Shown piece by piece: positions 1-64,000 of a DNA stretch of 64,000 nucleotides. Position numbers and translations under genes: made by a program. The DNA lies in assembly GCA_016281555.1 (NCBI GenBank), contig JAEEIV010000055.1, positions 1 through 64,000 of the forward strand, given 5' to 3'. The stretch comes from Lachnospiraceae bacterium (GTDB taxonomy: Bacteria > Bacillota > Clostridia > Lachnospirales > Lachnospiraceae). The stretch's first letter is position 1; every line of letters starts with the position of its first letter. Below the pieces are notes generated by a model. That model made no database searches, was not told the DNA's origin, and was given only the letters and a program-made list of their open reading frames with translations.

Positions 1-254
1 AGGTGTTCCGCCGGCGTATTGACCGACGTGTGGCTTTCCGGCACGATGAGATCCAGTTCGATCTGAAGCGGCGTATTGCCGAGAAGACGGGAAAACTGCG
101 TTTCCGTCTGGATCTTTTTCGGCATCAGGTTGACGAGCAGGATCCGAAGAGGACGGATGTCCTGGGTGGTCGCCCGTCCTTCGGTCATGACGAAGATGTT
201 TTCCTGCCTCAGCGTTTCTACCGCAGGCAGATGATCCGGAATTTTGATCGGCAT
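1..254 (-). CDS. metA: Homoserine O-acyltransferase MetA (partial, N-terminal 84 residues)
   Basis: Absent from the ORF track because it runs off the left edge. Reading the minus strand from the ATG at 254 gives an open frame beginning [15 protein letters not shown], then [17 protein letters not shown] and [12 protein letters not shown], which is the conserved N-terminus of the MetA family. MetA acylates the homoserine hydroxyl; in Firmicutes the donor is usually acetyl-CoA, but the residue that sets donor choice is outside the window. The ATG directly abuts the TAA stop of the sulfhydrylase gene (TAAATG), so the two are surely co-transcribed. Together they make homocysteine from homoserine in two steps. 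The catalytic Cys and His/Glu are not in this fragment. Confidence 0.92.
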
Positions 255-1541
255 TTACTTGACCTCATTCAGTGCCTGTTCCACGTCGGCGATCAGGTCT
301 TCCGCGTTCTCGAGACCGCAGGAGAACCGGACGAGTCCGGCCGGGATGCCCGCTTCCTTCAACTGTTCTTCCGTGAGCTGGCGGTGCGTCGTCGAAGCGG
401 GATTCAGGCAGCAGCTCCGCGCGTCCGCGACGTGCGTCTCGATCGCACAGATCTTCAATGCGTTCATGAAGGTTTCCGCCGCCTCGCGGCCGCCGTCAAT
501 CTCGAAACTCACGACGCCGCAGGAGCCCTTCGGAAGGTATTTCTGCTGCAGGGCATGATAGGGATCGCCCGGCAGATCGGAATAGATGACGCGCTTGATC
601 TTCGGATGGTGCTCCAGATATTTCGCGAGCGCGAGCCCGTTTTCGCAATGCTTCGGCATCCGGACGTGCAATGATTCCAGCCCGAGGTTGATGTAGAACG
701 CGTGCTGCGGCGACTGGATCGAACCGAAGTCACGCATGAGCTGCGCCGTGCATTTCGTGATGAATGCGCCGCCCATTCCGAAGCGTTCCGCATACACGAC
801 GCCGTGATAGCTTTCATCCGGCGTGGTGAGGCCGGGGAACTTGTCTTTGTGCGCCATCCAGTCGAACTTTCCGCCGTCAATGATCGCGCCGCCGACGGAG
901 CTTCCGTGGCCGTCAATGTACTTCGTAGTGGAGTGCGTGACGATGTCCGCGCCCCATTCGATCGGCCGGCAGTTGACCGGCGTCGCGAAGGTATTGTCCA
1001 CGATGAGCGGCACGCCGTGCCTGTGCGCGACGCGGGCGTACGTTTCGATGTCCAGCACGGTCAGCGCGGGATTTGCGATCGTCTCGCCGAACAGGGCTTT
1101 CGTGTTCGGACGGAAGGCCGCATCCAGTTCTTCCTCGGTCGCATCCGGCGAAACGAAGGTGAACTCAATGCCCATCTTCGCCATCGTCACGGCGAAGAGA
1201 TTGAACGTGCCTCCGTAGATCGAGGAGCAGGAAACGACGTGATCGCCGGCGTTCGCCACGTTGAACACGGCGAAGAAATTCGCCGCCTGGCCGGAGCTCG
1301 TCAGCATGGCCGCCGTGCCGCCCTCCAGTTCCGCGAGTTTCGCAGCCACGAGGTCGTTCGTCGGATTCTGCAGGCGGGTGTAGAAATAGCCGTTCGCTTC
1401 CAGATCGAAAAGCTTGCCCATGTCCTTGCCCGTCGCGTATTTGAACGTCGTGGACTGGTAGATGGGCACCTGTCTCGGCTCACCGTTTCCCGGACGGTAT
1501 CCGCCCTGAACGCATTTGGTCTCGATATTATAGTCTTTCAT
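255..1541 (-). CDS. metY: O-acetylhomoserine sulfhydrylase (PLP enzyme)
   Basis: A 428-aa protein of usual family length. It makes homocysteine from O-acetylhomoserine and sulfide in the cytoplasm with pyridoxal phosphate. Visible family marks are the N-terminal TKCVQGGYRPG, YTRLQNPT, the SSGQAA turn, VDNTFATP, and THSTTKYIDGHG holding the PLP lysine. The start is supported by AAAGGAG seven to eight bases upstream. The next gene on the strand is metA with no gap, so acyl donor synthesis and sulfhydrylation are coupled. A cystathionine gamma-synthase or MGL-type activity is possible for this fold, but length and the metA neighbour favour MetY. Confidence 0.92.
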   Translation of the reverse strand: MKDYNIETKCVQGGYRPGNGEPRQVPIYQSTTFKYATGKDMGKLFDLEANGYFYTRLQNPTNDLVAAKLAELEGGTAAMLTSSGQAANFFAVFNVANAGDHVVSCSSIYGGTFNLFAVTMAKMGIEFTFVSPDATEEELDAAFRPNTKALFGETIANPALTVLDIETYARVAHRHGVPLIVDNTFATPVNCRPIEWGADIVTHSTTKYIDGHGSSVGGAIIDGGKFDWMAHKDKFPGLTTPDESYHGVVYAERFGMGGAFITKCTAQLMRDFGSIQSPQHAFYINLGLESLHVRMPKHCENGLALAKYLEHHPKIKRVIYSDLPGDPYHALQQKYLPKGSCGVVSFEIDGGREAAETFMNALKICAIETHVADARSCCLNPASTTHRQLTEEQLKEAGIPAGLVRFSCGLENAEDLIADVEQALNEVK

Positions 1542-1593
1542 GTTCCGTCTCCTTTGGAGCGCCCGTTTTCACGCGGGACATCATAACTTTTTT

Positions 1594-1622
1594 ATTGTAG
1601 CATAAGCGCTTTTTCAATGCAA
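1594..1622 (-). promoter_or_regulatory. Predicted promoter of metY-metA
   Basis: On the minus strand TTGCAT (1617-1622) and TACAAT (1594-1599) are separated by 17 bp, leaving a leader of about 45 nt before metY. No S-box, T-box or other methionine riboswitch fits in so short a leader. Confidence 0.5.
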
Positions 1623-1680
1623 TCGGTTTGCCTGAAAAACTTTCCGTTCCGTTTCCGTGCGCTCCGTTTCTGCGATGTCA

Positions 1681-1708
1681 TTGACAATTCGGGAATTCCG
1701 GGTATAAT
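1681..1708 (+). promoter_or_regulatory. Predicted promoter of the double-HTH regulator with palindromic spacer
   Basis: TTGACA (1681-1686), a 16-bp spacer and TATAAT (1703-1708). The spacer contains the 8-bp palindrome GGAATTCC, and the 60 bp upstream carry several TCCGTTTC-like direct repeats (about 1640-1670). The palindrome under RNA polymerase is where an autorepressor would bind; this is inference. Confidence 0.6.
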
Positions 1709-1777
1709 GGAATTGAGAAGGATCTCGGGACGACTGAGTCTCGGGCGGTCGAACGAAAGAAGGAGGGAGCAAAAGTC

Positions 1778-3511
1778 ATGACTTTTCAGGAAACCTTGAA
1801 CGACTATCTCGCGAGAACTGAAGCCACACAGGCGGATCTTGCCAAGTTATCAAGTTTGAGCGGCAGCACCATCAGCCGTTACCGTTCCGGGGACCGCTGC
1901 CCTTCGATCGAGAGCCGCCACCTTTTGCAGATCGCGGACGGTTTCTTCCTTCTCGCGAAGGAAAAGGGACTCGATATCCCGAAAAAGCAGATCTATCAGG
2001 ACTTCCGGAATTCCATCTCGGGCGGTCTCACCGTGGAATACAGTACCTGGCTCCAGAACCTCACCTTTCTGTTAAAGTCCATCGGGATCCGCGGAGGAGC
2101 GCTGGCGCGCGCCATCGATTACGACCCCTCTTCCATCTCCAAGATCCTCTCCGGCTCGCGAAAACCCGCAGACGTGGGCGAATTCACGTCGAACGTGGCG
2201 GCCTATGCCATCCGCGTCGCGGCCGAGACGAGAAGCCTCGAATACCTTGCTTCCCTGCTCCGTTTTCCGGAGGACACGCCCGTTTCCGAGGCGGCATTGC
2301 AGCCCGCCCTCATCCGCTGGCTGGGATCCAATGAGGAACCGTACGGAAAAAACCCGATCGGCGGATTCCTGGAAAAACTGGACCATTTCAGTCTCGACGA
2401 TTATCTGAAGGCCGTGAACTTAGACGACGTGAAGCTGTTCACGCTGCCGCACCAGCAGACCACGGTCAAGCTGTATTCCGGCATTGACGAACTATTGACC
2501 GCGGAGATCGATTTCATCCGGGCGACGCTTCTCTCCCACTCGACGGAGGATTGTCTCCTGTATTCGGATTTCCCGGCATTGACGAGAGATCCCTCGATGA
2601 ACTTTTTCAAACTCTGGATGGTCGGCATGTCGCTTCTTTTGAAGCGCGGACTCCGGTTCGACCTCATCGTGGACATCAGCAAGCCGCTCCGTGAGATCGC
2701 AGTCGGAATCGAAGCATATCTGCCGCTCCTGATGACCGGTCAGATCAATATTTTCTATCTGAAAACGCCGGAATGCGGCAATTTCTGTCATCAGATCCGC
2801 GTTTCCGGCGCCGCCGTGCTCGTCGGGATATCGCTGCAGGGACGTCTGGAAGAAGGCCGGTTCACTCTGACGAAACGCCGCGAGGATCTCCGGTTCTTCC
2901 GGCGTCAGGCCGAGCACCTGCGCGCCAATGCTCTCCCCTTAACGGAAGTCTTCCGCGAAAACCGTCAGAAGGATTATCTTGCCTGCATTGACGAAATTGA
3001 AAACATAAAAGGGAACGTCCGTTTCGTGACCGGGTCGCTTCCGATCTTCTCGATTCCGGAAGACGTGCTTCGGGACCTTCTGAAGCTCAGAAACATTGAT
3101 GAGAACAGCATTGCCAAGATTTTGAAGTACCGTGCACGGTGCTTCCGTTCCATAATGAGAATTGTGAAAACCCGCACGTTCACGGTGGAATATCCGGACC
3201 TGACCGAGGAAGCGTTCAATGCCGATCCGATCTGTCTCATGCTCTCCGACGTCTTCTTTCCCGAAGACGTTCCTTACACGTACGAAGCCTATGACGCGCA
3301 CAGAAAGGCCATGAAAGAGTTCTCGGAAAAGCATCCGAATCTGATCCTCATTCAGGACAGCAAACCGGCATTCCGGAATCTGACCTATTCCGTCGCAGGA
3401 GACGAACACGTCATCATCTCAAAAAACGTCTCGCCCGCCATCCACTTCTGCATCCGGAATCCCCGGATCGCGCAGGTATTCAAGTTCTTCATCCCGCCGC
3501 TCAGGGACTGA
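1778..3511 (+). CDS. Double helix-turn-helix (XRE-type) protein with large uncharacterised C-terminal region
   Basis: 577 aa, start supported by GAAGGAGGGAG. Residues about 5-65 read as an XRE HTH (TQADLAKLSSLSGSTISRYRSG), and residues about 90-150 hold a second one (RGGALARAIDYDPSSISKILSG), each with the Q/G-x-x-A and S-x-I-S-x pattern of lambda-repressor-like domains. The remaining roughly 400 residues match no fold I recognise, contain scattered Cys (TPECGNFCHQ), and may sense a ligand or dimerise. It is divergent from metY-metA and convergent with the MATE gene, overlapping it by 11 bp. A transcription regulator is likely; its targets are unknown, with metY or its own promoter the nearest candidates. 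Confidence 0.7.
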   Translation: MTFQETLNDYLARTEATQADLAKLSSLSGSTISRYRSGDRCPSIESRHLLQIADGFFLLAKEKGLDIPKKQIYQDFRNSISGGLTVEYSTWLQNLTFLLKSIGIRGGALARAIDYDPSSISKILSGSRKPADVGEFTSNVAAYAIRVAAETRSLEYLASLLRFPEDTPVSEAALQPALIRWLGSNEEPYGKNPIGGFLEKLDHFSLDDYLKAVNLDDVKLFTLPHQQTTVKLYSGIDELLTAEIDFIRATLLSHSTEDCLLYSDFPALTRDPSMNFFKLWMVGMSLLLKRGLRFDLIVDISKPLREIAVGIEAYLPLLMTGQINIFYLKTPECGNFCHQIRVSGAAVLVGISLQGRLEEGRFTLTKRREDLRFFRRQAEHLRANALPLTEVFRENRQKDYLACIDEIENIKGNVRFVTGSLPIFSIPEDVLRDLLKLRNIDENSIAKILKYRARCFRSIMRIVKTRTFTVEYPDLTEEAFNADPICLMLSDVFFPEDVPYTYEAYDAHRKAMKEFSEKHPNLILIQDSKPAFRNLTYSVAGDEHVIISKNVSPAIHFCIRNPRIAQVFKFFIPPLRD

Positions 3512-4919
3512 CGCGGGTCAGTCCGTTTTCTTCGACGGTCTTTTCTCTTTCCAGCTTTCGCATGAAGAGCACGAACATCGTTACGGCGATCCCCGTGGAC
3601 AAGAGTTCCGCGATCGGGGTCGCCAAAACGACGCCCGTCGCGCCGAGGCCGAACGAAAGCGAAAGGATCCCCATCAGAGGAATGTCCAGCACGCCCTTTC
3701 TTAAACAGGACAAAACGAGCGACTTGATCCGCTGCCCGGTCGCCTGAAAGACCGCATTGAACAAAAACGTCACGGAGCAGAGCGGCACGGCGAAGCAGAC
3801 GACCCGCAGGAACGCGGATCCGAACCGTATGCTCTCCGGCTCGTCAATGAAGAAGCGGATGAGCGGTTCGGCGAAGATCTGGAACAGCACGAGACAACTG
3901 AGTCCGATCATTTCCGAAAGCGCGCCCGCAAAAAGGATGGACTTCTTCATCCGTTTGTAGTTTTTGGCGCCGTAATTATAGCCCACGAGCGGCGTCACGC
4001 CCATCGTGATGCCCATCATCGTGTTGAATGCGAGAAGATTCACCTTCTTCGCCACGCCGAGTCCCGAAACCGCTTCCGTTCCGTACCCGCTCACGTAAAC
4101 GTTCGCGAAGATGTTCGACACCATCGCAAGCGTCGTCTGCAATGCTGCCGGGAAGCCGATCGCGAGGACCTCGCTCGGGATCTTTCCCTTCAGCGAAAAG
4201 TCCCTCGGATTCAGAGTAAATACGGAATGCGGATCCTTCCGGTGCCTATAAAGATAGATCAGGAAAAACAGGAAGGACGCGGTATTCGAGAGCATCGTGG
4301 CAATGGCTGCGCCGATCACTTCATTGCCCTTCGGAAGCAGGACGAACATGAACAGCGGGTCCAGGATGATGTTCAGGACGCCGCCCATCGACATGCCGAA
4401 GCCCGCCTCCCTCGAAGCGCCGGTCGAACGGACGAGATGGCCGCAAAGGTTGTTCCCGACCGACGGCAGAGCGCCGATGATCACGACCCAAAACAGATAA
4501 TCGTAAGCAAACTGATAGGAATTATCATCGCCGCCGACCGCGTAGATGAGCCAGGGTCTGGCAATGAAGATGAAAAGCGCGTAGACGACGGAGGCCGCAA
4601 GGCCGAACCAGAAACTGAACGCGAAGACGTGCCGCGCCTTCTCCGGATTCTTCTGGCCGAGCAGCCGGGAGATCAGGCTCGCGCCGCCGGCGCCGAAAAG
4701 ATTCGCGATCGCGCCGGTGATGATGAACAGGGGCATGCAGACGGACATGGCCGCCACGGCCGCCGCATTGCCGGTCCGGCCGACGTACCAGGTGTCCGCG
4801 TAATTGTAGATGATGTTGATGACCTGGGTGATGACGGTGGGGATCGCGAGCGCAAGCACTGCCTTCGGGATCGGCGCCTGTTCAAAGATATAGGTCTTGT
4901 CCCGGGATCTTGCGCTCAT
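3501..4919 (-). CDS. MATE family efflux transporter
   Basis: 472 aa, about twelve hydrophobic segments, the usual MATE length. Family signatures include PKAVLALAIPTVITQ in helix 1, ADTWYVGRTGN in place of the NorM/DinF-type VD..FVG, and GVTPLVGYNYGAKNYKRMKK in the second half. MATE proteins export cationic drugs or metabolites using a Na+ or H+ gradient; the substrate cannot be read from sequence. The start lies five bases beyond the sirtuin stop, so the pair is co-transcribed with coupled translation; its own ribosome binding site is weak. The 3' end overlaps the convergent regulator gene. Confidence 0.88.
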   Translation of the reverse strand: MSARSRDKTYIFEQAPIPKAVLALAIPTVITQVINIIYNYADTWYVGRTGNAAAVAAMSVCMPLFIITGAIANLFGAGGASLISRLLGQKNPEKARHVFAFSFWFGLAASVVYALFIFIARPWLIYAVGGDDNSYQFAYDYLFWVVIIGALPSVGNNLCGHLVRSTGASREAGFGMSMGGVLNIILDPLFMFVLLPKGNEVIGAAIATMLSNTASFLFFLIYLYRHRKDPHSVFTLNPRDFSLKGKIPSEVLAIGFPAALQTTLAMVSNIFANVYVSGYGTEAVSGLGVAKKVNLLAFNTMMGITMGVTPLVGYNYGAKNYKRMKKSILFAGALSEMIGLSCLVLFQIFAEPLIRFFIDEPESIRFGSAFLRVVCFAVPLCSVTFLFNAVFQATGQRIKSLVLSCLRKGVLDIPLMGILSLSFGLGATGVVLATPIAELLSTGIAVTMFVLFMRKLEREKTVEENGLTRVSP

Positions 4920-4924
4920 AAACT

Positions 4925-5677
4925 TCAGACGCTGCCTGTCTCTTCCGGAAGCAGCGCCTTCGCCACCTTTTCACAGTCTTCGTAAATACAGAGATTTGCA
5001 AACCCGTCCATACTCGTTCGCGACAGGTTGATGAGCACGAGTTTGTCGCCCGGATAAAAGCGGACGAAGGAAGCTGCCGGATACACCACGAGGCTCGTGC
5101 CGACGATGATCATCATGTCGGCGGTCCGGATGGCTTCGACGGTCTTGTCGATGACCCGCTCGTTGAGCCCTTCCTCGTACAGCACGACGTCCGGCCGGAT
5201 CATGCCGCCGCAGGTGCATTTCGGCACGCCCTGCGCCTCGTAGACCGTCTGCATCGAATACTTCCGTCCGCAGCGCACGCAGTAGTTCTTGTGCACGGTG
5301 CCGTGAAGGTTCAATACCTTCGTGCTGCCGGCCTTTTCATGCAAGCCGTCGATGTTCTGCGTCACGATCGTCACGTCGTGCCCTTCCGCTTCGAGACGGG
5401 CGAACATCCGGTGTGCTTCGTTCGGTTCCGCATCGGGGTACAGCATTTTCCCCCGGTAAAACTCGAAGAATTCCTCGGGATGATCCATGAGGAACGAGTG
5501 CGAGACCATCTCCTCCGGGCTGTACGTCCGGTGCAGTTTCTGCTGATAAATGCCGTTCGCGGACCGGAAATCCGGGATCCCCGAGGGCACCGAAATGCCC
5601 GCGCCCGTGAAGCCGACGATCTTGCGGCTGTCCCGGATCATATCCTTCAGTTTCGCAATGCTTTCGTTAAAGTCCAT
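4925..5677 (-). CDS. cobB: NAD-dependent protein deacylase (sirtuin, CobB/SIR2)
   Basis: 250 aa, typical of bacterial class U/III sirtuins. It removes acyl groups from lysines, consuming NAD+. The Rossmann motif GFTGAGISVPSGIPDFR, the TQNIDGLHEKAG loop, the catalytic His in LNLHGTVH, and zinc cysteines CVRC and CTCGG are all present, so it should be active. The spacing between the cysteine pairs is normal. Start at 5677 follows GAGAGAGGGA. It sits between the exported Cys/His lipoprotein gene upstream and MATE downstream on the same strand. Confidence 0.95.
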   Translation of the reverse strand: MDFNESIAKLKDMIRDSRKIVGFTGAGISVPSGIPDFRSANGIYQQKLHRTYSPEEMVSHSFLMDHPEEFFEFYRGKMLYPDAEPNEAHRMFARLEAEGHDVTIVTQNIDGLHEKAGSTKVLNLHGTVHKNYCVRCGRKYSMQTVYEAQGVPKCTCGGMIRPDVVLYEEGLNERVIDKTVEAIRTADMMIIVGTSLVVYPAASFVRFYPGDKLVLINLSRTSMDGFANLCIYEDCEKVAKALLPEETGSV

Positions 5678-5701
5678 CGTCCCTCTCTCCGCTTTTCGCC
5701 G

Positions 5702-7090
5702 TCATTCCACGACGTAGTCAAAGTCCACCGGAATAAAGACCTGTCCGTTCGGCGTGCGCGCCTCGATCGTGACACGGTACGTCCCGGGCTCCAACGCGCC
5801 CGTCCGTTTCACGGGCGAAGCGAATCCCTTCAGGCTGAAATGATACGCGGTGCCGTCGGCGATCTCCGCCCGGTTGAACAGGTGGCTGTTCAGGCGCTTC
5901 CTCTCTCCGGTCGTCCGGTTTTCCGCGAACAGCGAAACGGTCGCCAGCGGATAATTGCTCTCGATCCGGATGATCTCCGTGCCGTTTAAGTCGTTCGGGG
6001 AAGAGATCGTCTTCTCGGTGTTCAGCTTGACTTCCGGAAACTCGTACTTTTTCGTGCCCTGAAATTCGGCAACGGTCATCGGGATGTAGGCTTCGTCGAA
6101 GAGGCGTTCAAAAGTGTACTTGTAATCGACGCGGCCCTGCGCGTGGTATTTCTGACCGGTCGTCTCATCGATCTGCTCGAAACCGCCGGGACGCTGATCC
6201 TGGATCATGACGTAGCTCTCGGTGCCGTTGATCGAGCCGTCCGCGTTCCGGACGACGACAGCGTTTTCCGTCGCCATCATCGTATGCCCCATCTTCACGT
6301 GATCCTGCCAGACCACGATGTCCGCGGGCTCTAAGAGTGCGTAACACTCGAACATTTTCTGACTGCCGTAGCGCTTCACGATGTCGTCCGTGAAGTCCTT
6401 GGAGTCCGCCTTCCCGAAGGACGGCGTGGTGAGATCGTAGGTGTAGTCGCCGAGCGGCAGCCAGCCGTTCTTGTACACCATATAGTAGCATTGCAGGACG
6501 CCGCGCATGCTGTTCGCGACGGCAAAGATCGCCCAGCCGGCGGTGCCGGAGCAGCTGCTCCCGATCGCCCGCGTGAATGCGGGGCCGAGCTGCGCATTGT
6601 AATCGGACGTCAGCTCGTCAATGAGGAGACGTCCGGTCCGGAGATTCAGATAATCCAAAAACGCGTATACGCTGGTGTTCGGACCGGTGTAGGGAATGCC
6701 GGCATAACGTTCGTACTGTCTGAAAGGCGTGGAAGAAATCGAGGTCGTGACCTCGAAGTCCTCGTTCGAGTACCATTGCACGGTGAGCGCCTTCCGCATG
6801 AGATCGACCGCCGCCGCGCGCATTTCCGCGATCGTCGGCTCGTGATCGAAGATGTACTGCGGATAGTCCATGATCGGGGAATCGACGGCGAAAATGTCGA
6901 TCTCCTCGGTTTCGGGCACGGTGCTTTCCGCGACCGGTTCAGTCACGGGTTCCGTTTCCTTTTCACCTGACGGAGTTTCCTCCGCAGGCGCTTTCGTGTC
7001 CGAGGTTCCCGCGCCGCAGGCTGACGCAAAGATCATCATGACGGCGACAAGAATCAGGAGCCAACGGTTTTTCTTTTCTTTTCTCATCAT
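5702..7090 (-). CDS. Lipoprotein with papain-like Cys/His motifs (paralogue 1)
   Basis: 462 aa. Signal peptide with lipobox ASAC|G near residue 25, then a Thr/Glu/Pro linker (about 30-70). The folded part starts at AVDSPIMDYPQYIFDHEPT. A conserved SCSGTAGWAIF (about residue 180) followed later by VWQDHVKMGHTMMA (about 255-270) resembles the Cys and His of NlpC/P60, CHAP or other papain-like enzymes, including a Cys at the start of a helix and a His in a beta strand; this is inference. The last 100 residues look like an Ig-like beta domain (SNYPLATVSLF, PGTYRVTIEA). The adjacent gene is a clear paralogue lacking the signal. Start supported by AAAGGAAAG. No known family is recognised. Confidence 0.65.
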   Translation of the reverse strand: MMRKEKKNRWLLILVAVMMIFASACGAGTSDTKAPAEETPSGEKETEPVTEPVAESTVPETEEIDIFAVDSPIMDYPQYIFDHEPTIAEMRAAAVDLMRKALTVQWYSNEDFEVTTSISSTPFRQYERYAGIPYTGPNTSVYAFLDYLNLRTGRLLIDELTSDYNAQLGPAFTRAIGSSCSGTAGWAIFAVANSMRGVLQCYYMVYKNGWLPLGDYTYDLTTPSFGKADSKDFTDDIVKRYGSQKMFECYALLEPADIVVWQDHVKMGHTMMATENAVVVRNADGSINGTESYVMIQDQRPGGFEQIDETTGQKYHAQGRVDYKYTFERLFDEAYIPMTVAEFQGTKKYEFPEVKLNTEKTISSPNDLNGTEIIRIESNYPLATVSLFAENRTTGERKRLNSHLFNRAEIADGTAYHFSLKGFASPVKRTGALEPGTYRVTIEARTPNGQVFIPVDFDYVVE

Positions 7091-7150
7091 TTTTCTGCTT
7101 TCCTTTTATGTTTTCCCGGATCTCTCACCCGGGTCCTATTCTCTTCAGTC

Positions 7151-8326
7151 TTACCCTTCTGCTGCCGTGACTCTTTCCCCGTTAGGCAATGTCACTACGA
7201 GCCGGAACCGCTTTCCTCTGCTTCCTTCGTCCTTCCCGAACCCGGACGGGATGAACCCGGCGAGCGGAAAGTCAAAAGCAAGCCCGTCCCGGACGTCGTT
7301 TCTGGTAAACGCGTACTCGGCGGAGGTTTTTTCCCTTCCTGACGCCGTCTTTTCAAAAAGCGACACGAGCGCCATCGGGTAATTCGAGCGAAGACGCGAT
7401 TTTCGGAGGTTTTCCGGGGTGAAAGGCACTTCCGCGGAGAGTTTCACCCATGGCTTCTCAAACGGCTTTAACCCCTGAAATTCGGCCGTTGTCGCGGGAA
7501 TGTATCCCTCGTCGTATAGCATTTTGAAGGAATACTTCGCATTGACGCGGCCCATGTTCCGGTACATGGCGCCCGTCCGCTCATCGACGGTCTGAAATCC
7601 GCCGGGCCGCTGATCCTGAACGAACACGTAGCTCTTTTCGTCATCCAGAAAGCCGTCCTCTTTCCTGTAATTCAAGACCGCCGGTCCGATCGCCATCATC
7701 GTGTGTCCGAGTTTCTTCCGGTCCTGCCAGACGACGATGTCGCCCGCTTCCAGAAGCCTGTACGATTCGTACATGCGTTCCCGGCCGTTCAATGCGCAGA
7801 TCTCATCGGTCGATAAAGGCGAGTCGTGCCCGAACTCGTCGATCGAAGTGTCGTATTCATAAGGGCCGAGCTTCAGCCAGCCGTTCTTCGGCACCATGTA
7901 ATAGCACTGAAAGCACCCGCGGACGCTGTTGCAGACGGACGCGACCGCCCAGCCGACGGCGCCGGAACAGCTTAAACCCGCGACCTTGTTGAGGGCCGTC
8001 GAAGCGTCCGGATAACCGAGTTTTTTCAGTTCTTCGGTTTTCAGCCGTCCGGTCTTTTCGTCAATGAACTTAAGAAATCCGAAGAGGCTCGTGTTCGGCC
8101 CGGTGTAAGGAACACCCGCGTATTTGACGAAGGGATTGAACGTGCGCTTGGAAACCGACGTCGTCAGTGTGATCGGCTCCTCGGTGAACCATTGCACGGA
8201 CAGCGTCTTATGCATGGCGAGGACCGCCATCTCACGCATTTCCTGGACCGTCGGTTCGTGATCGAACGTGAACTTCGGCCACGACCCGATCGGACTGTCC
8301 ACGGAATCGATTCGAAGATATTGCAT
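7151..8326 (-). CDS. Signal-less paralogue of the Cys/His lipoprotein (paralogue 2)
   Basis: 391 aa from the ATG at 8326, preferred over the ORF-track start (8347) because GGAAGGAG lies just upstream of it. The protein starts directly at the folded region (IDSVDSPIGSW, FDHEPTVQEMR), aligning with residue about 70 of paralogue 1. It keeps the Cys motif (LSCSGAVGWAV), the GWLKLGPYEYD segment, the His motif (VVWQDRKKLGHTMMA), and the C-terminal SNYPMALVSLF beta domain. With no signal peptide or transmembrane segment it is predicted cytoplasmic, unless exported by a non-classical route. Roles such as peptide or wall-fragment processing inside versus outside the cell are speculation. Confidence 0.65.
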   Translation of the reverse strand: MQYLRIDSVDSPIGSWPKFTFDHEPTVQEMREMAVLAMHKTLSVQWFTEEPITLTTSVSKRTFNPFVKYAGVPYTGPNTSLFGFLKFIDEKTGRLKTEELKKLGYPDASTALNKVAGLSCSGAVGWAVASVCNSVRGCFQCYYMVPKNGWLKLGPYEYDTSIDEFGHDSPLSTDEICALNGRERMYESYRLLEAGDIVVWQDRKKLGHTMMAIGPAVLNYRKEDGFLDDEKSYVFVQDQRPGGFQTVDERTGAMYRNMGRVNAKYSFKMLYDEGYIPATTAEFQGLKPFEKPWVKLSAEVPFTPENLRKSRLRSNYPMALVSLFEKTASGREKTSAEYAFTRNDVRDGLAFDFPLAGFIPSGFGKDEGSRGKRFRLVVTLPNGERVTAAEG

Positions 8327-8358
8327 GAAGGGTCTGCTCCTTCCCATGTGTTTTCTGC

Positions 8359-8410
8359 AAAACGGAGCTGATGCCCTGCACCTTTTCGTGCCTGTGCAAC
8401 AGCCCCGTTT
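8359..8410 (-). terminator. Hairpin after the giant gene
   Basis: Arms AAACGGAGCTG and CAGCCCCGTTT pair over 11 bp with one G-T pair, enclosing a TGCAC/GTGCA inner helix. On the minus strand it lies just past the giant gene stop and runs into CCGTTTTGC. A plausible terminator isolating the two paralogues from the 7.3-kb gene; the U-tract is short. Confidence 0.45.
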
Positions 8411-8446
8411 ACCGAACTTCCTGCCCTGAATAGTCAGGGCGGGATG

Positions 8447-11400
8447 TCATTGAACTTTATACTTGTAGCTCGTCGTATCCGTCGTGTCGTCTTCATTCGT
8501 GAAGGTGCCCGACGTCACGCTCCGGCCGCTTCCTATGAAGCTCGTCGGGTCATTGACGAAGTAGCCGCCCGCGATCGTCAGCGTGCCGGTGTTCTTCGTC
8601 AGCGTGCCGCCGAAGTGACCGCCCTGGAGCTGGACCGTGCCGGTGTACGCGTTGACGTTTCCGGCGACCCGTCCGCCGCTCACGGTCACGACCGCCGTAT
8701 CCTTGACGGACTGCAGGTTCTCGGCGATGGTGCCGCCCGTCATCGTGATGACCGGCGCGCTGCCGTCGTTCGTCGAGACGGAATTGTTCGACGTCGTCGT
8801 GCCGTTGTAGACGCCTCTCGTGGTGATGAGCGCGGTGCCGCCGATGTTCAGCGTGCCGCCGACGCGGATGTTGTAGCCATTAGACTTCGCCCAGCCCTTC
8901 GAGACCGTGCCGCCCTCGATCGTGAACGTGCCGCCCTGGTAGACGACCACGTTTCCGCCGCCGTTATTCACGGAAACGCCTTCGGTCACCGTGCCGCCGG
9001 TCATCGTGACCTTCGCGGTCGTATCCTTCACGATGCAGATATTTCCGCCCATGCCGTATGCCTGGCCGCCCTTGATGAGGACGTTGTCCCGGATCGTCGT
9101 CTGGGAACTGCCGCGGAGATAGAAGTTTCCGCCGTTCCGGCTGCCGGTGCCTTCGAGCGCCCGTCCGTCGAGGACCTGCACTTCATCCTTCAGGATGAGC
9201 TTCCGGCTCGTGCCCGCCGCGCTGATGTTGCCGCCGCCGGTCGTCGCGGAACCGTTCAGGACTTTCGTCGTGCCGCCGAGCGTCGTGGTCGCGTTGCCGG
9301 TCATGTACAGGTTTCCGCCTTCCGGAGCGGAACCGTCCCGGATGACCGTATCGTAAGCCGTCAGATTGCCGGCGAGATACATCGCGCCGCCGCTCACGGT
9401 CGCCTTGCCTGCGATCACTTCGCAGTTGTAAAGGTTCAGTGCGTCGGTGTTCTTGTTCATGTACACCGCGGAACCATATTTGCAGGTGACCTTCGACGCG
9501 TCGAGGAGCGTGTTGTAAACCGTGACCGCGCTGCCGCCGTCGATCGAGAAGAGGCCGCCGCCGTTCGCGAGATCCGCCGTCATGACGTTCTCATACTTGC
9601 CTTCCGACTGGCAGTTCGTCATCGTGATCGAGCTCGCGTTCTTCACGAAGACCGGACGGTTGCAGTTCGCCGTCACAGTATGCCCGTTCAGGCAGATGTT
9701 CACGCCCGTCACGGCGTCGTAATTCAGCGTGCCGGTGATCGAGACGTCGGTCGCTAAATACCAGTTTCCGGCAGACGTCGGAAGCCCGTACGCGTACGAC
9801 CACTTCTGCCAGGTGAGGTCCGCGTGGCTGTGTCCGTTCGAGGTGATCGCGCCGCTGCCGCAGATGCAATGCGTGTGCGCGGGCTCAGGCGTGGAAGTCC
9901 CGACCGTCGCTTCCGCGAACATCCGGCCGACCTTCAGTTCATCGCCGTAGTTCCAGTGCGATCCGTCCGCTCCGAGGACCACCGCATTGCCGCCCTCGTC
10001 GTATCCGTTCATTTGGAACTGGCTCGTCGGGATGACTGTCGCGTCGGAAACGATGCCCGGCAGCGAGTTCTGCATGGCAATGAACGCCCGGCAGACCGCG
10101 ATCCGTTCCGGAGTCGCGTTGCCGAAAGTCTCGGAGATCTCGCCGATGACGACCGGCAGTTTCGAATAATCCTGCCCGGTCACCGCCGAAACCTTCTGAC
10201 GGACGCCGGCAATGAAAACAGGAAATACCGACTTGTACTGCGTCGTGTACTCTCTGTCCGATTCGCCCTGCATCCAGTCGAAGGTCTTGAACGTGATGTT
10301 CTCGGCCTTGTAGCCCATCGTCAGAAGTTCGTTGTAGACGGTCTCGATCGAATTTAAAAGACCACGGTACAGAAAACCGGTGTTCCGGTTTTCGCCCTCC
10401 GCGACCGACTGGGCCGTCTCGAGCTCGGTCGGATACCAGGTGCCCTTCTGGTTGTACATGTCGAGCGAGCTGCCGGTTGCCTCCGGGGACAGCGTACTGT
10501 CGTCCTTCTTGTACCGGACAAGGCTCGTGCCGCCCGCCGCGTACTTTAAGATCAACGCCTGCTTGTCGTCCCCTTCATACAGAGGATTCAAGACCTGAGC
10601 CATGCCGAGTTCCGGACCGATCGCGGTTCCGCTCGAACCAAGGCCCTCCTTCACCGGCTGATAATCCGGATGATAGTCGCCCTGCGAGCCGTCGACGTAA
10701 TTCCGGAGCGTGTAATACAGCACGTTTTCATAGGAATTGCCGTCCCGCTCGCCGTCCTTCGCGCTCGCGAAGGTGGAGCTTCCGTTCGCGTTCGACTGTC
10801 CGGACAGGATGTAAATATCCAGTTTGACACTGCTGTTGTCTTTGGTGAGTTTATGCGCTTTCTTCTCGGAATCCCAGACGACGTTGTACTTCTCGTCATC
10901 CGATGAGAAGTTCGCGCTGTAATCCGTTTCGGAAGCCGCGAAGGTATCCGCAGCGCTGACCGAAACGCCGATCTTCGCGCCGGTTTCGAGCGCGCCGCCG
11001 AGTTTGATCGCGCTGCCGGCCGCCGTCAGGTTCGACCCGGTATTGCCGTCAATGACCGCGTTTCCGGAGATCGTGATGTCGCCGGTCTTGATGTAGACGC
11101 CGCCCTCGTTGCCGGTGATCGTGCCGCCGTTCATCACGAACGCGCCTTCCGCCGCATGATAGAACACCGCGACGCCGCCGCCCGCAGAAGAGCCTTCCGC
11201 TTTACCGCCGGTGATCGTGCCGCCGTTCATCACGAACTTCGAGCCGGTATCCCAGACGCCGACGTTGCCTGCCGGCTGTGAGCCGAAGCTCTGGCCGCTC
11301 GAGATCGTGCCGTCGTTCATCGTCGTGAGACCGTTCGTGCAGATGTTGCCGCCGATGCCGCCGCTCGAGCCGCTCTGCGTCGCCTTGCCGCCCGTTAAGG

Positions 11401-14400
11401 TCGAGCCGTTGATCGTCAACGACGCGTTGGCCGTCAGATACACGTTTCCGCCGGACCGGGCAGAGCCGTTTTCAAACGTCGTGCCGGAGAATTCCGTCTC
11501 ATAGCGGTAGAGATAGACGTTTCCGCCGTAAGTCGTGGCCGTGCCGTCCTTCACCGTGCCGCCGTAGAAATGAGACTCTGACGCAACGTAGATGTTTCCG
11601 CCGGTGACGTCCGAATGACCGCCCTCGATCGTGCCGCCGTACATGTTGATGACGCCCGTGCCGGAAAGATGGATCGAACCGCCGCCCAGGGTGGCCGTGC
11701 CGCCCTTCATCGTGCCGCCGTACACGTTGACCGTATCATTCTTATCCGTGTAGATGACGCTGCCGTAACTCGTCGTGCAGGCCGAAGCGTCCAGCGTTCC
11801 TGCGTACAGGTTAAAGGTGCTCTCAGACAGGGAGACGATGCATCCAGCCACGCCGGAGCCGGAGAACGTGCCTGTGGTCCGGACCGTGCCCTTGCCGCTG
11901 CAGTCCGTGATCGTTAATGTGGAGCCCGCCTTCGCGTAAAGGGTCTTCGTCACCGTGGAACTCACGGTATAGCCGTTCAGGCAGATCGTCACGTCAAGGC
12001 CGGTGAAAGACTGCGATTTCGTGAGCTTCACGTCCGAAGTCAGGTAATATGCCTTTCCGTTCGCATCATCGCCGGTCGGCAATGAATCCGCCGAAGTCCA
12101 CGGGATCCATTCGGGATTCGAGTGCGCATGGCTGCCTGCCGTCAGCGCGCCGTCGCCGCAGACGCAGTGCTCGTGCTTCGTGACGTTCACGGTGACCGTC
12201 GCCGACGCAGAGCCGAGTTCCGGCTTCATCGTGATGACCGCCGTACCGACGCCGACCGCCTTCACGGTGCCGTTTTCATCTACGGTCGCGACTGAAGTCT
12301 TGTCGGAAGTGAACTGCAGTTTCTGATAAGAAGCCTCCGTCGGAGTCAGCGTATATTCAATGGTTTCCGACGCGCCGACCGAAAGATCGATCGCCGTCTT
12401 CAAAGGCGTGATGCCGGTCACCGCCACGGGTTCGCCCGCGACCGTGACGTTCAGGGTCGTCGTCGCCGCGCCGTCCTTCGTCTTCACGGTGACGGTCGCC
12501 GTGCCCTCCTTCGTTCCTGCTTTCAGAACACCGTTCTCATCGACGGAAACGATCGAAGGATCGCTGCTCTCATAAACGAGCGCAGTCGTCGCAGCATCCT
12601 GAGGAACGACCGTGAATGCCGGTTTGTTCTCCTGTTCTTTCCGGAGGGAGATGTCGGTGGAAGCCGTCGTGATCGCGGTCGCCTTGCCGGTTGCAAGGAC
12701 CAATGCGGTGCCGTCGCCGATGCCGACGATATAGGCCGGATCCGTGCTCTTGAAGTACTTCTCTGCGCCTTCCTCGTAATTCGTCGTGAACGCGCCCGCC
12801 TGTGAAGACGCGACCGGGATGCTGCCGCCGGTAAGCCCGTCAAGCGTTGCCTTGCCGCCGTTGAAGTAGAAGCCGGTGACGCCGTCAGCAAGTCCTTCGA
12901 ACGTGATCTTGCCTTTCAGGATCAACGTGCCTGCCGAGACGCCGACCGCTTCGTTCTTGCTGCCCTTGCCGCCCTTCACCGTCACGTTGTCCAGAATGAC
13001 CGTGGAACCGGTGTTGACGCTGAGCGCGCCGCCGAACTTTCCGGCCTCGCCGCCGATGAGGGTCAGGTTGTGCAGTTCCAGTTTATGTCCGCTCGAGGTG
13101 AAGAAACCGGATGCGTTCGCCGGGGTCTTCACGTTCGACGCGTCGTACGTGCCGCCGTAGAAGGCCATGTCCGCGTTTCTCGTGAACGCGATGAGACCGG
13201 CGATGTCGCCTTCCTTTTCCTGATACTTGCCGGCCACGACCTTGCTGCCCTTCTGTTCGCCGATCACGGTCAGCTTCGAATTCTCGCCGTAGCCGTTGAA
13301 GACACGCGCCGTATCGGAGCCCGTCACCGTATAGCCGTTCAGGCAGAGAACGACGTTCGCGTCCTTTGCGATCGAGACCTGAGAAGTCAGCGTGACATTG
13401 CCGCAGAGATAATAATGACCGGTCCCGGTCGGAAGCGAAGCCGCCTTCGTCCACGGGGTCCACTCCACGTTCTTGCCGCAATCGTAGCAGACGTGCTTGT
13501 CCTTGTGCGCGACCACCGGATAGGACCGGGCGACGACGTAGACGATCACCGCCTTCTTGTTCCGGTCGGTCAGTACGTGCACGCGGTCGCCGACGCGGAT
13601 CTTCGTCTCTTCGCCGGAATAATGTCCTTCCTTGCCGTCATCGTAGAATCCGCTGACGTTGTACACCTTGCAGCCGGAGGCCTTCGTCTCCTCGCGGACC
13701 TTCATGTAATCCGAAGCCTTCGAATCCGATAGTTTCTGTGTCGTAAACTTGTTTCCGCTGATGGAAAGAACGTCCGCCCAGCTCGAGGTCGAGCCGCCGG
13801 TGTATCCTTCGACGGAAGCGTAATGAATGTACTTGGTAATGGTCTTTCCGTCCGAAGCGAGCTGCAAGCCCATCGCCCTCGCCGCGAAAGCGTCCATCTG
13901 GTCCGCGATGGACTTGTCTTTGGTCTGCAGCGTGACCTGCTTGCCGTCGACCGCCATCAGGAACTCGTAATAACCTTCCGCGTTCGGTTTCCGGGTCGTC
14001 TCCTTCTTCGTGGTGTCATACTTCCGTTCCACGTTCCAGTAGATCTTGCTCTGGTAATACCGGTTGACCACATAGATGAAGCTCGCGTCGCCTTCCGCGT
14101 CCACGAGGCAATGGATCTGATCCCCGACCCGGAGCGTCGTCGGTTCACCGACGAAACTGTCGTACCGGCTGCTGACGTTGTAGATGACGGCGCCGTCCGC
14201 GACCTTTAACGTCACGGTCGTGCCCGCATCGGTGCCTGATCCGTACTTCTTTGCCGTGAATTCCTTTCCGGAGGCATCCGTGAATTTTTCAATGTTGTAC
14301 CAGCTCGCAGCGCTTCCGAAGTATCCGCGCACCTTGTTGCCGGCAGTCGTATGAACCGCGGTGATGACGTCGCCTTCCAGCGTTAAGCCCATGTGCTTCG

Positions 14401-15784
14401 CCGCGATCGAGTCGATCTTGTCCGCGATCTCCTTGTCCTTCGCCTTTAAGGTGACCTGCTTGCCGTCGACGGCCATCACGTAGGTGTACATGCCGTTCGC
14501 ATCCGGCGTCCGTTTCGTGGACTTCGCAGTCGAATCGTACTGTCTCGAAACGTTCCAGTAAACGCGGGATTCGATCCTTCTCGAAACGAGGAAGATCACC
14601 TGGGCGATGCCGTCCGCGTCCAGGATGCAGTGCACCGTATCCCCGATCTCCACGGTCGCATACTCTCCGCCGTGGTCATCGAACGGTCCGCCGACGTTGA
14701 AGACCCGGCAGTTCTCGCCCATCGTGATGGTCGTCACGTTGCCGTGATCGTTTCCGGAACCGAATTTCTTCGCCGTGAAGACCGTCTTTTCATCATTCTC
14801 AAAGCCCGTGACGCCGTACCAGCTCGCGCCGGAGCGTCCGCTCAAAGCGTCCTGACAGCGGGTGACGTGAACGACGTACCCCTCCTTGTCCATTCTGGCC
14901 GCGAAGCACTTGAACGCGTAGGAATCGATGAGTTTCGCAAGTTCGAAGATCTTCGTCTTCAGAACGGTCTCCTCGCCGTTATGATAAACGGTGAAGACGT
15001 ATTCGCTGTCCTCGTTCGGAAGACGCTTCGTATTCTGGATGTCCGAGGCCCATTGCCGGTCGACGTTCCAGTAGAAGCGGTCAAGGACCGGGACTCTGGC
15101 CGGGAAGACCACGACCTGGAGCTGGTTCTCAGGATCGTACCGAAGAACGCCCAGGTGATCGCCGATCTTGAATTCCACTTCGGGGGCGGGATCGATCTTA
15201 TTCATCGTATCGTAGACCGGAATGCCGCCCGTGACCGGGATCGTCACCGCGTAACCCGCCATGTTCTCATCGATGTTCGCGCGGATGACGCCCTGCTCCT
15301 TGTCGTATTTCTGCAGGTAACCGGATTCGAGCAGCAGCGTGTACCCGCAGTCCTCGATCTTCTTCGCCGCGGTGATCATGTTCTCCTCGTCATAGAGAAT
15401 GCAGGAAAACTCGCGGGAGTCGATCACGTTGACAATGGGATACTTGTCCGTAAGGAGTTCCTTCTGCACGCCTTCGATCGAAACGACGATGTGATAGAGA
15501 CCGTCGTCTTCCTTCTTTCTCGATGAAAGACCGCCCTCGGTCATGCCGGAGTAGTACTCGAAGTCGAGGTTGTACGCCACCGGGATCTTCTCTTCCTCGT
15601 CGGCGGGTTCGGTCTCACCGGTGCTCTCGTCCGGTGTTTCCGATGTCTCGGCAGGCTCAGTCTCCTTCGGTCCGAACCAGTTCTTTGCGTTCAGTCCCAC
15701 GATGAGCCCGCCCGCCAACAGAACGGCGAGGATCGGGATCAGGATGAACAGCAGTTTTTTCTTTGATTTCCTGTTTTCTTCCAT
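8447..15784 (-). CDS. Giant membrane-anchored surface protein: beta-helix regions, Big_2 domains and an embedded SASA/SGNH esterase-like domain
   Basis: 2445 aa. Residues 10-32 are one transmembrane segment after a Lys-rich start (no lipobox, no clear cleavage site), giving a type II anchor; an acidic Thr/Pro/Glu linker follows. About 233-760: three tandem ~175-residue modules each opening YWNV. Cys-rich motifs at about 761 (HVCYDCG), 1205 (HEHCVCGDG) and 1973 (HTHCICGSG) each precede a Gly/Thr/Asn-rich right-handed beta-helix (pectin-lyase-like repeats such as NMYGGTI, GGNVYL). About 1045-1200: two Big_2 Ig-like domains. About 1655-1960: an SGNH/SASA-type domain with YILSGQSNANG, WMQGESD and LGADGSHW supplying Ser, and Asp-x-x-His. 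No LPxTG or SLH motif at the C-terminus (ends SYKYKVQ). Likely binds or deacetylates a glycan at the cell surface; substrate unknown. Start has GAAAGGA. Confidence 0.85.
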   Translation of the reverse strand: MEENRKSKKKLLFILIPILAVLLAGGLIVGLNAKNWFGPKETEPAETSETPDESTGETEPADEEEKIPVAYNLDFEYYSGMTEGGLSSRKKEDDGLYHIVVSIEGVQKELLTDKYPIVNVIDSREFSCILYDEENMITAAKKIEDCGYTLLLESGYLQKYDKEQGVIRANIDENMAGYAVTIPVTGGIPVYDTMNKIDPAPEVEFKIGDHLGVLRYDPENQLQVVVFPARVPVLDRFYWNVDRQWASDIQNTKRLPNEDSEYVFTVYHNGEETVLKTKIFELAKLIDSYAFKCFAARMDKEGYVVHVTRCQDALSGRSGASWYGVTGFENDEKTVFTAKKFGSGNDHGNVTTITMGENCRVFNVGGPFDDHGGEYATVEIGDTVHCILDADGIAQVIFLVSRRIESRVYWNVSRQYDSTAKSTKRTPDANGMYTYVMAVDGKQVTLKAKDKEIADKIDSIAAKHMGLTLEGDVITAVHTTAGNKVRGYFGSAASWYNIEKFTDASGKEFTAKKYGSGTDAGTTVTLKVADGAVIYNVSSRYDSFVGEPTTLRVGDQIHCLVDAEGDASFIYVVNRYYQSKIYWNVERKYDTTKKETTRKPNAEGYYEFLMAVDGKQVTLQTKDKSIADQMDAFAARAMGLQLASDGKTITKYIHYASVEGYTGGSTSSWADVLSISGNKFTTQKLSDSKASDYMKVREETKASGCKVYNVSGFYDDGKEGHYSGEETKIRVGDRVHVLTDRNKKAVIVYVVARSYPVVAHKDKHVCYDCGKNVEWTPWTKAASLPTGTGHYYLCGNVTLTSQVSIAKDANVVLCLNGYTVTGSDTARVFNGYGENSKLTVIGEQKGSKVVAGKYQEKEGDIAGLIAFTRNADMAFYGGTYDASNVKTPANASGFFTSSGHKLELHNLTLIGGEAGKFGGALSVNTGSTVILDNVTVKGGKGSKNEAVGVSAGTLILKGKITFEGLADGVTGFYFNGGKATLDGLTGGSIPVASSQAGAFTTNYEEGAEKYFKSTDPAYIVGIGDGTALVLATGKATAITTASTDISLRKEQENKPAFTVVPQDAATTALVYESSDPSIVSVDENGVLKAGTKEGTATVTVKTKDGAATTTLNVTVAGEPVAVTGITPLKTAIDLSVGASETIEYTLTPTEASYQKLQFTSDKTSVATVDENGTVKAVGVGTAVITMKPELGSASATVTVNVTKHEHCVCGDGALTAGSHAHSNPEWIPWTSADSLPTGDDANGKAYYLTSDVKLTKSQSFTGLDVTICLNGYTVSSTVTKTLYAKAGSTLTITDCSGKGTVRTTGTFSGSGVAGCIVSLSESTFNLYAGTLDASACTTSYGSVIYTDKNDTVNVYGGTMKGGTATLGGGSIHLSGTGVINMYGGTIEGGHSDVTGGNIYVASESHFYGGTVKDGTATTYGGNVYLYRYETEFSGTTFENGSARSGGNVYLTANASLTINGSTLTGGKATQSGSSGGIGGNICTNGLTTMNDGTISSGQSFGSQPAGNVGVWDTGSKFVMNGGTITGGKAEGSSAGGGVAVFYHAAEGAFVMNGGTITGNEGGVYIKTGDITISGNAVIDGNTGSNLTAAGSAIKLGGALETGAKIGVSVSAADTFAASETDYSANFSSDDEKYNVVWDSEKKAHKLTKDNSSVKLDIYILSGQSNANGSSTFASAKDGERDGNSYENVLYYTLRNYVDGSQGDYHPDYQPVKEGLGSSGTAIGPELGMAQVLNPLYEGDDKQALILKYAAGGTSLVRYKKDDSTLSPEATGSSLDMYNQKGTWYPTELETAQSVAEGENRNTGFLYRGLLNSIETVYNELLTMGYKAENITFKTFDWMQGESDREYTTQYKSVFPVFIAGVRQKVSAVTGQDYSKLPVVIGEISETFGNATPERIAVCRAFIAMQNSLPGIVSDATVIPTSQFQMNGYDEGGNAVVLGADGSHWNYGDELKVGRMFAEATVGTSTPEPAHTHCICGSGAITSNGHSHADLTWQKWSYAYGLPTSAGNWYLATDVSITGTLNYDAVTGVNICLNGHTVTANCNRPVFVKNASSITMTNCQSEGKYENVMTADLANGGGLFSIDGGSAVTVYNTLLDASKVTCKYGSAVYMNKNTDALNLYNCEVIAGKATVSGGAMYLAGNLTAYDTVIRDGSAPEGGNLYMTGNATTTLGGTTKVLNGSATTGGGNISAAGTSRKLILKDEVQVLDGRALEGTGSRNGGNFYLRGSSQTTIRDNVLIKGGQAYGMGGNICIVKDTTAKVTMTGGTVTEGVSVNNGGGNVVVYQGGTFTIEGGTVSKGWAKSNGYNIRVGGTLNIGGTALITTRGVYNGTTTSNNSVSTNDGSAPVITMTGGTIAENLQSVKDTAVVTVSGGRVAGNVNAYTGTVQLQGGHFGGTLTKNTGTLTIAGGYFVNDPTSFIGSGRSVTSGTFTNEDDTTDTTSYKYKVQ
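13510..15090 (-). repeat. Three tandem ~175-residue YWNV protein modules (coding repeat)
   Basis: Within the giant gene, three in-frame units begin RFYWNVDRQW, SRVYWNVSRQY and SKIYWNVERKY at roughly residues 233, 408 and 580. Each continues with a VDGKQVTL-type strand, a K-x-IADKID helix, an ASWY segment, VYNV and an R-V-G-D-x-(I/V)-H-C/V block. The first is more divergent than the second and third, which share VMAVDGKQVTL almost exactly. Confidence 0.8.
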
Positions 15785-15862
15785 GGTGTCATTCCTTTCA
15801 AAAGAAATAGATGAAACCGCGGCTTCTACGACAAATCACCGAGCGCGGCAAAAAACCTCAGA

Positions 15863-15909
15863 TGCCACAGCATGAATCATCAAATTAGATAACCGCAAAA
15901 GTTGTGGCA
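15863..15909 (-). repeat. Inverted repeat TGCCACA/TGTGGCA in the giant gene leader
   Basis: TGCCACA at 15863-15869 and TGTGGCA at 15903-15909 form a 7-bp inverted repeat with a 33-bp centre, all inside the predicted 5' leader just downstream of the -10 box. It could be an operator half-site pair or the base of an RNA hairpin. Confidence 0.4.
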
Positions 15910-15915
15910 CTGTTT

Positions 15916-15943
15916 ATTATATCAAAGAGTAGTGGAATTGCAA
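15916..15943 (-). promoter_or_regulatory. Predicted promoter of the giant gene
   Basis: TTGCAA (15938-15943), 16-bp spacer, TATAAT (15916-15921) on the minus strand. It gives a leader of about 125 nt before the start at 15784, which holds an inverted repeat but no ORF. Confidence 0.55.
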
Positions 15944-15986
15944 AGGAAAAAAGTCGGAAAATGGAAAAAACAGTGAAAAAACGGCG

Positions 15987-16421
15987 TCAGACTTCACAGA
16001 TCTCTTCCGCGCGGGAGATCCGGTTTGCCCAGCGTTCGGGATAAAACTCGTAATAGCCTTTCTTTCCGGACCGCCAGTTTTTTGAGAACAGCGGCACATT
16101 GGCCCGCAAGAATGAGGGAAGACCGATGACGGGAAGGTACAGCGGGCCTAAGATGAGGGACTGCAGGGAATGACCGTATTCGTGACGAAGGATGAACTTT
16201 TCCCGTTCCTTGGCGTAGTTCCCGAGAAACAGAAACATGCCGAGACTCATGGATCCCGGCCTGTTCCAGCGAAACACCGCACACTCCCGGAACCGTTCCG
16301 CTTTCCGGTCCGGGTGCGAGATTTTCACGAAAAGGGCAATGACCGCCCCAAGCAGGTTCTGAAAGACGCCGTACGTCCATTGGATCACGGAAAAGAGTAC
16401 GGGATGTTCTTTCCGTTTCAT
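15987..16421 (-). CDS. Small HEXXH-containing membrane protein, putative metallopeptidase-like
   Basis: 144 aa from the ATG at 16421; the longer ORF-track start is rejected because it runs through the upstream gene in another frame. A hydrophobic N-terminal segment (FSVIQWTYGVFQNLLGAVIALFV) is followed by RHEYGHSLQS, an HEXXH zinc motif, then a hydrophobic patch and YYEFYPERWANR whose Glu could be the third ligand. This arrangement matches small uncharacterised gut-bacterial proteins with HEYGH and a late E..A motif. The ATG overlaps the reductase stop (ATGA). Protease activity is an inference from the motif. Confidence 0.65.
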   Translation of the reverse strand: MKRKEHPVLFSVIQWTYGVFQNLLGAVIALFVKISHPDRKAERFRECAVFRWNRPGSMSLGMFLFLGNYAKEREKFILRHEYGHSLQSLILGPLYLPVIGLPSFLRANVPLFSKNWRSGKKGYYEFYPERWANRISRAEEICEV

Positions 16422-16879
16422 CTTGAAAAAACCACCGTTTCTTCCAATGCCCGGACCGCTTTCTCGAGCCCGGCAGCGTCTTCCTCGGAAAACCTGCCTT
16501 CCTTCGGGCTGTCCAGATCGAGGACACCGACGATCTTCCCGCCGGACCTGACCGGAACGACGACCTCCGACCGGGAGGCGGAATCGCAGGCAATGTGCCC
16601 CGGAAACGCATGGACGTCCGGCACGAGCACGGTCCGTGCTTCCTTCACGGCTGTTCCGCAGACGCCGCGTCCGACCCTGATGTGGATGCAGGCCGTCTTT
16701 CCCTGGAACGGTCCGAGGACCAGCGTATCCTCGTCCCGAAGGAGATAGAATCCCGCCCAGTTCAGATCCGGGAGCGTTTCGTAAATGAGCGCGGAAATGT
16801 TGGCGAGGAACGGCACGTACCACGGCTCCTCTTCTCCGAGGGCTGCCACCTGTTTTTCGAGCAAACGATAGTCTGTCAT
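16418..16879 (-). CDS. msrC: Free methionine-(R)-sulfoxide reductase (GAF domain, fRMsr)
   Basis: 153 aa, one GAF domain, usual length. It reduces free L-Met-(R)-sulfoxide using thioredoxin and works in the cytoplasm. The catalytic and resolving cysteines are seen in GRGVCGTA and HIACDSASRSE, with the flanking VPDVHAFPGH typical of YebR/YtsP proteins. ATGA overlaps link it to the PHP gene upstream and the HEXXH gene downstream, so translation is coupled across all three. Placement with an oxidation-repair role suits an anaerobe. Confidence 0.93.
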   Translation of the reverse strand: MTDYRLLEKQVAALGEEEPWYVPFLANISALIYETLPDLNWAGFYLLRDEDTLVLGPFQGKTACIHIRVGRGVCGTAVKEARTVLVPDVHAFPGHIACDSASRSEVVVPVRSGGKIVGVLDLDSPKEGRFSEEDAAGLEKAVRALEETVVFSR

Positions 16880-17739
16880 TTCTGATCTTCTCCGCTCTTT
16901 TTCGGCCGGAGATCTTCGTAAAACGAAAGCGGAACGAAAAGGTCGCCTTTTCCCTTTCCGAGCGCAATGTCCGGCTTCGCGCTGCCGTGGAAGTCGGAAC
17001 CGCCGCTGTTCTTCAATCCGAAGCGTTCGGCTAGTTTCTCCAATGCCTTCGTTTCCTCCGGCGTGAAGGTGGTGTAATGCGATTCCAATCCGGCAAGCCC
17101 CGCCTCCTTCGCTTCCGGAAGGAACCGGACGAGTTCCTCGTGAGTCTGCTTCTGATACGGATGCGCCAGCACCGGCACGCCGCCGTACATGACGATGAAC
17201 CGGATCGTCGTCAGCGCGTTCAGGCGCTTCGGCGGCGTATAGAATCCGCAGTCTTCCCCGAGGATCTTCTGAAACGCCTCCTGCACGCTCGAAACGTACC
17301 CCTTGTCCCGGAGCAGCCGCCCGACGTGCGCCCGGTTGAACGCCCTGGCGTCGGTCATGGCCTGCGCTTCCTCGTACGTGACGTCATATCCCGCCGCCCG
17401 GAGCGATTCGATGAGCTGACGGTTCGATTTTTGCTTCGCGATGCTCATGAGTTCGACGTAGTCCTCGATCTCCGGCCAGCTTTCTTCCGGGAAAAAGAGC
17501 CCGACGATGTGAAGTTCCTTGCCGTCGTACTCCGTGGTGAACTCGCACCCCGGAACGGTGACGACGCCTTCTCTTGCGCCTGCTTCCATGAACTCCGGAA
17601 GTCCCTTCCCCGTGTTGTGATCGGTCAATGCAACGGCGCCGACCCCCTCTTTTTTCGCAAGTAACACCAGTTCGGACGGGGTAAGTGAGCCGTCCGAAAA
17701 CGTGGAATGCGTATGAAGATCGCAAAATTCAGGTTTCAT
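16876..17739 (-). CDS. PHP-domain phosphoesterase (RNase AM / nucleoside bisphosphatase type)
   Basis: 287 aa, all PHP domain. Metal ligands are visible as DLHTHSTFSDG, ALTDHNT, PGCEFTTE, HPYQ and GSDFHG. Homologues (YciV/TrpH type) remove phosphate from 3',5'-nucleoside bisphosphates or trim RNA 5' ends; which one applies is not decidable here. The start at 17739 is fixed by the PHP motif beginning at residue 7, yet no Shine-Dalgarno sequence precedes it; a promoter -10 box ends 8 bases upstream, implying a leaderless mRNA. First gene of a three-gene unit. Confidence 0.88.
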   Translation of the reverse strand: MKPEFCDLHTHSTFSDGSLTPSELVLLAKKEGVGAVALTDHNTGKGLPEFMEAGAREGVVTVPGCEFTTEYDGKELHIVGLFFPEESWPEIEDYVELMSIAKQKSNRQLIESLRAAGYDVTYEEAQAMTDARAFNRAHVGRLLRDKGYVSSVQEAFQKILGEDCGFYTPPKRLNALTTIRFIVMYGGVPVLAHPYQKQTHEELVRFLPEAKEAGLAGLESHYTTFTPEETKALEKLAERFGLKNSGGSDFHGSAKPDIALGKGKGDLFVPLSFYEDLRPKKSGEDQK

Positions 17740-17747
17740 CGTTTTTT

Positions 17748-17776
17748 AGAATAACATTTTTACGGGGATTTTTCAA
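17748..17776 (-). promoter_or_regulatory. Predicted promoter giving a leaderless PHP transcript
   Basis: TTGAAA (17771-17776), 17-bp spacer, TATTCT (17748-17753). Only 8 bases (AAAAAACG) separate the -10 box from the ATG, so transcription would start at or one base from the start codon. Confidence 0.6.
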
Positions 17777-17783
17777 TGTGTTT

Positions 17784-17802
17784 CTGAGAAGCAAGTTCTC
17801 AG
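17784..17802. promoter_or_regulatory. Operator-like palindrome between divergent promoters
   Basis: CTGAGAA-gcaag-TTCTCAG, a perfect 7-bp inverted repeat, lies between the -35 boxes of the leftward PHP promoter and the rightward CapA promoter. A dimeric regulator bound here could control both units. Confidence 0.5.
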
Positions 17803-17809
17803 GAAAGGG

Positions 17810-17838
17810 TTGAAAAAAAAGCACTTTTATAGTATTAT
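17810..17838 (+). promoter_or_regulatory. Predicted promoter of the CapA operon
   Basis: TTGAAA (17810-17815), 17-bp spacer, TATTAT (17833-17838), about 55 nt upstream of the CapA-like start; flanked on its left by the palindrome. Confidence 0.55.
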
Positions 17839-17900
17839 GAATAGTGGATTTTTAGCAATCACATAATCCGCAACAGTTTAGACAAAACGGAGGTGCGAAT

Positions 17901-19181
17901 ATGCGTTTTACGGCGGCGGGCGACTCACTCATTCAGCAGCGGATCCCGGAGACCTACGAAGGCTTTGAAGAAGTCCGGGAATTCATCCTGCGCGGCGACG
18001 CCCGGTTCTTTAATCTCGAGACGACGTTGAACTACGAAGGCGACTGTTTCGCCTCCCAGTTTTCGGGCGGCACGTACGTCCGCACGGTGCCGGAAGCCTT
18101 CGGCGACATGCTGACCTACGGCTTCAACATGACGAGCTTCAATAACAACCATACGATGGACTTTTCCTACGACGGCATGCTGCAGACGAAGGACGTCATT
18201 GACGAGTACGACGTGGTGCAGAGCGGCGTCGGAAGGAACTTGGACGAAGCGAGCGCGCCGCACTATCTTGATACGCCCGAAGGGCGGGTGGCGCTCATTG
18301 CCGTCTCGACGAGTTTCGATCCGTCCATGATGGCCGGAAAGCAGGCGAGGCGCGTTCCGGGACGTCCCGGCGTGAACGGGCTCCGGAACACAAAGACGAT
18401 CGTGCTTTGCAAGGAAGACTTCGAGACGGTCTCCCGGATCGGCGATTCATTGAACATTCAGGCTTCTCTGAAGGCGTCCATCGCTCAGGGCTACGCCCGG
18501 GCGGAGGAAGGCGTCTATCCGTTTGACGGCGTCCGCTTCGCACTCGGCGAAAAGAACGAGATCCGGAGCGCCGTGAACAAGGAAGACATGGAACGGATCA
18601 AACAGGCGATCTTCGACGCTTCGCTGCAGGCGGATTACATTCTGGTCTCCGTCCATTCCCATCAGAATTACAGCAAGATCGAAGAAGTGCCGGAATTCTA
18701 CGCGGACTTCTGTCATCAATGCATCGACGCCGGCGCGAGCGCGGTCATCGGACACGGACCGCATCTTCTCCGGCCGATCGAGATCTACAAGGAGCGGCCG
18801 ATCTTCTATTCGCTCGGCGACTTCATCCTGCAGCTGTACAGCGTGGCATTGGCGCCCGAGGATTTCTATCACAAGTGGGATCTGACGAGTGACGCCTCGG
18901 TGCATGAACTGCTCGCGAAGCGGTCCGCAAACTTTACGCGCGGGCTCATGGAAAATCCGGTGATGCGGGAAAGCGTGGTGCCGTACTGGGAGATGGAAGA
19001 CGGCAAGCTTACGAAGCTGGAACTTCTGCCGGTCGAACTCCCGCTCGGCGGGAACCACTCGGTGCAGGGCCTTCCGAAACCCGTGAAGGAACCCGCGTTC
19101 TTTGAACGTCTGAAAGCGCTCAGTGAACCGTACGGCACGAAGATGGAACTGAAGGACGGAATCATCCGCTGCAGTTGGTAA
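17901..19181 (+). CDS. CapA-like calcineurin-type metallophosphoesterase
   Basis: 426 aa, start after ACGGAGGTGCG. Reads as the PGA_cap family (CapA of poly-gamma-glutamate capsule systems): [40 protein letters not shown] and [14 protein letters not shown] carry the metal-binding Asp, Asn and His residues. It lacks the usual N-terminal membrane anchor and the capB/capC partners are absent, so a poly-glutamate capsule role is not implied; a cytoplasmic or differently attached phosphoesterase is possible. First gene of a plus-strand operon that continues with three exported proteins. Confidence 0.85.
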
Positions 19182-19202
19182 TAAGAAAGGGTAACACAGA
19201 AG

Positions 19203-20645
19203 ATGAAATGGTTCAAGAAACTCCTGGCCGTCATGCTCGCAATGCTTCTCATTGCGCCGCTTCTTTTCGTCAGCGGCACGGCGAAGGCAATGAAGAAGCC
19301 GGGCCGGATCGACGGCGTGGACTACACGAAGATCCGTGAAAACAAGGATCTCTCCATCCCGATCGAATTTCAGGTCGGCACCTACAAGTTCCAGGGAGAG
19401 CTCGTCAACGGAAACGTGCTGTCGCAGGACGAGATCGACAAGGTCGTCGATCAGGTCATGAAGCAGATGAACATCACTCCGGGCATTCTGGAGTTTTCCG
19501 TCGACGTCATTGAGCAGGCGAAGCATCTGAAAGGCTTCGACCCCGCCGCCGCGCTCCGGATCGGCCTCAACATTGCCGGCTACGGGACGATGGTGGACAT
19601 CTATGATATGTATCACGGAACGAAGGAGATCCCGGCGGGTCTTGCGGGCATCGTCATCGGCGAAATCTCCGGGGAAGCGGTCAAGTTCCTGACCGGCAAG
19701 AAATGGGCGGACGTCGTTCTGAACGCCTTCCTTGCCACGAAGGACATTGCCGCCGAATGGACGCGGATCGAGAAGGAGCGCGAGATCGCGGAACTCGCGA
19801 TGCAGCGGGAACTGCTCCTCTCCGTCTTCTACGACGAATGCAACCGGAGACTCGAGAAACTCGAGAAGGAAAAGGGCACGAACAACTGGAAGATCAAGGT
19901 CAACGACGCCAGACGGAAGGACAAGACGCTCTTCGGCATCGGCGTCAAGCAGATCATGTGGCTGAAGGTCGACATGGAACGCGCGAGCACCTACGGCGAG
20001 AAGACCGTGACGAACTGGAGCGGCATTTACAAGGGGTCGATCGAGATCCAGATGTGGCACGATCTCACCCAGTTTGACAATAATTTCGCGACGCTGTTTA
20101 CGGACCAGACGGTCTTCCGGCGCGTGCAGAACATCTACGACACCCGTCCGGACTCGGCGAAGGAAAAATCCACGCTGACGAAGATCATCACGATCCCGGA
20201 TGCCGAGATCCAGGTCGACAAACGGAACACCGTCGGCACGACGCTCTCGAAGAACCTTTCGCTCAAGGGCGCCGAGGACGTCTCCGCCTTCAATCTGAAT
20301 CACGTCGTGAAGTACGCGCTTTCTTACGGTCCCTGGGACAACGGCGAGTTCCATGTTTCCGGTGCGGGCGCCGAATATGAAGCGCACGTGACGATGGAAG
20401 AAAGCTGCTCCGGCGACGTGCTGGAAGGAAACCGTTATCCGGCGATCGTCTGGAACACGCACGAAAACGTGGCCTGGGACAGCCTGACCGCGCCGATGGG
20501 CACCGGCTGGGGAAAACGGGAACTGGCCGGAAACGGAAAATATAAAGTCGGCAGCCCGGCAATGGCCGATTACCAGATCTTCAATGATCTTCGGGACAAT
20601 CAGATCACGCTCTGGATCAAAAATATCAAGAAGGAGGCGAACTGA
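19203..20645 (+). CDS. Exported protein of unknown function
   Basis: 480 aa. Cleavable signal peptide (KKLLAVMLAMLLIAPLLF, predicted cut after GTAKA). The middle has a hydrophobic Gly-rich stretch (about 105-165, AAALRIGLNIAGYGTMVD) and a charged probable coiled coil (about 185-230, TRIEKEREIAELAMQRELL). The last third is beta-rich (NLNHVVKYALSYG, EYEAHVTMEES). No family recognised. It follows the CapA-like gene by 21 bases and its TGA overlaps the next ATG (TGATG), so translation to the lipoprotein is coupled. Possibly an envelope assembly or surface component. Confidence 0.75.
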   Translation: MKWFKKLLAVMLAMLLIAPLLFVSGTAKAMKKPGRIDGVDYTKIRENKDLSIPIEFQVGTYKFQGELVNGNVLSQDEIDKVVDQVMKQMNITPGILEFSVDVIEQAKHLKGFDPAAALRIGLNIAGYGTMVDIYDMYHGTKEIPAGLAGIVIGEISGEAVKFLTGKKWADVVLNAFLATKDIAAEWTRIEKEREIAELAMQRELLLSVFYDECNRRLEKLEKEKGTNNWKIKVNDARRKDKTLFGIGVKQIMWLKVDMERASTYGEKTVTNWSGIYKGSIEIQMWHDLTQFDNNFATLFTDQTVFRRVQNIYDTRPDSAKEKSTLTKIITIPDAEIQVDKRNTVGTTLSKNLSLKGAEDVSAFNLNHVVKYALSYGPWDNGEFHVSGAGAEYEAHVTMEESCSGDVLEGNRYPAIVWNTHENVAWDSLTAPMGTGWGKRELAGNGKYKVGSPAMADYQIFNDLRDNQITLWIKNIKKEAN

Positions 20646-21559
20646 TGAAGAAGCATCTTTTTCTTGTAATTGCATTGATCGCCTTGATCCTGGGCGCGCT
20701 CGCGCTCTTCTCCTCCTGCTCCTGCAACCCTCTGGAAGCCATCAAGGATCAGCTGACGGAGGATCCGACCGAAAACGAGTATGTTTCCGGCGAGCCGGAG
20801 ACGTTTTCTCCGGAAGAAGAAAAGGTTCAGGAAGTCCTGACCGGGAAGAAGGACCTGGACGCGATGTCCGTGGACGAGCTCCTGGCCTACGTCGACGCAT
20901 TGCAGGACGAGGACAATGAACTCCTGAATCAGGGCGCCGAATACGACCTTCTGTACAAGGATCAGGACCAAGTCGAATTTGATGCGGACGCCGAGATCGG
21001 ATTCAACTATGCCGAAAACGCGAAGGTCGCCGCCTTCTCCGACGAGCCGTGGAAGGAAGGGGATTTCGAGGTCCTCGACATCACCGCCGGGATGAGTCCT
21101 GCGGAAAAGGCGGAGTATGAAGCCGCGATGCAGGAACTCGAGAACTTCGACGCAGAGGAATTCCAGTCGGGCATGGACGAAATGCTGCAGGGCATGGAAG
21201 GCTTCGATGATTATGATCCGGATACCGGGGAAACCGATGATTCCGGCGACACGCCTTCGCTGCTCGACCGTTGGCCGGACAATGAGATCACCCGCCAGGC
21301 GCCGGTGCCTCCGTTTGAAGGAGCCATCATCACGGAAGATGAGGACAGCGTCACCATGTATGCGACGAACGCAACGGATGCTGCCGTCCGGTCCTACGTG
21401 GAGGCGGCCAAAGCAAAGGGATTCACGGTGGACGCGAACGAAAACGATCAGGAGATCGCAGGCTACAGGATCTATTCGTACACCGCCGAAAACGCGGCCG
21501 GCTATCAGCTGAACGTGTCCTTCGTCGGCGGCGCGGCGACGATCATCATTTCCAAATAA
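20645..21559 (+). CDS. Acidic lipoprotein with C-terminal WPDNE domain
   Basis: 304 aa. Lipobox FSSC|S at about residue 25. Residues 30-200 are strongly acidic and low in complexity (EDPTENEYVSGEPETFSPEEE), a likely extended stalk. The final ~90 residues begin RWPDNEITRQAPVPP and end with NVSFVGGAATIIISK, resembling a small domain found at the end of many clostridial lipoproteins (DUF6591-like, my recollection, unverified). The start codon shares one base with the upstream stop. The role is unknown but it is tied to the preceding exported protein. Confidence 0.75.
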   Translation: MKKHLFLVIALIALILGALALFSSCSCNPLEAIKDQLTEDPTENEYVSGEPETFSPEEEKVQEVLTGKKDLDAMSVDELLAYVDALQDEDNELLNQGAEYDLLYKDQDQVEFDADAEIGFNYAENAKVAAFSDEPWKEGDFEVLDITAGMSPAEKAEYEAAMQELENFDAEEFQSGMDEMLQGMEGFDDYDPDTGETDDSGDTPSLLDRWPDNEITRQAPVPPFEGAIITEDEDSVTMYATNATDAAVRSYVEAAKAKGFTVDANENDQEIAGYRIYSYTAENAAGYQLNVSFVGGAATIIISK

Positions 21560-21641
21560 ACGAGGGAATTACCGGACCCCGCAGGGGCGCCGGATCCAAT
21601 ATTGCAAAAAAGGAAACAGAAATCGCTAAAGGAGAAACAAG

Positions 21642-23015
21642 ATGAAAAAGCTGTTTACTAGTTTACTGGCTGTGATGCTCATCGTACTGGCATTGCCGCT
21701 TACGGTCTCGGCGAACGACGTGCTGACGACGGGAATGCTGACGGCGACCGGCGCTTCAGACCTGCCGTTTGAACTTACCCCGCCGCAGAACGTGACGCTC
21801 GCGCGCACGGATGAATTCAGCGACTCCCCGACGACGCACGGCCTGTCCTATTCGGTTCCGAACGACCTGAACCAGTTCTTAATCGGTCTCGAAGAAGCGG
21901 AGGATCAGGAAGCGTATCTCGCGAAATACGGGTATTACGAGTTCTTCGTGTCGCTCCAGATGGACTGGGCTTTGGACGACGTGGACGACCCGGTATCCGG
22001 CTGGCATTACAACAAGTACTGGGATTACAATGATTACTACGGCTTCGGAAAGGACGATGAAGGCCGTTATCATTACAGTGACTGGGACATCGTCGAAATG
22101 GGTCTCGGCAGCAATGAGTCGGTTCAGAGCGCCTGGGTCTTCCGCGGTCTGCCGAACGATGACCGCTGGAACGGCGATCCTGAAACCGGCTATGTCGGCG
22201 TCAAGGATCAGCTGAATCCGGACCAGTACCGTTACGACGAGAGCGAAGAGACGCTCTACATCGACTTCAACGAGCATACGATCTATGCCCGGATGCGTTT
22301 CGCCTTCTGGGGCACGAAACTCGACGGCGACGACCGCGAACTCTTCGCGTATTCCGACTGGTCGAACGTGGCTTCTGCCGGCAAGGACGGCGAAGCATTT
22401 GAACTGCCGACGACGCTCCCGAAGCCGGAGATCTCCAACCTCTACCTGACGGACGAAGAATTCAACGACAACCCGGTCGCGGCGTTCACGCTGACGGTTC
22501 CGGACGAACTCGCCAAGACGGCGGCCGGAATGGAAGCGAGAAACGGCATCCTCTGGATCGCAACGCAGGCGCGCGTGAAGGGCGATGCGGATTGGACCGA
22601 TATGGGCAACACCGACTGGACCATCAAGACCGGCGAAATGAAGTGTGCGCTTCTGCATCTTGTGAACGATGCCCGTCCGACGATTGCGAAAGACACGGAG
22701 ATCGAAGTCCGCTGCCGTTACTGGGCGTCCGGCGCAGGTCTCGAGGAAGACGTCGAAGGTCCGTGGTCGGATGTCCTTTCCTTCGGAACCAGTGAGATCG
22801 GCGGCAATGATACTCCCGCACCTACGGAAACAGCTCCCGCGGAAGAAGTGAAGCCGGCGGACAATGCCAAGGATTCCTGCCCGATCTGCCATTTCTGCCC
22901 GCAGCCGCTCGGCCTCTGCATCTTCATCTGGATCGCGATCATCCTGCTTGCGATCATCCTGCTGATCATCATTATCGCGGCGATCAAGAAGGCCAAGAAA
23001 AACGAGCAGAAATAA
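21642..23015 (+). CDS. Surface protein with signal peptide and C-terminal membrane anchor
   Basis: 457 aa. Signal peptide (LLAVMLIVLALPLTVSA|N), beta-rich extracellular region with paired SDSPTTHGLSYSVP-like and DNPVAAFTLTVP segments suggesting two fibronectin-like repeats, then a Pro/Thr/Glu linker, a cysteine pair CPICHFC, a long transmembrane helix (LCIFIWIAIILLAIILLIII) and a Lys-rich cytoplasmic tail. It is thus a type I membrane protein. Good AAAGGAG start. Separated by about 80 bp from the lipoprotein and followed by a strong terminator, it is the probable last gene of the operon. Function unknown. Confidence 0.75.
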   Translation: MKKLFTSLLAVMLIVLALPLTVSANDVLTTGMLTATGASDLPFELTPPQNVTLARTDEFSDSPTTHGLSYSVPNDLNQFLIGLEEAEDQEAYLAKYGYYEFFVSLQMDWALDDVDDPVSGWHYNKYWDYNDYYGFGKDDEGRYHYSDWDIVEMGLGSNESVQSAWVFRGLPNDDRWNGDPETGYVGVKDQLNPDQYRYDESEETLYIDFNEHTIYARMRFAFWGTKLDGDDRELFAYSDWSNVASAGKDGEAFELPTTLPKPEISNLYLTDEEFNDNPVAAFTLTVPDELAKTAAGMEARNGILWIATQARVKGDADWTDMGNTDWTIKTGEMKCALLHLVNDARPTIAKDTEIEVRCRYWASGAGLEEDVEGPWSDVLSFGTSEIGGNDTPAPTETAPAEEVKPADNAKDSCPICHFCPQPLGLCIFIWIAIILLAIILLIIIIAAIKKAKKNEQK

Positions 23016-23069
23016 GGAGTTGACGTTCGGCGAAGATGATCGGGCATCCGCCAGACAAGGTTGACTGAC

Positions 23070-23114
23070 AAAAATCACCGGTCTGTTGATTATCTCAACG
23101 GACCGGTGATTTTT
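23070..23114. terminator. Strong bidirectional intrinsic terminator
   Basis: AAAAATCACCGGTCTGTTGA and TCAACGGACCGGTGATTTTT form a 20-bp stem with one G-T pair and a 5-nt loop, with A and T tracts at both ends. It lies between convergent genes and should stop both. Confidence 0.9.
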
Positions 23115-23147
23115 ACAGAATAAATTCCCTACGAATACCTGTAACAA

Positions 23148-24713
23148 TCAAAAAGCATTCTGCATCCGTGTGCGGCTGTCAATGAATTGAAACATATCTG
23201 GGTCTTCTGCTGCCGCAAGGATCGCCGCAGTATTTTCTTCATTGAAATCATAAAGGTAAACATTGATCTTATTGTAGATTTCGCTAATCCCGAAGGCGAG
23301 AATGCCGTGGGAGTAGCCGGTACCGGAGTCCGGCTCACTCATCTGTCTTGTGAGTGTATTCATAGCCGCAATCTGTTCTGCTCGGCCGTATTTCACATAA
23401 CGCACATGAACCGGCATCAGATTGTTGTCGTTTCTGTTCTTCAAATGATAGGCAGTAATTTCCTCCGTATAGGCTTCGCCGCCACGTTTTACACAGACCA
23501 CCACCGTCCCGGCCGGTGTCACATAACATCCTGCATTATAATCGCTCCACAGATCGGATGGTGTTCCCACCGGCTCCGGATCATCCGGCGTTTTCGCCCT
23601 CCCAAATTCATCCGGAAGAGTCCATTCCGTATCGATACCCAAAAAAGTATTGATTCGCAGCATGTCCCCGTTACTCAATTCAATGCCCGCTTGTCCGCTA
23701 TAGGAAAATGCTCCGCTAACTGCCGTATAACTCAGAAGATCGCTGCTGCCATCCGAAAACACTAGACGGACATTTCTCTCATAACGGGTAACTGGGCCGA
23801 GCTTGCCCGAAAGATAACAAGACTCAACAATGTCTTTTACCTTCTCCGAACGGAAAATGTGCTGATGTTCGAGGATCGCCTCCTCCGTTCCCGGAACGTC
23901 TTTCATACATTTCAGAATCTCAAGGAATTTCGTGATCGTCTGGCGGTCTTCGATTATCTTCGTAGCTATCTCATCGACATACTCCTCCAGTTCGGCGTAC
24001 GGCATGGACCTTGCCGCAAAGGAAGAGTCCGAGGGGAGCACTTCAATACGGACAATGTCTCTGTCATCGGTCGCCTGACAGAGCACTTCCAGTCTTTCCC
24101 GGTAACCATATTCCGCTTCCTTTTCCACATCTTCCGAAAAGAGCTTCCGCCATGCACCTTCCTGAAAACTCATAAACAATCCGAACTGCCAGGCGCTTAA
24201 GTTGCCTTCCGAATCTTTCCGAAGAAGATATTGCAGATTCCGGATTCCCTTGAGCCTATACCAACTGCAGTCACAGGAATTCTGACAGTCCTTATTGCCA
24301 GAAATATCAGAGATGACCATGTTCGAGGAGGACGGACCTTCTTGTAACAGGTCGCCCATGTAAGAAGAAAGATCCCCCGTGAGAGGAAGCCTGTCATACA
24401 TAGCGACGTGATCCCCGATGCGAACATAGGCAACGTCGACTGTGGATGTATCCGCAAAAGCAGGTCCTAATGCGGCAATTCTTTCTGCAAAGTCCGTAAA
24501 AGTATCTTTGTTTTGTTTTCCGATCCCGAGCAGGATGCCGATCGTAACAAGCGACAGCGCCAACACTGCGGCTGCGAAGAGTGGAATCTTCCGCAAAATG
24601 GCTTTCTGTTTCGCCGTGCGTGTATTTGTCCGCGCTTCTTCCCAACTTCTCTCAAGTTCTTCGTCAGTCAAGCCGGACAGAAACGCATCCGTTCTATCTG
24701 TAACTTCAATCAT
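23148..24713 (-). CDS. Membrane partner (putative anti-sigma factor) of the adjacent ECF sigma factor
   Basis: 521 aa. About 40 cytoplasmic residues (FLSGLTDEELERSWEEA), one transmembrane helix (about 45-66, LFAAAVLALSLVTIGILLGIG), then a ~450-residue outside region. The outside part has Cys residues (KDCQNSCDCSW) and no recognised domain. The short inside segment plus one helix is the layout of sigma-regulating membrane proteins, although no zinc (HxxxCxxC) anti-sigma domain is visible. It follows the sigma gene by two bases. AT-richer than its neighbours, with frequent AAT/ATA codons, which may reflect acquisition. A sensor role is inferred. Confidence 0.65.
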   Translation of the reverse strand: MIEVTDRTDAFLSGLTDEELERSWEEARTNTRTAKQKAILRKIPLFAAAVLALSLVTIGILLGIGKQNKDTFTDFAERIAALGPAFADTSTVDVAYVRIGDHVAMYDRLPLTGDLSSYMGDLLQEGPSSSNMVISDISGNKDCQNSCDCSWYRLKGIRNLQYLLRKDSEGNLSAWQFGLFMSFQEGAWRKLFSEDVEKEAEYGYRERLEVLCQATDDRDIVRIEVLPSDSSFAARSMPYAELEEYVDEIATKIIEDRQTITKFLEILKCMKDVPGTEEAILEHQHIFRSEKVKDIVESCYLSGKLGPVTRYERNVRLVFSDGSSDLLSYTAVSGAFSYSGQAGIELSNGDMLRINTFLGIDTEWTLPDEFGRAKTPDDPEPVGTPSDLWSDYNAGCYVTPAGTVVVCVKRGGEAYTEEITAYHLKNRNDNNLMPVHVRYVKYGRAEQIAAMNTLTRQMSEPDSGTGYSHGILAFGISEIYNKINVYLYDFNEENTAAILAAAEDPDMFQFIDSRTRMQNAF

Positions 24714-24715
24714 TT

Positions 24716-25261
24716 TCAGCCTCCATTTTCCAAAAAAGCCCTTAGTTTTTTCCGGAGACGGAATAACGTCACTTCGATCTTGCTCTTGGAAAAGCCTGTT
24801 TCCTTCATAAGTTCTGCGATGCTTTCTCCATAGAAGTACCGATGAACGAAGAGATACTGCTTCTCCTCATCGACGCAGTTCAGAAATCGGACAATACGGT
24901 CGTCTGCCATAGCGATCGCTTCGTCCTCTGTATTCATCGATGCATCTTCCAGCACTTCCGCCAATTCATCCGTCAGCGCCACGAACTCTGCATTCCTCTT
25001 TGCTGCACCCTGAGCCCGCAACCGCATCATCGCAAGGTTTCTCAGGATCCGGACAGCATACGCAAAGAGATGCGCCGGGTTTTCAGGTGGGATGTGCTTC
25101 CATAGAGCGAGATACAGATCATTGACACACTCCTCAGCATCTTCCGGACAAAGAAAATTCTCCGCAATCCGCTGGAGGCGAACGCCGTAACGTCCGGCCA
25201 TTACCCGGATTGCTTTTTCGTCGCGGGCTGTAAACAATTCAATGATCTCACTGTCAGTCAT
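24716..25261 (-). CDS. ECF-type RNA polymerase sigma factor
   Basis: About 181 aa from the ATG at 25261 (MTDSEIIELF), preferred because AAAAGGA falls 9 bases before it; the track start at 25270 has no room for a ribosome binding site. Region 2 (PEDAEECVNDLYLALWKHIPP) and region 4 (YGESIAELMKETGFSKSKIEVTLFRLRKKLR) are clear. No sigma-1.1 or region 3. It pairs with the membrane protein two bases downstream. The same block (DAEEC..D.YL..W..IPP) occurs in the second ECF factor at 47.3 kb, so the two are paralogues of one group. A self-activated promoter is likely upstream, but I could not define one confidently. Confidence 0.9.
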   Translation of the reverse strand: MTDSEIIELFTARDEKAIRVMAGRYGVRLQRIAENFLCPEDAEECVNDLYLALWKHIPPENPAHLFAYAVRILRNLAMMRLRAQGAAKRNAEFVALTDELAEVLEDASMNTEDEAIAMADDRIVRFLNCVDEEKQYLFVHRYFYGESIAELMKETGFSKSKIEVTLFRLRKKLRAFLENGG

Positions 25262-25376
25262 TCCTATCATTCCTTTTCATCGTTTTGTATCCGGGACTGA
25301 TTGCCGGCTTTCATCCCTTCACTTATACAGATTCCAAAAATGATCCTTTGCTTACACGCAGTCTGCGGATATACAT

Positions 25377-25404
25377 AAGGGCTTGATTTTGTGATCAAGC
25401 CCTT
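25377..25404. repeat. Perfect hairpin, terminator or operator-like
   Basis: AAGGGCTTGAT-tttgtg-ATCAAGCCCTT, an 11-bp perfect inverted repeat, sits just past the YwaF-like stop and before the sigma gene. A T-rich stretch (GTTTTTATC) follows on the plus side only, so as a leftward terminator the U-tract is missing. Confidence 0.5.
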
Positions 25405-25414
25405 GCGTACGTTT

Positions 25415-26671
25415 TTATCTTTCCTCCTCCACTCTTTCGGAGATCTTCTCCCCGCGAAGCGCTTTGAACCTCTCATTCACCTCTTTGAGCAGTTTGTAGT
25501 CCTTGTCCGAATACTTTTTATACTCAGAGATCGTGTAATACACGTTCCTCTCAAAGCGGCGCAGATTCTCATCGGTGCGTTCATAGATGATGTTGTAGTC
25601 CCACGGGCTGTAGTCGGTGACGAAGAGATCGCTGTCCTTCCGCTTCGACAGAGAAATGAAGTTTCTCTCCTCGAGGAATGCCGCAAACTGCAATGCATTT
25701 TCTTCCGAAACCGCATACGTCGTGACTTTCTCGGGTTCCTGGAAGTCTTCCCGGTCGTAACACACGATGATCCACGCCCCGTTCTCGTCCTTTTTCAACT
25801 CTTCATGGTGACGCGCCCCGCGCATGTCCGAATACCCCGGGCTGTACCTGAATTCCTTGAATCTGCACTCCTTCATGATCTTCTTTCCTTTCCCGGACAG
25901 GTCCGCCGGCTGAAACTTTTTCTTGCACAAATAGTAAATCAGATACACGACCATTTCCACCGCAAAAAAGACTGCAATGTTCACGAACGGCATCACAAGC
26001 GGCGCCACCCTCGTGTCCATCATCCCGAAGGGATCCGCCTCCACGAAAAACCAGTTGAAATCGTGATCGTAGCTACCGGCCGCACCCCGGTAGAGAATAT
26101 TTCCGAGGATGGCCCAGAGGGTCATTGCCGCAAGCACGATGAGGTCGCGGCAGCAGGTTTTGAAGGACAGGCCTTTCTCATCAAACGCCAGCGTAAGGAA
26201 GCCGTACGCCGTCATGACGCCGTGGAACAAAAGCGTCTGCACCACGCGGTAGCAAAGCGGATGCACGGCGTGCCACATGACGCCGGCCGGATAGATGAGG
26301 TAGACCAGATTGGAAATGAAACCGAGCAGCGTGAAATGGATGCGGTACGGTTCCAGCGCCTTCACGTACCTCGAAAGGAAACACATGACGCACATGGCGG
26401 TGCAGACGTGGAACGGCAGTTTTTCAATGTCGATCATTTCATAGGCGAACGGCATCAGGAAGAAGTCCGCCATGTAGAGACCGAAAGCTATGTCGCTGAA
26501 TGCTCCGGCAGTTTTCATCCGAGCGGACGCGCTCTTCTTCCGGACCGTGAAAAAGGCGACGAGGATCATTGCAACCGCGATCAGAATGTAGCCGAAATGC
26601 CACGGACTGAAGCACCGGAAGATCTCCCCGCCCTTTTTATCAGACAAAAGGTCATGCAAAAATGCATACAT
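25415..26671 (-). CDS. YwaF-like integral membrane protein with C-terminal extension
   Basis: 418 aa, start after AAGGAGTGATG. The N-terminal ~260 residues contain about six to seven hydrophobic helices and read like the TIGR02206/YwaF family (FSPWHFGYILIAVAMI, MPFAYEMIDIEKLPFHVCTAMC). The last ~150 residues (KKIMKECRFKEFRYSP onward) are soluble, charged and not part of the usual family; they may be a fused domain. Function of the family is unknown. It lies six bases after the methyltransferase and upstream of the sigma gene on the same strand. Confidence 0.7.
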   Translation of the reverse strand: MYAFLHDLLSDKKGGEIFRCFSPWHFGYILIAVAMILVAFFTVRKKSASARMKTAGAFSDIAFGLYMADFFLMPFAYEMIDIEKLPFHVCTAMCVMCFLSRYVKALEPYRIHFTLLGFISNLVYLIYPAGVMWHAVHPLCYRVVQTLLFHGVMTAYGFLTLAFDEKGLSFKTCCRDLIVLAAMTLWAILGNILYRGAAGSYDHDFNWFFVEADPFGMMDTRVAPLVMPFVNIAVFFAVEMVVYLIYYLCKKKFQPADLSGKGKKIMKECRFKEFRYSPGYSDMRGARHHEELKKDENGAWIIVCYDREDFQEPEKVTTYAVSEENALQFAAFLEERNFISLSKRKDSDLFVTDYSPWDYNIIYERTDENLRRFERNVYYTISEYKKYSDKDYKLLKEVNERFKALRGEKISERVEEER

Positions 26672-26677
26672 AAAGCA

Positions 26678-27427
26678 TCACTCCTTGACCGCCCGCGTGG
26701 CAATGAACGACGGGATCCCGAGTTCGTGCAGCCGTCCCTCTCCGTTCGTATCCTCGTAGAGATTCGTCAGTCGGAACCCGGCTTCGAGCTGTCCGCCGAT
26801 CTGTTCCTCCAAAGAATGCGAGAACTGGACGCCGGAATCCGTTTCGCTAAGCTGCCGCATCTGTTCCGGATCGATAAGAGGATTGAACGGCAGGTGATTG
26901 ACGATGCGCTCTTCTTCGTCGTCCGTCAGATGGTTGATCACGAGATCCATTCCGGCAATGAGGAGCCCGCCCTGCTTCAGCACGCGATGGCACTCCTTCC
27001 AGATCGGACGCACCTGTTCGACGTAGCAGTTCGAGACCGGATGGAAGACGACGTCAAAGTACCCGTCCGGAAACGGAAGGGGCTTCGTCATGTCTCCCTG
27101 AATGATCGTGATCTCGTACCCTTCCCGCTCCGACAAAAGTTTCTCGCTTTCGATCTGACGCGAAGAATAATCGAGCACCGTGCACTCCGCGCCGAGTGCG
27201 GCAAAGACCGGCATCTGCTGTCCGCCGCCGCTCGCAAGTCCGAGCAATTTCTTTCCGCGCAGTTCCCCGAACCATTCGTGCGGCACGGGTTTCGTCGGCG
27301 TGAGATACACGTCCCATTGGCCGTTTTTCGCCTTAAGAAACGTCTCGTGGTCGATCGGCCTGCCCCATTCCCAGCCTTCCTCGACCCAGCGGTCAATGGT
27401 TTCGGCATTGATGTCCTGATAATTCAT
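26678..27427 (-). CDS. Class I SAM-dependent methyltransferase
   Basis: 249 aa, start after AGGAGGA. Motif I is KKLLGLASGGGQQMPVFAALGA, followed by TVLDYSSRQIESEK (acidic loop), GDMTKPLPFPDGYFDVVFHPVSNCY and LKQGGLLIAG, a complete Methyltransf_11-type core. The N-terminal WEWGRPIDHETFLKAKNG is common in clostridial ubiE/UbiG-like proteins of unknown substrate. Stop lies six bases before the YwaF-like start. Substrate cannot be assigned. Confidence 0.85.
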   Translation of the reverse strand: MNYQDINAETIDRWVEEGWEWGRPIDHETFLKAKNGQWDVYLTPTKPVPHEWFGELRGKKLLGLASGGGQQMPVFAALGAECTVLDYSSRQIESEKLLSEREGYEITIIQGDMTKPLPFPDGYFDVVFHPVSNCYVEQVRPIWKECHRVLKQGGLLIAGMDLVINHLTDDEEERIVNHLPFNPLIDPEQMRQLSETDSGVQFSHSLEEQIGGQLEAGFRLTNLYEDTNGEGRLHELGIPSFIATRAVKE

Positions 27428-27486
27428 TGTGCGGGATCCTCCTGCATTTCTGCTGTCATTTCAGCCTGCGGTTGACTGCTTCCCGG

Positions 27487-28455
27487 TCAGTATCCGACCT
27501 TCTCCCAGCACTCGAACGGCGCAGCGATCTCTTCGGAGATGTAGACCTGCGTCTTCTTCGTCTGCAGCATCGAGCTCGGAACATAAGGCGTCACCGGACC
27601 GTGCGTCACGAGACGGGACGTCATTCTTTGCCACGAGGAGAACGTGCAGTTCGTCAAAAGTGCGTGGACCTCGATCCGCTCTTTCGCTCTCATCACATCC
27701 ACCGGGCCGATCGTAGCGGCTTTCGGCGGGACATTGGCGACGTCGCCGGACTGACCGAAGCAGCCGTGCAACGAATTCTGCATGACCGTCATCGGATGCA
27801 GCGTCACGATGCGGGCCGGAAGATTCAGCCATTCTTCAATGTCGTCACGAACGAATTCGGAGACCGGATCCACGAACGCCACGTGGCCCGTCCAGCCGGG
27901 GCTCGTCGAAATGATGTCCGCACCGCCTTCGGTCACGTCGTTGATGATCTTCGAATAATCGTTGATGTTCTTATTCGTCGGATAATGGACGTTCTCCATC
28001 GGCATGCGGAGCTTCGGATCGATCTGGTACACGAGATACTTCAGCATCGAATGCACGAAACCGCCCTCATAGGTCTCCGGGGCAATGTTCCCCTGATCGT
28101 CCGCCCATTCGTCTTCCGCGAAGACGTGGACCTTCGAGCAGTCGACCTTGAAATAGTTGATGAGCTGTGCAAGCGGGATGTAGGTGTCCGGCTCGGGGTT
28201 TCCGAGGATCATGGAGAACGGGCGGCCCGCCTCGGACGCTTCCTTCAGCCGTGAGAACAGCGTCGCAATGAGCACCGGATGCGGGTTCATCATGACCTTC
28301 ACGTTGAATTCCGGATGCCACCAGGGCTCTCTCTTCTCGAGGTCGGTGCCGGAAAGTTTCCGGACGCGCTCGCAGACTTCACGGTCCTTGAACGGAACGA
28401 ATTCCGAAGGATGGAAGGCGAATTTGGTCGCCGGATCGATGATGATGTCTTGCAT
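27487..28455 (-). CDS. NagB-like sugar-phosphate isomerase/deaminase
   Basis: 322 aa from the ATG at 28455, supported by AGGAGG; the track start 36 bases upstream overlaps the CBM9 stop region. The fold reads as the glucosamine-6-phosphate isomerase/6-phosphogluconolactonase superfamily: ILGNPEPDTYIPLAQLINYF, VFAEDEWAD, and SPGWTGHVAFVDP in place of the canonical G-x-x-GHIAFNEP of NagB, so the active site is altered. With the NagA-like gene two genes upstream, a role in amino-sugar phosphate breakdown is likely, but the substrate may not be GlcN-6-P. It is longer than NagB (about 240-270). Confidence 0.75.
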   Translation of the reverse strand: MQDIIIDPATKFAFHPSEFVPFKDREVCERVRKLSGTDLEKREPWWHPEFNVKVMMNPHPVLIATLFSRLKEASEAGRPFSMILGNPEPDTYIPLAQLINYFKVDCSKVHVFAEDEWADDQGNIAPETYEGGFVHSMLKYLVYQIDPKLRMPMENVHYPTNKNINDYSKIINDVTEGGADIISTSPGWTGHVAFVDPVSEFVRDDIEEWLNLPARIVTLHPMTVMQNSLHGCFGQSGDVANVPPKAATIGPVDVMRAKERIEVHALLTNCTFSSWQRMTSRLVTHGPVTPYVPSSMLQTKKTQVYISEEIAAPFECWEKVGY

Positions 28456-28483
28456 ATGTGGAATCCTCCTGAGATGGATTTGT

Positions 28484-28918
28484 TTACTCAAACTTCAGCT
28501 CGCCGAAATCCGCCGGACGGTGAAACGTCTTCCCTTCCGTGACCGGACTCCAGGCCAGATAATGCGGGTGTACGGTTTTGTCTCCGCATTTGTAAAAGTT
28601 TCCGTAGATCTTTTTTTCGGAATGCGCCGTGTAACGCGGAAAAAGGCGCCTTATGAAGGCGTGCGGTATCTGATACGTAATCGTCCATCCGTTCCCGTTT
28701 CGCGTGATTTTGCGGCCAAAAGGATCGTTCTCGAGAGGCATGAGACGAACGAGGTCCGGAATGCCCGTTCCGATCCCCAGAAACAGGAGTCCGTTCGGGT
28801 TGAATTCGACGTTCAGGTAGCGGGGATCCCAAAGCGCCGTATCGATCGCGGCCGCAGGCATCGAACGCAAGTCTTCTCTTGTCCCTTTTCGAACCGTATA
28901 CGTCTTCATTCTTTTCAC
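28484..28918 (-). CDS. CBM9-like protein lacking a signal peptide
   Basis: 144 aa from GTG at 28918, whose GTGA overlaps the NagA stop; an in-frame ATG at 28909 is the alternative. Family 9 carbohydrate-binding-like features are LWDPRYLNVEFN, the GNFYKCGDKTVHPHYLAWSPV block and the terminal FHRPADFGELKFE, which matches stand-alone CBM9_2 proteins. No signal peptide, no catalytic domain. Binding of sugar ligands inside the cell, or an adapter for the neighbouring enzymes, is inferred. Confidence 0.75.
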   Translation of the reverse strand: MKRMKTYTVRKGTREDLRSMPAAAIDTALWDPRYLNVEFNPNGLLFLGIGTGIPDLVRLMPLENDPFGRKITRNGNGWTITYQIPHAFIRRLFPRYTAHSEKKIYGNFYKCGDKTVHPHYLAWSPVTEGKTFHRPADFGELKFE

Positions 28919-30066
28919 GCTTCGATGAGTTTCCCTTCGAACACGACCTGCTTCAGCTCATACTCTCCGTCAATGACGATGAGGTCCGCCCGTTTTCCGG
29001 TCTTGATCTCGCCGCGATCCGTGAATCCCGTCGCGTCCGCCGGGTTTTTGCTCGCCATCTTAAAAATCTCCGGCATTTCGGCGCCCGTGTGCTTCGAAAA
29101 GTTCTTTGCAGCCTGCAGAAGCAGCAGTTTGCTCCCCGCGATCTCTCCCGCCCAGTCGAACAGGATGTCCGTCGCGCCCTCGTAATCTCCGGTCTCCGGC
29201 ACCGGACCGTCGAAGACGCAGGCGTCGGAAATCAGGATCACGCGGTCGTCGCCCTTGATCTTCCGGACGAGCCGCTGCATGTACGGATCGACGTGGATGC
29301 CCATCCGGTCGGAAATGATCTCCGCATAGATCTCATCGTGGTACCAGACGCATTCGTCCACACAGACACCGCGGCATTCGGGATATTTCGGAAGCGTGCC
29401 GGTCGCGTTCGTGTGATGCGTTCCGATGCAGAGTCCGTACGGCATCAGCGCTTCGATCTCGCAGGGCGTCGCCTCGCTGTGACCGACCGCAAACCGCACC
29501 GAGGGATTGATCTTCTTCGCATCCTTCACGAACTCCTCGATGTTTTCCCGTTCCGGCGCAACGACCCAGACCTTCGCGTCTTCGCCCGCCGCTTCGAGAA
29601 CCGGCATATAGTCTTCCCGCCTGACCGGTCCCTTCCACGGATTGCTCTCCCGGTCGCAGCCTAACTTCGGGTTCATGTACGGCGCTTCTGTGTAGAAGCC
29701 GGCGACGTTCGGCGTCTTTCCGGTGTGCATTGCCGCCTTGATGACGGCGAAGTTTTCGACGAGTTCGTCCTTCGTCATGCTGAAATACAGCGTCGGCAAC
29801 ACAGTCGTAGTGCCGTTTTTTAAGAGCGCGGCGGCCGCCTTTTCCGGATCCTCGTAAAACCAGATCCCGCATCCGGCATGGCAATGAATGTCCACGAGGC
29901 CGGGGCCGACGAACAGCCCTTTTGCATCGTAAACTTCCGCTCCGGAAAGGTCCGGGCAGTCCTTCATTGCCCCGAATCCCGTGATGACGCCGTTTTCGGC
30001 GGTCACGAACGATTCCGGCTGCAAACGGTCCGTTAACACGAGCGTCGCATGGATGATGGCCAACAT
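28915..30066 (-). CDS. nagA: N-acetylglucosamine-6-phosphate deacetylase-like amidohydrolase
   Basis: 383 aa, typical NagA length. Metal and substrate motifs are visible: GPGLVDIHCHAG, GHSEATPCEI, GTHHTNATG (NagA usually THLFNAM), ISDACVF and GFTDRGEIKTGKRADLIVID. It removes acetate from GlcNAc-6-P or a related acylated sugar phosphate. The departures in the THLFNAM-type loop hint at a different acyl sugar. It follows the OCD-family gene by 18 bases and overlaps the CBM9 gene. Confidence 0.82.
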   Translation of the reverse strand: MLAIIHATLVLTDRLQPESFVTAENGVITGFGAMKDCPDLSGAEVYDAKGLFVGPGLVDIHCHAGCGIWFYEDPEKAAAALLKNGTTTVLPTLYFSMTKDELVENFAVIKAAMHTGKTPNVAGFYTEAPYMNPKLGCDRESNPWKGPVRREDYMPVLEAAGEDAKVWVVAPERENIEEFVKDAKKINPSVRFAVGHSEATPCEIEALMPYGLCIGTHHTNATGTLPKYPECRGVCVDECVWYHDEIYAEIISDRMGIHVDPYMQRLVRKIKGDDRVILISDACVFDGPVPETGDYEGATDILFDWAGEIAGSKLLLLQAAKNFSKHTGAEMPEIFKMASKNPADATGFTDRGEIKTGKRADLIVIDGEYELKQVVFEGKLIEA

Positions 30067-30084
30067 GGTACCGATTCCTCTTTG

Positions 30085-31071
30085 TTATTTCGTCATGTCG
30101 AACCGGAAGACTTCCTCTCCCGATTCCTCGATTTTCTGTAACACCAGCCCGGCGAACGCAACGTCGAGCATGCCGGTGCCGATGATCTGCGCGTAAATGC
30201 GGTCGTCCGGATCCGTCCGTCCTTTCATCTTCCCCGCCAGCACTTCCGGCACGACGATGTCGAAGGAATCCGCCGTGATCTCGCCCATCTCGGCCAGTTC
30301 CTTCAGATTCCCACGGTGGAGCGACTGTCCGACCTGGTCCACGGCGATCTTGTCCGCCTTCCGGACGACGTCAAACGACGTCTCGCGGAACGAGCCCATC
30401 GTCATAACGAGCGAGCCCTTCTTCAGCCACGGCTCCTCGACGAGATCCGCATTCGCGTTCGTGATCGTGATGACGACGTCGGATCCCCGGCAGGCTTCCT
30501 CATTGGAAGCGCATTTCACGAAGGTGAAGGGCGCATCCGAAAACCGGGCAATGAACCGGTCCATCGCCTCTTCGGAGATGTCCGCGAGGCGGATCTCCTT
30601 CATTTCAAGCACCTTGCTCATGCAGAGCAGGCTGAAATAGGCCATACGGCCGGTGCCGATGATCGTCACGACGTCGGTCTTCGCGGCCAGGACCTTCGCC
30701 ATCACGGCGGGCTGGCAGCCGGTTCGAAGATCGTTGATGTAGTCGCCGCTGACGAGCGCGCGAAGAATGCCGGTCCGGGAATCCGTCACCAGCACGTTCG
30801 CCTTGATGAACGGGAGTCCGAGCGCCCGGTTTCCCTCATAGCCGCCGACGACCTTGATGCCGGCGGTGTCCGTCGGACCGATGTATGCGGGCATGGAGTT
30901 GAACCAGCCGGGCACGCCGAGTTCGGACATGTCGGTCGTGATCTTGTTCGGCATCACGACCTTGCCCTCGCCGTACCATCTCCAGGTATCTTCGACGCAT
31001 TTGATCCCGTCTTCGATCGATAAATGCCGGCGAACCGTTTCCTCGCCGATGATCATTGCCTTTTGTTCCAT
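30085..31071 (-). CDS. Ornithine cyclodeaminase/mu-crystallin family dehydrogenase
   Basis: 328 aa, usual family length. NAD-binding segment VVTIIGTGRMAYFSLLCMSK, plus DLRTGCQPAVMAK (family signature RT-A), DSRTGILRAL and VDQVGQSLHRGNL. Members deaminate ornithine or reduce ketimines and other imino acids. First gene of a minus-strand operon followed by NagA-, CBM9- and NagB-like genes, which points to catabolism of an amino-sugar or amino-acid conjugate rather than proline synthesis; inference from context. Confidence 0.82.
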   Translation of the reverse strand: MEQKAMIIGEETVRRHLSIEDGIKCVEDTWRWYGEGKVVMPNKITTDMSELGVPGWFNSMPAYIGPTDTAGIKVVGGYEGNRALGLPFIKANVLVTDSRTGILRALVSGDYINDLRTGCQPAVMAKVLAAKTDVVTIIGTGRMAYFSLLCMSKVLEMKEIRLADISEEAMDRFIARFSDAPFTFVKCASNEEACRGSDVVITITNANADLVEEPWLKKGSLVMTMGSFRETSFDVVRKADKIAVDQVGQSLHRGNLKELAEMGEITADSFDIVVPEVLAGKMKGRTDPDDRIYAQIIGTGMLDVAFAGLVLQKIEESGEEVFRFDMTK

Positions 31072-31177
31072 TTTACTCTATCTCTCCCTCTCTTTCAATA
31101 CGGTAAAGGATCGCAGAATCAGCGCCTCTTTCCTCTGCAATGCGAGCCGGATGACGAGACCGGCGGGTTCTGTCTTC

Positions 31178-31206
31178 ATATTACAGTAAGACGATGCTTT
31201 TCGCAA
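31178..31206 (-). promoter_or_regulatory. Predicted promoter of the OCD-NagA operon
   Basis: TTGCGA (31201-31206), 17-bp spacer, TAATAT (31178-31183) on the minus strand, about 106 nt before the start at 31071. Weak consensus. Confidence 0.35.
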
Positions 31207-31232
31207 GGAAAACCGGGTCGTTGGGCCTTTTC

Positions 31233-31261
31233 TTGACGGTTTCGCGGAAATCTGTTATTGT
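31233..31261 (+). promoter_or_regulatory. Predicted promoter of the small membrane protein gene
   Basis: TTGACG (31233-31238), 17-bp spacer, TATTGT (31256-31261). The following leader carries AGGGCGCCGC twice (about 31273 and 31303). Confidence 0.5.
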
Positions 31262-31337
31262 AAGAAATGCGGAGGGCGCCGCGGATGACGCGTAAAGCCG
31301 GCAGGGCGCCGCAGCCGTCAGGAAAGGAGTCAGAATC

Positions 31338-31757
31338 ATGGAAGAATCCAAACTTGATGCTTTCATCAAATTACAGAAAAAACAGCTGCTGGTCAGCCGG
31401 ATCAGTCTCATAACAGCCGCCGTATTCATCGCTTTGATCGTCGCGGGCGGAATCCTCGCATTCGGTGCTTTCGGCCGGGAGATGGAGGTCCTGAAACAGC
31501 AGAATGAAGAATTGAGGATCGCCGTCGAGGAAAACGGTGATTTCGACGTGATGCCTCTCGTCACCGCGCTGAACGACGTTGCGGGCAAAATCGATTTTGA
31601 GGACTTCAACAAGACCGTCGTTGCCCTGAAAGAAGCTGCGGCAAACCTGTCGAAGATCGACACGGAGCATCTGAACACGCTCATCGAAGACCTGGATCAG
31701 GCTTCGACGGGATTGAACAGCATCATCGGGAAATTCCGGAAGCTCTTCGGGGGCTGA
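31338..31757 (+). CDS. Small single-pass membrane protein with coiled coil
   Basis: 139 aa, start after AAAGGAG. One transmembrane helix (about 22-45, ISLITAAVFIALIVAGGILAF) then an extracytoplasmic or cytoplasmic tail with heptad-like repeats (FNKTVVALKEAAANLSKIDTEHLNTLIEDLDQASTGLNSI). Gene is bounded on both sides by minus-strand genes and has its own promoter. No function recognised; similar small proteins are common in clostridia as membrane-tethered adapters. Confidence 0.7.
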   Translation: MEESKLDAFIKLQKKQLLVSRISLITAAVFIALIVAGGILAFGAFGREMEVLKQQNEELRIAVEENGDFDVMPLVTALNDVAGKIDFEDFNKTVVALKEAAANLSKIDTEHLNTLIEDLDQASTGLNSIIGKFRKLFGG

Positions 31758-31773
31758 CCGGCTGGGCGGTATG

Positions 31774-32934
31774 CTATACAGGGAGCGTCCCCCGGGATAG
31801 CTGCACGAGCGTTTCTGCGTGCTCGCTCCACCCGAACATGTCGTAGGGCCGGATCCGTTTTACTTCGTATCCGTGTTCCGTGAAAAACTGAAGATCTCTG
31901 GAAAGCGTCTCCGGATTGCAGGACACATAGATGACCCGCTCCGGAGATACTTTTATGACGGCGTCCATGAACGCTTCCGTCGAGCCGGAGCGCGGCGGAT
32001 CCATGAGAACGACGTCCGCATGCTCTTTTTCGGCGGCCATGCCCTGCAGAAACGCTCCGGCGTCTCCCCTGAAGAACCGGGCGTTTTCGATGCCGTTCGC
32101 CTTCGCATTGCCGATCGCGTCCCGGACGGCGTCCGGATTCAGCTCAATGCCGATGACCTTCCCCGCCCGTTTCGCGAGGGAAAGACCGATCGTGCCGATG
32201 CCGGAATAAGCGTCGATCACGGTCTCCGTGCCCGTAAGCGCCGCAAATTCCGCCACGCCGGCGTACAGTTTCTCCGTCATCGGGGAATTGACCTGATAAA
32301 AGGAGGAGGGAGAAATCGAAAAGGTGAGGCCGGACAGGCGGTCTTTGATCCGCCCGGGGCCGTACAGCACCTTCGTCTGATCGCCGAGCACCATGCCGGT
32401 ATCCCGGGCATTGACGTTCAATGCGACCGTCGTGATCTCCGGATGCGCCGCGCGGAGCGCCTTCACGAAATCGTTCTTTCCGGGCAGGATCGGAGAAGTC
32501 AGGACGAAGACGACCATGATCTCGCCCGTCGCATGTCCCCTCCGGACGAGGACGTGCCGGAACAGCCCGTTTTTCCGGGTTTCGTCATAGACGGTATAGC
32601 GGAAGGACCGGATCAGTTTTTCCGACGTCTCAATGATCTTCTGGGCGGCGGCGTCCTCCAAAAGGCAATGTCCCGCCGGGACGACCTTCCTCGTCCCCTC
32701 CTCATAAAAGCCGGAACAGACGGTCCCGTCCTTTTTCCGGTAATAGACGTGGTGAACTTTGTTCCGGTAATGGAACGGGTCTTTCATGCCGACGATCGGC
32801 TCGATCCCGTGAAACTTCCCGAGAAGTTCCCTGACCCGCGCTTCCTTTTCCTTAAGCGAGTCCTCATACAGAATGCCGGCATACCGGCAACCACCGCATT
32901 TGTCCGCGATTTTGCAGTTCAACTGATCTTTCAT
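31774..32934 (-). CDS. rlmD: 23S rRNA (uracil-C5)-methyltransferase, RlmD/RumA type
   Basis: 386 aa. The Rossmann core DAYSGIGTIGLSLAKRAGKVIGIE, the substrate motif VLMDPPRSG, and the catalytic SCNPETLSRDL are complete. The N-terminus has cysteines (C-x5-CGGCRY) as in the Fe-S cluster RumA members but lacks the TRAM domain, making it shorter than the usual ~450 aa. It methylates a conserved uridine in 23S rRNA using SAM; exact site not decidable. Confidence 0.9.
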   Translation of the reverse strand: MKDQLNCKIADKCGGCRYAGILYEDSLKEKEARVRELLGKFHGIEPIVGMKDPFHYRNKVHHVYYRKKDGTVCSGFYEEGTRKVVPAGHCLLEDAAAQKIIETSEKLIRSFRYTVYDETRKNGLFRHVLVRRGHATGEIMVVFVLTSPILPGKNDFVKALRAAHPEITTVALNVNARDTGMVLGDQTKVLYGPGRIKDRLSGLTFSISPSSFYQVNSPMTEKLYAGVAEFAALTGTETVIDAYSGIGTIGLSLAKRAGKVIGIELNPDAVRDAIGNAKANGIENARFFRGDAGAFLQGMAAEKEHADVVLMDPPRSGSTEAFMDAVIKVSPERVIYVSCNPETLSRDLQFFTEHGYEVKRIRPYDMFGWSEHAETLVQLSRGTLPV

Positions 32935-32959
32935 ACGATCTTGTTTTCTTTCAAAAAGA

Positions 32960-32994
32960 GAAACCCCGCCGGCAGTCTGCCGAAGCGGGGTTTC
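32960..32994 (-). terminator. Intrinsic terminator of the AbgB-like gene
   Basis: GAAACCCCGC pairs with GCGGGGTTTC with an inner CGGCA/TGCCG helix and AA bulge; on the minus strand it is followed by TCTTTTTG. It sits 13 bases past the amidohydrolase stop. Confidence 0.8.
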
Positions 32995-33007
32995 CGGTAA
33001 TGATAAG

Positions 33008-34414
33008 TTACAGTTTGCTGATCGCCTTCGGCTTCACGTCTGCCGGGATCGGCGGCTCATAGCCGGTCGGCGCCACGTTCTCCAGATGCTCTTTCTTCGC
33101 ATCTTCGAGCACTTCCGGATACTTGATGAGTTCCACGGCCGTCGCAGCCATGATCTTCGCGGCGTAGCGGGCCATCTTGTGTGCCCACGGACGTTTGCCC
33201 TGGGAAACGGCCTGCCAGGAATGCGCAGCCGTTCCGACCGCCCACGTCGCAGCGTTTAACTGAACGGTCGGGCAGACCCAGCTGACGTCGCCGACGTCCG
33301 TGGAGCCGTGCTGCTGATCGCTCGGTGCCAGCGGACGGACTTCGGGATGAAGCGGATTCTCGGGATCCACGCCCGGCATTCCGGCGAGCCCTGTCTTTGA
33401 CAGTTTCTTTGCAAATTCCAGATCCTCTTCGGTCGGAACCGGGACCGGGATCTCTTCCATTCTCGAATACATCACGTGAACGAGCACGTTGTTGATGACC
33501 GTATTCGAGCAGGCCTTGATGAACTCGTGAGACTCCTTCGTCTCCGTCATCAGCGCCGCGCCGGCCGCGATCTTGTTCACGCGTTCGTAGAGTTCCTTGA
33601 CTTCCTGATTCTTCGGCGCGCGGATGAGGTAGATCGCCTCCGCATGTCCCTGCACGACGTTCGGCGAATATCCGCCGGTATCGGTGATCGCGTAATGCAC
33701 CCGGCAATGATCCGTCATGTGCTCGCGCAGGAATTGCACGCCGACGTTCATGAGTTCCAGCGCATCTAATGCGCTTCTGCCCGCTTCCGGCTTGCCGCCC
33801 GCATGGGACGGAACGCCGTCGAAACGGTATACGACCTGATAATTGGCCAGGGAAAGATTCGTCTTCACGTTCGTCGTCGCCGCCGGATGCCATGTCACCG
33901 CCGCGTCGAGTTCGTCAAACGCGCCGTCTCTCGCCATGAACGACTTTCCGGAGCCGCCCTCTTCCGCCGGCGTACCGAAGAAGATGACCGTGCCTTCCGA
34001 CTTGGACTCTTCGAGATATTTCTTGATGCTGATGGCCGCGCCGACCGAAGCCATGCCGAACAGGTTATGACCGCAGCCCTGACCGCAAACCTTTCCGGGG
34101 ATCGGCTTCTTTTCAAAAGCTTCCGCTTCCTGCTGCAGGCCGCTGAGTGCGTCGAATTCTCCCAAAATGCCGATGACCGGCTTGCCGTGACCGAACCGCC
34201 CGCTGAAAGCCGTCGGGATCCCGGTCAGATTCTCTTCAACTTCGAAGCCCTCTTTCTTCAAAAGATCGACCATGTAGGCCGCCGATTTGAACTCCTCAAA
34301 CGCGGTCTCGGCATTGTCCCAAAGGTAATCGCCGAGGGCGTCCAGCATGTCCGCTTTTTCGTCAATGACGCTTAAGTACGGGTGCTTTTCCGGCACTGTG
34401 TTCTGCTCGCTCAT
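33008..34414 (-). CDS. M20-family amidohydrolase, AbgB-like
   Basis: 468 aa from ATG at 34414 (MSEQNTVPEKH), supported by GAAAGGAAG; the track start is upstream of the promoter. Reads as the p-aminobenzoyl-glutamate hydrolase subunit B / M20 aminoacylase group: ILGEFDALSG, GQGCGHNLFG, FGTPAEEGGSGK, TWHPAATTNVKT and HSWQAVSQGK supply metal ligands and the bridging Glu. It hydrolyses N-acyl or N-aroyl amino acids. AbgA is not adjacent. The divergent neighbour is another amidohydrolase, and both share an operator-like palindrome. Confidence 0.85.
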   Translation of the reverse strand: MSEQNTVPEKHPYLSVIDEKADMLDALGDYLWDNAETAFEEFKSAAYMVDLLKKEGFEVEENLTGIPTAFSGRFGHGKPVIGILGEFDALSGLQQEAEAFEKKPIPGKVCGQGCGHNLFGMASVGAAISIKKYLEESKSEGTVIFFGTPAEEGGSGKSFMARDGAFDELDAAVTWHPAATTNVKTNLSLANYQVVYRFDGVPSHAGGKPEAGRSALDALELMNVGVQFLREHMTDHCRVHYAITDTGGYSPNVVQGHAEAIYLIRAPKNQEVKELYERVNKIAAGAALMTETKESHEFIKACSNTVINNVLVHVMYSRMEEIPVPVPTEEDLEFAKKLSKTGLAGMPGVDPENPLHPEVRPLAPSDQQHGSTDVGDVSWVCPTVQLNAATWAVGTAAHSWQAVSQGKRPWAHKMARYAAKIMAATAVELIKYPEVLEDAKKEHLENVAPTGYEPPIPADVKPKAISKL

Positions 34415-34457
34415 GTCTCTTCTTCCTTTCAGAGAAATATGTTTTAGACTACTTGTC

Positions 34458-34486
34458 AGTATAGAATATGCGCCTCGAAAATGCAA
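34458..34486 (-). promoter_or_regulatory. Predicted promoter of the AbgB-like gene
   Basis: TTGCAT (34481-34486), 17-bp spacer, TATACT (34458-34463). Its -35 box lies within the palindrome at 34476-34495. Confidence 0.55.
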
Positions 34487-34495
34487 TCATTTTCG
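34476..34495. promoter_or_regulatory. Operator-like palindrome in divergent amidohydrolase promoters
   Basis: CGAAAATG-caat-CATTTTCG is a perfect 8-bp inverted repeat. It covers the leftward -35 box and ends one base before the rightward -35 box. Confidence 0.55.
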
Positions 34496-34496
34496 G

Positions 34497-34525
34497 TTGA
34501 AAGAGGCGATTTCCTATGGTAAAAT
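34497..34525 (+). promoter_or_regulatory. Predicted promoter of the amidohydrolase on the plus strand
   Basis: TTGAAA (34497-34502), 17-bp spacer, TAAAAT (34520-34525), 40 nt upstream of the ATG at 34566. Confidence 0.6.
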
Positions 34526-34565
34526 ATTCTTGCAAAAAAAACAAAACATCCCCGGGAGGTCAATT

Positions 34566-35744
34566 ATGCTTTGCATTCGAAACGGTCAGATCCATGACGG
34601 CATCCACAAGGCCGCCAAAAAGGCGGACATTCTCATTGACGGAGGAAAAATCGTCAAAATCGGACAGAAACTTCCGGTTCCGAAAGGCACCGAGGAATTG
34701 GATGCCACGGGAAAGATGGTGTATCCGGGCTTCGTCGAAGCGCACGGTCACATCGGTCTCGACAATTACGGCATGGGGATAGAAGGCCATGATTATAACG
34801 AGTCGAACGACTCCGTGACCCCGCAGATGCGCGCGATCGACGGCATTCAGCCGGCCGATTTCGGTCTTCGCGAGGCGGCGGCCGCCGGTGTGACCACGAT
34901 CGGAACGGGCCCCGGCAGCGCGAACGTGCTCGGCGGCACCTTCGTCGCGATCAAGACGGTCGGCGTCCGCGTCGACGACATGGTCGTGAAGAACCCCGTC
35001 GCGATGAAATGCGCATTCGGCGAAAACCCGAAGCGGGTCCACAAGGGCAAATCCGTCGACACCCGGATGGGCAATGCGGCGAAACTCCGCGAGGCGCTCA
35101 CGAAGGCACGCGAATACCTGAAGAAAAAGGAAGCCGCCGAAGCCGACGACTCCAAAAAGGAACCGACTTTTGATTTCAAGTGCGAGTCATTGATCCCCGT
35201 CCTGAAGAAGGAGATCCCGCTGAAGGCGCACGCCCACCAGCTGAACGACATGTTCACGGCCATCCGGATCGCAAAGGAATTCGACGTGGACCTGACGCTG
35301 GAGCATTGCACGGAAGGACACCTTGCGCCGGAACTGTTCGCAGCGGAAGGTTATCCGATGGCAGTCGGTCCGACGTTCGGAAGCGCCACGAAAATTGAGC
35401 TCCGCAGGAAGACCTGGGAAACCCCGGGCATTCTCGACAAAGCGGGCTGCAAGGTCTCGATCATCACCGACAGCCCCGTCATTCCGCAGAAGTACCTGCC
35501 GCTCTGCGCCGGACTTGCCGTGAAAGCCGGCATGGATCCGTTCCACGCCCTGCAGGCGATTACGATCAATCCCGCGAAGCACCTCGGCATCGCGGACCGC
35601 GTCGGTTCCATCGAAGCCGGCAAGGACGCCGATCTCGTCATCACGAACGGCAATCCGTTCACCCCCGAGACGACGGTCCTCCACGTCTTCATCAACGGCA
35701 ACCCCGTTGATCTCAAACCCGCCGATACGACGACAGTGATATAA
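34566..35744 (+). CDS. Amidohydrolase-family (imidazolonepropionase-like) enzyme
   Basis: 392 aa from ATG at 34566, after GGGAGGTCAATT; the ORF track starts earlier, inside the divergent promoter. It has the composite amidohydrolase domain: TGKMVYPGFVEAHGHIGLDN (HxH), HAHQLNDM, LEHCTEGH, ITDSPVIP and the C-terminal AGKDADLVITNGNPF. An insertion of Lys/Glu-rich residues (KKKEAAEADDSKKEPTF) sits mid-protein. Close in type to IPPase-like amidohydrolases of unknown substrate. Divergent from the AbgB-like gene with a shared palindrome, so they probably act on the same N-acyl compound class. Confidence 0.85.
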   Translation: MLCIRNGQIHDGIHKAAKKADILIDGGKIVKIGQKLPVPKGTEELDATGKMVYPGFVEAHGHIGLDNYGMGIEGHDYNESNDSVTPQMRAIDGIQPADFGLREAAAAGVTTIGTGPGSANVLGGTFVAIKTVGVRVDDMVVKNPVAMKCAFGENPKRVHKGKSVDTRMGNAAKLREALTKAREYLKKKEAAEADDSKKEPTFDFKCESLIPVLKKEIPLKAHAHQLNDMFTAIRIAKEFDVDLTLEHCTEGHLAPELFAAEGYPMAVGPTFGSATKIELRRKTWETPGILDKAGCKVSIITDSPVIPQKYLPLCAGLAVKAGMDPFHALQAITINPAKHLGIADRVGSIEAGKDADLVITNGNPFTPETTVLHVFINGNPVDLKPADTTTVI

Positions 35745-35751
35745 AGGCATC

Positions 35752-35793
35752 AAAAAGCCGGGGGTCTGCAAAATCGCAGGCCCCCGGCTTTTT
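35752..35793. terminator. Bidirectional intrinsic terminator
   Basis: AAAAAGCCGGGGGTCTGC and GCAGGCCCCCGGCTTTTT pair over 18 bp (one G-T), between the convergent amidohydrolase and CDF genes. Confidence 0.9.
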
Positions 35794-35801
35794 ATACCCT
35801 C

Positions 35802-36914
35802 TTAATCCGATATATCCGCGTCAAGCGTAATACAAACCGAATACTCGGGATAATGCTGCTGGATCTCGTCGTGAAGTTCTGCCATGCGCGCCTCCCGGTT
35901 CTTGACCGAGAAGTCGATGACCATGTCGAACTGGATGATCTTCGTTTCCTCGAAGAGCCGGAATCCGTGCATTTCCAGCACTTCCGGATGGACGCTGAGG
36001 AGCGAGCGGATCTCGCTCTCCACGGCCTTCGGCAGGTCCTTCGTTTCATTGACGGCGTAGACCGAGAGCCCGGCCATGATGACGCCGGTGTCCTCGTAGA
36101 CTTTCCCCGCGATCTTCCGTTCCAATACGTCGAGTTCTTCCGCCGTCATCGTTTCCGCCACGGCAATGTGTGCCGAACCCATGTATTTCTCCGGACCGTA
36201 ATCGTGCAGGATGAGGTCGAACACGCCCTGCACTTCCGGGAAGGACGCCATGCTTTCCCGGACCTTTTTCGTGATCTCCGAATCGACGCGTCTTCCGAGG
36301 ATGTCACCCGCGGCGTCCTTTAATACGTCAAACCCGGACTTCAGGATGAAAAGCGAGATGACGGCGCCGAGCCACGCCTCAATGTTGACGCGGAAGAGGA
36401 GAAAGATGACGGCGCCGACGAGCACCGACGTCGAAATGACCGCGTCGAACAGTGCGTCGGTTCCGGACGCCTTCAGGGTATCGGATTTCACGTCTTTCCC
36501 GGTCTTCTTGAAATACAGGCCGAGGAAGATCTTCACGACGACCGCCGCGCCGACCACGATGAACGAATAGATCGAATGATCCGGCACCTCGGGAGTGATG
36601 ATCTTCTTGATCGACTCCACGAGCGCCGTCACGCCGGCGTACAAGATGATCACGCCGATGATCATTGCGCTTAAATGCTCGATCCGTCCGTGTCCGAGCG
36701 GATGCTTCCGGTCGGGGGAACGCCCCGCCAGTTTCGTGCCGACGATCGTCACGACGGACGACAGGGCGTCCGTCAGGTTGTTGACTGCATCCAGAATCAT
36801 TGAAACCGAATGCGCGAACAGCCCGACCGCCGCCTTGAAGCCGGAAAGCAATACGTTTGCCACGATCCCGAGAATGCTGGTCCGGACGATCGTTTTTTCA
36901 CGGTTCATTGCCAA
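35802..36914 (-). CDS. Cation diffusion facilitator family transporter
   Basis: 370 aa from TTG at 36914 (GGAAG 7 bases upstream); an ATG at 36908 is the alternative start. Six predicted helices, with DAVNNLTDALSS and HPLGHGRIEHLSA holding the transmembrane metal site, and a C-terminal cytoplasmic dimer domain. It exports Zn2+, Fe2+ or Mn2+; the metal cannot be assigned from the TMH2/TMH5 residues by eye. Sits 20 bases after the rubrerythrin stop, suggesting a redox/iron link. Confidence 0.88.
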   Translation of the reverse strand: MAMNREKTIVRTSILGIVANVLLSGFKAAVGLFAHSVSMILDAVNNLTDALSSVVTIVGTKLAGRSPDRKHPLGHGRIEHLSAMIIGVIILYAGVTALVESIKKIITPEVPDHSIYSFIVVGAAVVVKIFLGLYFKKTGKDVKSDTLKASGTDALFDAVISTSVLVGAVIFLLFRVNIEAWLGAVISLFILKSGFDVLKDAAGDILGRRVDSEITKKVRESMASFPEVQGVFDLILHDYGPEKYMGSAHIAVAETMTAEELDVLERKIAGKVYEDTGVIMAGLSVYAVNETKDLPKAVESEIRSLLSVHPEVLEMHGFRLFEETKIIQFDMVIDFSVKNREARMAELHDEIQQHYPEYSVCITLDADISD

Positions 36915-36933
36915 AAACGCTTCCTTTCACTGC

Positions 36934-37473
36934 TTAGTAATTCTCTTCCGAAAGCTCGAAATATGCCTGCGGATGATCGCAGACCGGGCACTTCTCAGGC
37001 GCCTCGGTGCCGACGACGATGTGCCCGCAGTTCCGGCACTCCCAGACCTTGACCGTGCTCTTTTTGAAGACTTCCGCTGCCTCGACGTTCTTCAATAACG
37101 CGCGGTACCGTTCCTCGTGGTGCTTCTCGATCGCCGCCACGCCGCGGAACCGTTTCGCGAGTTCCGGAAAGCCCTCCTCTTCGGCCGTCTTCGCGAAGCC
37201 CTCGTACATGTCGGTCCACTCGTAGTTTTCGCCTTCCGCCGCCGCAAGAAGATTCGCGGCCGTGTCCCCGATGCCGTCCAGTTCCTTGAACCAGAGCTTC
37301 GCGTGCTCCTTTTCATTCTCAGCCGTCTTCAGAAAGAGCGCCGAGATCTGCTCGTATCCTTCCTTCTTCGCCTTGGACGCGAAATACGTGTATTTGTTTC
37401 TCGCCTGCGATTCGCCCGCAAATGCGGCCAGAAGGTTCTGTTCCGTCTTGGTTCCCTGATACTTGTTGCCCAT
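36934..37473 (-). CDS. rbr: Rubrerythrin
   Basis: 179 aa, the usual length. Four-helix diiron domain with the E-x-x-H pairs ([35 protein letters not shown]) and a C-terminal rubredoxin domain with CRNCGH and CPVCDHP. It reduces hydrogen peroxide with electrons from rubredoxin or NADH systems in anaerobes. Strong start after AAGGAGGATCGG. Upstream of the CDF gene on the same strand. Confidence 0.97.
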
Positions 37474-37550
37474 GCTCCGATCCTCCTTATAATCGTTGCT
37501 GCACTGCGGATCTCCGCATCCTTATTTTTTCGGCAAAAGCCGTTTGGCCC

Positions 37551-39932
37551 TTACTTCGGCTGCAGCCCCAGATAGTTTGCAATGCCGATCGCGTCGAGCA
37601 CGCCGAAGTGCTGCTGCTTTTCGATCGTGTCGATATACGTCACGTCGTGGTCCATGAAGCAATGCTCCACAATGACGCCCGGAATTCCGCGGTTCGCCGC
37701 ATGGCGGTTGATCGCGTAATAATCGAGCGGATTACCGAATTCATCGAAATACTGATTCGACGTCGTGATGACCGCGCCGCGATTCTGAAGTCCGGTCGTC
37801 GTAAGCTGCGCCAGGATACTGTTCGCAAGATTCCGGCAGCGTGCTGTCACGCTCGCCTGCGCCGAGATGAAAACGAGCGCCCCGCTCGCGCTGTGATTGT
37901 TGCTCGCGTTATAGTGCAGGCTCACCAGAATGTCCGCGTTGTGATCCTGCGCAAACTGCGCCCGCGCTTCGAGGTCGCGCGAAAGATTCACGGAACTCAG
38001 TTCCTGGTCGTTGCTTCGCGTGAGGTAGACCTGCACGCCCGTGTAATGCGCCTCCAGGTACGCCTTGCAGGCCAATGCGGTGACGAGATTCATGTCCGCT
38101 TCGTTCCGGCCGTAATAACTGGCGCCGGCATAGCGTCTGCAATGGCCCGGATCGATCACCACGATCTTGTCCGGATCCGGAATGTTCACCGTCACGGTGC
38201 AGGTCGCCGACTTTCCGCCGGCCGACGCCGAGATCACCGCCGTTCCGCGATCAATGATCTTCACGAGCCCGTTTCCGTCCACCGTCGCGACGTTCACGTT
38301 GTCCGAAGAGAACGAGACCGAGCCCTCCGATGCATTTTCCGGCGTCACCGTCGCCTTTAGGGTGAAGGTTTCTCCGCGCGCCGTTGCGGTGTGTTCCGTC
38401 TCGGAAAGCGTCACGCTCTCCACTTCGACGTAGGGCAGGACCGTCACTTCCACCGACGCGGTTTTTCCGTTCACCGTCGCGGTAATGACGGAGGTGCCTT
38501 CTTCAACGGCAGTCACGAGGCCGGTCCCGTCGACCGAAACGGTTTCCGGCTGTGCCGAGACCCATGAGACCGTTTTCGGATCCGTCGTGTCCGCCGGCTC
38601 GTATACGACGGAAAGCTTCGCCGTAAAGCCCTTGATGACGGACAGCGACTCCTGATTCAGCCGGATGGACTGCAACGGAGACAAGACCGTCACGGTGCAG
38701 ACCGCACCGAGGAGCCCGTGGTTTGCGGTGATGTGCGCCGTTCCGGGCGCGACCGCAGTGACGTTTCCCGCGCCGTCGACTTTTGCGACGGAGGCATTGT
38801 CGGTGGAAAACGTGATGGTCCGCTCCTCCGTGGTATTCCCCGGAACGACGGCCGCCTGCAGCTGGCCGGAAGCACCCTTGTTCAAGGTCATTGCCGTCTG
38901 GCTGAGCGCCACGCCGGTGACCGGGATCACGACCGAGATCGTTGCTTCCGCCCGGAGTTCCCCGCAGACGGCGGTGATGATGGCATTGCCGGGTCCGGCC
39001 GCATGGATCGTTCCGTTTCCGTTCACCGTGACGACCGAGGTGTTCGAACTCGTCCAGGTCGTCGTCGTATCGCTCGTCGTGTCGGCCGGATTGTAGATGA
39101 GCGGTAATTGCACCGTATCGCCGATCCGAACCGTCATCGACTTGAAATTAAACGCAATGCTGCTCAGCGTGCTCTTCACGGTGATCCGGCATTTGGCTTC
39201 CAATGTGCCGACCTTCGCCGTGATTTCCGCCGTGCCGCGTCCCGCGGCCAGGATCCTGCCGGTCTTTTCGACCTTCGCCACCTTCTCGTCGGACGACGAA
39301 AACGTGATGCATCCCGGCTTTAAGAACGGGCCGAGTTCATATTTCAGCACAGGATCGACCTGACTGTATTTTTCCAATTCATATGCTTCCGGCTCGAAAC
39401 GGAGGAAGAGTTCGGGTTCCGTGACATGCACGACCCGCTGCTCTTCCGTTTTCCGATTCCGGACCGTGACGGTTGCGGTGCCCCCGCTGATCGCACGGAG
39501 CCCGCCGAACTCGTCCACGGTCAGGACCGATTCGTCGGAAGAGGAATAACGGACCTTCCCGGACAGGACTTCTCCGATACGGATCCTCGGGGAAAGATAT
39601 GCTTCTTCGCCGGTGAACAGTTCCAGCGGCTCTTGCTCACCGGGGTCCGGAGGCTCTGCGCTTTCGCTGCTTTCCGGCACCGTTTCGGTTTCGCTTTCCG
39701 GTTCCGTCTCGCTTTCTGTCTCAGGGTCCGTTACGCTTTCTGTCGGTCCTTCCGTCAGCGTTTCTTCAGTGACGGCTTCCGATGCGGACCCATCTTTCAG
39801 AACCGGCACGTCTTTCAGCACGAGCAGTAAGGCAGCCAGTCCTGCGACGGCGACCATGATCCCTATGCCCCAGAAGAGAGGCTTTCTATTCGGTTTTTCC
39901 TGATCGTTCTGCATACGCTGCCGTTTCAGCAC
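37551..39932 (-). CDS. Membrane-anchored N-acetylmuramoyl-L-alanine amidase with six Big_2 domains
   Basis: 793 aa from GTG at 39932 (GGAG upstream); ATG at 39914 is an alternative. A short cytoplasmic end, one transmembrane helix (about 19-40, FWGIGIMVAVAGLAALLLVL), a Ser/Thr/Glu linker, six Ig-like Big_2 units (about 95-590, each with a SSDESVLTVD-like strand and GTA-I/V-T), then a C-terminal Amidase_3 domain: VVIDPGHCRRY, a Glu in GRNEADMN, SLHYNAS and IVEHCFM carrying the zinc ligands and Glu. It cleaves the MurNAc-L-Ala bond. The long Ig stalk would project the enzyme from the membrane to the wall. Confidence 0.92.
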   Translation of the reverse strand: MLKRQRMQNDQEKPNRKPLFWGIGIMVAVAGLAALLLVLKDVPVLKDGSASEAVTEETLTEGPTESVTDPETESETEPESETETVPESSESAEPPDPGEQEPLELFTGEEAYLSPRIRIGEVLSGKVRYSSSDESVLTVDEFGGLRAISGGTATVTVRNRKTEEQRVVHVTEPELFLRFEPEAYELEKYSQVDPVLKYELGPFLKPGCITFSSSDEKVAKVEKTGRILAAGRGTAEITAKVGTLEAKCRITVKSTLSSIAFNFKSMTVRIGDTVQLPLIYNPADTTSDTTTTWTSSNTSVVTVNGNGTIHAAGPGNAIITAVCGELRAEATISVVIPVTGVALSQTAMTLNKGASGQLQAAVVPGNTTEERTITFSTDNASVAKVDGAGNVTAVAPGTAHITANHGLLGAVCTVTVLSPLQSIRLNQESLSVIKGFTAKLSVVYEPADTTDPKTVSWVSAQPETVSVDGTGLVTAVEEGTSVITATVNGKTASVEVTVLPYVEVESVTLSETEHTATARGETFTLKATVTPENASEGSVSFSSDNVNVATVDGNGLVKIIDRGTAVISASAGGKSATCTVTVNIPDPDKIVVIDPGHCRRYAGASYYGRNEADMNLVTALACKAYLEAHYTGVQVYLTRSNDQELSSVNLSRDLEARAQFAQDHNADILVSLHYNASNNHSASGALVFISAQASVTARCRNLANSILAQLTTTGLQNRGAVITTSNQYFDEFGNPLDYYAINRHAANRGIPGVIVEHCFMDHDVTYIDTIEKQQHFGVLDAIGIANYLGLQPK

Positions 39933-40022
39933 CTGCTTCTGTCTCCGTAAAAGACCCGGGCGACGGCCTCGGCCGCAGCCCGGTATCTCATTGCCCGGCG
40001 AACCTTCGGAAAAGGGGCCGCC

Positions 40023-41303
40023 TCATTCAAGAAACTCATCGCCGTCCTCAAGACCCGCTTCTTTCATCTTTTCCACCGACATCTGATGCTTGATCTCCTT
40101 CCAGCGCACCTTGAAGAGCAATGCCCCGAAGACGACCGGGATGAAGGTGAATATGAATATCGGAAACGTGAATGCGTAAAGGATCTTCTTCCACGTCTTC
40201 GTATGGATCCTCTCCCATTCCGTCACCGTCGTGATCCCGCCGACGAGAAACACGAGCGCATACGTGCCGACGATCAAACGGACGAACGACCAGACGAGGC
40301 TCATGACGTCCCCGCCGGTCACCAGCGCTCCGATGACGAGCGGAACTCCGAGAAGAACGGAAAACAGCGTCAGAAAATAGGCCGGCGCAATGTTCAGGAT
40401 CAGGTCGACCGCCGAAAAGCCGTGTTTAATGCTCCGAAAGATTTTCCCGAAACAGCCGCGGATCACCTGAACGTAGCCTTTGCCCCAGCGGATGCGCTGG
40501 TTCCACGATTCGGACATTTTGGCCGGCTGCTCGTCGAAAAACTCCGCCTGGAAACACATGGCAATGCGGCGCTGTTTCGAGATCATGTCTGCGGAAAACT
40601 CGAGGTCTTCCGTCATCATGTGATAGGGCCAGTCCACGATCTCGTCCGCGATCTTCCGGCTGAAGAGATAGCCCGTGCCGGACACCGTGCAGCTCACGCC
40701 GAGCAAGTGTCTCGGATAATGGAGATAGCGGGTCTCCCGGAACCACCAGAGTCCCATGCCCGCCGTGATCCAGTTCTGCCCGTAATTCTTCGTGTTCCGG
40801 TAACTCGTGATCACGTCGTAGCCCTGAGAAAAGGACCGGTTCATCTCTTCCACGTAGTTTTTCGCAAGGACATTGTCCGCGTCAAACACGAAATATCCGT
40901 CAAACCCTTCCGGGTAATCTTCATTGATATGGCGGCGGAGCGCCTGAAGAGCGTACCCCTTGCCCACTTCTTCGTGGTTTTCCCGCTCGTAAACGACGGC
41001 GCCCTCTGCCCGCGCTGCTTCGGCCGTACCGTCGGTGCAATTGTCCGCCAGAACGAACACCGTCAGGTATTCCTGCGGATACGTCTGCGCCTTCAGGCTC
41101 CTGATGAGATCGGCAATGACCGCCTCCTCATTCCGCGCGCAGATCAGCGCCGCCAGGCGGTGCAGCACGACTTCCTTGTCGCGCGGTTTCTCCTTTTTGA
41201 ACCAGGAAACGGGGATATAAAAAAGCTGATACGAATAGCAGAGCAGGAAAACGGCGCTGATCACGATATTCAGTATCTCGAAAATTCTGATGAAAATATT
41301 CAC
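40023..41303 (-). CDS. Processive family 2 glycosyltransferase
   Basis: 426 aa. N-terminal helix (NIVISAVFLLCYSYQLFY), GT-A domain with ALICARNEEAVI, VLADNCTDGT, VFDADN (DxD), MTEDLEFS and QRIRWGKG (Q-x-x-RW), and three to four C-terminal helices. This is the cellulose synthase/hyaluronan synthase-like layout, so it likely makes or exports a polymer glycan; no partner genes (BcsB, PilZ, IcaB) are adjacent, so product is unknown. Start is AAACCGTGAATATG, with a poor ribosome binding site. Confidence 0.88.
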   Translation of the reverse strand: MNIFIRIFEILNIVISAVFLLCYSYQLFYIPVSWFKKEKPRDKEVVLHRLAALICARNEEAVIADLIRSLKAQTYPQEYLTVFVLADNCTDGTAEAARAEGAVVYERENHEEVGKGYALQALRRHINEDYPEGFDGYFVFDADNVLAKNYVEEMNRSFSQGYDVITSYRNTKNYGQNWITAGMGLWWFRETRYLHYPRHLLGVSCTVSGTGYLFSRKIADEIVDWPYHMMTEDLEFSADMISKQRRIAMCFQAEFFDEQPAKMSESWNQRIRWGKGYVQVIRGCFGKIFRSIKHGFSAVDLILNIAPAYFLTLFSVLLGVPLVIGALVTGGDVMSLVWSFVRLIVGTYALVFLVGGITTVTEWERIHTKTWKKILYAFTFPIFIFTFIPVVFGALLFKVRWKEIKHQMSVEKMKEAGLEDGDEFLE

Positions 41304-41382
41304 GGTTTCCGGTACAGCGGGACCTTACGGATCCCTCTCCTTCTTTGATCTGTTCGTCAAGCCGCTCACGTCAAGTCTCTAT

Positions 41383-41391
41383 ATTATACCA
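41383..41391 (-). promoter_or_regulatory. Extended -10 element upstream of the glycosyltransferase
   Basis: TGGTATAAT (TGn plus TATAAT) on the minus strand, with no good -35 box 17 bp upstream. It lies in the 134-bp gap before the glycosyltransferase. Confidence 0.45.
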
Positions 41392-41437
41392 TAAAGGGCA
41401 ATGGAATTCCACCCGTATTTTTCCGCCGCCGGAGCGG

Positions 41438-42004
41438 TCAGGTCCTGCCGGTCTTTTCCCGGGTCCAGTCGTCGATGAGTTTTCTGAGTTTCATGAAATA
41501 CGGTGCGATCGTCATGTTTTCCTGCCCGTAGGTCAGTTGCAGATCATACTCCAAGGGAAGCCAGGTCGCGAGGTCCGATTCGTCGTGGGCGATCAGTGCT
41601 TCCAGCCGGTCCAATGCCTTGTAGACCTTCGCTTCGCCGGTCTTCAGTCCGTCCATCTCGTCGAGAAGCCCGAGCCACTCCGACCGGACGGGTTCCTCGA
41701 AAGACTCCACCCATTCGATGAGACGCCGGTCTTCCTTCTTCTCGTCCGCTTCGGACTTTTCGAAGGCCGGAATGTCGCCGGTGAACGACTCGCCGAGGTC
41801 GTGGATCAGGCACATCCGGAGCACCTTGTTCATGTCAAAATCCTGAAAATCCGGTTCTTCCCGAAGGAGCATCGCCATCAGGGCCAGACGGAACGTGTGA
41901 TCCGCCACACTTTCCTTTCTCCCCTCTTCCGTAAAGCAATGCCTCTTCTCCGTTTTCAGTTTCCCTATCTGCTTCAGGACATCCAGCAGCATCTCCGGTC
42001 TCAT
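41438..42004 (-). CDS. HD-domain phosphohydrolase (YfbR-type 5'-deoxynucleotidase)
   Basis: 188 aa, start after GAGGAGGGGAC. HD motif is spread over SVADHTFRLALMAML, IHDLGESFTGDIP and the Asp in IAHDESDLATW. This is the YfbR/YGK1 group that dephosphorylates deoxynucleoside 5'-monophosphates. Transcribed from its own promoter (TTGTTT-17-TAAGAT, 42049-42077). Confidence 0.9.
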   Translation of the reverse strand: MRPEMLLDVLKQIGKLKTEKRHCFTEEGRKESVADHTFRLALMAMLLREEPDFQDFDMNKVLRMCLIHDLGESFTGDIPAFEKSEADEKKEDRRLIEWVESFEEPVRSEWLGLLDEMDGLKTGEAKVYKALDRLEALIAHDESDLATWLPLEYDLQLTYGQENMTIAPYFMKLRKLIDDWTREKTGRT

Positions 42005-42048
42005 GACAGTCCCCTCCTCAGCGAAGCCGGGCTTCCAAGCCCTTTTTT

Positions 42049-42077
42049 ATCTTATCTCAACTGCAATGAAAAAACAA
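42049..42077 (-). promoter_or_regulatory. Predicted promoter of the HD hydrolase
   Basis: TTGTTT (42072-42077), 17-bp spacer, TAAGAT (42049-42054). The leader carries GGGCTT-gg-AAGCCC, a small hairpin. Confidence 0.45.
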
Positions 42078-42098
42078 GCGAAAGGCAGGGATAGAAGG

Positions 42099-42127
42099 TT
42101 GAGTTTTTGACCTATATGGAATATAAT
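42099..42127 (+). promoter_or_regulatory. Predicted promoter of the Gfo/Idh dehydrogenase with a long leader
   Basis: TTGAGT (42099-42104), 17-bp spacer, TATAAT (42122-42127). It implies a leader of about 225 nt containing an inverted repeat and a tandem repeat (see separate entries). The 42005-42359 stretch has no gene; it holds the two divergent promoters and this leader. Confidence 0.65.
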
Positions 42128-42224
42128 AAAACTAGACTGATTATTTATGCCGATTATCGAGATAACGACACCGTCACATTACAAAGGACAGGTGCCGCCA
42201 TTTGAATCACACAGATGCCGGAAG

Positions 42225-42298
42225 TTGACCGGAAATCTATAGCGAGAGGCATCGAGGAGCGAAGCGACGAGGCGAACGAGCGGTGATTCTCCGGTCAA
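42225..42298. repeat. Inverted repeat with GCGA-rich centre
   Basis: TTGACCGGAAATC (42225-42237) and GATTCTCCGGTCAA (42285-42298) pair over 13 bases with one unpaired base. The 47-nt centre is rich in GCGA/CGAG units (GGAGCGAAGCGACGAGGCG). It sits in the leader of the dehydrogenase gene. It could be a miniature mobile element or a regulatory RNA fold. Confidence 0.6.
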
Positions 42299-42301
42299 GG
42301 G

Positions 42302-42349
42302 AGGCATCGTCCGTATGAGATATATAGGCACCGTCCGTCCGAGATATAC
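42302..42349 (+). repeat. Two tandem 24-bp repeats upstream of the dehydrogenase start
   Basis: AGGCATCGTCCGTATGAGATATAT and AGGCACCGTCCGTCCGAGATATAC, 20 of 24 positions identical, end 10 bases before the ATG. They precede the RBS-like GGGGGAG. Confidence 0.75.
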
Positions 42350-42359
42350 AGGGGGAGTT

Positions 42360-43610
42360 ATGGAGAAAGTTACGTTTGCGATCGCCGGCATGGGGAACCG
42401 GGGCACGAAATACGCCCAGAAGCAGTTTGAGAATCCGGACGACATGCAGGTCGTCGCGATGGCGGACCGGCGTCCGATCCGGTTGGAGGCGGCGAATAAG
42501 TATCTGAATCTGCCGCCGGAGCGCATCTTCTCCAGTGTCGAGGAAATGCTGGAGGCGCCGCGCCTTGCGGACGTGATGATCATTGCCACGCAGGACGCGC
42601 AGCACAAGGGACACGCGATTGCCGCGCTCGAAAAAGGCTACGACCTCATTCTCGAGAAGCCGATCGCGAACCATCTGCAGGACGTCTTCGACATTCAGGA
42701 AAAGGCGAACGCGCTCGGAAGGCGGGTGCTCGTCTGCCACGTGCTCCGCTATACGCCGTTCTACCGTACGATCAAGAAACTGCTCACGGAGGGGCGGATC
42801 GGAAAGATCGAAAGCGTGGAAGCGACGGAAGCCGTCGGGTATTATCACATTGCCCATTCGTTCGTACGCGGCAACTGGCACAAACTGGCGGATTCGGCGC
42901 CGATGATCCTCGCGAAATGCTGCCACGACATGGACCTGTTCCTCTGGCTGACCGGCGAAAAATGCGAGAAGGTGACCTCGTTCGGGTCGCTCGATTATTT
43001 CAAGAAAGAGAATTGCCCCGCGGATGCGGCGGACCGCTGCGAGGACTGCAAACGGACCTGCCCGTTCAATGCGGTGAACTTCTATCTCTCCCGGATCCCG
43101 GGCTGGCCCGCGAACGTGCTGAATCCGGAACCGGATGAGAAAAACATCATGGAGGCGCTCCGGACCACGGATTACGGGCGCTGCGTGTTCAAAATGGACA
43201 ATGACGTCGTGGACCACCAGGTCGTGAACATGCTGTTCACGGGCGGCATCACCGCTTCGTTCCAGATGAACGGCTTCAATGCGACACAGGACCGTTGGAT
43301 CCGGATCTTCGGCACGGAGGGCGAGATCTACGGAAAACTCCGCGAAAACAAAGTGCATCTTGAACGGTTCAACGAACCTGCAGAGGTCATTGACCTTACT
43401 GAGGAAATGAAGAAAATGAGCGGTCACGCCGGCGGCGATTCCGGGCTCATCCGCGACGCGATCAAGTATTTCCGGAACGAGGAATTCGACCGGATGTCGA
43501 TCACCGAACTCAACGAATCCGTGGACAGCCACACGCTCTGCTTCGCGGCGGAACGGTCGCGTCTGGACGGCGGAAGACTCGTCGAACTCAAAGATTTTCA
43601 CAAGGAATAA
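42360..43610 (+). CDS. Gfo/Idh/MocA-family oxidoreductase
   Basis: 416 aa from ATG at 42360 (GGGGGAG upstream); the track start at 42315 lies inside the repeat. NAD(P)-binding VTFAIAGMGNRGTKYA, MADRRPIR, LILEKPIANH, CHDMDLFLWLTG and a Cys-rich patch (CPADAADRCEDCKRTCPF) seen in a sub-group of the family. It oxidises or reduces a sugar or inositol-type substrate. The next gene starts six bases later and overlaps its ribosome binding site, indicating an operon with a methyltransferase and lactonase. Confidence 0.88.
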   Translation: MEKVTFAIAGMGNRGTKYAQKQFENPDDMQVVAMADRRPIRLEAANKYLNLPPERIFSSVEEMLEAPRLADVMIIATQDAQHKGHAIAALEKGYDLILEKPIANHLQDVFDIQEKANALGRRVLVCHVLRYTPFYRTIKKLLTEGRIGKIESVEATEAVGYYHIAHSFVRGNWHKLADSAPMILAKCCHDMDLFLWLTGEKCEKVTSFGSLDYFKKENCPADAADRCEDCKRTCPFNAVNFYLSRIPGWPANVLNPEPDEKNIMEALRTTDYGRCVFKMDNDVVDHQVVNMLFTGGITASFQMNGFNATQDRWIRIFGTEGEIYGKLRENKVHLERFNEPAEVIDLTEEMKKMSGHAGGDSGLIRDAIKYFRNEEFDRMSITELNESVDSHTLCFAAERSRLDGGRLVELKDFHKE

Positions 43611-43615
43611 ACGAA

Positions 43616-44479
43616 ATGTTCATTGCAGACCGATGGAAAGACTATGAAGTCCTGGACACGTCCGACGGCGAAAAGCTCGAGCGCTGGGGAAACTACGTGC
43701 TCGTCCGGCCCGACCCTCAGGTGATCTGGCAGGACGTCAGGGCCGCGAAGGAATGGAAGAAGCCGAACGCGCATTACCACCGCTCGAACAAGGGCGGCGG
43801 CGAGTGGGAGTTCTTCGATCTCCCCGAAGAGTGGACGATCTCCTACGACGAACTTACGTTCCATCTGAAGCCGTTCTCCTTCAAGCACACCGGGCTGTTC
43901 CCGGAACAGGCGGCGAACTGGGACTGGTTTTCCGGTCTCATCCGCAATGCCGGGCGCCCCGTCAAGGTATTGAATCTCTTTGCCTACACGGGCGGCGCGA
44001 CGGTCGCGGCCGCGAAGGCCGGCGCCGCAGTCACGCACGTCGACGCCTCGAAGGGAATGGTGCAATGGGCGAAGGAAAACGCGGCGTCTTCCGGTCTTTC
44101 GGACGCGCCGATCCGTTACCTCGTCGACGATTGCCGGAAATTCGTCGAGCGCGAGATCCGGCGCGGCAATCATTACGACGCGATCATCATGGATCCGCCG
44201 TCCTACGGACGCGGACCGAACGGCGAAGTCTGGAAGCTTGAGGACGCGTTTCATCCGCTCGTCCGTCTCACGGCGGAATTATTGTCGGATGAGCCGCTGT
44301 TCGTACTCCTGAATTCTTACACGACCGGGTTTGCGCCGGGCGTGCTCTCCAATCTTCTCGATCTCGAGATCACGTCGAAATTCGGCGGGACCGTCGAATC
44401 CGATGAAGTCGGGCTGCCCGTCCGCGACAAAAAAGCCATGCTCCCCTGCGGTTCTTCCGGCAGGTGGACGCGGCAATGA
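43616..44479 (+). CDS. Class I SAM methyltransferase, RlmI-like core without PUA domain
   Basis: 287 aa. SAM motif VLNLFAYTGGATVAAAKAG, VDASKGMVQWAKENA, DDCRKFVEREIRRG and DAIIMDPPSYGRG. This matches the C-terminal catalytic half of RlmI-like 23S rRNA m5C methyltransferases, but the N-terminal PUA domain is missing, so the substrate is open. Six bases after the dehydrogenase stop. Confidence 0.82.
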   Translation: MFIADRWKDYEVLDTSDGEKLERWGNYVLVRPDPQVIWQDVRAAKEWKKPNAHYHRSNKGGGEWEFFDLPEEWTISYDELTFHLKPFSFKHTGLFPEQAANWDWFSGLIRNAGRPVKVLNLFAYTGGATVAAAKAGAAVTHVDASKGMVQWAKENAASSGLSDAPIRYLVDDCRKFVEREIRRGNHYDAIIMDPPSYGRGPNGEVWKLEDAFHPLVRLTAELLSDEPLFVLLNSYTTGFAPGVLSNLLDLEITSKFGGTVESDEVGLPVRDKKAMLPCGSSGRWTRQ

Positions 44480-44526
44480 CAAAGCGTTCCGATACGGAAT
44501 ACACGAAAGAAACATGAGGTGAGATC

Positions 44527-45579
44527 ATGGCAAAAGAAGTTGCTTACGTAGGCTGCTACACGTTCCACGGGAAAAGCCAGGGCATCGAGATCTTCGATGT
44601 AGACGGCGAAGCCGGGCGCTTCAAACGGCGCTCTTCCGTCAAGGTCGACAACTGCGCCTATCTTACGGTTTCCGACGATCACCGCTTCCTGTACGCGGCG
44701 GTGGACGAGGGGATCAGCGCCTTCCGGATCAAACCCGACGGCGACCTCGAGTTTCTGAAAACCACCTCGCACCGCGGGATGCGGGGATGCTACCTGAACA
44801 TCCATCCGTCCGGAAAGTTCATCGCCATCGGCGGCTACCACGACGGAAAAATGACCGTGCTGCGTCTCAATGACGACGGCACGGTCGGTGACATCACTTT
44901 TGAATTTTACGACAGGGGCATCGGCTCCGTCGCGGAACGGAATTTCCGGCCGCACATCAGCTGTACGGAATTCTCGCCGGACGGCAAGCTCCTCCTCGCG
45001 GTGGACTCCGGCATCGACCAGGTCAAGGTCTTTCTCTTCGACGAGACGACCGGCAAGGCCGTGATGAAGGATATGATCCATTGCGGCGTCAATTCCGGGC
45101 CGCACCGTCTGAAGTTCTATCATTTCGGAAAGATCGTCTACATCCTGCACGAACTCAAGAACTACGTTTCCGTCTATGACGTTTCCGCAAACGAGCGGGG
45201 GCTCCCGGTCTTTGAATTAAAACAGACGGTCGCGACGCTCCCGAAAAACTATACGGTGCCGTCGGCCGCCTGTGTCATTGATTTTTCTTCGGATTTCAAG
45301 CACCTGATCTGCGCCAATGCGGGCGAGAACACGATCGCGATCTTCGACATCGATTCCGAGACCGGTCTCCTGACCCTCCGGAACATCCTGCCGGTCAGCG
45401 GCGATTATCCGAAGGACATCGACGTCTTCCCGAACGGAAAGTTCCTCGTCAGCACGAATCACCACAGCGACAGTCTGACCTTCTTCCGCCTGCACTTCGA
45501 CACCGGAACGATCGTCATGAACGGTCTGGAGATCCCGGTCGACAATCCGAACTGCTTGCGGATCGTGGAACTGAAGTAA
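44527..45579 (+). CDS. Lactonase-fold protein (7-bladed propeller, 6-phosphogluconolactonase YbhE type)
   Basis: 350 aa, usual length, start after GAGGTGA. Repeats of the propeller are visible (YLNIHPSGKFIAIGGY, EFSPDGKLLLAVD, NSGPHRLKFY, VIDFSSDFKHLICAN, IDVFPNGKFLVSTNHHSDS), with HPSG and FSPDGK type blade ends. Members hydrolyse sugar lactones. With the upstream Gfo/Idh dehydrogenase a sugar acid pathway (sugar to lactone to acid) is suggested. Its TAA stop abuts the next gene's stop head to head. Confidence 0.85.
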   Translation: MAKEVAYVGCYTFHGKSQGIEIFDVDGEAGRFKRRSSVKVDNCAYLTVSDDHRFLYAAVDEGISAFRIKPDGDLEFLKTTSHRGMRGCYLNIHPSGKFIAIGGYHDGKMTVLRLNDDGTVGDITFEFYDRGIGSVAERNFRPHISCTEFSPDGKLLLAVDSGIDQVKVFLFDETTGKAVMKDMIHCGVNSGPHRLKFYHFGKIVYILHELKNYVSVYDVSANERGLPVFELKQTVATLPKNYTVPSAACVIDFSSDFKHLICANAGENTIAIFDIDSETGLLTLRNILPVSGDYPKDIDVFPNGKFLVSTNHHSDSLTFFRLHFDTGTIVMNGLEIPVDNPNCLRIVELK

Positions 45580-47310
45580 TTACTTCGCCTCGTTCCACGG
45601 GACCGGCTCCGCAAACGTTCCCGTATGATAGCCGTTGATGAGACGGATCATCAGAAGGTTCAGATACTCGTGCACCGCGTCCGGAAGCTGCGGATCGAAA
45701 TGCGAGTAGCCGATGCCGGAATCGTCCGTCATGAAGATGAATGTGCCGCCGGTCAGGATCGCTTCGGACCGGGCCGTGTACTCCGTCAGTTCGTCCGCAC
45801 CGCTCGCCATGATCGGGCAGATCCGAACGCCCTGCTCCGCCGCAGACGCGATCGCGCTCTTCAGCCGGCTCTGATGCTCAGAATTGCCGTGTGCAGGCGC
45901 GTCAAAGACGTGGAACAGGAGTTTCGTCGAGCCCGTGGTCCAGCCCTTGGAAACGGCCATTTCAAGCGCCTCGTCGAGTGCCTCCGGCGTATCGCCGCCG
46001 CCGGCCGCCTCCTGCTTCGTCAATACCGTGTAATGACTCTCATAATCCGCCGGATCCGTCACGTCCTTGAACTCGACGTAGCGGAACTTCTCTTCGTCGC
46101 CGTCGTCCCGATAAAAGAGCAATGCCAGTTTCACCCGGGAATCCGGATTCGCCCGTACCACCTGCTTGATCACGTCGCCGAGTTCTTCCCTGAGGTAACG
46201 GAGTTCGTCTCCCATCGAACCGGTCACGTCCACGACGTACATGAGTTCAATGACGTCCGCGGTCTTTTCCATATCATCAAGCGTTTCAAACGTCACGGCC
46301 ACTTCCTTCTCGCCGTTGACCGGAACCGTATGCACTTCCGAAGACTCGGGGGATGTGACGGTCAATGTGCCCGCGTTTCCGCCGAAGACGTACGCGATGC
46401 CGTTCCGGTTCGTCCGGGCCGAGTACCGTTCGCCGGATGCCGTCGTGAGCGTGACAAGCGCGTCGAATAACGGCATCCCGGCAAACGTGACCGTGACTTC
46501 GATCCGGTTCAGCGAATCCAGTCCCCACGATGCGAAGGTCTGTTCGCCGGACTCTCCGTAATACGTGCCGGAAAACTTGCCGGAAGTTTCATTCTGCTCG
46601 TTCTTTAAGAACAGTTCTTTCCACTTGAGGTAATGCGCATTGTCGTCCCACGCCGCAGCCGTCAGCTGACCCGGTTCAGGAACAGGGGGCTCGGTCTCGG
46701 GCTCCGTTTCAGGCTCCGTTTCCGTATCGGTTTCGGGCTCGGTTTCTGTTTCGGTTTCAGGCTCGGTTTCCGTATCGGTTTCAGGCTCGGTTTTCGTTTC
46801 GTCGATCAGCTCGGTTCCGGGCTCCGCATTCGTATCGGGATCTTCCCTCGAATCTCCCGGCGCCTCGACTTCGCCCGGCGTGGTTCCGCCGTAGGTGCCC
46901 TTCCCGCCCGAAGTATCGAAATAACCGGTGTCTCCCTTTCCGTCTTTCGAGTAGTATTTACCGATCTCGGCCGCGGAGAACCCGGTTTTCTCTTCGCCGG
47001 TGAACACGAAGTCACCTTCTGCGAAGGTCGCTCCCCCGGGCGCCGCCGTTCCCGAATTCTCGATTGCTGCCGCCTCCGTCGTTACCGCAGCATCCACTCC
47101 GCTCGCGGCATTGTTCTTCGGTCTGACGATCGAGTTCACGCCGATCGGGATCGCCACTGCCGCGACGACCGCAGCCGCCGCGATTCCGACCCACTTCACC
47201 CAGGAACGCTTCTTCTTTCCGATCAATGCGGGGACGTTGTCCTCCGCGTCACGAATGAGGTCGTCGCCGATCTCGTTCAAGGCATTGTTTAATTCATCCG
47301 TCTTTTTCAT
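45580..47310 (-). CDS. Membrane-anchored VWA-domain protein, putative anti-sigma partner
   Basis: 576 aa. A ~30-residue inside segment (ELNNALNEIGDDLIRDAEDN), a transmembrane helix (about 38-58, WVGIAAAAVVAAVAIPIGV), an acidic Glu/Thr/Pro repeat linker (about 155-215), a beta-rich region, then a VWA domain from about 355: MYVVDVTGSMGDE (MIDAS Asp-x-Thr-Gly-Ser), and GGGDTPEALDEAL. It would sit outside and bind a ligand through a divalent ion. It overlaps the sigma gene by four bases (ATGA), so it is the sigma partner. An anti-sigma role comes from context only; no classical zinc anti-sigma domain is visible. Confidence 0.75.
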   Translation of the reverse strand: MKKTDELNNALNEIGDDLIRDAEDNVPALIGKKKRSWVKWVGIAAAAVVAAVAIPIGVNSIVRPKNNAASGVDAAVTTEAAAIENSGTAAPGGATFAEGDFVFTGEEKTGFSAAEIGKYYSKDGKGDTGYFDTSGGKGTYGGTTPGEVEAPGDSREDPDTNAEPGTELIDETKTEPETDTETEPETETETEPETDTETEPETEPETEPPVPEPGQLTAAAWDDNAHYLKWKELFLKNEQNETSGKFSGTYYGESGEQTFASWGLDSLNRIEVTVTFAGMPLFDALVTLTTASGERYSARTNRNGIAYVFGGNAGTLTVTSPESSEVHTVPVNGEKEVAVTFETLDDMEKTADVIELMYVVDVTGSMGDELRYLREELGDVIKQVVRANPDSRVKLALLFYRDDGDEEKFRYVEFKDVTDPADYESHYTVLTKQEAAGGGDTPEALDEALEMAVSKGWTTGSTKLLFHVFDAPAHGNSEHQSRLKSAIASAAEQGVRICPIMASGADELTEYTARSEAILTGGTFIFMTDDSGIGYSHFDPQLPDAVHEYLNLLMIRLINGYHTGTFAEPVPWNEAK

Positions 47311-47873
47311 TGCCAGATTCCCTCCTGTTGAAGGACGGTTTTCAATTTCTCCCTGGTCCTGAAGAGCGCGGTCTTCACGCGGGATTCCCCGGAGCCGAAC
47401 CGCTCGGCGATCTCCTTGACCGAATCGAAGTACCAGTAGCGTCTGAGGAACATCCGCCGTTCGTTCTCGGGAAGCGTCCTTAAAAACGCGTCAATGATGC
47501 GTCCCAAGTCCGCCGCTTCCACGGCTTCCTCCACCGGATTTCCGGGCGCGGCCGGAATGCACTCTTCCAGCTCGTCGAGCGACAGGTTCGTTTCGGTCCC
47601 GCCCCGTTTTTCGGCGGTTTCGGCCCGGAACCGGTCGATCGAGATCCTTCGGACGATCTTTCCGAGATAGGTCCGCAGGTCTTCCGGATGGTGCGGCGGG
47701 ATGCTGTTCCATGCGCCGAGATACGCGTCGCTTTCGCACTCCTCCGCATCCTCGTCAGAATGCAGGATCCCGAGCGAAATCGACCTCACATACCTCGAGT
47801 ACTTCTTTTTCGCTTCTTCAATGGCCCGCTCGTCGCGGTTTTCAAACAAAGAAACGATTTCCCGGTCTTCCAC
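47307..47873 (-). CDS. ECF-type RNA polymerase sigma factor (second)
   Basis: 188 aa from GTG at 47873, preceded by AAAGGAGAGCAGC. Region 2 (SDEDAEECESDAYLGAWNSIPPHHP) and region 4 (DSVKEIAERFGSGESRVKTALFRTREKLK) are complete. Shares the DAEEC..D.YL..W..IPP block with the 25-kb ECF factor. Overlaps the VWA gene by ATGA, so both are made in step. A likely self-controlled promoter lies 30 bases upstream. Confidence 0.93.
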   Translation of the reverse strand: MEDREIVSLFENRDERAIEEAKKKYSRYVRSISLGILHSDEDAEECESDAYLGAWNSIPPHHPEDLRTYLGKIVRRISIDRFRAETAEKRGGTETNLSLDELEECIPAAPGNPVEEAVEAADLGRIIDAFLRTLPENERRMFLRRYWYFDSVKEIAERFGSGESRVKTALFRTREKLKTVLQQEGIWQ

Positions 47874-47903
47874 GCTGCTCTCCTTTTTTGTCCTTCACCC
47901 ATC

Positions 47904-47931
47904 TACTCGGAAGAAAAACCGATTGGTTACA
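47904..47931 (-). promoter_or_regulatory. Putative ECF-sigma autoregulated promoter
   Basis: On the minus strand TGTAACC (47925-47931), 15-bp spacer, CGAGTA (47904-47909). TGTAAC-type -35 boxes are typical of ECF factors of Firmicutes. No housekeeping -35/-10 pair in the gap. Confidence 0.45.
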
Positions 47932-48022
47932 AAAAAATACGGGCTGTTGATCTACTCTCCATTATGGTATGTCCTTTCGGGGACCGCTCGCGCTTAGATT
48001 CTCGCTTTTATCAGCCCCTATA

Positions 48023-49573
48023 TTATTTCTCAAACATTGCCCCTTCTACTCTGAGACATAATTCGTGATACACCGGAAGGTGGTATTCCTGGACTTTGTA
48101 GGTCTCGGTTTCGGGGACGCGGATCGTGACGGTCGCGAGGTCCGACAGTTTGCTTTCCTTTTCGCCGGTGAGGGCAATGACCTTCGCCCCGCGCACGAGT
48201 GCCGCCTTCGCCGCCGAAACGCAGTTCTTCGAGTTCCCGGAGGTCGAGATCGCGATGAGGACGTCGCCTTCCCGGGCGTAGCCGTAGGCAAGCTGCGCAT
48301 AGACGTCTTCCGCGCTCACGTCGTTCGCAAACGCCGAAAGGATGCCTGACTGCGACGGCAATGAGATTGCCCGGACCGCCTCCTGGAAGGCCGGCATATC
48401 CTCGCCGAACTTCTCGCGGTACGCCTGCTTCTCCGCTTCGGACACAGGGCGCTTTTTCCGGAATCCCTTCATCAGCTCACCGACGATGTGTTCGGAATCC
48501 GCCGCGCTGCCGCCGTTCCCGCAAACGAGCACGGTCCGGTCCGCCTTCGCGGCTTCAACGAGGATGCGTCCCGCTTCGTCGATTGCCTCCCGGCAGCTTT
48601 CCAGCGCGGGATACCGGCCGAAAAGCGAATCTTTTTCAAGTCCGAGCATGGCGACCGCGATCGCTGAGACGTCGCCGATGCTTTCTCCGAGCACGGCCGG
48701 AACGATCTTACAGACTGCAAGATTCTGCGGAAGCGCTTCTTCCCGGAGCGTCTTTTCCATTTCTTCCCGGAGAAGGTCTCCGGAACGGGCGAAGATCGAG
48801 CCCGCCACGATGACCTCCGGATTGTAAAGATCCACGAGAGCGGCCAGTCCCTGACCGAACTTCCGGCCGCATTCCCGGTACACTTCCTTCGCGGTCTCAT
48901 CTCCCTCCCGGGCGGCGAGCGCGATCGTTTTCGCCGTGATCGACGGAAGGTCCGCCTCGGTCCGGCAATACGCCGCGGGGGTCCCTGCTTCAAGCGCCTG
49001 TCTCGCGTATTGCTCACCGAGCTGCTTCAATCCGCCGCCGGAACAGAAACCCTCGAAGGAGCCCTTCTTTCCGTAGCCCACGGGGCCGTCCTTCTCCAAT
49101 CGAAGGTGACCGGTCTCCCCTGCGCCGAACGACGTGCCTTCATACAACTTGCCGTCCAGAATGACGCCAGCGCCGAGCCCGGTGCCGAACGTCAGAAAAA
49201 TCATGTTCTTCGCGCCCTTGCCCGCGCCGAACTTCCATTCGGCCAGCGCGCCGGAATTGGCGTCGTTCATGAGAAACGCAGGGGCGGAGAACGCTTCGGA
49301 AAAGAGTTTCGTCACCGGCACTTCCTTCCAGCCCGGCAGATTCGGCGGCTCTAAAATGAGGCCGCGTACCGGATCCTGCGGCGAACCGCAGGAAATGCCG
49401 ATGCTTCTGACCGGGTCTCCCTGCAGGAGCACGCGGGCCGCATCGATGAGAAGCGGGATCGTTTCCTCCGATCCCGTCGTCTCAAAGGCTTCCTTTTTCA
49501 GTATCCGTCCGGTCTCATCCGCTATGCAGACGGCGGATTTGGTTCCGCCGATGTCCACTCCGAGATAATACAT
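48023..49573 (-). CDS. ROK-family sugar kinase fused to a GmhA-like sedoheptulose-7-phosphate isomerase (SIS)
   Basis: 516 aa from ATG at 49573 (GGGAGGG upstream); the track start is 9 codons too early. Residues 1-305: ROK kinase, with GVDIGGTKSAVC, FLMNDANSGALAEW, FGTGLGAGVILDG, GETGHLRLEKDGP and a VAGSIFARSG tail; the expected zinc Cys triad is not seen. Residues 325-516: SIS domain of GmhA type, with LVCGNGGSAADSEHIVGELM, AFANDVSAEDV, AISTSGNSKNC and KVQEYHLPVYHEL, very close to phosphoheptose isomerase. The join suggests a two-step conversion of one sugar, for example a heptose or ketose phosphate. No heptosyltransferase genes nearby. Confidence 0.88.
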   Translation of the reverse strand: MYYLGVDIGGTKSAVCIADETGRILKKEAFETTGSEETIPLLIDAARVLLQGDPVRSIGISCGSPQDPVRGLILEPPNLPGWKEVPVTKLFSEAFSAPAFLMNDANSGALAEWKFGAGKGAKNMIFLTFGTGLGAGVILDGKLYEGTSFGAGETGHLRLEKDGPVGYGKKGSFEGFCSGGGLKQLGEQYARQALEAGTPAAYCRTEADLPSITAKTIALAAREGDETAKEVYRECGRKFGQGLAALVDLYNPEVIVAGSIFARSGDLLREEMEKTLREEALPQNLAVCKIVPAVLGESIGDVSAIAVAMLGLEKDSLFGRYPALESCREAIDEAGRILVEAAKADRTVLVCGNGGSAADSEHIVGELMKGFRKKRPVSEAEKQAYREKFGEDMPAFQEAVRAISLPSQSGILSAFANDVSAEDVYAQLAYGYAREGDVLIAISTSGNSKNCVSAAKAALVRGAKVIALTGEKESKLSDLATVTIRVPETETYKVQEYHLPVYHELCLRVEGAMFEK

Positions 49574-49610
49574 AATACCCTCCCGATTTCGGTCGCGCAT
49601 TGCCGGACCG

Positions 49611-49781
49611 TCAGTTTTTCTCGATCCGTGTGAGCGTCACGCTGATTTCCGGCGTTCCGTACGCGGGATTGAAGAGTTTCGCGACGTTCGCCTCATACCA
49701 GGCCTTGATCTCCGCGTCGCTCATCTCGCACTTTTCACCCTTCGTTCTGACCGTGATCGTTACGATTTGTTCTTCCGTCAT
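49611..49781 (-). CDS. 56-residue uncharacterised protein
   Basis: Not in the ORF track (below length cut-off). Minus-strand reading from ATG at 49781: MTEEQIVTITVRTKGEK, then MSDAEIKAWYEANVAKLF, PAYGTPEISVTLTRIEKN, stop. GGGAGAAAAG precedes it. Codon use is like its neighbours, no signal peptide or helix. Placed between the carboxypeptidase and kinase-isomerase genes on the same strand, each within 70 bp, so probably real and co-transcribed. Function unknown. Confidence 0.7.
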   Translation of the reverse strand: MTEEQIVTITVRTKGEKCEMSDAEIKAWYEANVAKLFNPAYGTPEISVTLTRIEKN

Positions 49782-49807
49782 ATCTTTTCTCCCGTTCTGT
49801 CTTTTGC

Positions 49808-49838
49808 CGGTCGTCCGGAACCGCGTTCCGGACGACCG
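49808..49838. repeat. 13-bp perfect hairpin after the carboxypeptidase gene
   Basis: CGGTCGTCCGGAA-ccgcg-TTCCGGACGACCG. On the minus strand no U-tract follows (GGCAAAAGAC), so it may be an mRNA-stabilising or processing hairpin rather than an intrinsic terminator. Confidence 0.65.
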
Positions 49839-49847
49839 TTTGATCTT

Positions 49848-51167
49848 TTACCAGCGGAACGTGTTCCTCGGGCGGAACCGTTTCTTTAAGTAGAACGTCA
49901 GTCCGACGAACAGCCCCGCCAGAACGACGAGGAACAAAACGAAGAATCCGTCGATCATGATGAGATTCTTCATCCGGTCCGTAGCGCGTTCTTCCGTTTC
50001 GGCTTTTTGCTTGTAGATCGGGCTTGCCGTCTCCGCCGTGTTCGAAAGGAACACGGAGCCCAGCGGATAGCCCTGATATTTATAAGTAATGAGAATGCCG
50101 CTCTCCGCCGCATTCACTTCCTTTTCCAAACGGTCGAAGGTGACGTTGTCGGGAAGCAGGATCGTGTCGCCGGAATGGATCGAAAGGAGTGTCACGTCTC
50201 CGGTCGGGATCGACAGAGGCGACGCCGTGAAGCGGTTCTCCATATTAAGCGAGGTGTCAAGTTCCGCCGGCAACACGGGCTTGAAATAATGGAATCCGTA
50301 ATCGAGCAATGACTGCGTGGAAACGTACTGGTCGCCGCTCTCGCATCCCATGACGACGACGATGAGCCGCATGCCGTCCTTTTCCGCATAGGTGACGAGG
50401 TTGTATCCGGATTCCGTCGTGTGCCCCGTTTTTCCGCAGACGACGGAGTCGTTATAGTATTCCGATGAGGGACGGATCATGAGATGCGTGTTCATCATCG
50501 GGATCTCCTTGTTCAGGAGCTCGTCGGCGTGATGCACGTAGGACTGCGCGGACGCGATCTCCAGGAAGACGTTGTTGTTGCAGAGGACCTGCATGAGCAA
50601 TGCAAGGTCGTACGCGCAGGTGTAGTGGTCCGCGTGATGCAGGCCGTTCGTATTCCGGAAGACCGTATTCACCGCGCCGAGCTCGTGCATGCGGTCGTTC
50701 ATCTTCTGCACGAACGATTCAATGCTGCCGGAAACGTGCTCCGCAAGGGCGTTCGCGACTTCATTGGCCGACGGAAGCAAAAGACCGTAGAGGCATTCTC
50801 TCAGCACCATGTCCTCGTTCCGGCGCATGCCGATGTGCGAGGATCCGGAGGGGATCATGACCGCCTTTTGCGAAAAATGGACGATGTCGCTCAAAGAACT
50901 GTTTTCCAGTGTCAGGAGCGCCGTCATGAGTTTCGTCGTGGAGGCGGGATACATGGCCTGCGTCGCATTCAGGGCATACAAAATCTCGCCGGACTCGGCG
51001 TCCATGAGGATCGCGGTCCCTGCTTTGATCTCCGGTGCTTCCGGCCAGTCCGAGGGAATGGATCCGATGATCCGGTCAATGACCTCGCGGCTCGCTGCAA
51101 AAGCAGGCTCAGCGGTCCCGGAAAGGACCGCCAAAGCCGTCAGCACGGAAAGTATGACTTTTTTCAA
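49848..51167 (-). CDS. dacF: Serine-type D-Ala-D-Ala carboxypeptidase (PBP5/DacF type)
   Basis: 439 aa from TTG at 51167, which shares TTGA with the stop of the upstream gene; this start gives a clean signal peptide (KKVILSVLTALAVLSGTAEPAFA). The track start is 68 codons inside the upstream gene. Motifs: STTKLMTALLTLEN (SxxK), LLPSANEVANAL (SxN), KTGHTTESG (KTG). A C-terminal transmembrane helix (IDGFFVLFLVVLAGLFVGLTF) replaces the amphipathic anchor of PBP5. It trims the terminal D-Ala from peptidoglycan stem peptides. Confidence 0.92.
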   Translation of the reverse strand: MKKVILSVLTALAVLSGTAEPAFAASREVIDRIIGSIPSDWPEAPEIKAGTAILMDAESGEILYALNATQAMYPASTTKLMTALLTLENSSLSDIVHFSQKAVMIPSGSSHIGMRRNEDMVLRECLYGLLLPSANEVANALAEHVSGSIESFVQKMNDRMHELGAVNTVFRNTNGLHHADHYTCAYDLALLMQVLCNNNVFLEIASAQSYVHHADELLNKEIPMMNTHLMIRPSSEYYNDSVVCGKTGHTTESGYNLVTYAEKDGMRLIVVVMGCESGDQYVSTQSLLDYGFHYFKPVLPAELDTSLNMENRFTASPLSIPTGDVTLLSIHSGDTILLPDNVTFDRLEKEVNAAESGILITYKYQGYPLGSVFLSNTAETASPIYKQKAETEERATDRMKNLIMIDGFFVLFLVVLAGLFVGLTFYLKKRFRPRNTFRW

Positions 51168-53128
51168 TCTCTTTTTTCCCACTTTTTCATAAGCAGCGGC
51201 ATGAACACGCCGCCCTGCACGCTTCTTGCAATAAAGCGCTCGCTCGTTCCGGTCACGGTGTCGTACCAATCGGAGAACGGCACCCGCGTCGGGGTTTCTT
51301 TCAGATACTTCGCCATCGGCGCCGCGAACCGGCTGAACTGGGCGCGGTCCTTCGAGAGCGCCGCCACCCACATGGACCAGTCGGATTTCGTGTAAGCGGC
51401 ACGGGAATCGAGCGGCAGACCGAATTCGTTCTGCTTCGTCTCGTAGAAGGCGAGTTCCTTCTCGTAGAAGGACTCCGGGAAGAGATCGAACCCGAACAGC
51501 TTATCCCAGACGACGTTGTATTTCTGGCTCCAGCCGATGCCGTCGAACGTAAGATAGGTATGTCCCTCGGGTGAAGTCGCGCGTCTGATCCAGCTCTCGG
51601 CAAGCGATTCCGCCTTTTTCCGGTATTCTTCCGCCTCTTCCGTCTTTCCGATCGCGTTCAGAATATAGCCGAATGCGGCAATGCCCATCACGGCCTTCGC
51701 GGACAGGTTCACGTTTCTCGCAAGGTGACCCGCAAAGTCGTCGGTGCAGAGCTGCTCGCCCGGATCCTCGCCGTACTCGAGAAGGTAGCGGCACCAGGTC
51801 CGTAAGAGGTCAAGGTTTTCTCCGGCCAGAGCGAAGTCTCCGTCCGCCTTGCCGGCCGCCGCCAGCATGAGCAGCATGTTCGCGGATTCCTCCACCGGCA
51901 TCTGCTTCTTGAAATCGTAGGCGTCGAATTCCGCCGGATAGAGATAGAGCGGCGCCGGCGTCACGCCGTCCGCCTGCAGTTTCGGCCGGCGGAGCGAGGC
52001 GTAGACCTGACCGATGAGCGTCGGATAGCGACCCGCGTCGTGGGGTGCGAAATCGTAGTGCCAGATCGGCATCTTCGCGAATTTCAGGATCGGGCGGCAC
52101 ATGCCGCGAACGAGTTCGGGCGCGGCTAAAAGGAACAGCGGCACCGACGGATAGCTGACGTCCACCGTGGCGGCGCAGCCGTTCGAATCGTCTTCCTTGG
52201 AAATGAAGAGAACGTCTCCGTTCCCGTCGGCGACGAGCTTGTGCGCGGCAATGGTCTGGCGGTACGCGGCCGTCACGATGAGCGCGTAATCCGCTCCGCC
52301 GACTTCTCGTGCCTCTTGCAGAAGATCATTGTCAAACCGGCGGCAGCGTTCGAGGATCTCGTCCTTCCGGACGCGGAACTCTTCCAGCGCTTCGGTGATC
52401 GTCTTTCCGTTCCGCGCGTAATATGCGGGAAGGAGGCGGCCGAAATAGTTGATCGAAGCCGTGTCGTCGTAACCGACGAGCAGGGTCGCCGTGCCTTCCT
52501 CTTCCGTCGTTTTGAAAAAGCGGATGCCGACGTGCGGGCTTCCGGGGGCATCGTCGATCTCTCCGTCAGCCGAGGCCAAGAACAGATATCCCCAGTCGAT
52601 CGTGATCTTATCTCCGGCGCCGGAGACCGGTTTCTGCCGAAGCTGTCCCATGTAGCCGTATTTCATGCCCTTGGACTCAAAGAAATCGATCCGCATCGGC
52701 GGCACGTTCGCATCCGCGCTGCAATGCTTGTCCGGGAAAGTCAGCCCGTAACTCACCCGGTGCGGTTTTCCGTCCGTGAATTCCGTCTTGAACTCGACGT
52801 AGGTGATCGGCGCAGAGAGCACGTCCAAATCATCCAGAAGCAGCGGGGACGTGAATTTCACGGTGAACCGGACGCCGTATTCTTCCATCACGTATTCCGA
52901 GGAAAGCGGCGTCACGTTTTCCGCCACGAGTTTCATCGGACTCTTTCCGCTCCGTCCGAGGAAGCGCATCAATTGTCCGTCCACGGAAACGTACGAATAA
53001 ATCGGCTTTTCCACGTCCGACCAGTGCCTCACGTCCGCAGCCGTCGGCAGAACGCCCGTGTCCCAGAGTGAGAAAAACGGATCATGGATGAACAGCGGTA
53101 CGGCGGGCAACGAAGAATAGTTTTTCAT
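51164..53128 (-). CDS. Glutaminase-A-like protein (DUF4965/DUF5127 type)
   Basis: 654 aa from ATG at 53128 (MKNYSSLPAVPLF), preferred over 53134 since AAAGGA is 8 bases upstream. N-terminal beta domain (FFSLWDTGVLPTAADVRHW), then DUF4965-like (FISKEDDSNGCAATVDVSYPSVPLFLL) and an alpha/alpha-barrel with DFAPHDAGRYPTLIGQVYA, and GIGWSQKYNVVWDKLFGFDLFP, as in fungal GtaA-like and bacterial homologues. No signal peptide, so intracellular. Neighbours are cell-wall genes. Activity may be on glycans rather than glutamine, as the fold is that of glycoside hydrolases; unassigned. Confidence 0.75.
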   Translation of the reverse strand: MKNYSSLPAVPLFIHDPFFSLWDTGVLPTAADVRHWSDVEKPIYSYVSVDGQLMRFLGRSGKSPMKLVAENVTPLSSEYVMEEYGVRFTVKFTSPLLLDDLDVLSAPITYVEFKTEFTDGKPHRVSYGLTFPDKHCSADANVPPMRIDFFESKGMKYGYMGQLRQKPVSGAGDKITIDWGYLFLASADGEIDDAPGSPHVGIRFFKTTEEEGTATLLVGYDDTASINYFGRLLPAYYARNGKTITEALEEFRVRKDEILERCRRFDNDLLQEAREVGGADYALIVTAAYRQTIAAHKLVADGNGDVLFISKEDDSNGCAATVDVSYPSVPLFLLAAPELVRGMCRPILKFAKMPIWHYDFAPHDAGRYPTLIGQVYASLRRPKLQADGVTPAPLYLYPAEFDAYDFKKQMPVEESANMLLMLAAAGKADGDFALAGENLDLLRTWCRYLLEYGEDPGEQLCTDDFAGHLARNVNLSAKAVMGIAAFGYILNAIGKTEEAEEYRKKAESLAESWIRRATSPEGHTYLTFDGIGWSQKYNVVWDKLFGFDLFPESFYEKELAFYETKQNEFGLPLDSRAAYTKSDWSMWVAALSKDRAQFSRFAAPMAKYLKETPTRVPFSDWYDTVTGTSERFIARSVQGGVFMPLLMKKWEKRD

Positions 53129-53141
53129 AAGCATCGTCCTT

Positions 53142-54620
53142 TCATCCTACGAGATGGAATACGTTTACGAGCAGAAGACCTGCCATACCGTAATAGGTCA
53201 CGACGGCAATGAGGTCGTTGATGGTCGTGATCAGCGGACCGGACGCGACGGCGGGGTCCACCTTGATTTTGTTGAAGAACATCGGGATCAGCGTGCCGAC
53301 CATGCTCGCGACGATCATTGCCGTCCAGAGGGCGAGGCCGACACAGCCGGAGTACAGGAACGCCTCACCGGCGGCCTTTCCCTGAAATACCATGATGTAG
53401 GCGCCGACGAGACCGAAGGCGCTCAGGCCGAGAATGCAGCCGTTCGTGAGACCGACGCGCATTTCCTTCAGCACGAATTTCAGTTTCGCGGTGCCGTTCA
53501 GGCTTTCATCCGTCAGAACGCGGATCGTCACGGCCAGTGACTGCGTGCCGGAGTTTCCTGCCATGTCAAGGATCAGCGACTGGAAGCAAATGACGAGTGG
53601 GATCACCGCGACGATGCCCTGGAAAATGCCGACGACCGACGAAACCACGAGTCCGAAGCCGAGCAGGGCAATGAGCCACGGAAGACGTTTCCGGACGCTC
53701 TTGAAAAGCGGCTCGTTCAAATCTTCCTCTTCGGTCAAACCTGCCAACTTCGCGTAGTCTTCGCCGAGCTCGTCATCGACCGCTTCGACGAGGTCATTGG
53801 CCGTGATGACGCCGATGATCTTCGAATCCTTGTCGAGGACGGGGATGGAGTCTTCCGAATAGGAACGGAGTCTTTCGATCTCGTCCGAAATGTCGTCGTG
53901 GTCTCCGACGTACGGGTAGGACGTCGTGATGATGCTCTCGAGGTCGCTCCCGTCACGGGCCCGGATCAGGTCCTTCAGGTCAATGGCGCCGTAAAAGGTG
54001 CCGTCTTTTTCCGTCACGTAAATCGTGGAAATGTTGTCGTTGTCGCCGGACTGACGGATCAGCTCCTTCATCGCCGCCTTCACGGACAGGCCGCGTTCGA
54101 TCACGATGAAGTTCGTCGTCATCATGCTGCCGACTTCACCGTCCTCGTACGAGGTGATGAGTTCGATGTCTTCCTTCGCCTCTTCGTCCATCTTTTCGAC
54201 GATGAGGTCACGGTATTCCTCCGGCAGCTGTTCCAGAATGTCGACCGCGTCGTCGGCGTCCATCTCTTCCAGGATGTCCGCGGATTTCTCCGCGCCGATC
54301 TCACGGAAGTAATCTTCTACTTCTTCCAAATAGGCGAAGACTTCGGACGTCCGCTCCACGCCGAGTGCCGTATACAGCTTTTTCCGTTCCTCCTTGGAGA
54401 GTTCCGGAAACGCCTTCGCGATGTCGGCGTCGTGGTACCCGCTTAAGGTCTCGGCCAGTTTTTCCTGAGATTCGTCCGAGCGGATCGCGTTCAGGATCTC
54501 CTGCACTACGACCGCTTCATAGTCGATGTCTTCGGGCGCTTCCGTTTCTTCGACTTCTGCCGCTGCCGTCTCCTGCAGTTTTTCTTCCATCGGTTCTTTC
54601 AATCTTTCTTTCTCTTCCAT
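53142..54620 (-). CDS. mgtE: Magnesium transporter MgtE
   Basis: 492 aa from ATG at 54620 after GGAGAGGAGGACGTT; the longer track start has no support. Cytoplasmic MgtE_N helical domain (about 60-165, AYLEEVEDYFREIGAEKSADIL), two CBS domains (about 165-285, MTTNFIVIERGLSV and TTSYPYVGDHDDISDEIE), a plug helix, then five helices with MAGNSGTQSLAVTIR at the ion pore and DPAVASGPLITTINDLI. It moves Mg2+ down its gradient, gated by cytoplasmic Mg2+. No Mg-sensing riboswitch seen upstream. Confidence 0.95.
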   Translation of the reverse strand: MEEKERLKEPMEEKLQETAAAEVEETEAPEDIDYEAVVVQEILNAIRSDESQEKLAETLSGYHDADIAKAFPELSKEERKKLYTALGVERTSEVFAYLEEVEDYFREIGAEKSADILEEMDADDAVDILEQLPEEYRDLIVEKMDEEAKEDIELITSYEDGEVGSMMTTNFIVIERGLSVKAAMKELIRQSGDNDNISTIYVTEKDGTFYGAIDLKDLIRARDGSDLESIITTSYPYVGDHDDISDEIERLRSYSEDSIPVLDKDSKIIGVITANDLVEAVDDELGEDYAKLAGLTEEEDLNEPLFKSVRKRLPWLIALLGFGLVVSSVVGIFQGIVAVIPLVICFQSLILDMAGNSGTQSLAVTIRVLTDESLNGTAKLKFVLKEMRVGLTNGCILGLSAFGLVGAYIMVFQGKAAGEAFLYSGCVGLALWTAMIVASMVGTLIPMFFNKIKVDPAVASGPLITTINDLIAVVTYYGMAGLLLVNVFHLVG

Positions 54621-54640
54621 AACGTCCTCCTCTCCGGAAG

Positions 54641-55135
54641 CTACTGTACGCTGACCAGCAGATTGTAGCGTTCGTTCTTCGCCTTTTTGTCCGCCTTGCC
54701 GGCGCCGAAATAATTCACGATGTCGGCAATGACCCTCTTCACGCTGTATTCGTCGTCGCACTCCAGATCCACCGTCCGGAACGCGAGATAATCGTGATTC
54801 TTTTCCACATAGACTTCCAGCCACGCCGCGGGGGCATTGCCCTGCATGACCACGACGTTGTAGACGTTCAATGCCAACGGCTCCCAGTCGGAGAGTTTCG
54901 CGGCCGCCTCCTTCACGATCTCGTCGTCGGCCGGAAGCGGCTTCACGGAATACGTCTTCTCAATGTATTCGCAAAGCTCTTCGGACGTCTTCGGTTCCAG
55001 TTTGAGATCCCGGATCTTTCTCCGTTCCGTGATCCGGTTCCGCTTCGCCTGCTTGCTGTACCGGCCGTCCGCCCCGCCGCCTTTCGACGTGTAGCCGTGG
55101 ACCGTCACCTTCACTTTTTTCCCGAAAAGAGCCAT
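54641..55135 (-). CDS. Hypothetical cytoplasmic protein (164 aa)
   Basis: No signal or membrane segment. N-terminal basic region (KVKVTVHGYTSKGGGADGRYSKQAKRNRITERRK) followed by an alpha/beta domain with LYVEKNHDYLAFRTVDLECDDEYSVKRVIADIVNYFG-like pattern (two strands and a helix). Family not recognised. Lies 7 bases after the amidase gene and 20 before MgtE on the same strand, so is probably in an envelope or ion homeostasis operon. Confidence 0.6.
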   Translation of the reverse strand: MALFGKKVKVTVHGYTSKGGGADGRYSKQAKRNRITERRKIRDLKLEPKTSEELCEYIEKTYSVKPLPADDEIVKEAAAKLSDWEPLALNVYNVVVMQGNAPAAWLEVYVEKNHDYLAFRTVDLECDDEYSVKRVIADIVNYFGAGKADKKAKNERYNLLVSVQ

Positions 55136-55142
55136 CGTTTCC

Positions 55143-56375
55143 TCACTTTCCGAAATATGCGTCGATGCCGTTCGCCATGCCGAGCGCCATTTTGTCCTGG
55201 TAGTCCGGCGATGCGAGCAGCGTGCATTCTTCCACGTTCGTCATGAAGCCCATCTCAATGATCGTCACGGGGATCGTGCTCCAGTTCGAACCCGTCATGT
55301 CATTGCCGTTTAATACGCCGATGTTCCGGGCGCCGGTCGCCGCCGAAGCGTACTGACCGATCAGTACGGAAAGCCGCTCGCATTCCGCGATCAGCGCGTC
55401 GCTGTGGTACGGATTTCCGGGCTTCGTCGAGTAGGTAAGAATTCCCCGCACCGAATGATCGTCCGATCCGTTGCAATGGATTCTGATGTAAATGCTCGCG
55501 CCCGAGGCGCTCGCTTCCTGCGCCCGTTCTGCGTTCGTCAGCTGACGGTTCGTCAAAAAGACGGTGTATCCGCGCTGCTCCAGGACCGCCTTCGTCTTCA
55601 TGGTCACCTGATAATTGATGTCCCGCTCGAGATAGACCTGCCCGTCCGCCGCAGTGCCCTGCGTGCCCGTGGACAGTTTCCGCTTCGTTTCGGTCGCGCC
55701 CGGTCCGATCGGCTCCACGCCGGGGATCTGACCCTCCGGACGGTGTCCCGCGTCCAGGCAGACGATCTGTCCGTTCCCGGGCCGGTATTCCGCCTTCGTC
55801 ACCGGGACGGGCGGCGCGGTCGGGGCTTCGGTCGCCGGCGGCACGGGTTTTTCGTAGGCGCCGTACGAAACGACCGTATAATGCAGATATGCCGTCGTGT
55901 CGTGGAATTTGATGATGTAAAACGCCTTGTCCGTGCCCGTCACGTCGAAGACGTCGCCTTCCGATGCGGCGCCGATCACTTCGCATTGCAGGTTCGGCTC
56001 CTTCCGGACTCTCGCGGAAGGCACGGTCACCATGACGCGGTATCCTTCCACGTAATCGAGCATTACGGCTTCTTCACTTTCCGTTTCCGGCGGAACCGTC
56101 GTCGGAACGTCTTCGGTTTCTTCTTCCGTGGGCTCCGTCGCTGCCGTTTCGTCGGCCGGAGCGTATTCTGACGTCTCCGGTTCGGATTCCGATTCCACTT
56201 CGGTCTCCGTCACTTCCGTCGCAGGAGCCGTAGTCACCTCGTCCGATGCTTCCGTTTCCCGCGTGCCCGGGCTTTTTTCCTCGATCCCGCAGCCGGAAAT
56301 CAACGCAAAAAGCAGCACTGACCCCAAGATCAATGCTGCAAATCTAAAGATTTTACTCTTCGTTCTCATGCTCAT
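55143..56375 (-). CDS. Lipoprotein N-acetylmuramoyl-L-alanine amidase with SH3 domain
   Basis: 410 aa from ATG at 56375 (an ATG at 56369 is also possible). Lipobox LISGC|G, acidic Thr/Glu linker, an SH3-like domain (about 130-195, SARVRKEPNLQCEVIGAASEGD), then Amidase_3: VCLDAGHRPEG, a RDINYQVTMKTKA helix, YIRIHCNGSDD, and VTIIEMGFMTN. It cuts the stem peptide off MurNAc. Distinct from the Big_2 amidase at 37.6 kb. First gene of a cell-envelope run with its own promoter. Confidence 0.92.
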   Translation of the reverse strand: MSMRTKSKIFRFAALILGSVLLFALISGCGIEEKSPGTRETEASDEVTTAPATEVTETEVESESEPETSEYAPADETAATEPTEEETEDVPTTVPPETESEEAVMLDYVEGYRVMVTVPSARVRKEPNLQCEVIGAASEGDVFDVTGTDKAFYIIKFHDTTAYLHYTVVSYGAYEKPVPPATEAPTAPPVPVTKAEYRPGNGQIVCLDAGHRPEGQIPGVEPIGPGATETKRKLSTGTQGTAADGQVYLERDINYQVTMKTKAVLEQRGYTVFLTNRQLTNAERAQEASASGASIYIRIHCNGSDDHSVRGILTYSTKPGNPYHSDALIAECERLSVLIGQYASAATGARNIGVLNGNDMTGSNWSTIPVTIIEMGFMTNVEECTLLASPDYQDKMALGMANGIDAYFGK

Positions 56376-56424
56376 GGTTTTTCTGCCTTTTCGAAAAAGA
56401 TACAAACTCCCCAATCTAATTCGG

Positions 56425-56453
56425 AGTATAGCAAAAAAACCGCGGAGATTCAA
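56425..56453 (-). promoter_or_regulatory. Predicted promoter of the SH3-amidase run
   Basis: TTGAAT (56448-56453), 17-bp spacer, TATACT (56425-56430), about 50 nt upstream of the start at 56375. Confidence 0.6.
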
Positions 56454-56487
56454 GTAATAATCTGCTTCCGGGACAATTCTCCCCCGC

Positions 56488-58083
56488 TTACTTTTTCTTC
56501 TTTTTTCCCTTCACCGTCCGGATCAAAAACACCGTTCCGATCACAGCCCATGCGGCCAGGATCGCTGCAATGAGCCAGACCGCCGTGCCCGGCAATGCCC
56601 CGAAGGTCTTCTTTCCCGTCGATGCGCCCGTCTGGAGCTGATCCAGCCGGTACAGGGACGTCATGTCGCTGTAGAGTTTCTCGATATAGGCGTCGTCCAC
56701 GGTCTGCTTCCGCCGGATGGCTTTCGTGACGTTGTCAATGAGATCGCCTGCGGCGTTCCGAAGCGCCGCCGAGCCGTTGAAGACCGGCGTCACGAAGGTG
56801 TTCTCCGCATTCTTCAGAAGGATCTTCGCCGCCCGGATCTTCACGGAATAATAGGTGTCATTGTCCTCGCCTTCCCGGGAAAGGTAGTCGAGATAGGCGG
56901 GATCCTGCTGTGCCTTCAGCGTGACCGGCACGTAGCCTTCCGTATGCGAGTAATTCGCCTGCACCTCGTTCGTCAGAAGGAACTGGGTGAAGAGCCAGGA
57001 CGCCAGCACTTCCTCGGGATCATCCTTGTTGAAAAGACAGACGGACGGGCCCTGGGAGATCATCTTCGGATGCTCCGTGTCAAACTGCGGGATCTCCATG
57101 ACCGCGCAGGTAAACGGCCGGATGTCGTTGTCGTGAATGTCGGAAAGCGGCGCGTCGGAGCCCATCCAGGTAGAGCCGGCGGTCGAGTCGATCGCGAAGA
57201 CGCATTGGCCCGCGTTCAGGAAATTGGCGGGATAACTCGAGATCTTGAAGGTCGAGAACGCGCCCTTTTTCGCGTGTTCGGCGATATTGAACAAAAGCTC
57301 GGTCGTCACGTCGTTGAAGATCTCGATCTCGCCCGCGTCCGTCGAATACCCCGCGCCCTTCTGCTTCAGCATCTGAATCATCATATTGTCCGTGGACTTG
57401 TAGATGAAGGGGAGCAGGACCTTCTGCCCGTTCAGTTTGAATGTGCCGTCCTCGTTCTTCGCGGTCGCCGCATCCGAAACCTCCCAGATGAAGTCCCAGG
57501 TCAGTTTTTCCGGCAATTCGTATCCGAGCGCCTTCACGAAATCGACGTTCACGTAGCAGGCTTCCGTCGAGCGCATGAACGGCAGCGCGTAATAGGCGCC
57601 GTTCACCCGGCACTCTTCCAGAAACTCCGGAACGATCTCCTCTTTTTTCGGAGCGTCAAACTTCACTTCGCTGCCGCCGAGTCCGTATTTCTCATCCGTC
57701 ATCAGGCCTTCCAGCGGCACGACGACGTTCTCACCGGTGAGGTACGTCGCGATGTGGTCCGGATAGGACACGCAGACGTTCGGCGTGGTCTTCGTCGGGA
57801 TGTTCGTGATGACGTCCTGGTAGATCGTCGCGTAATCCGTATACAGGCGAATGTTCACGTGAATGTTCGGATAGATCGTCTCGAAATCCCGGATGGCCTT
57901 CTTGTAGATCTCCACCTGGACCTTGTTCGTGTCGTTCTTCGCCCAGAACGTGATCTCGTACTGCCGGTCCGCATCCAGTCCGTCGGCGATCCGGAATTCG
58001 TCCGTGACCGCCCGGCCGTGACAGGCGCTCAGAATGAGGAGCAGAAAGAGCGGCAAAAAGAGCGCAAAAACGCGTTTTTTCAT
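56488..58083 (-). CDS. ABC sugar transporter solute-binding lipoprotein with C-terminal helix
   Basis: 531 aa from ATG at 58083, where ATGA overlaps the permease stop; the track start is a read-through. Lipobox ILSAC|H near residue 22. UgpB/MalE-like fold: ITFWAKNDTNKVQVEIYKKAI, FETIYPNIHVNI, VFAIDSTAGSTWMGSD, EVLASWLFTQFLL and NYSHTEGYVPVT. It carries oligosaccharide, polyol or glycerol-phosphate type substrates to the permeases. Unusual is a C-terminal transmembrane helix (AVWLIAAILAAWAVIGTVFLI) and Lys-rich tail, giving a double anchor. Last gene of the operon. Confidence 0.88.
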   Translation of the reverse strand: MKKRVFALFLPLFLLLILSACHGRAVTDEFRIADGLDADRQYEITFWAKNDTNKVQVEIYKKAIRDFETIYPNIHVNIRLYTDYATIYQDVITNIPTKTTPNVCVSYPDHIATYLTGENVVVPLEGLMTDEKYGLGGSEVKFDAPKKEEIVPEFLEECRVNGAYYALPFMRSTEACYVNVDFVKALGYELPEKLTWDFIWEVSDAATAKNEDGTFKLNGQKVLLPFIYKSTDNMMIQMLKQKGAGYSTDAGEIEIFNDVTTELLFNIAEHAKKGAFSTFKISSYPANFLNAGQCVFAIDSTAGSTWMGSDAPLSDIHDNDIRPFTCAVMEIPQFDTEHPKMISQGPSVCLFNKDDPEEVLASWLFTQFLLTNEVQANYSHTEGYVPVTLKAQQDPAYLDYLSREGEDNDTYYSVKIRAAKILLKNAENTFVTPVFNGSAALRNAAGDLIDNVTKAIRRKQTVDDAYIEKLYSDMTSLYRLDQLQTGASTGKKTFGALPGTAVWLIAAILAAWAVIGTVFLIRTVKGKKKKK

Positions 58084-58952
58084 CCCTTTGTCCCTCCTCT
58101 CGACACGCCGGCCATGATCTTCTTGTGGAAGATCAGGAAAATGATGATGAGCGGCAATGAGATCACGACGACCGCCGCCATCATTGCCGGGACGTTCTCC
58201 CGTCCGAAGCCGTTTTCTCGGATCTCCTGGATGCCGTTCGAGACGAGATAGTACATTTCGTCGTCGGTGATGAGTCTCGGCCAGACGTAGGAGTTCCAGC
58301 ATTCGATGACTTTCAGGATGATGATCGTGACGATGGTCGGCCGGGAGATCGGCAGCATCACGCGAAGCAGGTACTTGAAGTCGCTCGTGCCGTCCACCTT
58401 GGCCGCCTTGTAAAGTTCGTTCGGGATCTGCTCGAAGTTCTCCTTCAAAAGATAAATGTAGAAGACCGACGTCACGGACGGCAGGATGAGGCCGAGGTAC
58501 GTGTTCCGCATGCCGAGGTTCGTGATCGTCTGGAAATTCGTGATGATGACGAGTTCGTTCGGGATCATCATGAGCGAAAGGAACAGCGTGAATACGAGGT
58601 TCTTTCCGCGGAATTCCAGACGCGAGAACGCGAAGGCGGCCGGGATGATGACGATCATCATGAGCCCGGTCGTCGCGAGCGTGAAGATGATCGTGTTCAG
58701 GAAATACCTGGCAAGCGGCACGGCCGTGAATGCCGAGCGGTAGTTCTCCAACGTCGGCGCGGGCGTATAGAATTTCGGAATGTATTCCGCATTGTACGAC
58801 CCGTAGGATTTCACCGAGGTGAGGATCATCCAGTAAAACGGGAAAAGCACCATGAGAGCCCAGAGCGTCAAGAGGAAGTAGGTCACGGTCCGGGAGACGA
58901 TCTTCCGGCGGACCGCGCGCTTTTCGATTTTGTCAAATCGATTCTGATTCAT
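58080..58952 (-). CDS. ABC sugar transporter permease (second)
   Basis: 290 aa, start after AGGAGGG. Six helices and the EAA loop (ELYKAAKVDGTSDFKYLLRVMLPISRP). UgpE/MsmG-type. It overlaps the binding protein start by four bases. It makes a heterodimer with the permease at 58963. Confidence 0.93.
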   Translation of the reverse strand: MNQNRFDKIEKRAVRRKIVSRTVTYFLLTLWALMVLFPFYWMILTSVKSYGSYNAEYIPKFYTPAPTLENYRSAFTAVPLARYFLNTIIFTLATTGLMMIVIIPAAFAFSRLEFRGKNLVFTLFLSLMMIPNELVIITNFQTITNLGMRNTYLGLILPSVTSVFYIYLLKENFEQIPNELYKAAKVDGTSDFKYLLRVMLPISRPTIVTIIILKVIECWNSYVWPRLITDDEMYYLVSNGIQEIRENGFGRENVPAMMAAVVVISLPLIIIFLIFHKKIMAGVSRGGTKG

Positions 58953-58962
58953 GCATCCCTCC

Positions 58963-59853
58963 TTACGATCTCAAGCTTTTCCGGCTGATCATGAGATTGA
59001 TCACCGTGATCGTCAGCACGATCGAAAACAGGATGATCGCCGCTGCCGAGGCGTACGACGGATAGCCGCCGCTGTTCCCGTAAAGCATGTCGTAAATGTA
59101 GCCGACGATCGTGTTCATCCCCGCTGCGTTCAGGTTCGTCCCGAACAACGCGACCGCGTCGCTGTAGGCCTTGAACGCGCCGATGAAACCGGTGATCACG
59201 AGATAAAAGATCATCGGAGATATCATCGGCAACGTGATCTTAAAGAAGATCCGGCTCTTCGAAGTGCCGTCCACCCGCGCCGCCTTATAGTATTCCTCGT
59301 TCACGGACGCGAGCGCGCTCGTTAGGATCAGGATCTTGAACGGCATCACGATCCAGATCGTATAAAACGAAAGCACGAACATCTTCGCCCAGTACGGACC
59401 TTCGATGAAATCGACCGATTTCCCGCCGAAGGTCTGGATGAGCAGATTGATCATGCCGTCCGTGTAGTCCGTCTTCTTGAACAGGATCATGAAGACGAGG
59501 CCGACCGCCAGCGTGTTCGTCACATACGGCAGAAAATACACGGTCTGGAACAGGTTCCGAAGCGGCTTGATCGAACTTAGGCCGAGGGCAATGAGCAATG
59601 AGATCCCGGTCGAAAGCGGCACCGTGATGATGACGAGAATGAACGTATTCTTCACGGCCTGCAAAAAGTACGGATCATGCAGCACGTAGCGGTAATTGTA
59701 CGCGCCGACGCCGAACGAGGTCTGCGCGGCCGAATTGTAGCCTTCCTCAAACGAATAGACGAACACGTCGATGAGCGGATATACCATGAATGCGCCGAGG
59801 AAGAGGATCGCCGGCAGGAGGTAGAGCCATGCTTTCAGATTGTTTTTCTTCAT
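58963..59853 (-). CDS. ABC sugar transporter permease (first)
   Basis: 296 aa from ATG at 59853 (GGAGGGTGAGG upstream), preferred over 59868. Six helices, EAA loop (EYYKAARVDGTSKSRIFFKITLPMISP). UgpA/MsmF-type. Starts four bases past the ATPase stop. Confidence 0.93.
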   Translation of the reverse strand: MKKNNLKAWLYLLPAILFLGAFMVYPLIDVFVYSFEEGYNSAAQTSFGVGAYNYRYVLHDPYFLQAVKNTFILVIITVPLSTGISLLIALGLSSIKPLRNLFQTVYFLPYVTNTLAVGLVFMILFKKTDYTDGMINLLIQTFGGKSVDFIEGPYWAKMFVLSFYTIWIVMPFKILILTSALASVNEEYYKAARVDGTSKSRIFFKITLPMISPMIFYLVITGFIGAFKAYSDAVALFGTNLNAAGMNTIVGYIYDMLYGNSGGYPSYASAAAIILFSIVLTITVINLMISRKSLRS

Positions 59854-59857
59854 ATCC

Positions 59858-60955
59858 TCACCCTCCAAACGGGATCCGTTCTTCGGTTTCGATATCGAAA
59901 AGATAGGTCCGGAACGGCTTGATGTCGAACTTCACCGTCTCCTTCGTCCGGTCCACTTCGTTCTCGGAACTGATGATGGCGCGGACCGTCGGCTTTTCCG
60001 CCGCGGGATGCGCGGCAATGACGCTCGTATCCCGCCCCATTTCTTCCACGCGTTTCAGGTCCATCGTGAACCGCCCGGTCTCGGAAAGAATGAAGCCCTC
60101 CGGCCGGATGCCGACGTACACTTCCCGGTCTTCGACTCCCGGAACGTCCAAAACGGACTCTTCCCCGAGGAAGAGCTGCCCGTTCCGCACGGTCCCGCGA
60201 AACACGTTGATCTCCGGAGTTCCGAGGAACTTTGCGACGAACAGATTGACCGGATCAGTGTAAACTTTCTGCGGCTCGTCGACCTGCTGGATCACGCCTT
60301 CCTTCATCACGATGATGAGGTCGGAAATGCTCATGGCCTCTTCCTGGTCGTGGGTGACGAACACCGTCGTGATGCCGGTCTCCCGCTGGATCCGCCGGAG
60401 TTCCTCCCGCGTCTGCAGACGGAGTCTGGCGTCCAGATTCGACAGCGGTTCATCGAGGAGCAGGATCTTCGGCTGTTTCACGAGTGCTCTCGCGATCGCG
60501 ACCCTCTGCTGCTGTCCGCCCGACATTTCGCTCGGCTTCCGGTCCATCAGCTGATCGATCTGCACGAGTCTCGCGGCCTCTTCGACGCGCCGCTCGACCT
60601 CTTCCTTCGGGAGTTTCTGATCCCCCTTCAGATTTCCGAGCGGGAAGGCAATGTTCTGCCGTACCGTGAGGTGCGGATACAGCGCATAGTTCTGGAACAC
60701 GAGTCCGACCCCGCGGTGTTCCGCCGGCAGTTTCGTCACGTCGTCTTCCTCGAAGAACACCTGTCCTTCGGTCGGGATCTCCAGCCCGGAGATCAGATTC
60801 AGCGCCGTGCTCTTGCCGCAGCCCGAGGGACCGAGCAGACCGATCAGTTTTCCATCCGGCAATTCGATGTTGAAATGATTGACCGCGATCACGTCCGGCT
60901 GACCTTTGGTCCGGTTGGCAAACCGCTTCGTCAGCTCCTTCAGTACGACTTTCAT
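59858..60955 (-). CDS. ugpC: ABC transporter ATPase, MsmX/UgpC type
   Basis: 365 aa. Walker A GPSGCGKST, Q-loop LVFQNYALYPHL, signature EMSGGQQQRVAIARAL, Walker B ILLLDEPLSNLD, switch His THDQEEA, then TOBE regulatory domain (about 240-365). It powers the two permeases. It is first in the ABC block and 20 bases after the SDR gene. Confidence 0.95.
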   Translation of the reverse strand: MKVVLKELTKRFANRTKGQPDVIAVNHFNIELPDGKLIGLLGPSGCGKSTALNLISGLEIPTEGQVFFEEDDVTKLPAEHRGVGLVFQNYALYPHLTVRQNIAFPLGNLKGDQKLPKEEVERRVEEAARLVQIDQLMDRKPSEMSGGQQQRVAIARALVKQPKILLLDEPLSNLDARLRLQTREELRRIQRETGITTVFVTHDQEEAMSISDLIIVMKEGVIQQVDEPQKVYTDPVNLFVAKFLGTPEINVFRGTVRNGQLFLGEESVLDVPGVEDREVYVGIRPEGFILSETGRFTMDLKRVEEMGRDTSVIAAHPAAEKPTVRAIISSENEVDRTKETVKFDIKPFRTYLFDIETEERIPFGG

Positions 60956-60974
60956 AGGCTCATTGCCTCCTGAT

Positions 60975-61982
60975 TCATTCCGCTTTCTTTCCGGTGTACC
61001 CTGCGATCAGGGCATCCATCTTCGCGTTCCATTCCTCGTCCAGCGTTTCTCTCGCATTCGGATCCTCGTCGAACCAAGCAACGATCCGCTTCGCGCCTTC
61101 CTCGAACGGGATCTTGCAGACGAAATCGGGCACGAATTTCTTGATCTTGGAATTGTCGAACACCGCGCTCACCGCGTGGTCGCCGAGCAGGCTTTCGCGG
61201 AGACCCGGATCGAAATCACCGATGTAATCCGACGCGATGTGGATGAGATTCGCGTCCACTCCCGCCGCGTGCGCGAGGTACGTATAGATCCGGTTCCAGT
61301 CGAGCACTTCGTCGCTCGTGATGTGGAAGGCTTCGCCGATCGTCGCCGGATTTCCGAAGAGTCCGGAGATGCCGCGCCCGAAATCGGTATTGTGCGTGAT
61401 GGTCCAGAGGGAAGTGCCGTCCCCGTGCACGACGACGGGCTTGCCCTTCCGCATCCGCCAGATGATCGAATACGGGTCTTTCCGGCTGTTCATTGCCATC
61501 AGCGGATTGAAATCCGAATAGGTCAGCGACGGCCGGACGATGACTCCCGGAAAGCCTTTTTCAATGTATTTCCGGAGCGTCATCTCACTCGCCACCTTGT
61601 TTCTCGCATATTTGCTGTGGAGATTTCCGAGCGGCATGTCTTCCGTGATGACGTAATTCGACAGCGGTTTCCGGTACACCGTTCCGGAGGAGATCAGAAT
61701 GTACTGATCCGTGACGCCGTCGAAAATGCGGACGGCCTTTTCCATGTCCGCCACGCCCTGGATCCTGAAGTCCACGACCGTATCGAAATGGTAACCCTGC
61801 AATGCGGCTTTGACCGCCGCCTCATCGTTGTAATCGGCAATGAGCGAATGCGCTTCCGGGCGCATTCTCGCCTTACTGTTTCCGCGGTTCAGAACGTAGA
61901 GCTCGTAGCCCCGCTCTTCCACGATGACCTTCTGCACGCCCGTCGAGATCGTGCCTGTTCCGCCTACCAGAAGTACCTTCAT
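60975..61982 (-). CDS. Extended short-chain dehydrogenase / NAD-dependent epimerase
   Basis: 335 aa, start after AAGGAGG. Rossmann LLVGGTGTISTG, active-site YARNK (Y-x-x-x-K) with SSGTVYR, and DEVLDWNRIYTYLA. Resembles sugar-nucleotide epimerases or CSP41-like reductases of unknown substrate. Between a zinc dehydrogenase and the ABC ATPase, so it likely converts the imported sugar or polyol. Confidence 0.85.
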   Translation of the reverse strand: MKVLLVGGTGTISTGVQKVIVEERGYELYVLNRGNSKARMRPEAHSLIADYNDEAAVKAALQGYHFDTVVDFRIQGVADMEKAVRIFDGVTDQYILISSGTVYRKPLSNYVITEDMPLGNLHSKYARNKVASEMTLRKYIEKGFPGVIVRPSLTYSDFNPLMAMNSRKDPYSIIWRMRKGKPVVVHGDGTSLWTITHNTDFGRGISGLFGNPATIGEAFHITSDEVLDWNRIYTYLAHAAGVDANLIHIASDYIGDFDPGLRESLLGDHAVSAVFDNSKIKKFVPDFVCKIPFEEGAKRIVAWFDEDPNARETLDEEWNAKMDALIAGYTGKKAE

Positions 61983-62003
61983 GATTTCCTCCTTGCCGTC
62001 CGG

Positions 62004-63032
62004 TCACCCGGCCACGTTTATGATGATTTCCATGCCCTCGCCGGATTTCATGAGTTCAATGCCCTTCGCGAGGTCCTTTAACTCCAGCCGGTGCGTGATG
62101 ATCGGGTCGAATTCAATGGCGCCCGTCTCAATGACCGTCACCGCCTTCGGCATCGTATCGTTGATGATGAACGAACCTTTGATCGTCAGTTCCTTGCCCT
62201 GGATCGGGCCGAGGTTCGGGAGTTCTCCGTTTTCCGGAAGACGGCTCGTCGCGAACGAGAGGATCGTGCCCCGGTATTCAGCGACGTCCACTGCGACCGG
62301 CAGCTGCCGTCCGGCGGCGTCGATGCAGAAATTCGCCCTTCTGCCCCAGAGTTTCACGAGCTGCTCTTTTAAGTCAGCCGCAGGTTTGAACACGGGGAAG
62401 CCGAGTTTCTCGGCGATCCGGATCCGGCCGTCCTTCGGTTCGACGCAGGCCACCCGCGCGCCGCATTTTCTCGCCAGCTGGGCGAACATGAGGCCGATCG
62501 GACCGCAGCCGAAAACGACGCAGGTCTCTCCGGGATGGATGTCCAGTCTCGAGAAGCCGTTCTCCGCGCAGGACAACGGTTCCGCGAAGACCGCGTGCTC
62601 GAGCGGCACGTCCTTCGAGATCGGAAACGCCAGGAATTCCTGTGTTTTAATGTATTCGGCAAACCCGCCCGGCACCGTGATGCCCATAAGGCGCATGTTT
62701 TCGCAATGATTCCGGTACCCCGCGCGGCAGGTCGGACAGACGTTGCAGTACGAGTTCGGATTCACGACGATCCGGTCGCCGACCTTCAGGTTCTGCACGG
62801 CCGGTCCGGTTTCCGTGATCTCGGCGACGATCTCGTGTCCTAAGATCCGGCCCACCATGTCGCCGTAGGAAGAACCCGGTTTCGTGCTTAACCCTACGTC
62901 CGTGCCGCAAATGCTTGCAATGAGCACCTTCGCAATGACGTCGTCCGGCGCTTCGATCATCGGCTTCGGAACGTCTTCGATCTCAAATCTCGGCGAATAG
63001 TCCCTAAGGACCGCCGCTTTCATCATCTCCAT
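62004..63032 (-). CDS. Zinc-dependent alcohol/polyol dehydrogenase (sorbitol dehydrogenase-like)
   Basis: 342 aa, start after AAAGGAGGAACC. Zinc-site residues: ICGTD, GHEIVAEITETG, structural zinc cluster CNVCPTCRAGYRNHC. NAD-binding CVVFGCGPIGLMFAQLARKCG, then VEPKDGRIRIAEK. Members oxidise sorbitol, xylitol, threonine or other secondary alcohols. First gene of the ABC operon, so the transported compound is probably a polyol or its derivative. Confidence 0.9.
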   Translation of the reverse strand: MEMMKAAVLRDYSPRFEIEDVPKPMIEAPDDVIAKVLIASICGTDVGLSTKPGSSYGDMVGRILGHEIVAEITETGPAVQNLKVGDRIVVNPNSYCNVCPTCRAGYRNHCENMRLMGITVPGGFAEYIKTQEFLAFPISKDVPLEHAVFAEPLSCAENGFSRLDIHPGETCVVFGCGPIGLMFAQLARKCGARVACVEPKDGRIRIAEKLGFPVFKPAADLKEQLVKLWGRRANFCIDAAGRQLPVAVDVAEYRGTILSFATSRLPENGELPNLGPIQGKELTIKGSFIINDTMPKAVTVIETGAIEFDPIITHRLELKDLAKGIELMKSGEGMEIIINVAG

Positions 63033-63060
63033 GGCTGGTTCCTCCTTTTTTCCTACTTCT

Positions 63061-63088
63061 ATGATAGCATAACTCGAAGGAAAAACAA
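63061..63088 (-). promoter_or_regulatory. Predicted promoter of the polyol/ABC operon
   Basis: TTGTTT (63083-63088), 16-bp spacer, TATCAT (63061-63066), 28 nt before the dehydrogenase start. It overlaps the upstream terminator's U-rich tail. Confidence 0.5.
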
Positions 63089-63090
63089 GA

Positions 63091-63130
63091 GAAAAAGCAG
63101 GAACTGAACGAATTCAGTCCCTGCTTTTTC
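63091..63130 (-). terminator. Intrinsic terminator of the small membrane protein gene
   Basis: GAAAAAGCAGG pairs with CCTGCTTTTTC, with an inner ACTGAA/TTCAGT helix (one mismatch between). On the minus strand it is followed by TCTTGTTTTTCC. Confidence 0.85.
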
Positions 63131-63166
63131 ATGACCGGGCCGGACACGGCCCGAGCAAGTCATACC

Positions 63167-63550
63167 TTATTTCAGGATCTTGAACTTTCCGATGAACGGA
63201 GCTTCCTTCGCCTTGCCCTGCGCAGTCGTGATGATGAGGTACAGCGCGAGCGCGAAAACGGCGATGTCCGCCAGCCAGAAGATCAGCGAAAGGATCCAGC
63301 CGAGGACCGGGATCCAGCCGAGCGCTGCGGATACGATCGCGGCAATGATGCTGATGGCCGTCTCGATGATGGCGAGCACCAGACCCTGATTCGCATGGAA
63401 CCGGGCAAACTTGGACTGCGGCGCCGCGAAGATGGTCACGAGCACGAGCCACCAAAGGTACGCCAGAATGCCCATTCCCTTGTTTTTCTCAATGTCTTCC
63501 TTCTCGAATTCTTCCGTACGATCGACGAATCCGAATTTCTTTTCGTCCAT
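63167..63550 (-). CDS. Small integral membrane protein, DUF4870-like
   Basis: 127 aa from ATG at 63550 (GGAGGAG upstream). Charged N-terminus, then three hydrophobic segments (ILAYLWWLVLVTIF, GLVLAIIETAISIIAAIVSAAL, WILSLIFWLADIAVFALALYLII). Contains KFARFHANQGLVLAI typical of DUF4870/Tic20-like. Function unknown. Confidence 0.75.
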   Translation of the reverse strand: MDEKKFGFVDRTEEFEKEDIEKNKGMGILAYLWWLVLVTIFAAPQSKFARFHANQGLVLAIIETAISIIAAIVSAALGWIPVLGWILSLIFWLADIAVFALALYLIITTAQGKAKEAPFIGKFKILK

Positions 63551-63645
63551 GATCACTCCTCCTTTAATTCGATCATTTTCGGCGACGGCATTCCTGTCCG
63601 AATGCAGTCAACCGGCATTCTGCCACAAATTCCTGTGCCAAGGCT

Positions 63646-63674
63646 AGTATATCACAGGTTTTTTACGCTTTCAA
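63646..63674 (-). promoter_or_regulatory. Predicted promoter of the small membrane protein gene
   Basis: TTGAAA (63669-63674), 17-bp spacer, TATACT (63646-63651), leader of about 95 nt before 63550. Confidence 0.6.
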
Positions 63675-63695
63675 TCCGTTTTTTACGTAAACCGG

Positions 63696-64000
63696 TCAAT
63701 GCTCTCCGAGTACGATGAGCCGTTTACCTGCCAGATCCACGCTCTCGTCAAGCCCCGGATTGAAGGAAGAAACGAGCCGTCCGTCCTCATCGGTCAGGAA
63801 ACCGAGAAGCACGTATCCGTCCGACAATGCCGCCGAGCGCGCCTCGCGAACCGTCACGGTCCCCGAAAGGCCGAGCGACGCCGCCTCCTTCAGGTAAAGT
63901 TCATTGCCCTCGTTCGACAGGATCTCCCGGAACACGCACTCCAGTTCCGGCCGGTCGGCGAGCTGCGACAGGAACAGGGAGATCATGTTCGAAGCGACGA
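63696..64000 (-). CDS. CASTOR/POLLUX-like ion-channel or NAD-binding protein, C-terminal end (partial)
   Basis: The reading frame is open to the right edge, so the start is outside the window; the track start at 63986 is an internal Met. Visible: FLSQLADRPELECVFREILSNEGNELYL, then TVTVREARSAALSDGYVLLGFL, and GKRLIVLGEH at the end. The EGNELYLK phrase and following strand pattern resemble the C-terminal RCK-related domain of CASTOR/POLLUX-like proteins, moderately sure. Membrane part not in view. Confidence 0.55.
   Translation of the reverse strand, partial: VASNMISLFLSQLADRPELECVFREILSNEGNELYLKEAASLGLSGTVTVREARSAALSDGYVLLGFLTDEDGRLVSSFNPGLDESVDLAGKRLIVLGEH

Follow-up and report, generated by a model that had tools for sequence, protein, structure and literature searches.

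Esterases of the SASA family are defined by a Gln beside the catalytic Ser in Block I, by (H)QGE in Block III and by DxxH in Block V, and most SASA proteins carry no appended domains (PMC9487903). EstA of Bacteroides is a sialate O-acetylesterase that acts on glycan-linked sialic acids together with sialidases (PMC5512079). A literature search found no paper on a SASA domain combined with a beta-helix. The window analysed here, a stretch of 64,000 nucleotides from a Lachnospiraceae draft genome, encodes a SASA domain within a single chain of 2445 residues. In the best reading, a gut-type bacterium makes a giant membrane-tethered surface protein that holds an intact sugar-deacetylating domain amid repeat-rich stalks.

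The giant open reading frame and its SASA domain

The giant gene has the following features, with positions given in the window and residues in the protein.

15916-15944, minus strand: promoter-like site with an extended -10 (TTTGCA-17-TATAAT) upstream of the giant ORF, a consensus match only, in a region where the count of such sites is near chance
8447-15784, minus strand: composite giant ORF encoding 2445 aa without a break, with a ribosome site before its ATG
15689-15757, minus strand: N-terminal hydrophobic helix after a Lys-rich stub, residues 10-32, putative membrane anchor
15074-15589, minus strand: N-terminal repeat 1, residues 66-237, degenerate, with AYNL at its start
14561-15073, minus strand: N-terminal repeat 2, residues 238-408, YWNV
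14042-14560, minus strand: N-terminal repeat 3, residues 409-581, YWNV, 35% identical to repeat 2
13505-14041, minus strand: N-terminal repeat 4, residues 582-760, YWNV, 44% identical to repeat 3
12605-13492, minus strand: repeat module 1, residues 765-1060 (WTPW, CLNG, glycine-rich), probable beta-helix
12185-12604, minus strand: two Big_2/Big-like immunoglobulin-like domains, residues 1061-1200 (Pfam)
10835-12184, minus strand: repeat module 2, residues 1201-1650 (HEHCVCG, W..W, CLNG, GGT/GGN repeats), probable beta-helix
9911-10822, minus strand: SASA (CE6-like SGNH) domain, residues 1655-1958 (Pfam, model, fold matches)
10790-10801, minus strand: Block I GQSN, residues 1662-1665, with predicted catalytic Ser1664 and oxyanion Gln1663
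10262-10270, minus strand: Block III QGE, residues 1839-1841, within WMQGE 1837-1841
9956-9967, minus strand: Block V DGSH (DGSHW), residues 1940-1943, with predicted catalytic Asp1940 and His1943
8450-9889, minus strand: repeat module 3, residues 1966-2445 (HTHCICG, W..W, CLNG, GGT/GGN repeats), probable beta-helix

Immediately 5' of the ATG is a ribosome site of the AAAGGA type, and the frame runs open without an internal stop, which confirms the view of the initial annotation that an esterase-like domain and repeat regions are joined in one ORF. From the N- to the C-terminus the order is anchor, four repeats, module 1, two Ig-like domains, module 2, SASA and module 3. The Lys-rich stub followed by a single hydrophobic helix agrees with the membrane anchor that had been proposed; three paralogs carry a lipobox-like site at the position of this helix. 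Pfam identified SASA, Big_2 and Big-like domains and nothing further with E < 0.05, and an NCBIfam search of the protein gave no match. The two Big_2 domains named earlier were recovered as two stretches scoring 33.8 bits against a cut-off of 22.8, and the matches of the protein to PHROG reflect only these Ig-like domains. Big_2 stretches also occur, five in number, in a 793-aa protein of the window (37551-39932, minus strand) together with Amidase_3 (N-acetylmuramoyl-L-alanine amidase), and a 576-aa protein (45580-47310, minus strand) combines a von Willebrand factor A domain with a low-complexity stretch.

The match to SASA (PF03629; E 1.1e-11) reaches 45.3 bits against a curated cut-off of 24.8. 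The family-defining motifs GQSN, QGE and DxxH are all kept, with the classic His of HQGE replaced by Met. Comparison of the five SASA sequences of this genome with eight outside relatives revealed that none of the 13 departs from Gln, Ser, Asp and His or from the QG of Block III; QGE is changed to QGG in a giant paralog on contig C85 (WMQGG) and to QGT in the relative L089. An AlphaFold model based on a nine-sequence alignment (pLDDT 80.4, pTM 0.85) predicts an SGNH fold, and its best PDB fold matches were NanS (3pt5, E 1.8e-10), At4g34215 (2apj), the CE6 enzyme of C. acetobutylicum (1zmb, CAC0625) and SIAE, with the peptidoglycan O-acetyltransferase PatB and a peptidoglycan O-acetylesterase at lower ranks. 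By sequence, the single domain yielded only chance matches in the PDB, and a profile yielded weak matches to SIAE and NanS. The SASA/SGNH-like domain of the initial annotation, with its GQSN, WMQGESD and DGSHW motifs, is thus supported by the Pfam score, the motifs and the predicted fold.

SASA copies lie within long adhesin-like chains, and the loss of the Block III Glu in the C85 giant implies that some copies may do without activity; the domain could then be a catalytically silent, lectin-like binder of a ligand. This we hold to be improbable, given the Ser, Gln, Asp and His common to all 13 sequences and an excess of synonymous over amino-acid change in the domain (dN/dS ~0.25 for the C80/C89 pair, the remaining pairs being near saturation). 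The 2445-residue protein is instead probably a membrane-tethered extracellular carbohydrate (glycan) O-acetylesterase carried on a repeat stalk. The earlier proposal of a tethered surface esterase is supported in this respect, with intact catalytic motifs and a predicted fold in a membrane-tethered chain between repeat modules.

Repeat modules and a family of giant proteins

Each of the four N-terminal repeats comprises ~172 aa. The three YWNV modules described previously are present; the total is four, the first starting with AYNL. All three repeat modules share the pattern W..W...LP..YYL..V...CLNG and glycine-rich GGT/GGN repeats, modules 2 and 3 in addition an HxHCxCG start. Since this pattern recurs in three copies along with the glycine-rich repeats, the modules are probably beta-helices, as judged from their sequence. 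The three beta-helix regions of the initial annotation correspond to these three glycine-rich modules, which had no counterpart in Pfam (E<1) or among PDB sequences.

The genome contains five SASA domains, all within or beside a family of giant proteins. At four loci, on the contigs C70 (the window), C85, C80 and C89, the order is module-SASA-module, and their SASA domains are 40-70% identical; the C70 and C85 giants are membrane-anchored and the C80 and C89 giants are signal-peptide forms. From the N-terminus through module 1, Big_2 and module 2 to SASA, the identity between the C70 and C85 proteins is 47-52% (~49% along most of the chain); in the last module it falls to 37%. The evenness of this identity over most of the chain indicates that the composite chain predates the duplication, which excludes misassembly. 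The genome is a fragmented draft with several family members at contig ends, a situation in which an ORF might be a chimera of unrelated genes; divergent paralogs with the same order at three further loci, and frames open without stops, effectively refute this explanation, and we reject it with near certainty. A GQSN in a paralog on C3 (L014) proved to be a chance match within repeats and not a SASA domain. In a tree the five SASA copies group together (support 93/92), adjoining the outside relatives L087-L089.

A search of the genome with the whole protein matched many giant ORFs. The family comprises about 29 of them, amounting to 48,986 aa (stop to stop) or ~6% of the 2.26-Mb draft genome. 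Twelve of the 29 form an anchored class, eight with a transmembrane helix, three with a lipobox-like site (on C76, on C10 and in a second C85 gene) and one, on C81, without a placeable start. Sixteen have a signal peptide, soon followed by a Cys-rich start of the HxxCxC type, and one is a fragment. Four members are cut at contig ends (L010 on C48, L015 on C3, L023 on C89, L029 on C46); repeats that break the assembly would explain their position, and the family may be larger than listed. One member (L028, 4852-10251, plus strand, on C50) contains a Transglut_core domain near the C-terminus, possibly another enzyme cargo.

Searches of 60 relatives, including 14 congeners, gave no match to the N-terminal repeat region, and a profile of this region gave only short weak matches in 391 other genomes of the order, at most two candidates being scored per genome. 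The CxCG module has 52 matches in this genome, compared with one each in two congeners and three in one other relative. The giant family is apparently restricted to this species, and its size suggests a heavy investment of one species in surface display. The most notable point of the analysis is this apparently species-restricted family together with an undescribed partner domain (see below), both of which are absent from the initial annotation. Contamination of the bin was considered and judged unlikely: two window genes clearly correspond to congener genes, at 74% and 61% identity (in a comparison that covered part of the congener genome and found gene order not conserved there), and the GC content is even across contigs. 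A phage or plasmid origin was likewise rejected, as there was no phage match and one weak match to a Bacteroides plasmid.

Downstream genes with invariant Cys, Asp and His

Two tandem genes follow on the strand of the giant ORF (5702-8347, minus strand).

7151-8347, minus strand: 398-aa protein, no signal peptide evident, with an undescribed domain containing invariant Cys, Asp and His
5702-7090, minus strand: 462-aa lipoprotein-like protein with the same undescribed domain, 47% identical to its 398-aa neighbour

Six copies of the domain all keep Cys180, Asp257, His269 and Asp298. On C85 a giant gene is followed by a gene in which SASA is fused to the Cys-Asp-His domain and then by a lipoprotein gene, and on C3 a giant gene has one copy of the domain at each side. 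A further copy is on C76, and a match on C78 covers the N-terminal 75 residues only. The C76 locus (L113, 300-2645, minus strand) holds a 781-aa ORF that joins a lipobox-like site, repeats that are glycine-rich by eye and the Cys-Asp-His domain. The domain matched no entry by Pfam, profile or PDB searches, NlpC/P60 and CHAP included; a weak match to a PHROG endolysin family (E 0.048) falls on the Cys/Asp/His stretch, and the predicted model is poor (pLDDT 50). The fusion on C85 suggests a functional link between SASA and the downstream domain, the best that was found, and fusion to a known type of esterase gives a tangible clue to an undescribed domain.

The order of the invariant Cys, Asp and His presumably resembles that of papain-like hydrolases of the NlpC/P60 or CHAP type. 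The downstream proteins may then be wall hydrolases, and the esterase may act on the cell's own wall or surface polymer in self-remodelling, an idea with which the endolysin match, the C85 fusion and the peptidoglycan enzymes among the lower-ranked fold matches are consistent. The downstream domain, however, lacks support from Pfam or the PDB and from its model, and SASA is closest to NanS/CE6 and not to wall enzymes, so that we regard self-remodelling as possible and rather unlikely.

For the favoured reading, a tethered glycan O-acetylesterase, the following mechanism is proposed. The N-terminal helix would anchor the protein in the membrane, and the four N-terminal repeats and module 1 with the Big_2 domains would cross the wall. 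SASA, set between modules 2 and 3, would strip O-acetyl groups off a polysaccharide by Ser-His-Asp catalysis, its oxyanion site formed with Gln and QGE as in other SASA/CE6 enzymes. Binding or positioning of the polymer is the probable role of the repeat modules, and the two downstream proteins probably share this target. We infer surface position, activity, substrate and the role of the modules; an extracellular location is supported by the anchored paralogs, which have a transmembrane helix or a lipobox-like site, and by the signal peptides of others. In a broader and quite tentative proposal, which we consider doubtful, the ~29 giants form a modular surface system specific to this lineage, built of the undescribed N-terminal repeat and the likewise undescribed CxCG/CLNG module, some with enzyme cargo, in which SASA and the neighbouring new Cys-Asp-His hydrolases act as a pair that deacetylates and then cuts a polymer.

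Substrate and comparison with described esterases

The initial annotation had suggested a host-glycan target and processive action. Neither is supported: no match to the nanA family model (NanA lyase) was found in the draft genome, which is 93.6% complete, nor was a match to GH10, the xylanase family searched, and no polysaccharide-degrading genes were recognised among the neighbours checked. Sialic acid and xylan are thus both unsupported as substrates. A BNR_2 domain occurs in one clear 369-aa protein without a signal peptide and in one weak match on C8. The BNR_2 protein adjoins a ceramidase-like protein (L113, 6256-8752, minus strand, on C76), neither with a visible signal peptide. EstA of Bacteroides, a gut-bacterial O-acetylesterase, is of the kind proposed for the window protein; unlike EstA, which has sialidase partners, the window protein is found in a genome in which neither a clear secreted sialidase nor NanA was detected.

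The window type of SASA had no match in 97 relatives and, among 391 further genomes of the order, weak partial matches in only six. An alignment-based scan of contigs retrieved eight relatives (L087-L094) in MAGs of Clostridia, several of which came from the gut of deer, goat or sheep; a scan with the single protein gave none. They are 27-40% identical to the window SASA (tblastn) and have the same motifs, yet unlike the window giant most carry SASA close to the N-terminus of a signal-peptide or lipoprotein form. The flanking modules of the giant family occur in none of the eight, of which L087-L089 run off contig ends. Within this genome the architecture occurs repeatedly; outside it, the searches gave no example. 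The family in which this arrangement sits accounts for ~6% of a small genome.

The SASA model also matches the structure of the tailspike of cyanophage Pan3 (9vyh), in which an SGNH-like domain is placed on a long fibre. The tailspike is a phage protein and its likeness to the SASA domain is structural; a search of phage records with the SASA domain gave no match. With the SASA/CE6 esterases (PF03629; NanS, CAC0625, At4g34215, SIAE) the window domain has GQSN, QGE, DxxH and the predicted SGNH fold in common. It differs from them in the Met, instead of His, that precedes QGE and in its position in a 2445-aa tethered chain amid repeat modules. The enzyme domain itself is ordinary and of a known kind; its setting is unusual.
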